Shown here piece by piece: positions 1-44,506 of a stretch of 44,506 bases of DNA (its first letter is position 1; each line of letters opens with the position of its first letter). The DNA is from an uncultured Gardnerella sp. GTDB lineage: Bacteria; Actinomycetota; Actinomycetes; Actinomycetales; Bifidobacteriaceae. Below the pieces are notes generated by a model. That model was not told the origin of the DNA. It worked only from the letters and a program-made list of their open reading frames with translations, and did no database searches. The stretch is from positions 1-44,506 of the forward strand of contig CAMXWX010000004.1 in NCBI GenBank assembly GCA_947252975.1. Reading direction: 5' to 3'. A program made the translations under genes and the position numbers.

Positions 1-826
1 CAAAGCGACGCGACTCAACAAAATCCGCATGAGGCAAATCGCCAGCATCTTGTGCATTCCCCTTGCCAACATGCTCCGTAGGCAAACTCACGCGCAAATC
101 TCCAGCGTTTTCAAAGCACGCCAAAGAATCCATAACCTCGTGAACATGCAACGCGTAATCCTCAATATCTGTAGCAATTCGCCAAACTCCGCCCACAACA
201 AGCGCATTATGCACAGACTTAGCCAAAGATGGCTGAACAATTCGGCGCTTGTGATGACGCATTTTAGGCCAAGGGTCTGGGAAAAATGTCCAAACTTCTG
301 CCAAAACACCACTTTTGCACGCTGCAAGAAAATCAGGAGCGTTAACTTGAGCAATTCGCAAATTATGCAAATCCTGCTTTCCAGCCAAAAGCATAGTGTG
401 CGCTACGCCTGGGTCGTAAACTTCTAGCGCAAGAAAATTCGTATTCGGATTTGCTGCAGCAGCCGCAACAATGTTCTCGCCCTGACCCGAGCCGATTTCT
501 ACAATCAACGGATTAGCATTGCCCCAATTGGCCTCAATCCATTGCGAATCAACACATAAATCGCTTTTTACGCGCAAAGACCCATCGCCATCTGCAATGC
601 ATAGCAAATAAGTACCAGAGTAGCGTTGCTTGGCTTTTTCCAAGCGCGCGTCGAGCCTAGCAGACCTTCGCACAAACGAAAGAATAGCCCTAGCAGATGC
701 GTGCGTTTGTTTAGGCTTGGAAGAGTCGCAAGCAACCGCGCAATCATACGCGCCAGCAGTCAAATCACCAAAAGAGTGGCCACTATGCAAATCGTCACTT
801 GCACTATCTACATTAAAATCGTTCAT
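1..826 (-). CDS. trmB: tRNA (guanine-N7)-methyltransferase TrmB, 3' end cut by window edge
   Basis: TrmB uses S-adenosylmethionine to methylate guanine 46 in the variable loop of tRNAs. The reading frame starts at ATG 826 and stays open for 275 codons to the left edge, so the last residues are missing. Reading the minus strand shows the SAM-binding motif [10 protein letters not shown] (about residues 109-118) and the TrmB hallmark [15 protein letters not shown] (181-195). The first 95 or so residues are a Ser/Asp- and Lys/Arg-containing extension longer than in compact TrmB proteins. The gene lies head to head with galE across about 230 bp. Because there is no stop codon in the window, plain ORF finding misses it. 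Identification is firm; the exact start is less so, since ATG 826 has no strong Shine-Dalgarno sequence. Confidence 0.93.
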
Positions 827-927
827 TTTTAGCCAATCTTCCTTATTTTCTTGCATACGCGATTGAATCACAACTCATCGCATAATATCAAACGCGCAAA
901 ACACTGGCACAAATACCAGCACAAGCA

Positions 928-981
928 CAAACACTGCAACAAACACAAACACTGGAACAAATACAAACAATGCCAAAAACA
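928..981. repeat. Degenerate 18-bp tandem repeat between trmB and galE
   Basis: Three adjacent units start with CAAACACTG, CAAACACTG and CAAACAATG, each followed by nine A/C-rich bases. The plus strand here is nearly free of T. The repeat lies in the 231-bp divergent trmB/galE gap and could alter the spacing of trmB promoter elements. No gene is visible in the gap. Confidence 0.6.
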
Positions 982-998
982 CAATATGATTCAAGCGC

Positions 999-1043
999 TA
1001 TAATTTCACTATAACATTATGCAAAACAGCATATGTAAGAAAG
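999..1043 (+). promoter_or_regulatory. galE promoter -10 element and ribosome-binding site
   Basis: A perfect TATAAT lies at 999-1004 and a second, weaker TATAAC at 1010-1015. The ribosome-binding site AGAAAGG is at about 1037-1043, ahead of the galE ATG at 1058. No convincing -35 box was found; the upstream DNA is A/C-rich repeat. Confidence 0.5.
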
Positions 1044-1057
1044 GTAAACGGTAAACA

Positions 1058-2068
1058 ATGACTATTCTAGTTACAGGTGGATGCGGCTACATTGGCGCAC
1101 ACGTTGTACACGCTCTTCACCAAGCAAAGCAAAACGTTGTAGTTGTAGACGATTTGAGCTACGGAAAGCCTACAAGAATCGAAGGCGCACGACTTTACGG
1201 AATGGACATTGCTTCCCCAGACGCTGGAGCGCGACTTGCGCAAATAATGAAAGAAAATAACGTTGATTCTGTAATTCACTTTGCTGCGCGAAAGCAAGTT
1301 GGAGAGTCCGTAGAAAAGCCGCTTTGGTACTACCAGCAGAACATTAACGGCATGCTTAACGTTTTAGAAGGAATGCGCCAAAGCGGTGCTAAAAAGCTTG
1401 TTTTTTCGTCTAGCGCAGCCACGTATGGCGAGCCGCCTGTAGAAGTTGTGCCAGAAGACGTTGTGCCAATGCTTCCGATTAATCCATACGGCCAAACTAA
1501 GCTTTTTGGCGAGTGGATGGCACGCGCTTGCGAACACACTTACGGAATTCGTTTTTGCGCGCTTCGCTACTTTAATGTTGCTGGATGCGGGCCTGTGGAG
1601 CTAGAAGATCCTGCGATTTTGAACCTGATTCCTATGCTTTTAGATAGATTGCAACAAGGCAAAGCTCCTGCGATTTTTGGTAATGACTACCCTACTGCCG
1701 ACGGCACTTGCATTCGCGACTACATTCACGTTTCAGATCTTGCAGACGCGCACATTGCAGCGCTTACTTATTTAGATCGCGATGAGCGCAAGTACGACGC
1801 TTTTAACGTTGGAACAGGCAAAGGCACTTCTGTTCGTCAAATTGTAGACGAAGTTAGGCGCGTTACAGGCTTGCCATTTAGAGAGGCGATTTTAGGGCGT
1901 AGAGCTGGCGATCCGCCACAATTGATTGGAAGCACTAAGCGCATTAACGAAGAGATGGGGTGGCATGCGCGCTACAACGTTAAGGATATTGTGGAATCTG
2001 CTTGGGCTGCTTGGCAAGCAAATCCAGATCATCATATTGATGTTGAATCGTGGAAGCAAGTTGACTAG
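1058..2068 (+). CDS. galE: UDP-glucose 4-epimerase GalE
   Basis: GalE interconverts UDP-glucose and UDP-galactose in the Leloir pathway and supplies UDP-galactose for cell-surface glycans. The 336-residue protein has the length usual for bacterial GalE. It is an extended short-chain dehydrogenase: the N-terminal NAD-binding glycine motif reads GGCGYIGAH (about residues 7-15), the catalytic serine region is SSSAATYGEP, and the catalytic Tyr and Lys are in YGQTK. Other family signatures are FNVAG, CIRDYIHVSDLADAH and FNVGTGKGTSV. It is a single-gene unit with its own -10 element and a strong terminator just downstream. No other Leloir gene is present in the window. Confidence 0.96.
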   Translation: MTILVTGGCGYIGAHVVHALHQAKQNVVVVDDLSYGKPTRIEGARLYGMDIASPDAGARLAQIMKENNVDSVIHFAARKQVGESVEKPLWYYQQNINGMLNVLEGMRQSGAKKLVFSSSAATYGEPPVEVVPEDVVPMLPINPYGQTKLFGEWMARACEHTYGIRFCALRYFNVAGCGPVELEDPAILNLIPMLLDRLQQGKAPAIFGNDYPTADGTCIRDYIHVSDLADAHIAALTYLDRDERKYDAFNVGTGKGTSVRQIVDEVRRVTGLPFREAILGRRAGDPPQLIGSTKRINEEMGWHARYNVKDIVESAWAAWQANPDHHIDVESWKQVD

Positions 2069-2085
2069 TCAACTCAGATAAACAA

Positions 2086-2115
2086 AAAACGCGCGGCAAA
2101 AATGCTGCGCGTTTT
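2086..2115. terminator. Rho-independent terminator after galE, probably bidirectional
   Basis: The stem AAAACGCGC (2086-2094) pairs with GCGCGTTTT (2107-2115), continues through G-T, G-C, C-G and A-T, and closes on an AAAA loop. T runs follow on the plus strand and an A run precedes. It ends galE and can also stop transcription coming from the tRNA side. Confidence 0.85.
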
Positions 2116-2142
2116 GTTATTTAGTTTTTGTTTATTTACTTG

Positions 2143-2215
2143 TGGCTCCGAGCGGGATCGATCCGCTGACCTAGCGATTTTCAGTCGCTCGCTCTACCAA
2201 CTGAGCTACAGAGCC
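2143..2215 (-). tRNA. tRNA-Phe (GAA)
   Basis: The 73-nt cloverleaf has acceptor arms GGCTCTG and CGGAGCC with discriminator A. The D arm is GCTC/GAGC, the anticodon stem AGCGA/TCGCT encloses the loop CTGAAAA (anticodon GAA), and the T stem is AGCGG/CCGCT. CCA is not encoded. The T loop reads ATCGATC, with A at position 54 where almost all tRNAs have U. It follows tRNA-Asp on the same strand. Confidence 0.95.
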
Positions 2216-2224
2216 ATGATGAAT

Positions 2225-2244
2225 AAAAAACCCGGCGAACCGGG
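2225..2244 (-). terminator. Terminator-like hairpin between the two tRNAs
   Basis: On the minus strand, CCCGG-TTCG-CCGGG (2244-2231) is followed by a T6 run (2230-2225). It lies just downstream of tRNA-Asp and before tRNA-Phe, so tRNA-Phe may depend on read-through or processing. Confidence 0.75.
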
Positions 2245-2257
2245 CCTTTACTAATCG

Positions 2258-2331
2258 CGACCCCGGCCGGACTTGAACCGGTGACCTCCGCCGTGACAGG
2301 GCGGCGCTCTAACCAACTGAGCTACGGGGCC
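2258..2331 (-). tRNA. tRNA-Asp (GTC)
   Basis: The 74-nt cloverleaf has acceptor arms GGCCCCG and CGGGGTC (one G-U pair) with discriminator G, the Asp identity base. The anticodon loop CTGTCAC carries GTC. The T loop TTCAAGT is canonical. The outermost T-stem pair (49-65) reads as an A-C mismatch. CCA is not encoded. Confidence 0.96.
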
Positions 2332-2363
2332 GTGGCTTTGTTCCATTGAACAGCCGAGTTACT

Positions 2364-2391
2364 ATCTTACAGAATCCACGCCAAAATGCAA
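2364..2391 (-). promoter_or_regulatory. Promoter of the tRNA-Asp / tRNA-Phe pair
   Basis: On the minus strand, TTGCAT (2391-2386) and TAAGAT (2369-2364) are separated by 16 bp and sit about 33 bp upstream of mature tRNA-Asp. The spacing and position fit a housekeeping sigma promoter. Confidence 0.55.
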
Positions 2392-2474
2392 GCTCAAAAG
2401 CGTGTTCGGCGTGTTGCCGCGGAATATCAAGCAAACGCACATTATGTTCAATACGTGCAAACACACAACGCTGG

Positions 2475-4742
2475 CTACTCCAGCTCCATTGCACCCGTGC
2501 AAAGTTGATAATATTCGCCGCGCTTTTTCATCAAGTCTTCGTGAGACCCACGCTCAACAATCCTGCCATGGTCTAGAACCATAATCACATCCGCGTTTCG
2601 CACTGTGGAAAGCCTGTGCGCAATCACAAACACAGTTCGATCTTGCATCAAAGCATCCATCGCGCTTTGCACAAGCGCTTCCGTATGCGTGTCAATCGAA
2701 GAAGTTGCCTCGTCTAAAATCAAAACAGGCGGATTCGCAACAGCAGCGCGCGCAATCGCAATCAACTGCTTTTGGCCTTGAGAAAGGTCTGCTCCGCCGT
2801 TTTTAATATGCGTGTTGTATCCGTCTGGCAGCTTGGAAATAAAGGAATCCGCATGAGCAAGAGTGGCAGCAGCAACGCAATCTGAGTCGCTAGCATTAAG
2901 GCGTCCGTAGCGAATATTGTCTATTATACTTGCGCTAAACAAGCCAACGTCTTGCAAAACGGTTGCAACAGCATGGCGCAAGTCACTTTTGCAAATATTA
3001 CGAACATCGATTCCGTCATACAAGATTTGACCATCAGCAATGTTGTAAAAACGCGTAAGAAGATTGGCGATAGTGGTTTTGCCAGCGCCAGTGGCACCTA
3101 CAAGCGCAACTTTTTGACCCGCGTGCGCATACCAAGATATATTGTGCAAAACAGTCTTAGAAGGCTCGTAGCCAAACGTAACGTTTTCAAAGCGAACATC
3201 TCCCCTAACAAGCGTATACACGCCGTCTTTAGAGCAAATCGCATGTTTTTGGGTATCTGTGCAAGAATCGCAACTTGAAGAATCTGGATTTGAATAATCG
3301 CAACTTGAAGAATCGTAGCTCGAAGAATCGCAACTTGACTTTTTAGAGCAATTTTTCCACGCCCAATACACGTTATTCCCACAAGAATCTTCGCTTACTT
3401 CACTAAAAACTTGCAAATAAGAATGTTTAGATGCTGTAGAATCTACTTGATTTACTTGCGATTTATCAATATCTGATAGCGATTTATCTACGCTATCGCC
3501 ACTATCTCCACTATCTCCACCATCACCACTACAACACTCAACGATTTTTGCGCGAATTTTAACGAGCTTAACTGTTCCATCATCTTTTTCAACAGGCTCA
3601 TCTAAAAGCGCAAAAATGCGATTCGCGCCTGCATTCGCCATCATAAGCGAATTTAATTGCATTGTTATCTCGCCAATCGGATTTATAAACGCGCGAGAAA
3701 GCGTAAGAAGCGATATAAGCGTGCCGATTGTAAGCGTGCTTGAATTATTCAATGCATCGCCCCCAAAAACGCCACTCAACCCAGCAGAAGGCACGCCAGC
3801 ATTTACAGCCCACGCTCCAAAAATCGCAAGCAAAACGTAAAACAGATAACTCGCGTTACTAATCACAGGCATAACATTATTTGCGTAAGAATTGGCGCTA
3901 GCAGAAATTTTTTGCACGCGAGAAGCCAAATCACTTAATTTTTTAACCGCAGCGCGCTCGTGATTAAAAATCTTAATAACTTTTCTACCAGAATCCGCCT
4001 CTTCTACAAACTCATTCAAATCACCCAAAGCTGCCTGGAATTGCACAAAAAGCTTGCCCGAACGCTTAAGCATAAAACGCACTAGAAGCAAAAGAATTGC
4101 AGTAAAAATCACAATAAAAATTGCAACAGGAATCGAAAGCCAAACAATCGCGCAAAACGCCGCCGCAATAGACATTAGCGCGCTAAACGAATCTGGAAAA
4201 GACCAAGAAATCGCTTGATGAAGCGCCTCCGTGTCGTTTGTGTATCGGCTCATAACATCGCCATATCCATGAGCATCTAAGTACCCAAGCGGAAGATCTT
4301 GATGATGCTTAAACATTTGATTTCTAAGGTTTCGCATTACACTTTGCGCGATTTTTACAACCAACCTGCTCCAAAGCCAGCTAAAGAACACGCCAATAGC
4401 GCACACGCATGCCATAATTGCAATCATTCTCAAAAGTGGCGCAAAATCGGGATTACGCTTGCCAATTAGAGGCAAAATGTACGCGTCTACAAGCGATTGC
4501 AAAAACATTGCACTTACAGCTTGAACAATGGAGCTTACAATAATTGACGCAATAACAACAAAAACCTGCATCTTGTAAGCCATAATATAAGACGCTAAGC
4601 GCTTTAGAACGCGCCAATTTAGAGCAGATTTTTCTTGCGACTTGTGATCTAAGTTTTCCTGCGATTTTTCTTGCGATTTTTGCGAAGATTCTTGTGCAGA
4701 CTTTTGCGCCAAGTTTTCTTGCGACTTTTCATTATTTTTCAT
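2475..4742 (-). CDS. ABC exporter half-transporter, catalytically competent subunit with Cys/Ser-rich linker insert
   Basis: Membrane-spanning half of a heterodimeric ABC exporter; the substrate cannot be read from sequence. I start at ATG 4742, which has AGGA six bases upstream and overlaps the previous gene's stop by 11 bp, giving 755 residues. The frame is open to a TTG at 4805 that lacks a ribosome site. The hydrophobic transmembrane region spans about residues 45-370. The nucleotide-binding domain has Walker A GATGAGKT (549-556), Walker B LILDE with Glu678 and switch His709, all canonical, but its signature is LSQGQ instead of LSGGQ. Between the two domains, roughly residues 390-509 form an unusual insert: a Gly-Asp-Ser run, then five-residue repeats of the type SSSCD with many cysteines. 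Family assignment is firm; the insert is unexplained. Confidence 0.92.
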   Translation of the reverse strand: MKNNEKSQENLAQKSAQESSQKSQEKSQENLDHKSQEKSALNWRVLKRLASYIMAYKMQVFVVIASIIVSSIVQAVSAMFLQSLVDAYILPLIGKRNPDFAPLLRMIAIMACVCAIGVFFSWLWSRLVVKIAQSVMRNLRNQMFKHHQDLPLGYLDAHGYGDVMSRYTNDTEALHQAISWSFPDSFSALMSIAAAFCAIVWLSIPVAIFIVIFTAILLLLVRFMLKRSGKLFVQFQAALGDLNEFVEEADSGRKVIKIFNHERAAVKKLSDLASRVQKISASANSYANNVMPVISNASYLFYVLLAIFGAWAVNAGVPSAGLSGVFGGDALNNSSTLTIGTLISLLTLSRAFINPIGEITMQLNSLMMANAGANRIFALLDEPVEKDDGTVKLVKIRAKIVECCSGDGGDSGDSGDSVDKSLSDIDKSQVNQVDSTASKHSYLQVFSEVSEDSCGNNVYWAWKNCSKKSSCDSSSYDSSSCDYSNPDSSSCDSCTDTQKHAICSKDGVYTLVRGDVRFENVTFGYEPSKTVLHNISWYAHAGQKVALVGATGAGKTTIANLLTRFYNIADGQILYDGIDVRNICKSDLRHAVATVLQDVGLFSASIIDNIRYGRLNASDSDCVAAATLAHADSFISKLPDGYNTHIKNGGADLSQGQKQLIAIARAAVANPPVLILDEATSSIDTHTEALVQSAMDALMQDRTVFVIAHRLSTVRNADVIMVLDHGRIVERGSHEDLMKKRGEYYQLCTGAMELE
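3265..3339 (-). repeat. 15-bp tandem repeat inside the ABC exporter gene
   Basis: Five consecutive 15-bp units (3265-3279, 3280-3294, 3295-3309, 3310-3324, 3325-3339) are variants of GAATCGCAACTTGAA on the plus strand. They encode pentapeptides SSSCD, SSSYD, SSSCD, YSNPD and SSSCD. The unit keeps the reading frame, so copy number can change without a frameshift. A second in-frame repeat of CTATCTCCA type lies near 3491-3530 and encodes the Ser-Gly-Asp run. Confidence 0.85.
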
Positions 4743-6633
4743 TGTTAATCCTGCCGCCTTCACTGTCTTTGACGCCTTCATTGCCTTCACTGTTTTTAGA
4801 TTCAATCATTTTTATACCTTGAGAAATCGCCATTTTTCTATACGTTTCGCACGATTCCATCAACTCGCTATGCTTTCCTTTAGCAACAACACGCCCATCT
4901 TTAAGAACAACAATCAAATCCGCGTGCATGCAAGAAGACACGCGTTGCGCAACAATGATTTGCGTGGAATCGGGCATAAAATGCCTTAAATTCTCGCGAA
5001 TCTTGGCGTCTGTTTTAACGTCTACTGCACTCATTGAATCGTCTAAGATCAAGATTTTTGGCCGCTTTAGCAACGCGCGCGCAATGCAAAGTCGCTGTTT
5101 TTGACCGCCCGAAAGATTCTTGCCGCCTTGCTCAAGATTCGTGTTATATGCATGCGGCAAATCGTCTATAAACTCTTGAGCGCAAGCGATTTTACACGCC
5201 TCGCGCAAGTCGGAGTCAGTCGCATTCTCATTGCCCCATCGAAGATTTTGCGCAATAGTGCCGCTAAACAGAATATTTTTTTGTAACACAATTCCTATCT
5301 GGTTGCGCAAACTTTTGGAATCATAAAAACGAACGTCTGATCCGCCTACAAAAACAGTGCCTTTTGTTACATCGTAAATGCGCGCAATCAAATTTATAAT
5401 ACTTGACTTTCCACTACCCGTTGCGCCCACAATCCCAACAGTAGAGCCAGAAGGAATATTTAGATTTATGTTGTGTAAAATTTCCTGACTACCTTTAGAC
5501 GAATCGCAAGCAGCCGAAGACAAATCGCCATTTACGCGCGCAGAATCATATGCAAAATCAACATTATTAAAACGAATCGAAGCATCTGCAAGCTCTGTAA
5601 TCGCGTTTTTATGAACATACTCACTGTTATGCGATTGTAAAACATTTGCAACACGATGCATTGACGTGCGCGCAGTAACCGTCATAACAAAAATTACAAC
5701 CAAATTAGCCAACGCAAACAAAATTTGCAACGCATATACAACCAGCGCAGCAAGATTTCCCGTAGTCAAGCCAAATGCAGGATTATTTCCCGAAGCAACG
5801 ATTTGCTTAGAAGCCATCCACGCAACAAGAAGCAAACACGCATAAAAACACAAGTTAAAAAGAGGAATACTACAATTTAGAATATACTCCGCTTTTAAAA
5901 AATAGCTGTAAATTTTATGCGATATGCGCCTAAAACGGCGGTTTTCGTAGTCTTCTCTAACATACGACTTAACAATGCGAATATTGCGCAAATTTTCGCT
6001 AACCATGCCGTTCATGCTGTCAATCGTGCCGTAAATTTGCGCAAAAGTGGGTGCAACAATCTTGGCACCAATACCACAAATAACGCCAACAATTGGAATA
6101 AGACTAAGAAAAACCCAAGAAATCGAAGGGCTTATGCAAAAAGTAAACCACCATGCTGCAACAATAATCACAAGGCTGCGAACGCCTGCGCGAATAACCA
6201 TTTGATACGCAAATTGAATATTAGAAACGTCGCTAGTTAGGCGCGTAACAACCGTTCCAGTAGAAAAACGGTCAAGATCGCAAAAACTCAACGATTGCAA
6301 GCGACTAAACATCTTGCATCGCAAATTTTTGCCAAAGCCCGCGCTAGAATGCGCGCAACAAACGCCAGAAATAACGCCAAAAATCATTGATATTGCGGCA
6401 AAAGCGAGTAATTGTAAGCCGTAGTATTTAACAGCATTTTGGGATTTTGCGGCAATTCCAAAGTCAATAAGACTAGACATTACTGTTGGAATCGCAATTT
6501 GCATAGATGCTTCTACAAAAATCGCAGCAGACGTGATTACACCAAGCATACGATAGCGCTTTAACAGCGGCATTATTGTGCGAAACGCATTAGGCGCGTA
6601 ATCCTTATGTTTTTTATGCGATTTTGCTTTCAT
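4732..6633 (-). CDS. ABC exporter half-transporter, degenerate-site subunit
   Basis: First gene of the exporter pair, 633 residues, started at ATG 6633 behind GAGAGG. It has a transmembrane domain (hydrophobic stretches from about 30 to 320) and an ATPase domain with Walker A GATGSGKS (403-410) and a normal signature LSGGQ (507-511). The catalytic glutamate after Walker B is Asp532 (ILILDD), and the switch histidine is Gln563 (IVAQR). The partner has the reverse pattern: normal catalytic residues and an altered signature. Together they would form one working and one degenerate ATP site, as known for heterodimeric exporters such as TM287/288 and BmrCD. The 11-bp overlap with the partner suggests coupled translation. 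Confidence 0.93.
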   Translation of the reverse strand: MKAKSHKKHKDYAPNAFRTIMPLLKRYRMLGVITSAAIFVEASMQIAIPTVMSSLIDFGIAAKSQNAVKYYGLQLLAFAAISMIFGVISGVCCAHSSAGFGKNLRCKMFSRLQSLSFCDLDRFSTGTVVTRLTSDVSNIQFAYQMVIRAGVRSLVIIVAAWWFTFCISPSISWVFLSLIPIVGVICGIGAKIVAPTFAQIYGTIDSMNGMVSENLRNIRIVKSYVREDYENRRFRRISHKIYSYFLKAEYILNCSIPLFNLCFYACLLLVAWMASKQIVASGNNPAFGLTTGNLAALVVYALQILFALANLVVIFVMTVTARTSMHRVANVLQSHNSEYVHKNAITELADASIRFNNVDFAYDSARVNGDLSSAACDSSKGSQEILHNINLNIPSGSTVGIVGATGSGKSSIINLIARIYDVTKGTVFVGGSDVRFYDSKSLRNQIGIVLQKNILFSGTIAQNLRWGNENATDSDLREACKIACAQEFIDDLPHAYNTNLEQGGKNLSGGQKQRLCIARALLKRPKILILDDSMSAVDVKTDAKIRENLRHFMPDSTQIIVAQRVSSCMHADLIVVLKDGRVVAKGKHSELMESCETYRKMAISQGIKMIESKNSEGNEGVKDSEGGRINNEK

Positions 6634-6705
6634 GCGACCTCTCTATTAAAAGAATTTATACGCTTAATCATATCACTTCTGACTATTTTGGCTTGTAGTG
6701 CGATT

Positions 6706-7034
6706 GCGAATCAACGACTTCGAGCTGCATAATGAGCGAGAAGTCACCTCGATTCGCTGAGCCGCTTAGAGCAGAAGCACTGCTTCTGTGCGGCAAAGCG
6801 CTTTGACTGAGCTTGAAATTGCATAACGTATTTCAAGCTCCTTCAAAGCGTGATTTGGCTCAAACGTAAAGTCCAGTGGACTTTACATGCCAAATCAGCC
6901 GAGCGGCTGCTAATAGCCGCGAGGAATAGCGCGATGTAACGCGCGAGCGTAAACACCCAGCCCTCCTACACACCAAATAGGAAGGTACTCGCAACGCTAA
7001 ATAGGAAAATCACTTGCGCGGTCTAAGCGCGCTA
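6706..7034. repeat. Array of nested palindromes in the nrdG / ABC-exporter gap
   Basis: The 418-bp gap (6634-7051) has no convincing gene but holds consecutive hairpins. (1) Outer arms 6706-6712/6751-6757, inner 6716-6721/6740-6745. (2) Outer 6761-6765/6790-6794, inner 8-bp arms around C6780. (3) Outer 6799-6806/6843-6850, inner perfect 11-bp arms 6809-6819/6830-6840. (4) Outer 9-bp arms 6851-6859/6889-6897, inner perfect 10-bp arms 6866-6875/6877-6886. (5) 6903-6908/6915-6920. (6) 6929-6933/6940-6944. A 19-bp module at 7016-7034 (GCGCGGTCTAAGCGCGCTA) recurs exactly at 11307-11325. On the minus strand this would be nrdG 3' UTR or exporter leader. Confidence 0.75.
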
Positions 7035-7051
7035 TTTCTAACAACCATTAG

Positions 7052-7759
7052 CTAACTCGCGTCACCTTCGCCAACTGCTCGATCCTTGCCATAGATTGAT
7101 GGAATAAAACGCTCTTGATCGTGAAGCTTTTCCCAGATTACAGGCGGATCAATCGGATTTTTCAGCGACTTTGGCACGTCAATAATCCGCTGATTACTAG
7201 ATCCGCGGAATTGCAACAGCGAATCATGAAGATCCTTCATATATCGCCCGTCAACAAGAATGTCAATGTATTGCAAAAGCTCAAGTTTATCTGGCGTCTC
7301 GCCTTTGCGCATAAGCTCTTCCCAAGTGTAACCAGTCCAGCTCCAAATGTCTTTTGTATTTCCAAACTCGCTTCGAATACGCTTGCAAAGTGGCAGCAAA
7401 ATACCAGTGTTAAGAAGCGGCTCTCCGCCAAGAAGCGTCAATCCTTGCACGTACGGAAGCGCCAAATCTTCCATAATTTGGTCTTCAAGCTTTTGCGTGT
7501 ATGGGTATCCTGCGCGAAAATCCCAAATCGACTCGTTATAGCATTCAACGCAATGGAACGGGCAGCCAGAAACGTACAGCGAGCAACGGATTCCTTCGCC
7601 ATCCGTCATCAAAAAACGCTTATAATCCGCAATCATGCCCTTGCTCATGCGCTCACTGGACCACTGCCCTGCGCGCGGATTATTAGAAAGAGAGGTTGGA
7701 ATCCAAGGCCCGCGGTTAACGTCTGCAGGTGCAAAATCGTGCAAACTTATACGAGCCAT
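7052..7759 (-). CDS. nrdG: Anaerobic ribonucleotide reductase activating protein NrdG
   Basis: NrdG is a radical-SAM enzyme that installs the glycyl radical on NrdD. The 235-residue protein has the cluster-binding motif CPFHCVEC (Cys66, Cys70, Cys73) shortly after GEGIRCSLYVSG, which is typical of the family. The later motif LLGGEPL is the glycine-rich SAM-binding stretch. It is longer than the compact E. coli protein because of an N-terminal segment of about 40 residues. The gene follows nrdD on the same strand after 96 bp; that gap contains 10-bp direct repeats (TTTATGCGAC twice at 7802-7821, then TTTACGCCGC). It is probably co-transcribed with nrdD and under NrdR control through the boxes upstream of nrdD. 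Confidence 0.96.
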   Translation of the reverse strand: MARISLHDFAPADVNRGPWIPTSLSNNPRAGQWSSERMSKGMIADYKRFLMTDGEGIRCSLYVSGCPFHCVECYNESIWDFRAGYPYTQKLEDQIMEDLALPYVQGLTLLGGEPLLNTGILLPLCKRIRSEFGNTKDIWSWTGYTWEELMRKGETPDKLELLQYIDILVDGRYMKDLHDSLLQFRGSSNQRIIDVPKSLKNPIDPPVIWEKLHDQERFIPSIYGKDRAVGEGDAS

Positions 7760-7855
7760 GGTTCCGACCTTTTTAGTAATTTAGCCTAGCTTTTACTTTA
7801 TTTTATGCGACTTTATGCGACTTTACGCCGCGATTTTACGCCGCAATCCTACGCA

Positions 7856-10303
7856 CTACTTAGTTTCCTCGTACCACTCGCGAGACTCGCCATTGTTAAG
7901 AACAACATGGCCAGTTTCGCCAGACATGTGCTTTACGCGGTGAGCAATCTCCTCGTGGCGGCCGTGAACCATTGGGCGCTGAACAGGATTGCCCAAGTAG
8001 CCGCAAGTGCGCTTAGTCACATTGCACTTATCTGGGTCACTGTTGCCGCACTCTGGGCAGCGGAAGCCTTCCTTAGTCGGCTCAAAATCGCCCTGGAATC
8101 CGCAAACAAAGCAATGGTCAATCGGAGTGTTCGTACCCAAGTAGCCAATGCCAATCTTATAAGCATAATCCCAAACAGCCTCCAAAGCCTTAGGATTCGC
8201 TTGCAAGCATGGGAACTCGCAGTAGTTAATAAATCCGCCGGAAGCAAAGTACGGGAAGTCAACCTCGTAGCGGAGCTTCTCCATAGGAGTTGGCTGCAAC
8301 CACACTGGGTAGTGGAAGGAATTAGTGTAGAAGTCGTGATCGGTAACGCCTTCAATGCTGCCAAACTTCTGGCGATCCATGCGGTTAAAGCGATCCGTCA
8401 AAGACTCAGCAGGAGTGGAATATACCGAGTAGTGGTATCCCTCTGCCTTCGACCACTGCTGGCAAAGCTGATTCATGCGGCGAACCATAGAAAGCGCAAA
8501 TTGCTTGCCATCTTCGTTCCAGCTGTGATCTTGCATCCAATCCTTGCCAAAGAACACGGATGTAGCTTCATACAAACCAATGTAGCCAAGAGACACGGTT
8601 GCACGCTCGTTGCGGAACAGCTGATCCACGCTCTCGTTAGCGCCCAAACGCCCAAACGCGCCGTAGCGGAACAGCGTTGGAGCGTTTACAGGAGTTGCCT
8701 GCTTGCAACGCATAATGCGGAATCGCAAAGCTTGATGTGCCACTTCCATGCGCTCGTTAAAAAGCTTCCAGAAGCGGTTTACGTCTCCGTGAGACTCCAG
8801 CGCAATGCGAGGCACGTTAACTGTTACAACGCCAAGATTCATGCGGCCGTCTTCCACGTCTTTGCCAGTCTTTGGATCAACCCAGCCCTGAAGGAAGGAT
8901 CGGCAACCCATAGGAGCCTTAAAGGAGCCTGTAATCTTAACAATATTCTCGTAGAACACAACGTCTGGATACATGCGCTTTGTAGAGCACTCAAGCGCAA
9001 GCTGCTTCAAATCGTAGTTAGGGTCACCTGCGTCTGCGTTAACGCCGTGCTTAATAGTAAACACAAGTTTAGGGAAGATAGCAGTATGACGGTCCTTGCC
9101 GAGTCCGCGAATGCGATTAAGCAAAATAGCACGCTGAATTTCGCGAGCAAACCAAGACGTACCAAGACCAAAACCAACAGTTACAAACGGAGTCTGGCCG
9201 TTAGAAACGCGGTTGGAATTGATTTGATATTCCATTGTTTGCATAGCGTCGTAAATCGCCTTGCGCGTCATAATCTTTGCGTAAACTTCGCGAAGCTGAT
9301 CCAACTCACTCAAATTCTCGTCAAAAGGAGTGTCTTCTGGAAGAGGATCCCTATCTGAACAATGAAGATTCTTAGGCTCCTGAGCCTTTAAGCCGTCAAT
9401 CATAGCCTTAGCAACTTCGATTGGCGTGGAATCTGGAATCATGGCATGAGCCATAGCAAGATTCTTGTCATAATCGCACTTAGCGTAAGGCTCCAACATC
9501 TCGTCTGCGCGGTTTACAGTTTGTCCGCCGTACTGCGCGCCTGCAATATCCTTAATAATCTGCGTAACTTGAGTTGCAGCCGTGCCAATCGACTTTGGGC
9601 TATCCATCATTGCGTTTCCAAGCGCAAATCCCTTAGCAAGCATGTTTCCAAAATCTGGAAGCGAGCAATTGCTCATGCAAGTAAATGGCGAATAATCGGC
9701 ATCGTGGAAGTGAATATCGCCCTTCATGTGCGCGTTAGAAACCGCGTGTGGAAGCATAGAGAACGCGGAAGCCTTGGAAACAGCGCCTGCAAGAAGATCG
9801 CGCTGAGTAGCGTAAACGTTGGAATCCTTGTTAGCATTTTCGCGCACAAGCGACTCATCTCGGTTTACAAGGCGATTCACAGCTTCGTTAATATCGGTTG
9901 CCTTAGCGCGGTCGATATCTCGGTTCAGGCGGTAGCTTGTGTAGCAACGCGCAACTTCGTAAAGGTGATTTTCAATAAGACCATGCTCAACAAGAGTCTG
10001 AATATCTTCGATTTTTGCAGGGCCATTGTAACGGTCTTGAATCTCGGCCTCAATATGATCCGTAATATCGCGAATCATTTGCTCTTCTTGCGGACCAACT
10101 TCTTTGCGCAAATCCTTAAACGCAGCTTTAATGGCCATTATTATGTTCATCTGATCAAAGTCAACAACGCGGCCATCGCGCTTTTCGACTTGCACGCGAG
10201 ACTTCTTAGAAGAGTCGTTGAAGACGCCATTAAAATCGCCTAAAGCGGCTGCTTGTTCATCTTGCAAAGTGGCATCTTCTAAAGTCATATCAGAGACCTG
10301 CAT
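7856..10303 (-). CDS. nrdD: Anaerobic (class III) ribonucleoside-triphosphate reductase NrdD
   Basis: NrdD reduces ribonucleoside triphosphates to deoxynucleotides without oxygen, using a glycyl radical made by NrdG. I start at ATG 10303, preceded by AGAAAGG, giving 815 residues; the frame is open to a TTG at 10345. An N-terminal ATP-cone lies near residues 40-135 (VEKRDGRVVDFD onwards). The central catalytic domain includes the cysteine-containing stretch FTCMSNCSLPDF. The C-terminal zinc ribbon has CFVCG and CPECG, followed by the glycyl-radical loop RTCGYLGNP. This enzyme fits a fermentative anaerobe. It is the first gene of an nrdD-nrdG unit. Confidence 0.97.
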   Translation of the reverse strand: MQVSDMTLEDATLQDEQAAALGDFNGVFNDSSKKSRVQVEKRDGRVVDFDQMNIIMAIKAAFKDLRKEVGPQEEQMIRDITDHIEAEIQDRYNGPAKIEDIQTLVEHGLIENHLYEVARCYTSYRLNRDIDRAKATDINEAVNRLVNRDESLVRENANKDSNVYATQRDLLAGAVSKASAFSMLPHAVSNAHMKGDIHFHDADYSPFTCMSNCSLPDFGNMLAKGFALGNAMMDSPKSIGTAATQVTQIIKDIAGAQYGGQTVNRADEMLEPYAKCDYDKNLAMAHAMIPDSTPIEVAKAMIDGLKAQEPKNLHCSDRDPLPEDTPFDENLSELDQLREVYAKIMTRKAIYDAMQTMEYQINSNRVSNGQTPFVTVGFGLGTSWFAREIQRAILLNRIRGLGKDRHTAIFPKLVFTIKHGVNADAGDPNYDLKQLALECSTKRMYPDVVFYENIVKITGSFKAPMGCRSFLQGWVDPKTGKDVEDGRMNLGVVTVNVPRIALESHGDVNRFWKLFNERMEVAHQALRFRIMRCKQATPVNAPTLFRYGAFGRLGANESVDQLFRNERATVSLGYIGLYEATSVFFGKDWMQDHSWNEDGKQFALSMVRRMNQLCQQWSKAEGYHYSVYSTPAESLTDRFNRMDRQKFGSIEGVTDHDFYTNSFHYPVWLQPTPMEKLRYEVDFPYFASGGFINYCEFPCLQANPKALEAVWDYAYKIGIGYLGTNTPIDHCFVCGFQGDFEPTKEGFRCPECGNSDPDKCNVTKRTCGYLGNPVQRPMVHGRHEEIAHRVKHMSGETGHVVLNNGESREWYEETK

Positions 10304-10375
10304 TCTACAGACCTTTCTCAATCTACCGTGTATTTTGCATCGCAAATCGACTTATGATTCGCAACAACTTGCTCT

Positions 10376-10381
10376 ACTATA
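10376..10381 (-). promoter_or_regulatory. Candidate nrdDG promoter -10
   Basis: TATAGT on the minus strand lies about 73 bp upstream of the nrdD ATG. The position of its -35 region (about 10399-10404) falls inside the first NrdR-type box, which fits repression, though no good -35 hexamer is visible. Confidence 0.45.
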
Positions 10382-10392
10382 ACCCATTGCAT

Positions 10393-10440
10393 GCACAATA
10401 TCTAGGGCAACTTACATAAATAACAAACTATATATAGTGA
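10393..10440. promoter_or_regulatory. Tandem NrdR-box pair upstream of nrdDG
   Basis: Box 1, GCACAATATCTAGGGC (10393-10408), and box 2, AAACTATATATAGTGA (10425-10440), both match the NrdR consensus acaCwATATaTwGtgt. Their starts are 32 bp apart, close to three helical turns, the arrangement known for NrdR sites. They lie 90-137 bp upstream of the nrdD start. The nrdR gene itself is not in this window. Confidence 0.8.
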
Positions 10441-10527
10441 TTTTGTGGTTTCTGGCGATTTTCCAGGCGTGTCTCAGCGTGCCGTGTGCGCAGCTAGGGC
10501 GAGTCGCGCAAATTCTTGACGCTTTGA

Positions 10528-10533
10528 TATATT
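10528..10533 (+). promoter_or_regulatory. -10 element giving a probable leaderless DUF3052 mRNA
   Basis: TATATT ends at 10533, so transcription would start near 10540, at or next to the GTG codon at 10541. There is no Shine-Dalgarno sequence. The alternative TTG start at 10532 would overlap the -10 element itself. Confidence 0.5.
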
Positions 10534-10540
10534 GAGTCAC

Positions 10541-10963
10541 GTGGAACAGACAGCTTTTCAACATGCAGAAGAATTTGGATTCCAACCTGGAGACATCGTA
10601 CAGCAGTGGCTGTGGGACGATGACGTTGACGATGCGATTTGCAGCAATATCGAAGAATTGACTGGCGAAGAACTTGTTGACGAAGATTACAGCTCCACTG
10701 TTGACGGAGTGATTATTTGGTGGCGAGACGGCGACGACGAAGACGAGCTAGCAGACACCATTATGGACGCAACAAACATGTTGAACAGCAACGCACCTAT
10801 GTGGGTTTTAACACCTAAGCCAGGGCGTGCTGGCTCTCCAAGCTCGAGCACTGTTCAAGCAGCAGCAATGACTGCTGGAATGAACGCCGCAACGCCTTTA
10901 ACAGTTAGCGAAGATTGGAATGGTATTCGCTTGCGCGCATTCGGCAAAGGTCAAAGCAAGTAG
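10541..10963 (+). CDS. DUF3052 family protein
   Basis: A small acidic protein of about 140 residues matching the actinobacterial DUF3052 family as I know it; the function is not established. Visible features are a very acidic first half (runs such as WDDDVDD and DGDDEDELAD), the segment VDGVIIWWRDGD, the conserved WVLTPKPGR near the middle and a C-terminal stretch ending in a basic tail. There is no signal peptide or membrane segment, so it should be cytoplasmic. The start is chosen as GTG 10541 because a -10 element places the transcript start there; the frame extends to TTG 10532. It is transcribed away from nrdDG and converges on the helicase gene across a repeat-filled gap. Confidence 0.8.
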   Translation: MEQTAFQHAEEFGFQPGDIVQQWLWDDDVDDAICSNIEELTGEELVDEDYSSTVDGVIIWWRDGDDEDELADTIMDATNMLNSNAPMWVLTPKPGRAGSPSSSTVQAAAMTAGMNAATPLTVSEDWNGIRLRAFGKGQSK

Positions 10964-11006
10964 CGCAGTTAGCCAGCATTTAGTCGGCACTTAGTTAGTT
11001 GACGGG

Positions 11007-11049
11007 TTTTGTACCAAATTTGACCTAAAAATGGTACAAAACGCGGAAA
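11007..11049. repeat. GTAC-centred palindromic repeat, copy 1
   Basis: TTTTGTACCA (11007-11016) and TGGTACAAAA (11032-11041) are perfect 10-bp arms around a 15-bp loop that contains TTTGACCTAAA, followed by CGCGGAAA. Related copies lie at 19675-19717 and 28232-28280. Confidence 0.85.
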
Positions 11050-11080
11050 ATCGCTCGCGCGTGGTTACGCCAAGCTAGGT

Positions 11081-11490
11081 GGAGATTCGAGATTTTTCGC
11101 AGCGGATGAAGCGAACCTCAGCATGAAATGGTGATTCGCTGAAGCAGCAAGAAAAATCGAGAATCTCGGCGATAAAAGCCACGCAAAAGTCCTAGATATC
11201 CAGAAGGTTTGATGTATTTCTCTACGAGCAATAAATAGCACCGTACTAAAATCCTAAAACCTTAGAATATTAACGTTCATAAACTATCCGTAAAAGTGTT
11301 TCGTTAGCGCGGTCTAAGCGCGCTAGCGTCTTCGCTTGCGTTGAAAGCACACTGTGCTTTCAACCTTAAGCAAGCTCAGCGCTCCGACCTGCCTTTTCGC
11401 GCTACGCTCTAAGCGAAAAGGCAGGTCGGAGCGCCTGCGAGGAGAGAAATACTCAAACCTCGCGCAATACCAAGCAAAGACATGAGCGCG
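11081..11490. repeat. Structured intergenic repeat element, copy 1, with insertion
   Basis: 11082-11298 matches 28302-28517 at roughly 95% identity, including 91 consecutive identical bases; the tail 11437-11490 matches 28527-28580. Arms 11082-11098 and 11150-11166 pair at 15 of 17 positions, broken only by two adjacent G-A mismatches in a CGAG/CGAG context. Inside this lie AGCGAA (11110-11115) and TTCGCT (11135-11140). A distant pair, GTATTTCTCT (11214-11223) with AGAGAAATAC (11443-11452), closes the rest. The element fills the gap between DUF3052 and the convergent helicase. No ORF of note; it may be a structured RNA or a non-autonomous mobile repeat. Confidence 0.85.
11299..11436. repeat. 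Palindromic module inserted in repeat copy 1
   Basis: This stretch of about 138 bp replaces only about 9 bp at the equivalent point of copy 2. It has three hairpins: 7-bp arms 11305-11311/11319-11325; a nested pair with outer 11334-11339/11370-11375 and perfect 12-bp inner arms 11340-11351/11353-11364 around C11352; and perfect 22-bp arms 11379-11400/11413-11434 with a 12-bp loop. Its first hairpin shares 19 bp exactly with 7016-7034. Confidence 0.85.
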
Positions 11491-11492
11491 AT

Positions 11493-13295
11493 TTAAGTGC
11501 GCGAACGTCCGCGTCCTCTACCTTTGCCTCGGCCTCTACCCCGGCCTTTGCGCTTTGGCTGCTCTGGCTCTGGCATACTCCAGCCCTCTTGCAAATCCGC
11601 CAAATCGCCAACAATCTCTTGCAAAATCGGCGACTCTGGCTTAACATCTTGCGCTTTAGCATTAATGCCAGCACGCCTCAACATAGTGTGCGCCATTCGC
11701 TTTTGATTCGGCAACACAAGAGTCACAACATTGCCCGACTCGCCTGCGCGCGCAGTACGCCCCGACCTATGCAAGAACGACTTTGGGTCCTCTGGTGGCT
11801 CCGTTTGCACAACAAGCGCCACATCGCTAATATCAATGCCTCGCGCAGCAACATCCGTAGCCACTAGCACGCGCACATCTCCGCTAGCAAAAACGCTCAT
11901 ATGCCTATCGCGTTGATTTTGCGACAAGTTTCCTTGCAAGTCAACTGCAGGAATCCCCTGTTGCACAAACTTTTTTGCCATATTCTTAGCTTGATACTTT
12001 GTGCGCGTAAAGAATATTGAGCGCTTTTTGCCCGAAGCCAGCTTTCTCAAAACTTCGTACTTATCTGCCGCAGAAACGCCAAAAACGTAATGTGTCATTG
12101 TGTCTACCTGCGAATCCGCGTCATCAACAGCGTGAACAAGCGCATTTGGCAAAAAGCGATTTACTATAGTCGCAACTTGCTTATCTAAAGTAGCAGAAAA
12201 CAGCATGCGCTGACCGTTTGAATCAGTCTGCTCAAGCAAGCGCGTAACGGCTGGCAAAAATCCCATATCTGCCATCTCGTCGGCCTCATCTAAAACGCTT
12301 ACCATCACTTTTTCGAGCGTTAACGCGCCTTGACGCAGCAAATCCTCTAATCGCCCTGGGCAAGCCACTACGATTTGCGCTCCCTGCTTAAGAAGCGCCA
12401 TTTGCTGCTTGTAACGCACACCGCCATAAACCGTTACAGTTTTCATGCCGTAAGCAGCCGCTAGAGGCGCGATTACGTCGTCGATTTGATGCACCAGCTC
12501 GCGAGTTGGCGCCAAAATCATTGCGTGAGGCTCTGGAATATCGTCTTCTTTGCGATTCTTGTTTTTTCTAGAAGCGCGACCCGAGTTGATTAAATCAACA
12601 AAGTTCTCAGCCAATCGCGCAACAAGCGGAATAGAAAATGCGAGCGTCTTGCCACTTCCCGTTCGGCCACGTCCTAGAATATTCGCGCCTTGCAAAGAGT
12701 CTGGCAAAGTCGCTTGCTGTATTGGAAAAGCCGTGTTTTTTCCGTCTGCGCGCAAAACTTCCACCAAAGGCTGCGGAACGCCTAGCTGCGCAAAAGTCAC
12801 GTCATCGCTATAGTTTTCGCGTGATTCCACAGCTGTATCTGGGATCATTACGGAGTTTTTTTCGACTTCTTGATTTTGCTTATCTGAATTTTGCTTATTT
12901 TGATTACGATTATTTATACGACGATTCTTAAAGTCGCGATTCTTAAAGTCGCGCTTATCAAAATCGCGATTCTTAAAGTCCTTAGAACTAAAGCCACTCT
13001 CTCCAAAGTCCTTCTCAGCTTCTTGAATTGCCATCTCTTCGTATTGCAAAGCTTTTTCTCTGGCGCGACTTCTAGCTTTATCTGCCTTACGATTGCGGTT
13101 CTTACGAGCGTTAAACTCGTTATTCTTACGATTTCTTCTATATTCAAATGGATTTTCTTTGGACTTATAGCCTTTTTTAGAAAAATTCTTATTATCTTTT
13201 TGACTTACAGCGGATTTTTTACTATTCGATTTTCTAGCAGCAGTTTTCTTAGAGCCTTGCGTTTTAGCAAACGCATCATAATGAGTATGTGGCAC
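11493..13295 (-). CDS. DEAD-box ATP-dependent RNA helicase
   Basis: Unwinds or remodels structured RNA in the cytoplasm, probably in ribosome assembly or mRNA turnover; the exact paralogue cannot be named. I start at GTG 13295, five bases after AAAGG (600 residues); the frame is open to a TTG at 13325. Motifs in order: Q-motif region FAQLGVPQPL ... FPIQQATLP, Walker A GRTGSGKT, PTRELVHQI, DEAD in VLDEADEMADMGF, LFSATLD, and HRSGRTARAGESG in the second RecA domain. The first 150 or so residues are a Lys/Arg/Asn-rich extension with FKNRDF-type repeats, encoded by near-identical 15-bp DNA units at about 12924-12975. The C-terminus is a run of Arg-Gly and Lys-Gly, an RNA-binding tail. Confidence 0.93.
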   Translation of the reverse strand: MPHTHYDAFAKTQGSKKTAARKSNSKKSAVSQKDNKNFSKKGYKSKENPFEYRRNRKNNEFNARKNRNRKADKARSRAREKALQYEEMAIQEAEKDFGESGFSSKDFKNRDFDKRDFKNRDFKNRRINNRNQNKQNSDKQNQEVEKNSVMIPDTAVESRENYSDDVTFAQLGVPQPLVEVLRADGKNTAFPIQQATLPDSLQGANILGRGRTGSGKTLAFSIPLVARLAENFVDLINSGRASRKNKNRKEDDIPEPHAMILAPTRELVHQIDDVIAPLAAAYGMKTVTVYGGVRYKQQMALLKQGAQIVVACPGRLEDLLRQGALTLEKVMVSVLDEADEMADMGFLPAVTRLLEQTDSNGQRMLFSATLDKQVATIVNRFLPNALVHAVDDADSQVDTMTHYVFGVSAADKYEVLRKLASGKKRSIFFTRTKYQAKNMAKKFVQQGIPAVDLQGNLSQNQRDRHMSVFASGDVRVLVATDVAARGIDISDVALVVQTEPPEDPKSFLHRSGRTARAGESGNVVTLVLPNQKRMAHTMLRRAGINAKAQDVKPESPILQEIVGDLADLQEGWSMPEPEQPKRKGRGRGRGKGRGRGRSRT

Positions 13296-13507
13296 AATAG
13301 CCTTTCGTATTTTATGATTTAACAATTCGATTGACGAATCGATAAAAAGTCATTAACTAACCGAGATTAGCACACGCCCCACACAAAAACCCTGTATTTA
13401 AGATATGCGCAATTGTTAAAGCACGTAAGAGGGCTTGGTAATTCTTGGTCACGCAAGCGACATTTCCGCATTTTGTTGCCCAACACGCAGATTAGAGCAA
13501 CATTTTC

Positions 13508-13550
13508 GGGAAAACAAAAGCCTCGCTCGGCAAAAGACCAAACGAGGCTT
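13508..13550 (-). terminator. Terminator of the giant surface-protein gene
   Basis: Arms 13518-13525 and 13543-13550 (AAGCCTCG/CGAGGCTT) form an 8-bp stem. On the minus strand it is followed by CTTTTGTTTT. It is about 85 bp past the stop at 13635. Confidence 0.85.
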
Positions 13551-13568
13551 ATGAGTATATATGCCGTA

Positions 13569-13622
13569 AGCACTAGCAAAGCTAATCAGCTATCAGTAAA
13601 GCACTAATAAAGCTAATCAGCT
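13569..13622. repeat. Two 23-bp direct repeats after the surface-protein stop codon
   Basis: 13569-13591 and 13600-13622 share 21 of 23 bases (AGCACTA, two variable bases, then AAAGCTAATCAGCT), with a 31-bp period. The 309-bp gap 13326-13634 otherwise holds only the terminator and a small dyad TCGATT/AATCGA near 13329-13341; no gene. Confidence 0.7.
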
Positions 13623-13634
13623 TACAACTAAACG

Positions 13635-16600
13635 CTAGTCGCGATTAGCGTGCTTTGTGCGCATGCGACGAGTTGCAAACGCTCCGCCGATTGCAGCAAT
13701 CATAGTTGCCATCAATCCAGTAGTTGCAACGTTTGCACCAGTCGCAACGCCTGCATTTCCGCGAGAACGCATGCCCTTTATAACGCGGCTGCGAACAGCT
13801 GCACGCACTTTTGCTGCATTGGCTTGAGCATCCGCAAGCGCCTTACGTGCATCCGCAAGCTTAGCTGCCGCAGCGTCGACTTGCGCTTGCGTTGCGTGCG
13901 GATCTGCAGCAACACGCTTAGCTTGTGCCAAGGCTTCGTCTAGCGTAGCAGCAGCTTGCTTAACAGCAGCATCCGCTTGCTTTACTTCTGGAGCGTTTTC
14001 TACAGCGTTGTTTACAGCCTTGTTGTCAACACCTGCACTGGCTGCGCCCGCAGCGCCAGTGCCAGCAGCACCAGAGCCTGAGCCTGGAGTTACAGCACCC
14101 ATACCAGCGCCTTGCGCACCTGCACCTGGCGTGCTTGGATTTGCGCCAGCAGCACCAGAGCCTGGATTAGCGCCACCTGAATTTTCGGTTGTGTTAATCT
14201 GATTAATCAAATTCTGCTTATTAACGCCACCACTCGTGCTTGTGGAATCGCCAGAGCCAGAATCACTATCAGAACCTGTGCCAGAATCCGATTCCGAACC
14301 AGAGCCAGGATTTTCATCACCGCTTGGAGGAACTGGGACTGGAGCCTTGCCATCAAGAGCCTCTTCAGCTGCCTTAAGCTTTGCAAGAGCATCATCAACA
14401 AGCTTCTGCTTTTCAGCTTGAGTCTTAGTTGTTACATCTTCCTCGCCTTGAGCAGCCTTCTTCGTACCAGTTAGCTTATCGATAAGATCCTGAGCAGCTT
14501 GAAGAGCCTTATCAAACGCGGTCTTCTTTTCCGTAGTAGTAGCATACTTATACTTATCTAAGTCTCTAACGTTGCTATCCTTATTAATCTCATCTTGCAA
14601 AGGCTTGGTGTTAACACCGTCCAAAGCAAGGCGAGCCTTCACAAGCTTATCGAGTGCAGCGTCGATTTCTTTCTGTTCAGCGGCTTCTTTATCTGCAGTA
14701 GAAATATCAGCAGTCTTAGAACCATTCAAAACCGTTTGAGCCTCATTCAACGCTTTATCAAACTCATCTTTCTTAGCTTTAGAAGACGTGTTGTAAACAG
14801 AATCACCTGGGTTCGTCGTAGGATCGGTTTCGCTTGGCTTAAAGGTCTTATCGGTGTCAATCTCTTTACTAAGGGCATCGGTCTTTAGACCAGCGCTCTT
14901 GGCATCAGGATCAATAGCGCGCATTGCTTTAAGAAGATCGTCATACAAAGTATTGACTTCATCAGCACCCTTGGCATCGCCCTTATCAGATGTAGTTAGA
15001 GTTGTTGCATCAGTCAGATAGTCATCGAATGCTTTCTTCTTATTCTTATCATCGTCAGAATTAGTAAGCTTAGAATACTTGCCGTCTTTCTCATTCTTAA
15101 AGTCGTTGGCTTTCTTCTTCAACTCTTCAAGACGAGCCATAGCATTATCAGTGTTTGCAGCGTTAGCGAGCGCATCGTCGATGTCGTCAGAAGTTGTACC
15201 GTCATCATTGGTGTGATTACCAGCATCAGTACCATTGATGATTGCCTTGAAAGCATCCTTTTGAGCCTTGTTTAAATGCTTGAAGTCGTCAATTGCTTTA
15301 AGCGCATCCTCGATCTTCTTGGCCTTCAGCGCGCGATCAGCAATACCAGTTGGGTCGCCAAGCTTAGTGGCAGCATTGATGTCATCAATAGCCTTCTTCT
15401 TTTCGGATTCTGGAAGATTGCTATTGTTAATGCGCTTCTTCTGAGCTTCTTTTTCCTTAGTTAGAGCGTCAGCGTTGTCGTTTGTATTGCCAGACGTATC
15501 GCGCTGAGGCGTATTCTTCTTGATGTCTTCCTTAGCAGCATTAAGCGAAGTATCTACACCATTAACAGCTGTCATGATGTCGGAAGGCTTTGTTGCGTTG
15601 TTCACAGTAGTCTTAGCACCATCGATTGCTTTAGTTGCAGCTTCATACTTATCTTTAGCTGATTTCTTTTGATCTTCAGTCAAAGCATTGTATGCTGCAT
15701 CAAGATCTGCTTTTTTAGCATCAAGCTTCGCAATACCAGCATTCTTGGCGTTCTGCTCATTAATTGCGTTCTGGCGCTTGGCTGCTGCTACTGCGCTGTT
15801 GAGTTCATCAGCAGTGGCAGCAGGATTGGTTTTCTTTAGCAAGGTATCAATGTTAGTAAGAGCCTCATCCTTTTTGCTTGGATCTGCGCCAATGAGGTCC
15901 TTGAGAGCCTTGTCATCATCGCTGTTAGAATCGCCATGGCAAAGGAATGGAAGAGCACCCTTGGTAATGTCATTTTGCAATGCACCCTTAGCATCGTTAA
16001 TAGCCTTAGCCTTGTCAAGAATCTTCTTCACGGCATCAGGCGTTGTTGCGCCTTGTGGATCTGCTCCCGTACCATCACCGTTAATCTCTTTCTTGAGATT
16101 ATTCTTTTCATCTTTAGTCAGATTGCCAAGACCATCAATTGCATCAGAAGCCTTCTTCTTGTCTTCCTGTAGCTTTGTGTCTTCCTTATCCTTTTTATCC
16201 TTCTCGCGCTTCTCCTTTTCCTTCTTCTCCTTTTCTTCTTTCTCTTTATTCTTGATGTCGTCAGACTTTACATTATTCTTACCAGCCTGCTCGTTGGCTT
16301 CCTTAAGAATATTCTGGATTTTCTCTTTGGTATTGGTATCAGCCTGGTCAATCTTATCCTTGAACTGTTTCTTCTGCTCATCAGTAAGCTTAGGATTACG
16401 ATCGATAATCTTCTTCGCATCCTCCTTCATCTGCTTAAGGTCTTCAGCGGATGGAGTTGGGTTTTGTTCCTTAGGCTTAGGAGTAAACAAATTAGCTTTC
16501 TTAATACGAATCAGTTCTTCCGCATTAGTGCTGGTAGAGCCTGCTTTCCAGCCACGAACAACCAAATCTCCAGTCTTTGAATCAACAATTACACTTGTCA

Positions 16601-19533
16601 CACTACCTGTTTGCTTATCTCCAGTGTAAATATTCAAGCCGGATGTTCCACTTGCAACAGGAGTTAAGTTATATGTGTTCGCATTGTTGCCAGAAAGAAC
16701 AATAGTCTTATTGTTGTAGGCACCCTCAAGCTTAGACCAGTTTGTATTGTCAGTCGTCGTATAGTTCTTCTTCAAGAACTGTTCTACAACAATCTTCTTG
16801 TAATCATCATCAGTTAAATCACCCTCGTGATCCAACGTCAACTTCTCAAAGTTGTACTTATACTCAACTGGCTTTGGCTTCTGATAATCAGCAATCTTCT
16901 TGATAAGATCACGAAGAGCTTTCTCATCATTCATGCTATTAATTTTATCGTCAGTAGCTCCGAGAGTATTTATAGCATCTTCTGTTAACTCTCCAGCCTT
17001 CTTTCGCTGGTCACGAAGCTGCTTAGCAAGCTCTTTCAATTTTTCAACGGTGTTGTCCGTAGGAGTCTGCTGAGTACCCTTTTTAACATACAAATCTTTG
17101 GCTTGGATGGTAAACAGGCCCCTTTCCAAAGAAGAATTCCAATCGGCACCATTGTCAGCATCAGGATCCCAAGGGTGACCATGAACTGTAATAGCAAAAC
17201 CGTTAGTAGGATCTATACTAAATGAAGTCATCGGGCCATCATTAGGTGCTTTAGCACCATAGGCGCCCATATTCTTAGTACCAGCTTTTGGAACCCACTT
17301 CGTATTAACAGTAACACTGTCAGCGACAGTAGCCAGGTCATCATCAGATACGTTATTGTAATTGTCTTTCACAAACTGCTTTAATGCTTTAATAGCATCT
17401 TGAACAGTTGGCTTATCTCCATCAGTCTCAATTTTTCTAACGTTATATGTGAACGTATTCTTTGCTTGATCTGGGTCAGTATCAGTCTTACTCGTAGGAG
17501 TCTGCTGCGTAGGATTCTGGGTACCAGTTCCATTTACTTTCTTCTTATAGAAGATGCCGATTGGATAAACCTTATCCTCATATCCATCAGCCTTGAAAGT
17601 CACGGTACCATCCGCAATACTAATCGTTGCAGATGTTATAGCCACAGACTTATTAGGATCGCTTGCATCTTTTGCAGTGCGATTCTTTAACTGGCCTTGA
17701 AGTGATGTAATGATGTTTTGGTCCACAGTAGCATGCTTATCAAATGGATCAAATGTTACTTGGGTAGGATCATCAGGCAAATCAACCGTGAACATCTTCT
17801 TTTCTTCAGCAGGCTTTGGAGTTGGCGGCTTTGGAGTTGGATTTTCCTCAGCAGCCTTTTGCTTGAGGAATTGCCAAGAAGGAATCTCTGTTGTTGAACC
17901 GTCTGCCCAGGTAATGATGGCGTTCTTGAAGTCTTTATCAAAGCTTACAGGAGTTTGACCGTTTTTCTTAGCTGCAGTATAAACATCCAAGTCAGCGTTT
18001 GCTTTATCAAAAGCTTCGGTTACTTTCTTTTGTTCATCTGCATCTAATTTTGCAGGATCTGCAACCTCGATTGGAGCAGGTACCGCGTAAGGCGCCCAAT
18101 CGGCGATTTTTGGTCCCTGGAACACCAAATCTTCAGCAGGAATAGTAAGTTTTGAATCATCCTTGTATGTGACTTCTACAGAACCATCTTCTTTAACATT
18201 GAACTCGTACTGATGATTAGTTTGCTTCACATGATTCAAGAACTCGTTTGGATTTTCCTTACCATTGGCATTAATAATCGCTTGACGAATTTTAGTTTTT
18301 TCATCAGAAGTAAGATTCTTCAAATTCACTACAGGCGTGCGCTCAGGCATGACTGGCTTGTACTTATCTTTATCAGTCTCGTCTTTTGTTACAAGCAAGC
18401 TAGCTGGCATAGTGCGCTTAGTGTTGTCTTTAAATGTGATAGTTGCAGAGCCGTCCTGATTTACCACAACACCATTATCCGCAACTAATTCTTTAAAGTA
18501 CTTGGTCTTTTCGTTTGCTTTTTCAATTTTTTCTTTAATCGCCTTTTGCTCGATATCACTTAAATCGTTAGGCTTCTTAACCTTCGTAACCTCTGGATAC
18601 ACAAGCTTCAAATGGTCCGCAATCTTTGGCGTATTGTGCTTTTGGCCAACCGCATAATGCCAATTACCTGCAAAACGATATACGCCAGCAGCAAAACGAA
18701 GTGGATTCACATCACGCTTCTGCCAAGCATCATCCGTCATCTCGCCAACGTAAGTCATATCGTAGAATCGCTGCCCTGCAGACTCCCAGTCTACAAAAAT
18801 GCCTTGCAAGCCAGCGGTTTGATCTTTGTAATCACCCCACTGACCCTCAGTATTTCCAGCGTTATCGTAACTTCCGCCATTAAGACCAAGCAGCTGCTTC
18901 CACCCCTTACTTGCAAGCACATTTTGCTCATCAAAATAGAAGTTGGAGATGCTTTTCCACTGCTTTGGAGTAGGATATGTTTTCTTAGACGCAACGCCGT
19001 AGCCGTTTGTATCTGTAAACGTAAACTGCGATGAACCTGCTGGCACAAACGGCTGATTTCCGCGCATATTAGTCATTTTTTCAACGCGCGTATACGTAAT
19101 ATTTTGCACGTTCTGCAAGCCTTTTGGAACGCCATACCACCACATTGGGCGGAATCGCCAATCGTCGGCTGCGCCGCCTTCTTTATTGCAATTAGAAAGA
19201 TAATGAACGCGAACAAACTTTCCAAGCGGGTCTTTACCATCATCCTTGCCCGCCTGAGCATTCGCAAGAGTATCGTAATAATCCACCTCAATGTGGAAAC
19301 GAGCTTCTGTATAACTCGCGTCTGTTTTATAACCGTAATAAATGTTGTTGCCAGTGCCGTCTACATAACCATCAGCATAGGCAGGTGAGGAAACGAATAC
19401 CCCCCCCCCCAAGCACCATTGCGCCAGCTAGCATTGCAGCGCAAACACTCTTTGAAAGAACTGGCTGAGAATCAGCCCCAACACCAGAATAAACGCCAGA
19501 ATAGTGCTTAACTACACGAATCTTCTTAGACAT
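13635..19533 (-). CDS. Giant cell-surface protein with FIVAR/GA-like modules, phase-variable at a G tract (off frame as read)
   Basis: A likely adhesin. The start ATG 19533 follows GGAG by seven bases and encodes a signal peptide, but the G11 tract at 19400-19410 shifts the frame, and translation stops after 53 codons (TGA at 19374-19372). With ten Gs the signal peptide joins the long frame: 1965 residues with cleavage expected after SPAYA (residue 53). The long frame itself runs from a TTG at 19412. The mature protein has an N-terminal globular domain (to about 300) rich in aromatic residues, repeated modules with strands such as DGSATITFKDNT (300-580), lysine-rich helical GA-like modules (about 1000-1500), two FIVAR-like modules before a Ser/Asp/Gly linker, an Ala-rich helix, and a C-terminal anchor: VATTG (1935-1939), hydrophobic segment, RRMR tail. 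No canonical LPXTG. Family names are from motif recognition only. Confidence 0.85.
19400..19410 (-). repeat. Homopolymeric G11 tract in the signal-peptide coding region
   Basis: Eleven Cs on the plus strand (Gs in the gene). It falls right after codon 41 of the signal peptide. Lengths of 10 or 13 put the signal peptide in frame with the mature protein; 11 does not. Slipped-strand mispairing at such tracts is a known phase-variation mechanism. A sequencing miscount by one base would give the same picture. Confidence 0.9.
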
Positions 19534-19674
19534 ACTCTTACTCCATTATCTTACTCTTTGGATTAATGCGCCAACCCGACCGCAAAATCCACACAATTAT
19601 GCAAGGCATATTTTACTAATTGTTTTATACAATTTAAGATTAATTCGTATGATGAATTTTATGTGATTAACGCA

Positions 19675-19717
19675 CTTTGTACCAAATTCGACCTAAAACA
19701 CGTACAAAAAGCGGAAA
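19675..19717. repeat. GTAC-centred palindromic repeat, copy 2
   Basis: TTTGTAC (19676-19682) and GTACAAA (19702-19708) flank a loop with TTCGACCTAAAA, followed by AAGCGGAAAG. It lies between the FemAB gene's terminator and the promoter region of the surface-protein gene. The rest of the 300-bp gap (19534-19833) is AT-rich with no gene. Confidence 0.75.
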
Positions 19718-19730
19718 GACTCGTGGGAAA

Positions 19731-19770
19731 AACAAAAGCGACTAGCCACACAAAACATGCAACTAGTCGC
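19731..19770 (-). terminator. Terminator of the FemAB-type gene
   Basis: On the minus strand GCGACTAG (19770-19763) pairs with CTAGTCGC (19745-19738) and is followed by TTTTGTTTTT. It lies about 65 bp past the stop codon at 19834. Confidence 0.8.
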
Positions 19771-19833
19771 AAAAGCGCCATTAAAAGCTATTAAATCTAT
19801 TAAAAGCTACTAGAGTTGAGCATTACTAATGCT

Positions 19834-20928
19834 TTATTCCGCCTTAGAATCACCATCAGTCTTAGCAGCCTCACCTGCAGACGCAGCATCTGCCTTATCC
19901 GCATCACTCTTAGTTTCTGGCAAATCATCCCACCTGCCAACAAACTTCTTGTAGGCATCTTGGTCAATAACAACGTCTAACTCGCCAATCCAAGTAAACG
20001 GATCATTCGCTCTGCAAAAACCGTTCTTAAAGAAGTAAAGGCCTTCATCCATGCTAAGCGAATAAGTTCCGCCCATGTTGAACCACTTTAAGCCAAGCTC
20101 CTTAGTGCGCAAAATCAAATTCCAAATACACGTATAGCCTGGAGCAACCTTTCCATGCATGGTCTGCGTTGCGCCGTAAATGTACCACAAAGTGTCTTTG
20201 TACGGGAACGAAAGCATGCTTGCAACTGGCTCGCCCTCGTACTCGCAAGTGCAAATCTCAATCTGCGGGAATGCAGCAAGCAAGCGCTCAAAGTATTCAA
20301 ATGGCCTATATTTAATGCCATGCCTGTTTGCCATAATCTTTGTAAGCTCGTAGAAGGTTTGCAAGTCTTCTTCCGACCTACTCCAGCGAGTTACAACACC
20401 AGCCTTAATGCCAGCACGAATATGCCTTCTTGTAAGCGTGCTAAAACCAGCCATAAGCTCTTCTTCGGTTTTTCCCTCAACCTTAAGCATAATCTCGTGA
20501 AGCGGGTTGGAGTAAGACTTAGGGTGGAATCCCTGGCCTCTAAACGTGTAGCCAGCTGCCCTGTACTTTTCTATAAGATCCTCGTCGGTTTGAACGCAAG
20601 GGTCCATTCTAAGCAAAAATGCATTGTACTTTTCAAAAAGTGGCTTTGCTTCGTTGATTAGCTTTTTAGTGGTTTCAACGTCGTAAAAGTCGCAAACTGG
20701 GCCTCTAGGAGCGTAAAACAGCGTTTTATCGTCTACAGCCTTAATGCCAAGAATAGACACTGCAGCAGTAATCTTGCCGTTTTCTTCCAGATAAACGTAT
20801 TCGCTAGACCAGTTGTTTTTAACCTTTGCCCATGCCATGTCTTGCATTGCATTAGTGTACGGAGAATTTTTTACAAAGTCCTCGTATTCTTTAACTTTAG
20901 CAGAATCATTTTTATCTAGTATTGGCAT
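19834..20928 (-). CDS. FemAB-family peptidoglycan cross-bridge aminoacyltransferase
   Basis: Enzymes of this family add amino acids from aminoacyl-tRNA to the stem-peptide lysine or ornithine of lipid II, building the interpeptide bridge. I start at ATG 20928, five bases after AAAGGAG (364 residues); a GTG at 20934 would sit inside that ribosome site. Two GNAT-like lobes are suggested by FYAPRGPVCDFYD in the first half and YIYGATQTMHGKVAPGYTCIWN and FNMGGTYSL in the second half, all typical of FemX/FemA proteins. No membrane segment. The C-terminal 25 residues are an Asp/Ala/Lys-rich tail. It is upstream of the giant surface protein, whose sortase anchoring would use such a bridge, but a terminator lies between them. 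Confidence 0.9.
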   Translation of the reverse strand: MPILDKNDSAKVKEYEDFVKNSPYTNAMQDMAWAKVKNNWSSEYVYLEENGKITAAVSILGIKAVDDKTLFYAPRGPVCDFYDVETTKKLINEAKPLFEKYNAFLLRMDPCVQTDEDLIEKYRAAGYTFRGQGFHPKSYSNPLHEIMLKVEGKTEEELMAGFSTLTRRHIRAGIKAGVVTRWSRSEEDLQTFYELTKIMANRHGIKYRPFEYFERLLAAFPQIEICTCEYEGEPVASMLSFPYKDTLWYIYGATQTMHGKVAPGYTCIWNLILRTKELGLKWFNMGGTYSLSMDEGLYFFKNGFCRANDPFTWIGELDVVIDQDAYKKFVGRWDDLPETKSDADKADAASAGEAAKTDGDSKAE

Positions 20929-21061
20929 TTGCACTCCTTTTTTAGCTCAATACACGATTTTAGCGCGACTACCGTTTAAGATATTTGCTTTAGCGTTTTA
21001 CAAGGCGATTTAGGCGTTTTACACGATTTATACGACTTGCGAGTAGAAGCTTTGCGACTAG

Positions 21062-21163
21062 CAACTTACGATTTGCCACCAACAGCTTGCGACTAACGAC
21101 TAACAACTTACGATTAGCCGCCAGCTGCCAGCCGCCAGTCGCAGCAACACACAACTTGCGATT
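21062..21163. repeat. Degenerate repeats after ettA
   Basis: CAACTT(A/G)CGATT occurs at 21062-21073, 21104-21115 and 21152-21163, separated by related GCGACTA-type sequence. The last copy overlaps the ettA stop codon. The 233-bp gap holds no gene or clear terminator. Confidence 0.55.
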
Positions 21164-22838
21164 AGCGCGTAAGCTTTCTGTGCAAGCGATGCGGGCGAGC
21201 AGCTTCCTCACCAAGGCGCGCAATCTTGTTTTCCTCGTACGCTTGGAAGTTGCCTTCAAACCAGTACCAATTTGCAGGATTCTCGTCTGTGCCCTCCCAA
21301 GCAAGAATATGCGTTGCAACGCGGTCAAGGAACCAGCGATCGTGCGAAACAACCACAGCGCATCCTGGGAAGTCAAGCAAAGCGTTCTCTAAGCTTTCCA
21401 AGGTCTCAACATCTAAATCGTTAGTAGGCTCATCAAGCAGAAGCAAATTGCCGCCCTGCTTAAGAGTCAAAGCCAAATTCAAGCGGTTACGCTCACCGCC
21501 AGAAAGCACGCCCGTAAGCTTTTGCTGATCCGACCCCTTAAAACCAAAGCTTGCAACGTATGCACGAGTAGGAATCTCAACGCCTGCAACCTCAATAAAA
21601 TCAAGGCCTCCCGAAACAGCTTCCCACAAGTTCTTATTTGGGTCCAAGCCTGCGCGATTCTGATCTACGTACGAAATCTTTACAGTGTCTCCAACAGTAA
21701 GCTCGCCGCCAGAAAGTGGCTCCAAGCCCACAATCGTCTTGAAAAGCGTAGACTTACCAACGCCATTCGGACCAATCACGCCAACAATGCCGTTACGAGG
21801 CAACGTAAACGACAAATCGTCGATTAGCACGCGATCGCCAAAAGCCTTGTGAATATGCTTCGCTTCCAAAACTTGCGATCCCAAGCGCGGACCTGCTGGA
21901 ATTTGAATCTCCGAAAAATCAAGCTTCTTGGAATTGCGTGCCTCTTGCTCCATTTGGTCGTAACGCTCCAAACGAGCCTTATTCTTGGCCTGGCGAGCCT
22001 TTGGCGAGCTGCGCACCCAGTCAAGCTCATTCTTCAAGCGCTTAGCAAGCTTTGCATCTTTAGCGCCCTGAATCTCCATACGCTTGGCCTTGGTCTCCAA
22101 GTAAGTAGTGTAATTGCCCTTGTATGGGTAAAGCTGACCGCGATCCACCTCGCAAATCCACTCTGCAACATTATCCATAAAGTAGCGATCGTGAGTTACA
22201 GCAATAACAGCGCCTTCGTACTTGTGCAAGAACTGTTCCAGCCAAAGAATTGACTCCGCATCCAAGTGGTTTGTAGGCTCATCAAGCAACAGCAAATCTG
22301 GTGCTTCAAGCAAAAGCTTGCACAATGCAACTCGGCGTCTTTCTCCACCCGAGCACACAGAAACAGGCGAATCTGGGTCTGGGCATTGCAAAGCGTCCAT
22401 TGCCTGCTCAAGCTGAGAATCCAAATCCCAACCGTTAGCCGCATCAATCTCCGTTTGCAGCTTGCCCATTTCTTCCATCAATGCATCAAAGTCGGCATCT
22501 GGATTTGCCATCTCTTCGCCGATTTTGTTGAATCGATCAACCTTTTGAGCAATCTCACCAAAAGCCATCTTAATGTTTTCGCCAACGGTTTTAGTCTCAT
22601 CCAGCGGCGGCTCCTGTTGCAAAATGCCAACGGTGTAGCCTGGAGTAATCGAAGCTTCGCCGTTAGAAACATTCTCCAAACCAGCCATAATCTTTAGCAA
22701 CGTTGATTTACCCATGCCATTAGGGCCAACAACGCCAATTTTTGCGCCCGGCAAGAAGCTTAAGGTAACGTCGTCTAGAATTACGCGATCTCCGTAAGAC
22801 TTGCGTGCCTTAATCATTTGGTAAATAAATTCAGCCAA
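21162..22838 (-). CDS. ettA: ABC-F protein EttA, energy-dependent translational throttle
   Basis: A soluble protein with two ATPase domains and no membrane part. EttA binds the ribosomal E site and gates entry into elongation according to ATP/ADP. The 558-residue length matches the family (about 555 in E. coli). Domain 1 has Walker A GPNGMGKST (38-46), signature CSGGERRRV and LLLDEPTNHLD. The linker region carries the charged, Arg/Lys-rich segment ELDWVRSSPKARQAKNKARL. Domain 2 has GPNGVGKST, SGGERNRLN and LLLDEPTNDLD. The C-terminus, EEAARPHRLHRKLTR, is EttA-like. The start is TTG 22838, seven bases after AAGAAAGG; no in-frame ATG fits as well. Confidence 0.94.
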   Translation of the reverse strand: MAEFIYQMIKARKSYGDRVILDDVTLSFLPGAKIGVVGPNGMGKSTLLKIMAGLENVSNGEASITPGYTVGILQQEPPLDETKTVGENIKMAFGEIAQKVDRFNKIGEEMANPDADFDALMEEMGKLQTEIDAANGWDLDSQLEQAMDALQCPDPDSPVSVCSGGERRRVALCKLLLEAPDLLLLDEPTNHLDAESILWLEQFLHKYEGAVIAVTHDRYFMDNVAEWICEVDRGQLYPYKGNYTTYLETKAKRMEIQGAKDAKLAKRLKNELDWVRSSPKARQAKNKARLERYDQMEQEARNSKKLDFSEIQIPAGPRLGSQVLEAKHIHKAFGDRVLIDDLSFTLPRNGIVGVIGPNGVGKSTLFKTIVGLEPLSGGELTVGDTVKISYVDQNRAGLDPNKNLWEAVSGGLDFIEVAGVEIPTRAYVASFGFKGSDQQKLTGVLSGGERNRLNLALTLKQGGNLLLLDEPTNDLDVETLESLENALLDFPGCAVVVSHDRWFLDRVATHILAWEGTDENPANWYWFEGNFQAYEENKIARLGEEAARPHRLHRKLTR

Positions 22839-22891
22839 AGTAATACCTTTCTTAAAATTGTTAAACCGCTATTTTAGTTGCAATTTTGATT

Positions 22892-22945
22892 GCCATTAAG
22901 CGCCGTTAGTTGCCATTAATCGCAGCTAACCGCCATTAAACCGCC
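22892..22945. repeat. 20-bp tandem repeat overlapping the end of the DUF3180 gene
   Basis: GCCATTAAGCGCCGTTAGTT (22892-22911) and GCCATTAATCGCAGCTAACC (22912-22931) are followed by a partial third unit starting GCCATTAAACCGCC at 22932, which runs over the DUF3180 stop codon at 22936. Confidence 0.65.
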
Positions 22946-23445
22946 GCCGCTTGCTGCGCTCGATCCGAAGAATCGCCAGCAGCATCCGCTCCATCTTCTG
23001 GAGGAATCTGACACATCCATTCGCCAACAATGCCAATAATCATGTCTATAATGCACACGATTCCCGCAATAACACATTCGCGAATAACGTTGGAATAAAG
23101 CGGAATATCCGCGTGCGGCCAGCAAACAAAAATCTGACCTGCATACCAGCCCGTTAAAATAGCACCAGCCATTCCAAGCGATTTTGCAAGCATTAACGCC
23201 GAAACAGCCATTTGCATGTTAAAAGGCTTGCGCTCTTTTGGCTTAGAAGTAGCGTATTGATGCGTCTGCCAAGCAAGAACAAACGTGACTATTCCGCCGA
23301 TTATCATAACAGCCAAAACAATCCACGGAGCTCCCGAAAGCGATATTGCGCTAGATTCTGTAATCGAGACCAAAAACGCGCCGAATACGAATCCAAACAA
23401 TAGTCCAAGCGCAAAATACCACCAAGGCGTACGGTAAGCTTTCAT
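22936..23445 (-). CDS. DUF3180 membrane protein
   Basis: A 169-residue integral membrane protein of the actinobacterial DUF3180 family; function unknown. Four hydrophobic segments are visible: WWYFALGLLFGFVFGAFLV, APWIVLAVMIIGGIVTFVLAW, SALMLAKSLGMAGAILTGWY and ECVIAGIVCIIDMIIGIVG. The tail is acidic and alanine-rich. The ATG at 23445 overlaps the ftsH stop codon (TGATG) and has GGGGAG upstream, so translation is probably coupled; a GTG at 23451 is a weaker option. In many actinobacteria, folE, folP, folB and folK lie between ftsH and this gene; here nothing does. Confidence 0.85.
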   Translation of the reverse strand: MKAYRTPWWYFALGLLFGFVFGAFLVSITESSAISLSGAPWIVLAVMIIGGIVTFVLAWQTHQYATSKPKERKPFNMQMAVSALMLAKSLGMAGAILTGWYAGQIFVCWPHADIPLYSNVIRECVIAGIVCIIDMIIGIVGEWMCQIPPEDGADAAGDSSDRAQQAAAV

Positions 23446-26282
23446 CAGCACTCCCCAATAATCCAGCGCTCAGAATAAACGCCAACTTGCGAAGCATCTT
23501 GCAAAAGCGCAAGTTTGTAAGAGACTGGCTCGCCATCAATTGCAGCATCTGGCTCAACTTGCATCCACGGCTCCAATTGCGCAGCACTTAAGTGCAAAGG
23601 ATTGCTTGAATCCATTGACTTTGTAGACGCGCTATCTAAGCCGTATTCTCTTGTTCCAACAATATTTAAGCGCAAATCTAAAGAGCTGGCAGAATCGGCA
23701 GAATCGCCATCAATTTGATCGCGTTGCATTTGCTCGATTCTTTGCGCAAATTCCTGATTGCTCATTGTTGTAGACGCCACTACAACCGCGCAAAAATCTT
23801 CACCGTTTGCATTGCTTGCCTGGTAAAGCGCCGAAACACCTTCGACTTGAGTTACGCTATGCGAATCTTTATACTCAAGTCCGCTTAACACGTTTAGCAT
23901 TGCGCGCATTGTTGAATCGCTCTTTTTGCCTTGCATAGAAACCACTGCGGTTGTTTGCATTGGGCTATTTAGGGCATTTGTAGTATTTGCAATATTTGAG
24001 ACATAGGAAGACTCGTGCGATTCTTGCGACTCGCCAGTTGCTTGCGACTTTTGCGCTGCAGAATCCGCTGCAGCATCCGCCTTAGAAGCATTAGAATCCG
24101 AATCCTTATCGCCCTTCTCTAAACTCGCACCTGCAACATTCCTCTTTAAGCTTTCTGGAATCTCTACAGGAGGGATTGGCGAATCTGGGCGATCCGCATT
24201 AGAAAGCCACAAATCGCGCTCTGGCGCCTTACGAATCTTAGAGAAGATTTGCTCAAGTTCCTTCTCGTTAAGAGTCTCCTTAACAAGAAGCTTGCTAACA
24301 AGCTCATCCAAAATATCGCGATTATTGTTAATAATCTGCCAAGCCTCGGTATGAGCCGTTTCAATAAGCTTATGAACTTCTTCGTCAATCACTTCCGCAG
24401 TCTTATTAGAGAACTTACGCGATTGCAAAGAATCCAAAGAACCAGAAGAATCTTGATCTGCATCCATCCACTTTACAGCGCCAAGCTTAGATGAGAAGCC
24501 ATATTCAACAACCATCTTGCGAGCGATTGCTGTGGCCTTTTCAATGTCGTTAGAAGCACCAGTAGTTGGATCGTGGAACACAACCTCTTCCGCAGTGCGG
24601 CCGCCCATAGCATACGCCATTTGATCAAGCAGCTGGTTTCGAGACTGAGAATAGCGGTCGCTAGTTGGCATAACAGCCGTGTATCCAAGAGCGCGGCCGC
24701 GAGGCAAAATCGTAACCTTAGTAACAGGATCCGTGTGATGCAAGGCAGCAGCAACGAGCGCGTGACCACCTTCGTGATAAGCCGTGTTACGCAACTCATC
24801 CAAAGCCATGCCCTTAGACTTCTTTCTAGGACCAGCCTGAACGCGGTCAATTGCCTCGTCAATAGCGCGATTGTCGATAAGCTGAGCACCAGAGCGAGCG
24901 CAAAGCAAAGCCGCCTCGTTAAGCACATTAGCCAAATCCGCGCCCGTAAATCCAGGAGTTCTAACAGCAACCATGTGAAGATCCACGTCTGGAACAAAAG
25001 GCTTGCCTTTAGCGTGAACCTTAAGAATCGCCTCTCGGCCTTCCAAATCTGGAGCTTCCACAGCCACTTGGCGATCAAATCGGCCTGGTCGCAAAAGCGC
25101 AGAATCAAGCACATCTGGTCGGTTTGTAGCAGCAATAATAATCAAATTAGTGTCGTTATCGAAGCCGTCCATCTCTACAAGCAGCTGATTAAGAGTTTGC
25201 TCGCGCTCATCGTGGCCGCCAGTCATGCCACTTCCGCGGCGGCGTCCAACAGCGTCAATCTCGTCAATAAAGATGATTGCTGGAGCGTTCTTCTTAGCTT
25301 CATCAAACAGCTCGCGCACGCGAGACGCGCCAAGACCAACGAACATCTCAACAAAGTCCGAACCAGCCATGGCGTAGAACGGCACGCCAGCTTCGCCTGC
25401 AATTGCACGCGCAAGAAGAGTTTTACCAGTTCCTGGAGGGCCATAAAGCAGCACGCCACGCGGAATGCGCGCGCCCAAAGCCTTGTAGCGAGAAGGATCT
25501 TTAAGGAATTCCTTAATCTCCTCAACTTCTTCTACTGCAGACTGCTCGCCTGCAACATCCGCAAACTTAGTTTTAGGAGTCTGACCTTCCAAAAGCTTTC
25601 CACGGCCGCGGCCGCCACCCATGCCAAGCATTCCGCCGCCTGCGCTTGCCATTCTGCCAAACATAAACCAAACAAGTCCAAGCAGAATCAAAATCGGCAG
25701 CATAGACGTAATCAAGTACGAGAAAAAGCTAGAAGTTTGTATGCTAACAGTCCAACCGTTTGCTGGCTTAGCCTTTTGAATCTTTTGCACAACTGTCTTG
25801 CTTTGAGCAATCGTGTAGTAGAACTGAACGTCTTTTCCGTAATCGTGCTTTTGCTTATCGCGCTTATCTAACTTAACGTACTTATTGTTTAGAGTAAGCT
25901 TAACAAGCTGCTTATTGTCTATAACCTCAACGTAATTTGCACTACGATTATCGAGCAACTCTAATCCGTCTTGAGTGTCGATTATTTGCGAACCATTATG
26001 CACAAACAATTGGAATGCAGCTACAGAAAGCAAAACTAAAATAACAATCCAAGTCCAAGGCGACTTAAAGAATTTACGATTGGAATCGGAATTATTGCCA
26101 TCCTTTGGATTGGCGTTATTCTTATTGCCATTATTCTTATTGCCGTTATTGTTCTTATTCTTATTCTTATTTGAATTGTTTCCAAAATTAGGAGGCAAGA
26201 ACGGATTGTTGCCGTTTCCTCCCATAGGACTTTTCATAGGTCCACCCATAGGTCCGCGAGGCGACATTGGAGAAGCGCCCAT
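23445..26282 (-). CDS. ftsH: ATP-dependent zinc metalloprotease FtsH, long form
   Basis: Membrane-anchored AAA+ protease that degrades damaged membrane proteins and regulators. The start ATG 26282 follows GAAAGGAG. The 945 residues exceed the usual 600-750. Order: Pro/Gly/Met start, Asn/Lys-rich segment (about 35-68), TM1 (77-94), extracytoplasmic domain, TM2 (187-208), Walker A GPPGTGKT (281-288), Walker B IIFIDEID (336-343), zinc motif HEGGH (503-507), protease domain to about 690, then an extra C-terminal region of about 250 residues. That region begins with a Ser/Ala/Asp/Lys linker and ends in what looks like a folded domain. It is transcribed with DUF3180. Confidence 0.95.
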
Positions 26283-26489
26283 ACAATCAGACTCCTTTCA
26301 GGATTCTAACTAACAACACTCGTCTAAACACGTAATCACTAATCGCAAGCAACCAAAGCGCAATCGCTGTAATCGCTGTAATTAATCGCTTGAATTAATC
26401 CCTTTAATTAATCCCTAAATAAATAGCATGTAATCAATCAAGATTACTCAATTACAAACATCTAATCAAGACCGCTAATAAAGAACCAA

Positions 26490-27044
26490 TCAAGACTCAT
26501 ATACAGAAGGCTTAAGAACCGCAATAGAATTAAGATTCCTGTACTTTTCGTCGTAGTCCATGCCAAAACCGACTACAAACGCGTCTGGAATCTCAAAACC
26601 AGTGTACGCAATATCTACTTCCACTTCTCGGCGAGCTGGCTTTGTTAAAAGCGCAAACACCTTTACACTTGCAGCTCCCCTGCCCTTAAGCTCCCTAACA
26701 AGCCAGTCCAAAGTCTTGCCAGAATCAACAATATCTTCTACAATCAGCACATCTCGACCGCGAACATCTGTAGTTAAGTCCTCGCGAACCGTAATCTGGC
26801 CGCTGGTCTTAGTGCCACTGCCGTAGCTAGAAAGACTCATAAAGTCCATCGGCGCGTTAAGACTAAGCTCCTGCGAGAAAACAGCAAGCGTGTTTACAGC
26901 GCCTTTAAGCACTGCAACAAGCAAAATATCGCGGTTTTTGTAGTCTTTGCTAACTTGAGCAGCAACCTCACGAATGCGCTTCATAAGCTCTTCGTGGCTG
27001 ATTAATTCGTAATCAATATCATCTCTTATATCTGCAACTTGCAT
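26490..27044 (-). CDS. hpt: Hypoxanthine phosphoribosyltransferase
   Basis: Converts hypoxanthine and guanine with PRPP to IMP and GMP in purine salvage. The 184-residue length is typical. The PRPP-binding motif is VLIVEDIVDSGKTLDWL, and other family signatures are LLVAVLKGA near the N-terminus, FMSLSSYGSGTKTSG in the middle and PDAFVVGFGMDYDEKYRNL at the end. The gene is divergent from tilS across 69 bp, an arrangement in line with the tilS-hpt-ftsH neighbourhood of actinobacteria. TATAGT lies a few bases upstream of the ATG with no ribosome site, so the mRNA may be leaderless or nearly so. The 207-bp gap to ftsH (26283-26489) holds only short AATCGCTGT / AATTAATCCC repeats. Confidence 0.95.
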   Translation of the reverse strand: MQVADIRDDIDYELISHEELMKRIREVAAQVSKDYKNRDILLVAVLKGAVNTLAVFSQELSLNAPMDFMSLSSYGSGTKTSGQITVREDLTTDVRGRDVLIVEDIVDSGKTLDWLVRELKGRGAASVKVFALLTKPARREVEVDIAYTGFEIPDAFVVGFGMDYDEKYRNLNSIAVLKPSVYES

Positions 27045-27113
27045 GCTAACTATAATTGCATAAGAGAATGACGGACATGTTACAACTTACACATTAGGAT
27101 TTAGACTATAAGC

Positions 27114-28196
27114 ATGGTGTACTCATCTTGTTGGCGCAAAGGAATCGGCCAAGTAAAACGTTGCTTTAATAACATAGGGTTAAACGTGCAAGACCCGCAA
27201 TTCTTGCAACACGGCGAACACGCAACTTTGCCATCCGCTCCTATTGTGTTGGTCGCATGCTCTGGCGGTCGCGATTCGCTTGCACTAACGGCGCTTGCAT
27301 CAAAAGTATGCGCAAGCAGAGGGATTCAATGCGCTGCAATAATCGTAAATCATAATCTTCAAAAAGACTCCAGAAAAGTGGCGCTTAATGCTGCTAAAAC
27401 TGTTGCAAAACTTGGAGTAGACGAGTCGCTTGTATTTATTAAATCTGTGCAAGTTAAAGACAGCGAAAAGGGAGAAGAAAGCGCGGCCAGGGACGCTAGA
27501 TACGCTGCGATTATTGAAGTTGCAAAAGACTTGCGCGCGTCGGCGGTTCTTTTAGCACACACAGCAAACGACCAAGCAGAAACGGTTTTAATGGGATTGC
27601 GCGATTCTGCTGGCTTGGAGGCCGTGGCTGGAATGAAAGACGTTACAGTTAGGGAGAATGTGCTATTTGCTCGGCCGCTAATTAATCTTACGCGACTTGA
27701 AACCACGCAGATTTGCAAGGATTTGGGCGTTGAATGGTGGGACGATCCAACAAACGGCGATTCATCGCCAATCGATGTTGAGCTGCCAAAATCCTACCCG
27801 CTGCGCTCTAGAATCAGGCATACGCTTATGCCGTATATTTCGCGATTTTTTGAATCAGATATGACTTTGCTGCTTGCAAAAGGAGCGAAATTTGCTCAAG
27901 ACGACCTAGACTACATAAACTCGCAAGTAAATCTTGTAGAAAAAGAGGCGATTGTAAAAGAGGATTGCAAAGTCAAAATCAAACTTGCGACTCTAGAAAA
28001 TAGCCACATCTCGATTAGGCGGCGAATCGTAGCTCGCGCGCTAAGTGCTGCTGGAATACGCTTTTCGTCAAATCATATAGAATCAATCGACGAGTTAATA
28101 ACAAACTGGCATGGTCAAAAGCCGATTTCGCTTCCAGGAGGATATGAAGCAAGCAGAAAATCGCATACTATAACGATTTACGCACGCGCGCTTTGA
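27114..28196 (+). CDS. tilS: tRNA(Ile)-lysidine synthetase TilS
   Basis: Modifies C34 of the CAU-anticodon tRNA-Ile to lysidine so that it reads AUA; essential in most bacteria. The 360-residue protein has the PP-loop ATPase motif SGGRDS (50-55) after VLVAC, then NHNLQ and LLAHTANDQAETVLM, the standard TilS signatures. The N-terminal WRKGIGQVKRCF stretch resembles bifidobacterial homologues, supporting the ATG at 27114. That ATG lies only two bases after a TATAAG sequence, so the true transcript start and start codon are uncertain. The stop codon lies inside the shared sequence GCTTTGACCGAGCTTGAA, a near match to 6800-6817. Confidence 0.93.
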   Translation: MVYSSCWRKGIGQVKRCFNNIGLNVQDPQFLQHGEHATLPSAPIVLVACSGGRDSLALTALASKVCASRGIQCAAIIVNHNLQKDSRKVALNAAKTVAKLGVDESLVFIKSVQVKDSEKGEESAARDARYAAIIEVAKDLRASAVLLAHTANDQAETVLMGLRDSAGLEAVAGMKDVTVRENVLFARPLINLTRLETTQICKDLGVEWWDDPTNGDSSPIDVELPKSYPLRSRIRHTLMPYISRFFESDMTLLLAKGAKFAQDDLDYINSQVNLVEKEAIVKEDCKVKIKLATLENSHISIRRRIVARALSAAGIRFSSNHIESIDELITNWHGQKPISLPGGYEASRKSHTITIYARAL

Positions 28197-28231
28197 CCGA
28201 GCTTGAAGGCAGGTCGTCGCGCGCGCGATAT

Positions 28232-28280
28232 TTCCGCTTTTTGTACGTGATTTAGGTCAAAAATGGTACAAAATGCGGAA
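28232..28280. repeat. GTAC-centred palindromic repeat, copy 3
   Basis: Arms 28232-28246 and 28266-28280 are 15 bp with one mismatch (TTCCGC, T or A, TTTTGTAC). The asymmetric loop is in the opposite orientation to copies 1 and 2. It lies just ahead of structured repeat copy 2, as copy 1 lies just ahead of structured repeat copy 1. Confidence 0.85.
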
Positions 28281-28300
28281 GTTTTTCCGCCAAGTGAAGT

Positions 28301-28580
28301 AGAGATTCGAGATTTTTCGCAGCGGATGAAGCGAACCTCAGCATGAAATGGTGATTCGCTGAAGCAGCAAGAAAAATCGAGAATCTCGGCGATGAAAGAT
28401 ACGCAATTGTTCTAGATATTCAGAAGGTTTGATGTATTTCTCTACGAGCAATAAATAGCGCCATCCCAAAACCTAAAACCTTAGAATATTAACGTTCATA
28501 AACTATCCGTAAAAGTGCGCGTCACTTGCGAGGAGAGAAATACTCAAACCTCGCGCAACAACAAGCAAAGACGCGAGCAA
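28301..28580. repeat. Structured intergenic repeat element, copy 2
   Basis: The uninterrupted form of the element at 11081-11490, on the same strand. It fills the convergent tilS/dacB gap up to the dacB stop codon at 28581. The long imperfect hairpin arms (28302-28318 and 28370-28386) and the distant pair GTATTTCTCT (28434-28443) with AGAGAAATAC (28534-28543) are both kept. A third hairpin GCGAGG/CCTCGC lies near 28528-28553. No ORF is visible. Confidence 0.85.
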
Positions 28581-30233
28581 CTAAAGATTGGTCAGCTCCG
28601 CCATCATCTTATTAACGCCAACATAAGTGTAGTTAACGTCTCCAGGAGGGTTAACAACAACCGCAAAGGTTAGCGCGCCTCCCGACTTTCTAGAAACGTT
28701 GCCAACCATAGACGAAACATCACCCAAAAATCCAGTTTTAACACGCATCAATCCAGCTGCCGACTTATCAACAAGACGCTTTCTAGCAGAAGTACACCAA
28801 ACGCCTGGCAAAGCCAAGCCTTCTGCCGCAGCAGCACCAAGCCCCGCTTTAAGATTTTGCGCTTGAACCTGAATCAAAGTAACCGCGCGAACAGCGGATT
28901 TAGGCGAAAGTCCCGAGCAATCCGACATGTGCAATCCGTTTATATCAATACCTAAATCGCGCAGAACATCTTGCACAGCCAAAGTTGCACCCTTTGGAGA
29001 ATTTGACTTACGCATTGCGAGCGCAGTTAAACGCCCGAACTCTTCCGCAAGGGAATTGTCGGAATGCCTAAGCATATACGCCATTATCTCGCTTAGCGGC
29101 GCAGAACAAACGCGCGCAATCTGGCTAAAATCGGCGGAAATAAGCGATTTTTTGTAGCTAACATGCATGGAGTCTGCGCCAGAAATTTTAGCCGCCTTAG
29201 TGATTTTTGCAGAATCACCCTTCCATTCGCGAACGTCAATGCCAGACTTTTGCAGCAAATTTGCAAAAATCAAACCCGTACTAACCGCAGGATGCCTGTC
29301 TAAAAGCGGATAATCGTCGGTATCGTCTGCGTCGTTTCCGTACGAAACCCACGCCGCAAAATCGCGATTGCGCCCCTCATCTACCGCAACAGACGAAGTT
29401 GGAGCGTAGAATCTACCTTCTTCGTCGTTCTCGTTAATAAGCTCAGGGTATCTTTTTGCACCAAACAGCGAATCGTCAACAGCAAACTGAACAATCTTAA
29501 CGCCCCGCTTTTTAAGAGCTGCAGCCGTTTTATTTGCAAGAGTTTCTAAACCTGCTCTACCGTTTACGTGATTCGGGTCGCTTTGCCCAGCCCCAAGCAG
29601 CATGTCTCCGCCGCCGCGCAAAACAATTCGCGCAGCACTCCCACTCTCGTCGCAGCTTGCATAAACCAGCGTGTCTAGCGTTGAAGCCATGTCTAAAGTA
29701 TGCGAGGCTGCTAGAGCTGTAAGCGTTTTCATTGTAGACGCTGGTTGCAAAGCAAGATCTTCGTTTTTTGCAGCAATAATCTTCCCGTTTGCATCCGCTA
29801 TAACAGCCGCCGCATTTGGCCCAAGCGCGGGATTTTCAAGGAATGTTTGTAAAACCTTTTCCGCAGCAGCTTTGTCAACTGGCTTGTTTTTATCTAATTG
29901 CTTTATTAAAGACGCGTAATGCGCTATTTTCTTAGGTTTTGGACTGCTTAGCTCTTGCAAAGATTTATTGTTTTTAATTGCCATTCGCGACTGAATAAAA
30001 TCGCGATTTTGCAAAAGATCTTTGCTATCGAACAGAATATATCCGCACATTAGTGATACAACGCTTGCAGCTGCGATTAAGCACACAACAGCGCGATTAC
30101 GTGACTTTGGCGGCTTTTGCGCACCTAAGCTAGACGTAAATCCAGCTTTTTCTCTTGATTCTTTAGACGTAAAAGCATCTTCGGGAATCTCGATTATATT
30201 ATCTGGATTCTTAACGTTTTCATCGTCTTGCAT
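28581..30233 (-). CDS. dacB: D-alanyl-D-alanine carboxypeptidase/endopeptidase, PBP4 family (peptidase S13)
   Basis: Trims or cleaves peptidoglycan peptides outside the membrane. I start at ATG 30233, seven bases after AGGCGG (550 residues); the frame opens at TTG 30284, but TATAGT promoter-like sequence lies there. A cytoplasmic head of about 65 residues precedes one membrane anchor (AVVCLIAAASVVSLMCGYILF). The three penicillin-binding motifs are present: SxxK in PASTMKTL, SxN in SDNSLAEE and KTG in VKTGFLGD. It lies next to tilS and hpt, as in other actinobacteria (dacB-tilS-hpt), and converges on tilS across the structured repeat. Confidence 0.93.
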   Translation of the reverse strand: MQDDENVKNPDNIIEIPEDAFTSKESREKAGFTSSLGAQKPPKSRNRAVVCLIAAASVVSLMCGYILFDSKDLLQNRDFIQSRMAIKNNKSLQELSSPKPKKIAHYASLIKQLDKNKPVDKAAAEKVLQTFLENPALGPNAAAVIADANGKIIAAKNEDLALQPASTMKTLTALAASHTLDMASTLDTLVYASCDESGSAARIVLRGGGDMLLGAGQSDPNHVNGRAGLETLANKTAAALKKRGVKIVQFAVDDSLFGAKRYPELINENDEEGRFYAPTSSVAVDEGRNRDFAAWVSYGNDADDTDDYPLLDRHPAVSTGLIFANLLQKSGIDVREWKGDSAKITKAAKISGADSMHVSYKKSLISADFSQIARVCSAPLSEIMAYMLRHSDNSLAEEFGRLTALAMRKSNSPKGATLAVQDVLRDLGIDINGLHMSDCSGLSPKSAVRAVTLIQVQAQNLKAGLGAAAAEGLALPGVWCTSARKRLVDKSAAGLMRVKTGFLGDVSSMVGNVSRKSGGALTFAVVVNPPGDVNYTYVGVNKMMAELTNL

Positions 30234-30373
30234 GCGCACGCCGCCTGTTTTACCGATTAATTGCAACTCTGTATAACTATACAAGCCATGTAGACTATAT
30301 AAGAACTACATAAAGTCTACATAAGCTATACGCTTGCACACATAAATCGCAGATCTTACGTGCGCATTAATAC

Positions 30374-32026
30374 TCAAGCAGTAATCGAGGCAAATCTGCG
30401 CAAGTTTTCTACAATACGAATCATGCGCTTATCCATTACTTTGCCACCAATAATTACGCCAACAGCCAACACAATTGCGCCGTTCACTACGAACAGAATG
30501 CATGCAATCCACAGCAGTTGCGGCGCAAGAATAATAAACGCAATCACAGCCGCAACCGAAGGAATCATGCAAACTACAGAAAGAAGCATAAAGCCGATAG
30601 CTGCAAAACTTCGCCCGCCAGCAGAACCTTGCGGCCTAGAAAATGGCTTTTCGATTGACGATACAGGGTACATTGCAATGCACGAAGAAATTAAGCCAAT
30701 GCCTATGGTCGCAAAAGCTACTCCGATTGGAGAAAGGGTTTGGAACATAACTGCATTCATATTTTGCTGAACATTTGCTACAAAGAAAAGGAAAGCGTAA
30801 ACCCCTATTCCAAGAATTGCAAAGTACACAGCGCAAATCACGGACCAAACTATTGCGTGCGCTAAACGATCGTGCAAACCTTTTACGCCAATAATCGCAT
30901 GCATAGTAAAAGCTGTTCCATCGTATGCAATATTGTTTCCAACAACCATTCCCATAAGCGTCGCAGCATATATCATCCAGCCAGAAACACCTATGTCCTG
31001 TGCTATAGAACCAAATCCTTTAGCATTAAAACTAGTTCCTCCTGCAACTACCAGCATAAAAAGCGGCGCAATAAGCAAAAACAGTTGACGCATATCTCTT
31101 CTCATAACACTAATAATTCGCGCAATAATCGCACCAACTATGTTGTCTGGAACTGATGCAAAGAAGCCGATTCCCTTAGTTTTAACAACTGTTTTTTGCT
31201 CACCGCGAAGTAGCTTAGGCTCTAATTTTGCGCAAAATACAGAGATTGCAAAGCAAGCAGCAATCGTCACAACGCAAATAAGGAAGCGAATAACAAGCGC
31301 AAGCCAATTGCCATTGATGGCGTCAAGAGGCAAAGCCATAGCAGCGCTTAATGGAGTTAAAGCAGACACAGCGCAGAAACTTGTACCTAGCGAAATTACA
31401 ATTTGCGAGGGGCTATGCGTGTTCATTGACGCAACAAAAAGCATATACGCTACGAAAATAGCAAAGTAAAAAATGTTTCTTGAACGCTTGTTTATTAAAA
31501 TAGTATCCAAAAGCTCAATAAGCATTTTGCTTAAAGACACGATTGTTGCAACGTAAAGCGGAGCTGCAATTACGCTGACTAAAACCGGCACAATTCCAAA
31601 GTTTCTGTACGCTAAAGACCACAAAGCAAGCGCGATTGTGCAACTTATTGAAATCGCTCCAGAAAGGGAGCCAAGAAGCATGCCAGCTTGCTGCTTTACG
31701 TGAGGAATACCGTAAAGCGCAAAACTACGCGATTTTAGTGTTGTGTCGCTGCCTAACATAAACAGGTTTATAAACAACGTAAAAATTGACACAATCGACA
31801 TACCCATTATTGGAATCAATTGGAATTCCTGCCAATCTTTAGCGTCTGCAAGCATTCCTGGATTAAGATACTTTCCTGCTTCCCAGCCTGCAAAACCAAG
31901 AGCGCATATAATCGCGAGTCCAAAAACAATTGATATACCAAAGCCGATTTTTTGCCAAATTGACTTTCGCATAACAGAAAAAGTAAGCGCCCAGCGAAGG
32001 CGAACCATTGTAAAAATCATAGACAT
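30374..32026 (-). CDS. ABC transporter permease, multi-span membrane protein
   Basis: A 550-residue protein with about a dozen hydrophobic segments in two halves (for example IVFGLAIICALGFAGWEAGKY near the start and VIAFIILAPQLLWIACILFV near the end), typical of ABC-2-like permeases with no soluble domain. No substrate can be inferred. It starts at ATG 32026 behind AAAGGCGG, 20 bp after the ATPase gene, so the two form one transporter operon. A short Lys/Arg stretch separates the halves. The 140-bp gap to dacB has no terminator that I can see, so some read-through into dacB is possible. Confidence 0.8.
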   Translation of the reverse strand: MSMIFTMVRLRWALTFSVMRKSIWQKIGFGISIVFGLAIICALGFAGWEAGKYLNPGMLADAKDWQEFQLIPIMGMSIVSIFTLFINLFMLGSDTTLKSRSFALYGIPHVKQQAGMLLGSLSGAISISCTIALALWSLAYRNFGIVPVLVSVIAAPLYVATIVSLSKMLIELLDTILINKRSRNIFYFAIFVAYMLFVASMNTHSPSQIVISLGTSFCAVSALTPLSAAMALPLDAINGNWLALVIRFLICVVTIAACFAISVFCAKLEPKLLRGEQKTVVKTKGIGFFASVPDNIVGAIIARIISVMRRDMRQLFLLIAPLFMLVVAGGTSFNAKGFGSIAQDIGVSGWMIYAATLMGMVVGNNIAYDGTAFTMHAIIGVKGLHDRLAHAIVWSVICAVYFAILGIGVYAFLFFVANVQQNMNAVMFQTLSPIGVAFATIGIGLISSCIAMYPVSSIEKPFSRPQGSAGGRSFAAIGFMLLSVVCMIPSVAAVIAFIILAPQLLWIACILFVVNGAIVLAVGVIIGGKVMDKRMIRIVENLRRFASITA

Positions 32027-32046
32027 GATTACTTACCGCCTTTCGC

Positions 32047-32928
32047 TCACGCGTTGTGGTTGCTTGCGATTGGCGTTGCGTTATAAGACTCGCCGCCGTT
32101 AAGCCAATCAATGCGCGCAGCAGAATGACGTCCACCAACAAGCTCCATAAAGCGATCTTCAAGATCTTTGCCTTGAGCAACTTCTTCAAGCGTGCCAGAA
32201 GCTGCAACGTGGCCTTCGTTAATAATCGCCACGTGCGAGCACATTTTTTCAACTAATTCCATAACGTGCGAAGAAATAATCACCGTGCCGCCAGTAGAAA
32301 CATACTCGGCGAGAATATCCTTCAAATTTGCGCTAGAAACAGGGTCCACTGCCTCAAAAGGCTCGTCCAACACAAGCACGCGCGGGCTGTGAATCATTGC
32401 TGTTGCAAGGCAAATCTTCTTAGTCATACCAGTTGAATAGTCAGAAACCATAGTGTTTGCAGCTTCTGTTAAGTCGAAAGCAGAAAGCAAGTCGTTTGCG
32501 CGCTTTACGGATTCTGCGCGACTCATATCGCGAAGCATGCCAGCGTATGTTAAAAGCTGAAGGCCAGTAATCGTCTTAAAAATCTCGTCTGCTTGAGGCA
32601 TTAAACCGATTGCGCGCTTAGCGCTATTTACGTCACTCCAAACATCGTTGCCAAAAATCGAAGCCGAGCCAGCATCTGGCATAAGCAAGCCCGTAAGCAT
32701 CTTAATCGTAGTGGTTTTGCCAGCACCATTAGGGCCGACCAATCCGTAGAAAGAGCCTGCTGGAATATCTAGCGAAAGATTATCTACAGCAACTTTCTTG
32801 CCAAAAGTCTTAACAAATCCGCGAATAGAAACCGCAGGAACTTCTGCACTACTATCACTCGAATAAGTGTTTACGCCAAAAACTGGAACACTGCCAGACA
32901 CATTTGCAGAAGGAACAGAATCCACCAT
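32047..32928 (-). CDS. ABC transporter ATP-binding protein
   Basis: ATPase partner of the downstream permease. I start at ATG 32928, five bases after GAGG, giving 293 residues; the frame is open to 32970. After a 35-residue Ser/Val-rich N-terminal stretch come Walker A GPNGAGKTTTIKML, the signature YSTGMTKK in place of LSGGQ, Walker B VLVLDEPFEAVDP with a normal glutamate, and the switch histidine in VIISSHVMELVEKM. The layout and C-terminal region (FMELVGG) match the ABC-2 class of single-domain ATPases used for drug, lipid or polysaccharide export. The substrate is unknown. Confidence 0.88.
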   Translation of the reverse strand: MVDSVPSANVSGSVPVFGVNTYSSDSSAEVPAVSIRGFVKTFGKKVAVDNLSLDIPAGSFYGLVGPNGAGKTTTIKMLTGLLMPDAGSASIFGNDVWSDVNSAKRAIGLMPQADEIFKTITGLQLLTYAGMLRDMSRAESVKRANDLLSAFDLTEAANTMVSDYSTGMTKKICLATAMIHSPRVLVLDEPFEAVDPVSSANLKDILAEYVSTGGTVIISSHVMELVEKMCSHVAIINEGHVAASGTLEEVAQGKDLEDRFMELVGGRHSAARIDWLNGGESYNATPIASNHNA

Positions 32929-32960
32929 ATAAACCTCGCAACATACAGATAAACGCACGT

Positions 32961-32984
32961 ATTGCGCCACATTAATTGCGCAAT
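32961..32984. promoter_or_regulatory. Possible operator dyad upstream of the ABC transporter operon
   Basis: ATTGCGC (32961-32967) and GCGCAAT (32978-32984) are perfect inverted 7-bp arms with a 10-bp spacer, 33 bp upstream of the ATPase start. The position suits a repressor site; no regulator gene is adjacent. Confidence 0.35.
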
Positions 32985-33076
32985 CGCACGTTTACACCAA
33001 GGATTCTATTATCTCATATCTTGCGTATAAACACACTACGAGGCAGGTCATGTCGTTCGCGCAGAACGCAGCAAAA

Positions 33077-34303
33077 CTATCGCCCCGTGTGATGAATCGG
33101 CTTCCACTCGCTCTTAGAGAACACAGCTTGGAACGCAATCGGCACATACGAAAGCATAAAAATCGGGAAGCTAAGAACGTACGCAAAAAGCTCTTTGTTA
33201 GTGGCTCCAAGCTTATCGTGTTCTACAAGAATAGTAAGCGAAACAAACACCATCATACCCAAAACGCTTGTAACAGTAGTGGTTATAAAGCTAAGCGTTG
33301 AATCAATCTGACTTGCCCACGTAACAAATCCAAATGCTGCAAAGATAAATCCGAGTATAAGGCGAATAATCGCAAGCACCATAAACGGGCAAAGCATAAG
33401 CGTAAAATCAACCGACGAAAAATCGCGCTCGCGGATTCCGTGGCGTATAAGAGCCGCTCCGTAATATCTAAACACTTGCAAGAAGCCCTTACTCCAGCGC
33501 AGCCTTTGCCTCCAGCTTTGCCTAAACGATACAGGCTGCTCATCGTAAAGAACCGCCGACCCGCAATAACCCACTTTGTCGCCGTGCAAAATCGAGTCCA
33601 TTGTAAACTCAAGATCTTCTGTAAGCAGGTGGAACTTCCACCCACGATTTCTGTGCATAATTTCGCGCGAAAACATGAATCCCGTTCCGCCTGCGTGGCA
33701 GCTAGACCCAAAAAGCATGCGCGAATTGTTGGTAAATCGCGATTCGCGTATAAACCACAATGCGGACCCAGAAGACACCCAATTATCCGATAGGTTCACG
33801 GAATTTCTGTAGCTTGTTAAAATCTGATACCCAGCGTGGAATCCCTTGTTCATCTCTTCAAAATAATGCAAATCCAGCTTATTGTCGGCGTCAAAAACAA
33901 AGTACGCGTCGTAATCTTTGTCTTTTCCAAGCTCCATTATGTGGTCCAAAAGGTAGCTAAGCGCGTAGCCCTTGCCAATATGCTGCTTATCGAATCGCTC
34001 TATAACATTGCACCCATACTTTCTTCCAACTTGCGCCGTGCTGTCTGTGCAATTGTCGGCAACTAGCCAAATATCTATTAGCTGTTGGTTATAAGTTTGA
34101 TGCTGTATGCACTCTATAAGATTCCCGATTACAGCTTCCTCGTTTCGCGCAGATATTAAAACCGCGTAATGCTTGTCCATTGGCGCTGGAGGGAAAACCA
34201 CTGGCTTTGCAATAAGCGACGCCACTGCGCAAACGCCTTGGTAAATAACGCTGCTCACGCCGATTATGATTACTAAAACGTCGAAAATAGACAAAAGAAT
34301 CAT
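33077..34303 (-). CDS. Processive family-2 glycosyltransferase, membrane-bound
   Basis: A 408-residue enzyme of the cellulose/hyaluronan/poly-GlcNAc synthase type; it should build a beta-linked polysaccharide or glycolipid from a UDP-sugar at the cytoplasmic membrane face. One N-terminal membrane segment (2-32) is followed by the GT-A domain: VADNCTDST (Asp83), DAD (138-140), TED (228-230) and QRLRW (266-270), the processive-synthase D, DxD, D, QxxRW set. Two to three C-terminal membrane segments follow. The ATG overlaps the stop codon of the upstream AI-2E-family gene (ATGA), suggesting coupled expression. The sugar product is not predictable from the sequence. Confidence 0.88.
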   Translation of the reverse strand: MILLSIFDVLVIIIGVSSVIYQGVCAVASLIAKPVVFPPAPMDKHYAVLISARNEEAVIGNLIECIQHQTYNQQLIDIWLVADNCTDSTAQVGRKYGCNVIERFDKQHIGKGYALSYLLDHIMELGKDKDYDAYFVFDADNKLDLHYFEEMNKGFHAGYQILTSYRNSVNLSDNWVSSGSALWFIRESRFTNNSRMLFGSSCHAGGTGFMFSREIMHRNRGWKFHLLTEDLEFTMDSILHGDKVGYCGSAVLYDEQPVSFRQSWRQRLRWSKGFLQVFRYYGAALIRHGIRERDFSSVDFTLMLCPFMVLAIIRLILGFIFAAFGFVTWASQIDSTLSFITTTVTSVLGMMVFVSLTILVEHDKLGATNKELFAYVLSFPIFMLSYVPIAFQAVFSKSEWKPIHHTGR

Positions 34304-35949
34304 TTATTCCACCCGCTTCGTGGATTTGTGTTTGTGTTCGATTTTTTGTTTTTACTTTCGCTTGGAATTGTAGCAGATTTATTTGCTTTCGACTTATCTT
34401 GCGACTCATCTTTAGCATTCGCATGCAACCCGTCGGCTGCTTGCGATTCGCGATCCGCTTGCCCACTATCCAAATCCGCATTTTCCGCGCGTTTCTTAGC
34501 AATATCGCGATTAACTGCATCTAGAACATCGCGCGAAATCGCCATAGTAGCAATATATCCAGAATCTTCTTGAGAATTTTGACTTTCATTAGAATCACTA
34601 GAAGAAAGGCTAGAATCACTAGAAGAAACATAAGCTTGCTTATACCAATACATAATGTCTTCATTAATCGAAACTCTAGAAGACGAGCCTTTCATAACTC
34701 GAAGAACCTTGTCTTTAACAGGCTTTACAAAACTATTGCCAATCGCTTCAACACTCGTAACCATAATCGACTTGCGATTAGGCTTTGGATCGTTCATTAA
34801 TGGAGAATCAACAAGCTTGTACTGCTTTGTGCAAACCTTAAGAATAGCTTGCAAGCTGGCAGTAACAGGAAGCGCCAAAAATGCTCCAAGCGCCCCAAAA
34901 ACAGCACCCATTACCAACACCGACAAAAATGCTACAGCAGGATTTAAGTCCATTGTTTTTTCGGAAATCTTAGGAGAAATCACCATGTTTTCAATCTGCT
35001 GATAGATGGTCACAAAAACAAGAACAGCCAAAGCTGACGCAAAACCGTTGGAACTCCAAGCAAACACGATTGGCAAAGCTCCACCCAAATACGTACCAAT
35101 CGTAGGCACAAATTGCGAAACTATTCCACAAAACAGCGCAAGCGGAAGCCAATACGGAACTTTCATAAATATTAGGAAAATCGCAGTACCCGTTGCATTA
35201 ATCGCAGCCAAAATTGTGCGCGAGAATAAGAAGCTCGATATTTGCTCTTGAACAACCGACCATATAAACAAAAATCGCCTTTGAGACTTAGGATTCAGCA
35301 AGCGGCACACGCTTCTACGCATTGCAGGACCTGCAGCCGAAATATAATAAGTAACCATCAAAATGGTAAGCAAATCAAGCAAAGCGGCCATCAAACCCCA
35401 GGTGGTGTTAAGTGCAAAACCGCCAAAATCCACAACCCACGATGTTTGAATGTTGCGCAAAATCTCCATTCCAAGCTGCTCGATATTTGGCATCTTAAAT
35501 CCAGTGGAATTTAACACAAAATGCGCAAATTGGTTGTATAAATCAGGTAAACCAAGAACCATGGAAACAGCTTGTTGCACAAAAAGATTGCCAAAAAGAA
35601 CAAGCAGCAAAATAATAACCGCAAGCAGCCCAACCAAGCTTGCCAAAGACGCAAAAGCCCTACTCCAACCGTGTTTTATAAGGCGCACAACAAGTGGCTC
35701 TATTGCCAACGCTATAAAAATGGAGATTACAACGTCGAAAACTATAAAAGCTATACTTCCCCACGCAAACCAAACAAAAATCGCAACAAACGCGGCGATT
35801 ACCGCATACATAAGCGCGCGACTTAGCCAATCAGGAGGCCTTCGATTATCTCCCTTAGCTGGAAAAATCGAAGCTAAGTCGATTTTTGCGCTTGTGCCGT
35901 TGCTATCCATACGGCTTTCGTGGTTTTCTTTATTTGTCATAAATTCCAT
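34300..35949 (-). CDS. AI-2E family transporter (PerM/YdiK-like membrane protein)
   Basis: A 549-residue polytopic membrane protein with the family's signature region: YWLPLALFCGIVSQFVPTIG, then the lipid-facing helices and a NLVVSPKI-like motif, here NMVISPKISE, followed by LNPAVAFLSVLVMGAVFGALGAFLALPV. The family name comes from an autoinducer-2 exporter claim in E. coli; many members have other or unknown substrates. About 40 N-terminal residues are cytoplasmic and hydrophilic. The last 150 or so residues form a Ser/Asp/Lys/Asn-rich cytoplasmic tail with no recognisable domain. It is divergent from glnA and overlaps the glycosyltransferase by 4 bp. Confidence 0.88.
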   Translation of the reverse strand: MEFMTNKENHESRMDSNGTSAKIDLASIFPAKGDNRRPPDWLSRALMYAVIAAFVAIFVWFAWGSIAFIVFDVVISIFIALAIEPLVVRLIKHGWSRAFASLASLVGLLAVIILLLVLFGNLFVQQAVSMVLGLPDLYNQFAHFVLNSTGFKMPNIEQLGMEILRNIQTSWVVDFGGFALNTTWGLMAALLDLLTILMVTYYISAAGPAMRRSVCRLLNPKSQRRFLFIWSVVQEQISSFLFSRTILAAINATGTAIFLIFMKVPYWLPLALFCGIVSQFVPTIGTYLGGALPIVFAWSSNGFASALAVLVFVTIYQQIENMVISPKISEKTMDLNPAVAFLSVLVMGAVFGALGAFLALPVTASLQAILKVCTKQYKLVDSPLMNDPKPNRKSIMVTSVEAIGNSFVKPVKDKVLRVMKGSSSRVSINEDIMYWYKQAYVSSSDSSLSSSDSNESQNSQEDSGYIATMAISRDVLDAVNRDIAKKRAENADLDSGQADRESQAADGLHANAKDESQDKSKANKSATIPSESKNKKSNTNTNPRSGWNK

Positions 35950-36063
35950 TGTACTTTACAAAGCGTGTAACACAATCGTAACCAGATAGTCGAGTCGCTG
36001 AAATACAAAATCATATACAACAATCTAAACTATTTACTGAGATTTTTATGAAAGGATTGTGGC

Positions 36064-37500
36064 ATGACCACTTTGCAAACTAAAGAAGATGCCGAGGCTT
36101 TGATTAAGCAAGAAGGCATTGAGTACGTATCTGTTCGATTTACTGATTTGATTGGTGTTCAGCAGCATTTTACTGTGCCAGCAAGCGAATTCTTAAACAG
36201 CGCATTTACGGATGGAATGGCTTTCGACGGCTCTTCTATGCAAGGATTCCAAGCTATTAACGAGTCCGACATGAAGCTTATTCCAGACGTAGACACCGCA
36301 TACATTGACCCATTCCGCAAGCACAAGACTTTGAACGTTGCTTTTTCGATTGTGGATCCTGTAACAGACGAGCCTTATTCTAGGGATCCTCGCCAAGTTG
36401 CGATTAAAGCCGAAGCCTACTTAAAGGCAACTGGCATTGCCGATACCGCAAGCTTTGCGCCAGAAGCCGAGTTCTTTATTTTCGACAAGGTTCGTTTTGC
36501 AAACGACATGCAGCGCTCCTTCTACGAGGTGGATTCTAACGAGGCTCCATGGAATTCTGGCATCGACACCGAAGACGATGGCAGCAACAACATTGGTTTT
36601 AAGAATCGCGTAAAGCACGGATACTTCCCTGTGCCACCTGTTGATCACAACCAAGACTTGCGCGACGACATGGTTTACAATCTTCAAAAGGTTGGCTTGA
36701 TTCTTGAGCGTTCTCACCACGAGGTTGGCGGAGCAGGCCAGCAGGAGATTAACTACCGTTACAACACGCTTGTTCACGCTGGCGACGACTTAATGAAGTA
36801 CAAGTATGTTGTTCACGAGACCGCTGCTTTGGCTGGCAAGGCTGCAACATTTATGCCAAAGCCAATTGCTGGAGATAACGGCACTGGCATGCATTGCCAT
36901 CAATCGCTTTGGAAAGATGGCAAGCCATTGTTCTATGCGGAAACTGGTTATGCTCAGCTTTCCGATATTGCGCGTTGGTACATTGGCGGCCTTATTAAGC
37001 ACGCGTCTTCTGTGCTCGCTTTTACAAATCCTTCGCTTAACTCTTATCACCGCTTGGTTCCAGGCTACGAAGCTCCAGTCAACTTGGTTTACTCTGCTCG
37101 TAACCGTTCTGCAGCTATTCGTATTCCTCTTGCTGGCGAGGCTCCTTCTGCTAAGCGTATTGAATTCCGCGCGCCAGATCCTTCGTGCAACCCATTCTTG
37201 GCGTTCTCTGCTCAGCTTATGGCTGGCTTAGACGGCATTATGAACCACATTGAGCCTCCTGCTCCTGTTGATAAGGATTTGTACGAGCTTCCTCCAGAAG
37301 AGCACGACGGCATTAAGCAGGTCCCTTCTTCGCTTGGTGAAGCTTTGCAGGCTTTGGAAGAAGATCACGACTTCCTTATGCAAGGAGATGTGTTTACTAG
37401 CGACTTGATTGAGACTTGGCTTAATCTAAAGCACGAAGAGATGGATATGGCTCGTTTGGCTCCAACGCCACTTGAGTATGAGCTTTACTTCCACATCTGA
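36064..37500 (+). CDS. glnA: Glutamine synthetase, type I
   Basis: Makes glutamine from glutamate, ammonia and ATP; the main ammonia-assimilation step. The 478-residue length and motifs match GlnA of the adenylylated I-beta class: FDGSSMQGF near the N-terminus, EAEFFIFD in the metal site, [23 protein letters not shown], and [10 protein letters not shown]. The tyrosine in DLYELPPEE aligns with the adenylylation site of E. coli GlnA. The ATG follows AAAGGA by seven bases. It is a single-gene unit with a strong terminator that it shares with the convergent def gene. Its codons look more GC- and CTT-rich than the neighbours, as expected for high expression. Confidence 0.97.
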
Positions 37501-37546
37501 TAGCAACTACGTAACAATGCGTAATAACTCGCGATAAGCGATAAGC

Positions 37547-37579
37547 AAATCCCCCGCAAGAAAACTTGTGGGGGATTTT
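37547..37579. terminator. Bidirectional terminator between glnA and def
   Basis: AAATCCCCC (37547-37555) pairs with GGGGGATTT (37570-37578) and the stem continues through G-T and CAAG/CTTG to an AAAA loop. T and A runs on both sides let it serve both convergent genes. Confidence 0.92.
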
Positions 37580-37600
37580 AATTTACATTAGTCTTTTATT

Positions 37601-38254
37601 TTAAATCGCAAATCCGAGTGTTCTAGCAGCGTTTACAGGAACTGCCTCATCTGCCCAATAATCCTCAAGGTTTTCGTCGCTAGAAAGCGAGCGCATTTCT
37701 GCGCGATCAATGTAAAGCTCACCGCGTAAATGATCCGTCTCGTGCTGGAAGATTCGCGCTGGCCAACCGTGCAAGCGCTGCGAATGCTGCTTTCCATCCT
37801 CGTCTTGCCAAGTGGCTTGAATGTCTAGCCAGCGCTGACGAACAGCTTGATACCCTGCAACACTTAAGCAGCCCTCGTAAAAACTGCGCGTTTGCGTGCC
37901 AATTGGCTCATAGTGCGGATTAATAATCGCTCTAAATGGCAATTCCGCAATATCTCTAGGGTCGTCTTCGTCGTCTCTAACGTGATCTTCTACAACCGCA
38001 ATCGCTAATCCAAGCCCGATTTGCGGCGCAGCCAAACCAACACCTGGAGCGTCTAGCATAGTGCTGTGCATAAGCGAAATAAGTTTGTTAAGCGTTGCGC
38101 GCGTAAGCTGACCATCGTAAGCAACCGTGCGCTGCCTTAAAACAGGCTCCCCTGCTTGAACAATCGACAAAACACCATCTTCTGTAGCAGAATCCAAAAG
38201 TCGCTCTACTGCGCGGCTAAGCTTAGTATCGACACTTGCGTGATGCGTAAACAT
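37601..38254 (-). CDS. def: Peptide deformylase
   Basis: Removes the formyl group from the starting methionine of new proteins. All three metal-enzyme motifs are present: GVGLAAPQ (71-78), EGCLS (127-131) with the metal-binding cysteine, and QHETDHL (170-176) with the HExxH pair. The 217-residue length includes N- and C-terminal extensions common in actinobacterial forms. ATG 38254 follows AAAGGAG at good spacing. It converges with glnA and lies downstream of glmM on the same strand after a 180-bp gap that has no clear terminator or gene. Confidence 0.96.
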   Translation of the reverse strand: MFTHHASVDTKLSRAVERLLDSATEDGVLSIVQAGEPVLRQRTVAYDGQLTRATLNKLISLMHSTMLDAPGVGLAAPQIGLGLAIAVVEDHVRDDEDDPRDIAELPFRAIINPHYEPIGTQTRSFYEGCLSVAGYQAVRQRWLDIQATWQDEDGKQHSQRLHGWPARIFQHETDHLRGELYIDRAEMRSLSSDENLEDYWADEAVPVNAARTLGFAI

Positions 38255-38434
38255 AGGACTCCTTTACCCATGCGATTCATAAAACTTCTAAAGCAATCTA
38301 TAAATCTAAATTCGACTATTGCTAATGGCGTATATATCAACAACAATACCAAAAGAGCTAGTATATCAAGATTATCCGCTTTTTGTAGCTCTAGACGGCG
38401 TGTCTAACAACATTCTCGGGAAATCGCTCGCGCG

Positions 38435-39844
38435 TTACAGCTTAAGATTATCCGTTACAACTTGTGCAAGTCGCGCGCAAACCTCATCTGCTTGCTCTTG
38501 CGTTGCAGCTTCGCACATAACGCGCACAAGTGGCTCCGTTCCGCTTGGTCTAAGAAGAACGCGACCCGTGTCTCCCAAAAGCGCACTTTCCTTCTCTACA
38601 GCATTAAGAACAGCAGCATTTGTCTTAGCAGCCATCTTATCTACATTCGGCACATTTACCAGGCATTGCGGAAGCTGCGGGAAGTCGGCAGCCATTTGCG
38701 AAAGCTTCTTGCCTTCACGCACAACTTCGCGGCACAACGTAAGCGCTGTAAGAGTGCCATCTCCCGTGGTTGCAAACTCGCGATTAATCACATGACCCGA
38801 CTGCTCGCCACCAAGAGAATAATCGCCTCTAAGCATCTCTTCTAGAACGTAGCGGTCTCCAACGCTTGTTTGAACAGTAGAGATGCCCATGTCTTTTAGC
38901 GCAAGCTTTAATCCAAGATTGCTCATTACAGTAACAACAAGCGTATTGTGATTCAGCTTGCCTTCGGCCTTCTTAGAACGCGCAAGAATGCCCATGATTT
39001 GGTCGCCATTAACCATGTTTCCGTTCTCGTCTACAGCCAGGCAGCGATCCGCATCTCCGTCGAAAGCTACTCCTAAATCGGCCTTAGACGCCTTAACCAT
39101 GGCTTGCAACTGCTCGGGATGCGTGGAACCCGCGTGATCGTTAATGTTGTATCCATCTGGAGAAGCGTTAATAACAATCACTTCTGCGCCAGCTCTGCGC
39201 AATGCTTCTGGAGCTACTACAGACGTTGCGCCATTTGCGCAATCTGCCACTACTCTAAGACCTGCAAGAGGCTTAGGACGAGTAGAAGACTCATTGCTTA
39301 AAGGCGCTACAGAAGAAACAAGATGATCAATGTAAAGATTTGTAGCTGTAGTGGTATCGTGGCTGATTCGCCCAACACCGCTGCCCGTAGGACGCTGCCA
39401 ATCCTTGCCTAAAACTGCTTCAATCTCGTCTTCTTTACTGTCTGGAAGCTTAAAACCACCGCGCGCAAAGAACTTGATTCCATTATCTGGCATTGGATTA
39501 TGCGAAGCAGATATTACTGCACCCATCTCTACGTTTAGCACAGAAGTTAAAAAGGCCACGCCAGGAGTTGGGATTATGCCAGCGTCTATAACGTCAAATC
39601 CGCCTGCACTCATGCCTGCAGCTAAAGCGGACGCTAGAAAATCACCAGAAACGCGAGTATCGCGACCAACCAGCGCCCTTCTCCTAGCGTGCATCTTTTT
39701 CCCTGTATCTTCGCTATTTGACTCGCTGCTATGCGTTTCTCCTAAAACACGGACGGCAGCATCGCCTAAATCTAACGCTAATTGTGCAGTCAAATCGCGA
39801 TTTGCTAATCCTCTAACGCCATCGGTACCGAACATATTTGGCAT
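38435..39844 (-). CDS. glmM: Phosphoglucosamine mutase GlmM
   Basis: Converts glucosamine-6-phosphate to glucosamine-1-phosphate on the route to UDP-GlcNAc for peptidoglycan. The 469-residue protein has FGTDGVRG at residues 5-12, the active-site phosphoserine in ISASHNP (Ser114), the metal loop DGDADRC, the sugar-binding GGEQSGH and the phosphate-binding RPSGTEPLVRVM. These order and spacing features separate GlmM from general phosphomannomutases. ATG 39844 follows GAAAGAG. It supplies precursor used by the wall enzymes also in this window (dacB, FemAB-type). Confidence 0.96.
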   Translation of the reverse strand: MPNMFGTDGVRGLANRDLTAQLALDLGDAAVRVLGETHSSESNSEDTGKKMHARRRALVGRDTRVSGDFLASALAAGMSAGGFDVIDAGIIPTPGVAFLTSVLNVEMGAVISASHNPMPDNGIKFFARGGFKLPDSKEDEIEAVLGKDWQRPTGSGVGRISHDTTTATNLYIDHLVSSVAPLSNESSTRPKPLAGLRVVADCANGATSVVAPEALRRAGAEVIVINASPDGYNINDHAGSTHPEQLQAMVKASKADLGVAFDGDADRCLAVDENGNMVNGDQIMGILARSKKAEGKLNHNTLVVTVMSNLGLKLALKDMGISTVQTSVGDRYVLEEMLRGDYSLGGEQSGHVINREFATTGDGTLTALTLCREVVREGKKLSQMAADFPQLPQCLVNVPNVDKMAAKTNAAVLNAVEKESALLGDTGRVLLRPSGTEPLVRVMCEAATQEQADEVCARLAQVVTDNLKL

Positions 39845-39995
39845 AATCAGACTCTTTCAATTAGATTTCAAAAAACACACTGCATTCCATTTTACTCTGC
39901 AATGCGCTAGACGCGCCACAGTTTCACCCTACGACTTAAGCACTTAATAATTAAACACAAAACCAGGTTATGAATCTAATATATGCACAAAAACA

Positions 39996-40025
39996 ATTAA
40001 GTCCGCCTAAAAAGACGGACTTAAT
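39996..40025 (-). terminator. Terminator of the infC-rpmI-rplT operon
   Basis: ATTAAGTCCG (39996-40005) and CGGACTTAAT (40016-40025) form a perfect 10-bp stem with a 10-base loop. On the minus strand it leads into TTGTTTTTG. It is about 60 bp past the rplT stop. Confidence 0.88.
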
Positions 40026-40085
40026 ATTTAATGCTATTTAATGCTTAAAGTGATTAAATCACTCAATAAAACCGATAATCTAAAA

Positions 40086-40469
40086 TCAGGCCTCTACTGG
40101 AGCATTAACATCTGCAGGCAAAGCAGCCTTAGCAGCTTCGACGATTGCCTTAAAGGTTTCAACATCGCTAACAGCAAGCTCGGCCAAAGCGCGGCGATCC
40201 AATTCGATGCCAGCTAAGCGCAAGCCCTGAATAAAGCGGTTGTAGGTGATTCCTTCTGCGCGAACAGCAGCGTTAATGCGCTGAATCCACAACTTGCGGA
40301 AGTCGCCCTTGCGAGCCTTGCGGTCGCGGAAGTTATAAGTAAATGAGTGAAGCAGCTGTTCCTTTGCCTTGCGATAAAGGCGGGAACGCTGACCGCGATA
40401 ACCCGAAGCCCTATCAAGAACAACGCGACGCTTCTTGTGAGCATTAACTGCGCGTTTTACTCGTGCCAT
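40086..40469 (-). CDS. rplT: 50S ribosomal protein bL20
   Basis: bL20 binds 23S rRNA early in large-subunit assembly and in several bacteria represses its own operon. The 127-residue protein has the family start [15 protein letters not shown], then [18 protein letters not shown] and [16 protein letters not shown]. It ends with a short Ala/Val-rich tail. ATG 40469 follows GAGGAA. It is the last gene of the operon, with a terminator just downstream. Confidence 0.98.
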
Positions 40470-40523
40470 AAGTATTCCTCAGCTTTCTTAAAAATTTTTA
40501 ATTGCGTCTTCGTTTTACTGCAC

Positions 40524-40718
40524 TTACTTAGCTAGCAAGCCCTTCAAATTCTTGCTCTGTGCTGTAGCTAAAACCTTATCTGCAGACAAAGCACGACGCT
40601 TACGAGCAGACTTATGCTCCAAGTTGTGGCGCATTGCGCTACCATCGTGCATTACCTTACCAGTGCCGGTAAGGCGAACGCGCTTGGACGCTGCGGAATT
40701 AGTTTTCATCTTCGGCAT
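40524..40718 (-). CDS. rpmI: 50S ribosomal protein bL35
   Basis: A small large-subunit protein of 64 residues: [20 protein letters not shown] and later [12 protein letters not shown], both typical. The ATG sits five bases after AGGAGGG, and the coding region overlaps the infC end by 20 bp, so translation is probably coupled to infC. The infC-rpmI-rplT order is the standard bacterial one. Confidence 0.98.
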
Positions 40719-41397
40719 TGCTGCCCTCCTTATGATTCTGATCAGATTCTACAGAAGCTTTTGCGGACACATCGGCCGCTGCCTGAGCTCCTTGCTTTGC
40801 CGCAAGTCGTGCTGCTTGACGAGCTTGACGCTCTGCGCGCGATTCAGCGCCTCTACGACGCTGCTCAGACTGAGTATGAATCTTTTTACCCTTAGGCGCG
40901 AGAGTCATTATTATATTACGACCCTCCTGCTTAGGGGCAAACTCCACGGTTCCACTTTCGGAAACCTCATCTGCAAGCCTACGCAATAACTCAACTCCGC
41001 CTACAGGCCTCGACTGTTCGCGGCCGCGCAGCATAATGGTGACTTTTACTTTGTCTCCACCATTTAGGAATCGAAGAACATGACCCTTCTTAACGTCGAA
41101 ATCGTGATCGTCAATCTTGAGTCGGAAACGAATTTCCTTAATCTCGGCCGTACTTTGATTACGACGCGCTTCACGAGCCTTAATCTTCTCGTTGTACTTG
41201 TACTTACCGTAGTCAATAAGCTTGGCTACAGGAGGCTTAGCAGTAGGCGCAACCTCTACAAGATCGAGGTTTGCTTCCTTTGCTAGGTTCAACGCTACCG
41301 AGGTCGCAATAACACCCACCTGCTCGCCTTTCGGACCGATAAGGCGTACTTGTGAGACGCGAATCTCTTCGTTAATGCGTGGTTCGTCGCTAATGAT
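40699..41397 (-). CDS. infC: Translation initiation factor IF-3, probable non-AUG start
   Basis: IF-3 keeps 30S subunits free and checks start-codon choice. The two-domain body is clear: [32 protein letters not shown], then [17 protein letters not shown] and [17 protein letters not shown]. The C-terminal 45 residues form a basic then Ala/Ser-rich tail, longer than in E. coli. The frame is open upstream to TTG 41469, with ATG 41466 and GTG 41433 also in frame, but none has a ribosome site, and the extra residues ([13 protein letters not shown]) do not resemble IF-3. The codons just before SDEPRINEE are ATC (41397) and ATT (41394), placed a few bases after AAGGATTGGAG. A non-AUG start is the known basis of infC self-control in E. 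coli (AUU). The start is my inference. Confidence 0.92.
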
Positions 41398-41469
41398 GAC
41401 TCCAATCCTTGTTAAAACAGTGGAACAGCGCACCAAAAGGTCAAAGATAAATTCAAGTTCAAACATCAA

Positions 41470-41622
41470 TCAAATGCGCTTAAGAATAGCGCTATAGCAA
41501 GCATATTGCTACGTGACCGAAGTCATGAACCCGAAACCCTTTAGGCTTCCAGGTGGGATATACCACTTTCTTGATTACTCAAGCCAAATATTCATTCTAC
41601 TTGAAGCCTTGACAATAATCAA
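41470..41622 (-). promoter_or_regulatory. Promoter and structured leader of infC-rpmI-rplT
   Basis: On the minus strand, TTGATT (41622-41617) and TAGAAT (41599-41594) are 17 bp apart, giving a transcript start near 41587 and a leader of roughly 190 nt. The leader can fold a GTGG/CCAC hairpin (41566-41553), a hairpin with a cUUCGg loop (TGACTTCGGTCA, 41525-41514), and a GCAA/TTGC hairpin near 41490-41510. Leaders of this operon are targets of ribosomal-protein control in other bacteria; whether this one is regulated is inference. Confidence 0.55.
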
Positions 41623-41709
41623 CCATGCTCAAAAATACTAAACAAGTCGCATTAAATCTCAACAAGCCGCAACAAAACACGCGATATAATCGCAATTCCG
41701 CGCGCGCGA

Positions 41710-41715
41710 TATTAT
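41710..41715 (+). promoter_or_regulatory. -10 element for a probable leaderless thiamine pyrophosphokinase mRNA
   Basis: TATTAT ends exactly seven bases before ATG 41722. A perfect TATAAT also lies at 41685-41690 and could make a transcript with a short leader. No Shine-Dalgarno sequence is visible before either ATG. Confidence 0.45.
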
Positions 41716-41721
41716 ATGACT

Positions 41722-42459
41722 ATGGAGCCTTTGAAGCGCTGCGTTGTTTTAGCAGCTGGAGATTATTACGACCATACGCGCGAACACGTTCCTGATCGCG
41801 CTTTAACTATTGCAGCCGATGGTGGCTGGGATCATGCGTGCAGACTTGGTTTACACGTTGATGCTCTAATTGGCGACTTTGACTCCGTGCGATTAAAACT
41901 CCCAACAGACGCTGCGATTACGCGACTTCCTGCCGAAAAAGATGACCCTGATTTGCTTTCTGCTCTTAAAGTTGGCTGGTCTAAAGGCTCTAGAGAATTC
42001 CATATTTTTGGCGGCTTAGGCGGCCGCGTTGATCACACGATTTCCAACATTCAACTTATGGTTCGACTTGCAGTTAGAGGCGGAATTGGATTCTTGTATG
42101 GAGACGGCACGATTGTTACAGCAATTCACAACGGTTCCCTTGACTTTCCTGCGTCAGGCGGCCCCGAAGGCCGAATGGTTTCTGTGTTCTCACACACGCC
42201 TGTTTCTAGCGATGTAAACGAGATTGGTCTTAAATATCAACTTCAGCACGAAACTATGTATGGCGATGCCGTTCAAGGCCTAAGCAACGAATTACTAAAC
42301 GACACTCCTGCGCATATTGACGTTCACGAAGGCACTCTTGTAATCACATTCCCTATAGACGCTCCACTGCCGCAAGTTAGCTGGTTTAAGCGACCAGTTG
42401 GCGATTTGGGAGATATAAACACCAGTGTTTCAAGCGCTCTAGCTGTTTCACCAAAGTAG
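41722..42459 (+). CDS. Thiamine pyrophosphokinase
   Basis: Transfers pyrophosphate from ATP to thiamine, giving the cofactor thiamine diphosphate; a salvage route that needs imported thiamine. The protein (about 245 residues) has the family motifs ADGGWDHA, LIGDFDSV, LPAEKDDPDLLSAL and GGLGGRVDHTISNIQL, and a C-terminal beta-rich domain (GRMVSVFSHTP). ATG 41722 is preferred over ATG 41716 because a -10 element would place the transcript start there. No TPP riboswitch is visible upstream. It is divergent from infC and followed by gap after 198 bp. Confidence 0.9.
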   Translation: MEPLKRCVVLAAGDYYDHTREHVPDRALTIAADGGWDHACRLGLHVDALIGDFDSVRLKLPTDAAITRLPAEKDDPDLLSALKVGWSKGSREFHIFGGLGGRVDHTISNIQLMVRLAVRGGIGFLYGDGTIVTAIHNGSLDFPASGGPEGRMVSVFSHTPVSSDVNEIGLKYQLQHETMYGDAVQGLSNELLNDTPAHIDVHEGTLVITFPIDAPLPQVSWFKRPVGDLGDINTSVSSALAVSPK

Positions 42460-42492
42460 TGCGAATAATCGCAAATGCGCGATGCAACAAGG

Positions 42493-42538
42493 CAAAATGT
42501 TGCACAAGTGTAATACAAAATGATGCACTAACGTAGTA
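42493..42538. promoter_or_regulatory. Two adjacent 23-bp direct repeats upstream of gap
   Basis: 42493-42515 and 42516-42538 agree at 18 of 23 positions and both begin CAAAATG(T/A)TGCAC. The first contains TTGCAC-AA-GTGTAA, nearly a perfect dyad. A further dyad TAAAC/GTTTA lies near 42555-42570. The layout suggests binding sites for a regulator of gap, about 120 bp upstream of its ATG. Confidence 0.4.
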
Positions 42539-42657
42539 CATACCGCACATTAAAATAAACATGTTAGTTTAAATAACGAAGACCAAAAACGTATTGTTAA
42601 AAATCGCGAAAAATCGCAAAAACCGTGCGTTAAGGTTTCACTCAAGGGAGATCCCAC

Positions 42658-43713
42658 ATGACAGTCAAGATTGGTATTAACGGCTTTGGACGTATCGGCC
42701 GTTTGGCATTCCGTCGTATTTTTGAGCTTCAAGCTCGTGGCGGTCAAGCTGGCGATATTGAAGTCGCAGCCATCAACGATCTGACCACTCCTTCAATGCT
42801 TGCTTACTTGCTTAAGTACGACAGCACTCATGGCACTTTCCGCCACGACGATGGCACCCCAGTTGAGGTGACTTCCACCGAAGACGCAATCGTGGTAGAT
42901 GGCAAGACTTACAAGGTTTACGCCGAAAAAGACGCAAACAACATTCCATGGGTTAAGAACGATGGTGTTGAGTTCGTGCTCGAGTGCACTGGTTTCTACA
43001 CTTCTGCAGAAAAGTCCCAGGCTCACTTGAACGCTGGAGCTAAGAAGGTTCTTATCTCTGCTCCTGCTAAAGACGAAACCACCCCAACCGTTGTGTTTGG
43101 TGTAAACCAAGAGATCTTAAAGCCAACCGACAACATTGTGTCTGCTGGCTCTTGCACCACCAACTCCATGGCTGCAATGGTTAAGCTTTTGCAAGATAAT
43201 TGGGGCATTAAGTCTGGCTTTATGACCACTATCCACGCTTACACTGGCACCCAGATGATTCTCGACGGCCCACGCGGCTCCAAGCCACGCAACAACCGTT
43301 CTGCTGCTTGCAACACAATCGAGCACTCCACTGGTGCTGCTAAGGCAATCGGCAAGGTTGTTCCAGAAGTTAATGGCAAGCTTCAGGGTCATGCTCAGCG
43401 TATTCAGGTTCCAGATGGATCCGTTACCGAGTTGACTACTGTTCTCGAGAAGCCAGCAACCACCGAAGAAATCAACGAAGCCTTTAAGAAGGCATTCGAA
43501 AACTGCGATTACTTTGGCTACAACGCCGATAGCATTGTGTCTTCCGACATTATTGGCGATACCCACGGTGGCGTTTTCGATCCAACTCAGACCGACGTTA
43601 ACACTGTTGACGGCGTAACCTTGGCTCGTACCGTTACCTTCTACGACAACGAATACGGCTTTACCGCTAACATGATTCGCACATTGCTTTACTTCGCTGA
43701 GATTGCTGAGTAA
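42658..43713 (+). CDS. gap: Glyceraldehyde-3-phosphate dehydrogenase, type I
   Basis: Catalyses the NAD-dependent oxidation of glyceraldehyde-3-phosphate; in bifidobacteria it serves the lower part of the fructose-6-phosphate shunt. The 351-residue protein has INGFGRIGR (7-15) for NAD binding, the catalytic cysteine in SAGSCTTN (Cys166), HAYTGTQ, and the conserved end WYDNEYG-like [15 protein letters not shown] 42658 follows AAGGGAG. Codon use (GGT, CTT, ACC, AAG) is biased as expected for an abundant protein. A strong terminator follows, so it is a single-gene unit. Confidence 0.98.
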
Positions 43714-43748
43714 AATTAGCGAAACAAATAAAGCTAAATAAAGCTACA

Positions 43749-43781
43749 AACCCCTTGCGGTGACTCATCGCAGGGGGTTTT
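43749..43781 (+). terminator. Rho-independent terminator after gap
   Basis: AACCCCTTGCG (43749-43759) pairs with CGCAGGGGGTT (43769-43779), including one T-G pair, followed by a T4 run. Confidence 0.92.
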
Positions 43782-43808
43782 CGCAACGCATTGCACACGG
43801 GGGTAAAA

Positions 43809-44309
43809 ATGGGCAAAAAACATGCTGCAACAGGCAAAGCAACGCCAGCAATCGCACAACTAGAAAACGCTGGAATCACATTCCGCGTTGTTGACTACGA
43901 GCACGATGCAGATCACATGGATGACGGCTACGGCATGGAAGCAGCGCAAAAATTAGGCGTAAACGCAGAGCAAGTTTGCAAAACGCTTATGGTAGACACA
44001 GGCGAAAAGCGCGTAGTCGGCATTGTGCCAGTAAACGCTCGATTAAGCATGAAGGCGATTGCGAGCGCAGTAAATGCCAAAAAAGCCAGCATGACAAGCC
44101 CAGACGTAGCTCAACGAGAAAGTGGATATGTTGTTGGCGGAATCAGCCCATTTGGTCAGCGCACTCATCACGAAACTGTGTTGGACGCTAGCGTTATGCA
44201 CTTTGACGAGATTCTTGTTTCTGGAGGAAAACGCGGACTAGACGTTGTTCTAAATCCAAACGATTTGGTTAGCTTGCTTAACGCAACTGTTGCAAATATT
44301 CTAGCTTAA
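43809..44309 (+). CDS. ybaK: Cys-tRNA(Pro)/Cys-tRNA(Cys) deacylase, YbaK family
   Basis: Hydrolyses cysteine wrongly attached to tRNA-Pro. I start at ATG 43809, close behind ACGGGGGT (166 residues); the frame opens at TTG 43791. Family features include the N-terminal TPAIAQLENAGI, the stretch EQVCKTLMVDTG with the conserved Lys, VPVNARLSMKAIASAVNAK, and GYVVGGISPFGQ followed by a conserved hydrophobic end. It lies between gap and the bL37 gene on the same strand, with a terminator upstream and no clear one downstream. Confidence 0.92.
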   Translation: MGKKHAATGKATPAIAQLENAGITFRVVDYEHDADHMDDGYGMEAAQKLGVNAEQVCKTLMVDTGEKRVVGIVPVNARLSMKAIASAVNAKKASMTSPDVAQRESGYVVGGISPFGQRTHHETVLDASVMHFDEILVSGGKRGLDVVLNPNDLVSLLNATVANILA

Positions 44310-44378
44310 AGCTAGCAAACGTCGTGGCAACGTGCGATAATCCGTAAGGTTGTTCATTTTAATCGTTAGGAGTTTATT

Positions 44379-44453
44379 ATGGGTATGCGTGGACGTAAGC
44401 GCAAGGCTCGCCGCAAAAAGGCAGCAAATCACGGCAAAAGGCCAAATGCTTAA
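44379..44453 (+). CDS. 50S ribosomal protein bL37 (24 residues)
   Basis: A microgene too short for standard ORF lists. The product begins MGMRGRKRKARRKK and ends NHGKRPNA; the basic body and the NHGKRPNA end match bL37, a small actinobacterial large-subunit protein seen in mycobacterial ribosome structures. ATG 44379 follows TTAGGAG by six bases, a strong ribosome site. The last codons and the stop lie within the first unit of a 13-bp tandem repeat, but the stop TAA is inside that unit, so copy changes should not alter the protein. Confidence 0.88.
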   Translation: MGMRGRKRKARRKKAANHGKRPNA

Positions 44454-44506
44454 TGCAAATGCTTAATGCAAATGCTTAATGCAAATGCTTAATGCAAATG
44501 CTTAAT
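44444..44506. repeat. 13-bp tandem repeat at the end of the bL37 gene
   Basis: Perfect units of AAATGCTTAATGC at 44444, 44457, 44470 and 44483, and an 11-base partial unit from 44496 to the window edge. The true copy number is unknown because the window ends inside the array. Confidence 0.95.

What the first reader, a model, noticed from the sequence alone, without database searches (positions are those of the whole stretch)
19369..19533. G11 tract inside the signal peptide would switch a 1965-residue surface protein on and off
The ATG at 19533 has a good ribosome site and encodes a normal signal peptide, but the eleven-G run after codon 41 throws it out of frame and it stops at codon 54. Removing one G (or adding two) joins it exactly to the 5.8-kb frame, with an AYA cleavage site where expected. 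A mutation-prone tract placed between export signal and adhesin is the classic layout of phase variation; here the off state abolishes export of the entire protein.
Basis: partly seen in the sequence, partly recalled or inferred. Interest (0 to 1): 0.82.

Follow-up and report, generated by a model that had tools for sequence, protein, structure and literature searches.

The report
Poly-G switch in Gardnerella surface protein
A run of eleven Gs inside the export signal of a giant surface protein of a vaginal Gardnerella bacterium very probably turns the protein on and off by changing length; tract-length change at this kind of gene was already shown by others in 2024.

Summary
The G11 tract is real (19400-19410, minus strand) and is the only G/C run of 8 or more in the window. 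It lies in the signal peptide of a GA-module/Rib-domain surface protein. The frame from ATG 19533 stops at codon 54, while the 1925-codon frame behind the tract is open, so this copy is in an off state.

Phase variation is well supported. Of 120 listed homologues, 39 are in the signal-peptide frame, 55 and 24 in the other two, and 2 cannot be assigned. In 13 of 17 groups with 600 identical residues behind the tract the frame differs, and frame is scattered over the tree like shuffled labels. One natural protein in the signal-peptide frame differs from the window by 1 of 1920 residues. The downstream frame is under purifying selection.

It is already known in substance. Garcia et al. 2024 (PMC11287997) found two tract lengths among sibling colonies at a Gardnerella GA-module gene. 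One of their primers matches this window exactly, and the pair brackets the tract of the gene's closest held homologue. New here are the signal-peptide position, frame census, tree and selection tests. Expression was not tested.

The parts
19372..19533 (-). 5' end of the gene: ATG, N-region and start of the signal peptide; in this copy the frame leaves the gene after the tract and stops at codon 54
19400..19410 (-). G11 homopolymer tract, coding for glycines in the hydrophobic part of the signal peptide in natural open alleles
   Evidence: natural open alleles
13635..19412 (-). long open frame of the surface protein: 3 atypical Rib stretches, 3 GA-module stretches, 3 MiiA-motif stretches, C-terminal hydrophobic segment and basic tail with VATTG before it
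19545..19685 (-). two promoter-like hexamer pairs upstream of the ATG (9 of 12 consensus positions; consensus match only)
19738..19770 (-). terminator-like hairpin behind the upstream FemAB-family gene; suggests that the surface-protein gene is transcribed separately
19834..20934 (-). upstream neighbour, FemAB-family protein (not part of the switch)
19207..19226 (+). exact match to one of the two PCR primers that Garcia et al. 2024 used to sequence the variable tract of a GA-module gene
   Evidence: PMC11287997 section 39 read

Best explanation
This is a translational phase-variation switch (contingency locus). Slipped-strand mispairing during replication changes the number of Gs. Because the tract lies inside the signal-peptide codons, a one-base change moves the ribosome into another frame: in one frame the whole ~1965-residue surface protein is made with its export signal, in the two others only a short peptide is made from this start. 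The window is a closed allele. Shown here: tract, frames, natural open and closed alleles, frame scatter, purifying selection. Shown in print for the G. vaginalis counterpart: tract-length change between sibling colonies. Inferred: slippage as the cause, loss of surface display, and a benefit through adhesion or immune escape.
For: The tract is far above chance and stands behind the same Met-Val-Leu in all 10 readable places, with lengths 8-11. Of 14 places examined, 3 are open, 7 closed, 3 have N at the tract (G015, G023, G045) and 1 has no tract (L005). Of the 120 listed homologues (966 found), 39 are in the signal-peptide frame, 55 start at a TTG at the tract, 24 come from the third frame and 2 are not assignable: P0029, a partial record, and P0080, with a changed leader (one search had put these two in the second and third frame). 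P0002, in the signal-peptide frame, differs from the window by 1 of 1920 residues. 13 of 17 groups with 600 identical residues hold more than one frame, 11 of 17 both signal-peptide and other frames. Label changes on the tree: 44 observed against 45.7 +/- 2.7 shuffled (61 of 200 as low); on/off 29 against 28.3 +/- 2.4 (136 of 200 as low) (with all 121 rows, gave the same picture). dN/dS over 736-773 codons behind the tract is 0.19-0.41 in all 36 pairs of 9 genomes. Garcia et al. 2024: 9 of 10 colonies of one strain and 7 of 9 of another had 9 bases, the rest 10.
Against: No reads, RNA or protein data from the window's strain were at hand, and its assembly is not held. Homopolymer lengths in assemblies can be miscounted, and the census rests on assembled sequences. 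Entries outside the signal-peptide frame are gene-caller predictions. Only the best 120 of 966 hits were classified. The homologue in G109 has an additional in-frame stop. The published colony data concern the G. vaginalis counterpart; G109's copy is 87% identical over 460 residues, and no FemAB or DEAD-helicase neighbour was found in the 12 kb around it. The second published primer has no site in the window within 3 mismatches.
Confidence: 0.92

Rival explanations
1. Sequencing or assembly miscount: the tract in this strain has another length and the gene is constant.
For: Homopolymers are error-prone, and Garcia et al. say so too. 3 of 14 places examined have N at the tract (G015, G023, G045).
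Against: Sanger-sequenced sibling colonies differ in length at the G. vaginalis counterpart; all three frames are common among 120 listed homologues. A miscount in this one assembly remains possible but would not remove the switch.
Confidence: 0.1
2. Pseudogene: the gene was inactivated by the frameshift and is decaying.
For: The window copy is closed, 7 of 10 readable places are closed, and G109 has a further stop.
Against: 8 of 9 downstream frames are uninterrupted for 1884-2123 codons; dN/dS 0.19-0.41; a nearly identical natural protein is in the signal-peptide frame.
Confidence: 0.03
3. Slippage by RNA polymerase or ribosome at the G run makes some full-length protein in every cell, so tract length tunes the amount rather than switching it.
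For: Long G runs can be slippery (general knowledge; not tested here).
Against: The published differences between sibling colonies are at the DNA level, which a slippage-only model does not need. No direct test was run.
Confidence: 0.1
4. Internal start: closed alleles still make the mature part from a start behind the tract, without a signal peptide.
For: Gene callers annotate such forms (55 and 24 of 120).
Against: Of 15 in-frame start codons listed from the tract to codon 271, one (GTG at 19109) met my loose ribosome-site pattern; such a form would lack the export signal.
Confidence: 0.05

Closest known systems
GA-module protein gene GAVG_0299 of Gardnerella vaginalis 14018, tract sequenced by Garcia et al. 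2024 (PMC11287997)
   Same: GA-module protein gene with a 9-10 base homopolymer tract. One primer matches the window exactly, and the pair brackets the tract of the closest held homologue in G109 with a 545-bp product against 546 bp stated.
   Different: Other species: the window's conserved genes are nearest to G001, G. piotii. The window lacks the second primer site. The paper's text has no 'signal peptide' and no 'in-frame' or 'spacer'; in sections 11, 12 and 39 it does not assign frames for this tract.
Poly-G translational phase variation in Neisseria (HmbR/HpuAB; start of the abstract of PMC3786947 seen in a listing)
   Same: Homopolymeric G in the open reading frame; switching of a surface protein.
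   Different: Here an actinobacterium, with the tract inside the signal-peptide codons of a Rib/GA repeat protein.
Large GA-module extracellular protein of G. vaginalis (Yeoman et al. 2010, PMC2928729, passages seen; author name recalled)
   Same: Very large predicted extracellular protein with GA modules, listed among virulence-related genes.
   Different: The words 'phase vari', 'frameshift' and 'homopolymer' do not occur in that text; identity with this gene was not tested.

Membership tests
Homopolymer-driven translational phase-variable gene | Long homopolymer (8 or more) in the 5' coding part, beyond chance | tested here: met
Homopolymer-driven translational phase-variable gene | Natural alleles occur in open and closed frames through tract length | tested here: met
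   3 open and 7 closed of 10 readable places; 39, 55 and 24 of 120 by frame, 2 unassigned
Homopolymer-driven translational phase-variable gene | State changes faster than lineages diverge | tested here: met
   13 of 17 identical-sequence groups mixed; frame scatter like shuffled labels. Caveat: assembled homopolymers
Homopolymer-driven translational phase-variable gene | Coding frame behind the tract kept by selection | tested here: met
   dN/dS 0.19-0.41 in 36 pairs; 1 of 9 frames has an extra stop, G109
Homopolymer-driven translational phase-variable gene | Tract length varies within a clone | not testable with these tools
   Shown in print for the G. vaginalis counterpart (PMC11287997 section 11); no reads for this strain
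Homopolymer-driven translational phase-variable gene | Protein expression follows tract length | not testable with these tools
   No expression data
GA-module / atypical Rib surface protein | Domains above curated cut-offs | tested here: met
   aRib 115.3 bits vs 27, GA 48.2 vs 24; MiiA motif 88.3 vs 24
Sortase-anchored (LPXTG) wall protein | LPXTG-type motif, hydrophobic stretch, basic tail | tested here: inconclusive
   Hydrophobic stretch and basic tail present, but the motif position reads VATTG; 116 of 120 listed homologues read VATAG, 2 VATTG, 2 VATGA; more distant relatives have LSKTG or LSATG, the outgroup LPKTA

The most novel reading that the evidence does not exclude
Gardnerella genomes may run a two-tier surface phasome. 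A few large exported proteins are gated by G/C tracts inside or just behind the signal peptide (translation on/off), and others by G tracts that sit between -35-like and -10-like hexamers (a recurring TTGA-N9-12-Gn-TAT module, graded transcription). Surface make-up would then vary combinatorially within one clone. The word 'spacer' does not occur in Garcia et al. 2024 and 'promoter' occurs once, in its reference list; a search for Gardnerella + homopolymer + promoter + spacer listed one paper, on soil methylotrophs by its title.
Probability: 0.5. Interest if true: 0.5.

Novelty: already known. Interest (0 to 1): 0.33.

Why it matters
It would explain why one clone of Gardnerella can hold cells with and without a very large host-facing protein, which matters for biofilm, adhesion and antigen studies. 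It also matters for annotation: 81 of the 120 listed database homologues begin without the signal peptide, 79 of them in another frame and 2 not assignable. Garcia et al. report a GA-module protein 24-fold higher in small-colony variants of ATCC 14018 and one 7-fold higher in those of strain 2492; tract state is a testable cause, though the passages seen do not say that it is the same gene.

Tried and rejected
Pseudogene decay was considered and rejected. A chance run of G was rejected. Alternative starts were scanned and found weak. A search of solved structures gave two weak matches, 6efb (E 1.7e-4) and 9q5e (E 0.001), not pursued. [quoted passage not shown] Papers holding homopolymeric tract, signal peptide, phase variation, adhesin and frameshift: 9 listed, none naming Gardnerella in its title.

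Corrections to my own work: my note says 12 of 20 G001 tracts lie upstream of exported proteins; recounted it is 8 of 20 on the same strand. The same note and one search give 56 and 25 for the second and third frame; one search gives 55 and 24, with 2 unassigned. In one search the last loop crashed after the pairwise table and one block table had been printed. Rows not scored for state: L039 and L042 (N gap at the tract; the script also picked a wrong start) and L002/L041 (N where leader and tract should be). One of the three open alleles, L078, was read only to the end of the fetched piece (1005 codons; open frame 1944). The second copy in G076 (C3) lies near a contig end, so its downstream frame was not judged.

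Full report
What is there. On the minus strand an ATG at 19533, with GGAG seven bases before it, begins a basic N-region and a hydrophobic stretch. Codon 41 is followed by eleven Gs at 19400-19410, after which this frame stops at codon 54. It is the only run of 8 or more G/C in the 44.5-kb window; the 8-G word occurs 4 times against 0.07 expected. The frame behind it is open from 19412 to 13635. It encodes three atypical Rib stretches, three GA-module stretches and three MiiA-motif stretches, then a hydrophobic segment and basic tail. Upstream lies a FemAB-family gene followed by a terminator-like hairpin.

Where it comes from. The window's own assembly is not held. Two conserved genes place it nearest to G001, whose contig length equals that of Gardnerella piotii UGent 18.01 in L003: 96% for the FtsH-like gene and 98% for the GAPDH gene, with G015 next (95% and 96%). 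The FemAB and DEAD-helicase neighbours are 99% and 95-96% identical as proteins in G. piotii. The first 460 residues behind the tract are closer to G109 (87%) than to G001 (79%), which suggests recombination at this gene.

Tract and state in relatives. 10 of 112 genomes searched in the genus-level group hold a match to the N-terminal part. Of 14 distinct places examined, the window included, 10 have a readable tract of 8-11 Gs, 3 have N at the tract (G015, G023, G045), and 1 (L005, a record titled Coriobacteriales bacterium DNF00809) has no tract and one frame of 1784 codons. Of the 10, 3 are in the signal-peptide frame and 7, the window among them, are not. The window and G001 share the 60 bases before and the 40 after the tract and differ in its length. 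The first copy in 1500E and the C3 copy in G076 have the same leader residues and the same printed 12 bases before and 30 after, and also differ in length (compared by eye).

Frame census. A search with residues 1-460 gave 966 proteins, of which the best 120, all at 84% identity or more, are listed. By N-terminus 39 are in the signal-peptide frame, 55 begin at a TTG at the tract, 24 come from the third frame and 2 cannot be assigned. P0002, in the signal-peptide frame, differs from the window's downstream frame by 1 of 1920 residues. Of 17 groups of rows identical over 600 residues behind the tract, 13 contain more than one frame and 11 contain both signal-peptide and other frames. On a FastTree tree, with 119 labelled rows, the three-state label changes at least 44 times, against 45.7 +/- 2.7 for shuffled labels (61 of 200 as low); on/off 29 against 28.3 +/- 2.4 (136 of 200 as low). 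The first version with 121 rows gave 44 against 46.9 +/- 2.8 and 29 against 28.9 +/- 2.2. State carries no detectable memory of ancestry. Caveat: assembly errors in homopolymers would look alike; the published Sanger data argue that not all of it is error.

Selection. dN/dS over 736-773 codons behind the tract is 0.19-0.41 in all 36 pairs among 9 genomes. 8 of 9 frames run 1884-2123 codons without a stop; G109 has an in-frame TAG after 784 codons. This looks like a maintained gene, not a decaying one.

What is already known. Garcia et al. 2024 (PMC11287997; abstract, sections 11, 12 and 39 and passages seen) report a median of 20 long G/C tracts in 91 Gardnerella genomes, and Rib, GA-module and other surface-protein motifs as common among the hypothetical proteins near tracts. 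They Sanger-sequenced one GA-module gene, GAVG_0299: 9 of 10 colonies of strain 14018 and 7 of 9 of AKK101 had 9 bases, the rest 10. One primer matches the window at 19207-19226 exactly. The other is repeated in some genomes (18 hits in G109) and has no site in the window within 3 mismatches. In G109 the two fall at 1305629-1305648 and 1306154-1306173, a 545-bp product around the tract of this gene's closest held homologue, against 546 bp stated. I therefore file the finding as already known.

Mechanism. Shown: tract, frames, natural alleles, scatter, selection. In print: length change between sibling colonies. Inferred: slipped-strand mispairing as cause, loss of export in closed alleles, benefit through adhesion or immune escape. 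The outgroup without tract (L005) suggests that the tract was gained in Gardnerella, on one outgroup only.

Wider context. G001 has 20 distinct G9+ tracts. Five lie in the first 170 bases of an ATG frame, most with a signal-peptide-like start by eye, all five closed in that assembly; behind each is an open frame of 498 codons or more, 4 of 5 running off the fetched piece. Eight lie 92-300 bases before an exported-looking protein on the same strand (by eye). A pattern for a G tract between TTGA and TAT gave 56 matches (54 distinct places) in 12 of 12 Gardnerella-cluster genomes, against 1 match of the reversed control. That points to a second, promoter-spacer type of switch; the genes behind these sites were looked at in G001 only.

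Noticed in passing
12 Gardnerella-cluster genomes (G001, G010, G015, G023, G032, G045, G047, G076, G109-G112): Recurring module TTGA-N9-12-G8+-N0-6-TAT, often beginning TTGACTTTT: 56 matches (54 places) against 1 reversed-control match. In G001 several lie upstream of exported-looking proteins. Looks like promoter-spacer phase variation.
   Followed up: partly
L101 (G109:C1:1298500-1310500): The homologue in G109 carries an in-frame TAG after 784 codons behind the tract, with a further 1147-codon open frame behind it.
   Followed up: partly
window 13635-13740 and L101-L108: Two kinds of C-terminus in one gene family: VATxG-type tail in the window, G001, G109 and G015; LSKTG/LSATG-type in G110, G032, G111, G076 and G047. 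Suggests swapped ends and an unusual wall-sorting motif.
   Followed up: partly
G001 C2 (L029, L032, L110, L112, L102): Five genes of one genome have a G9+ or C9+ tract near the start codon, and all five are closed in that assembly.
   Followed up: partly
window 13635-19412 against its flanks: The N-terminal part of the surface protein is closer to G109 (87%) than to G. piotii (79%), while flanking proteins are 95-100% identical to G. piotii: recombination at the locus is likely.
   Followed up: no
G109 and G010 genomes: The published primer that is absent from the window is repeated in these genomes: 18 hits in G109 and 14 in G010 at up to 1 mismatch.
   Followed up: no
window 44443-44506: Perfect 13-base tandem repeat, 4.9 copies, running to the window end.
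   Followed up: no
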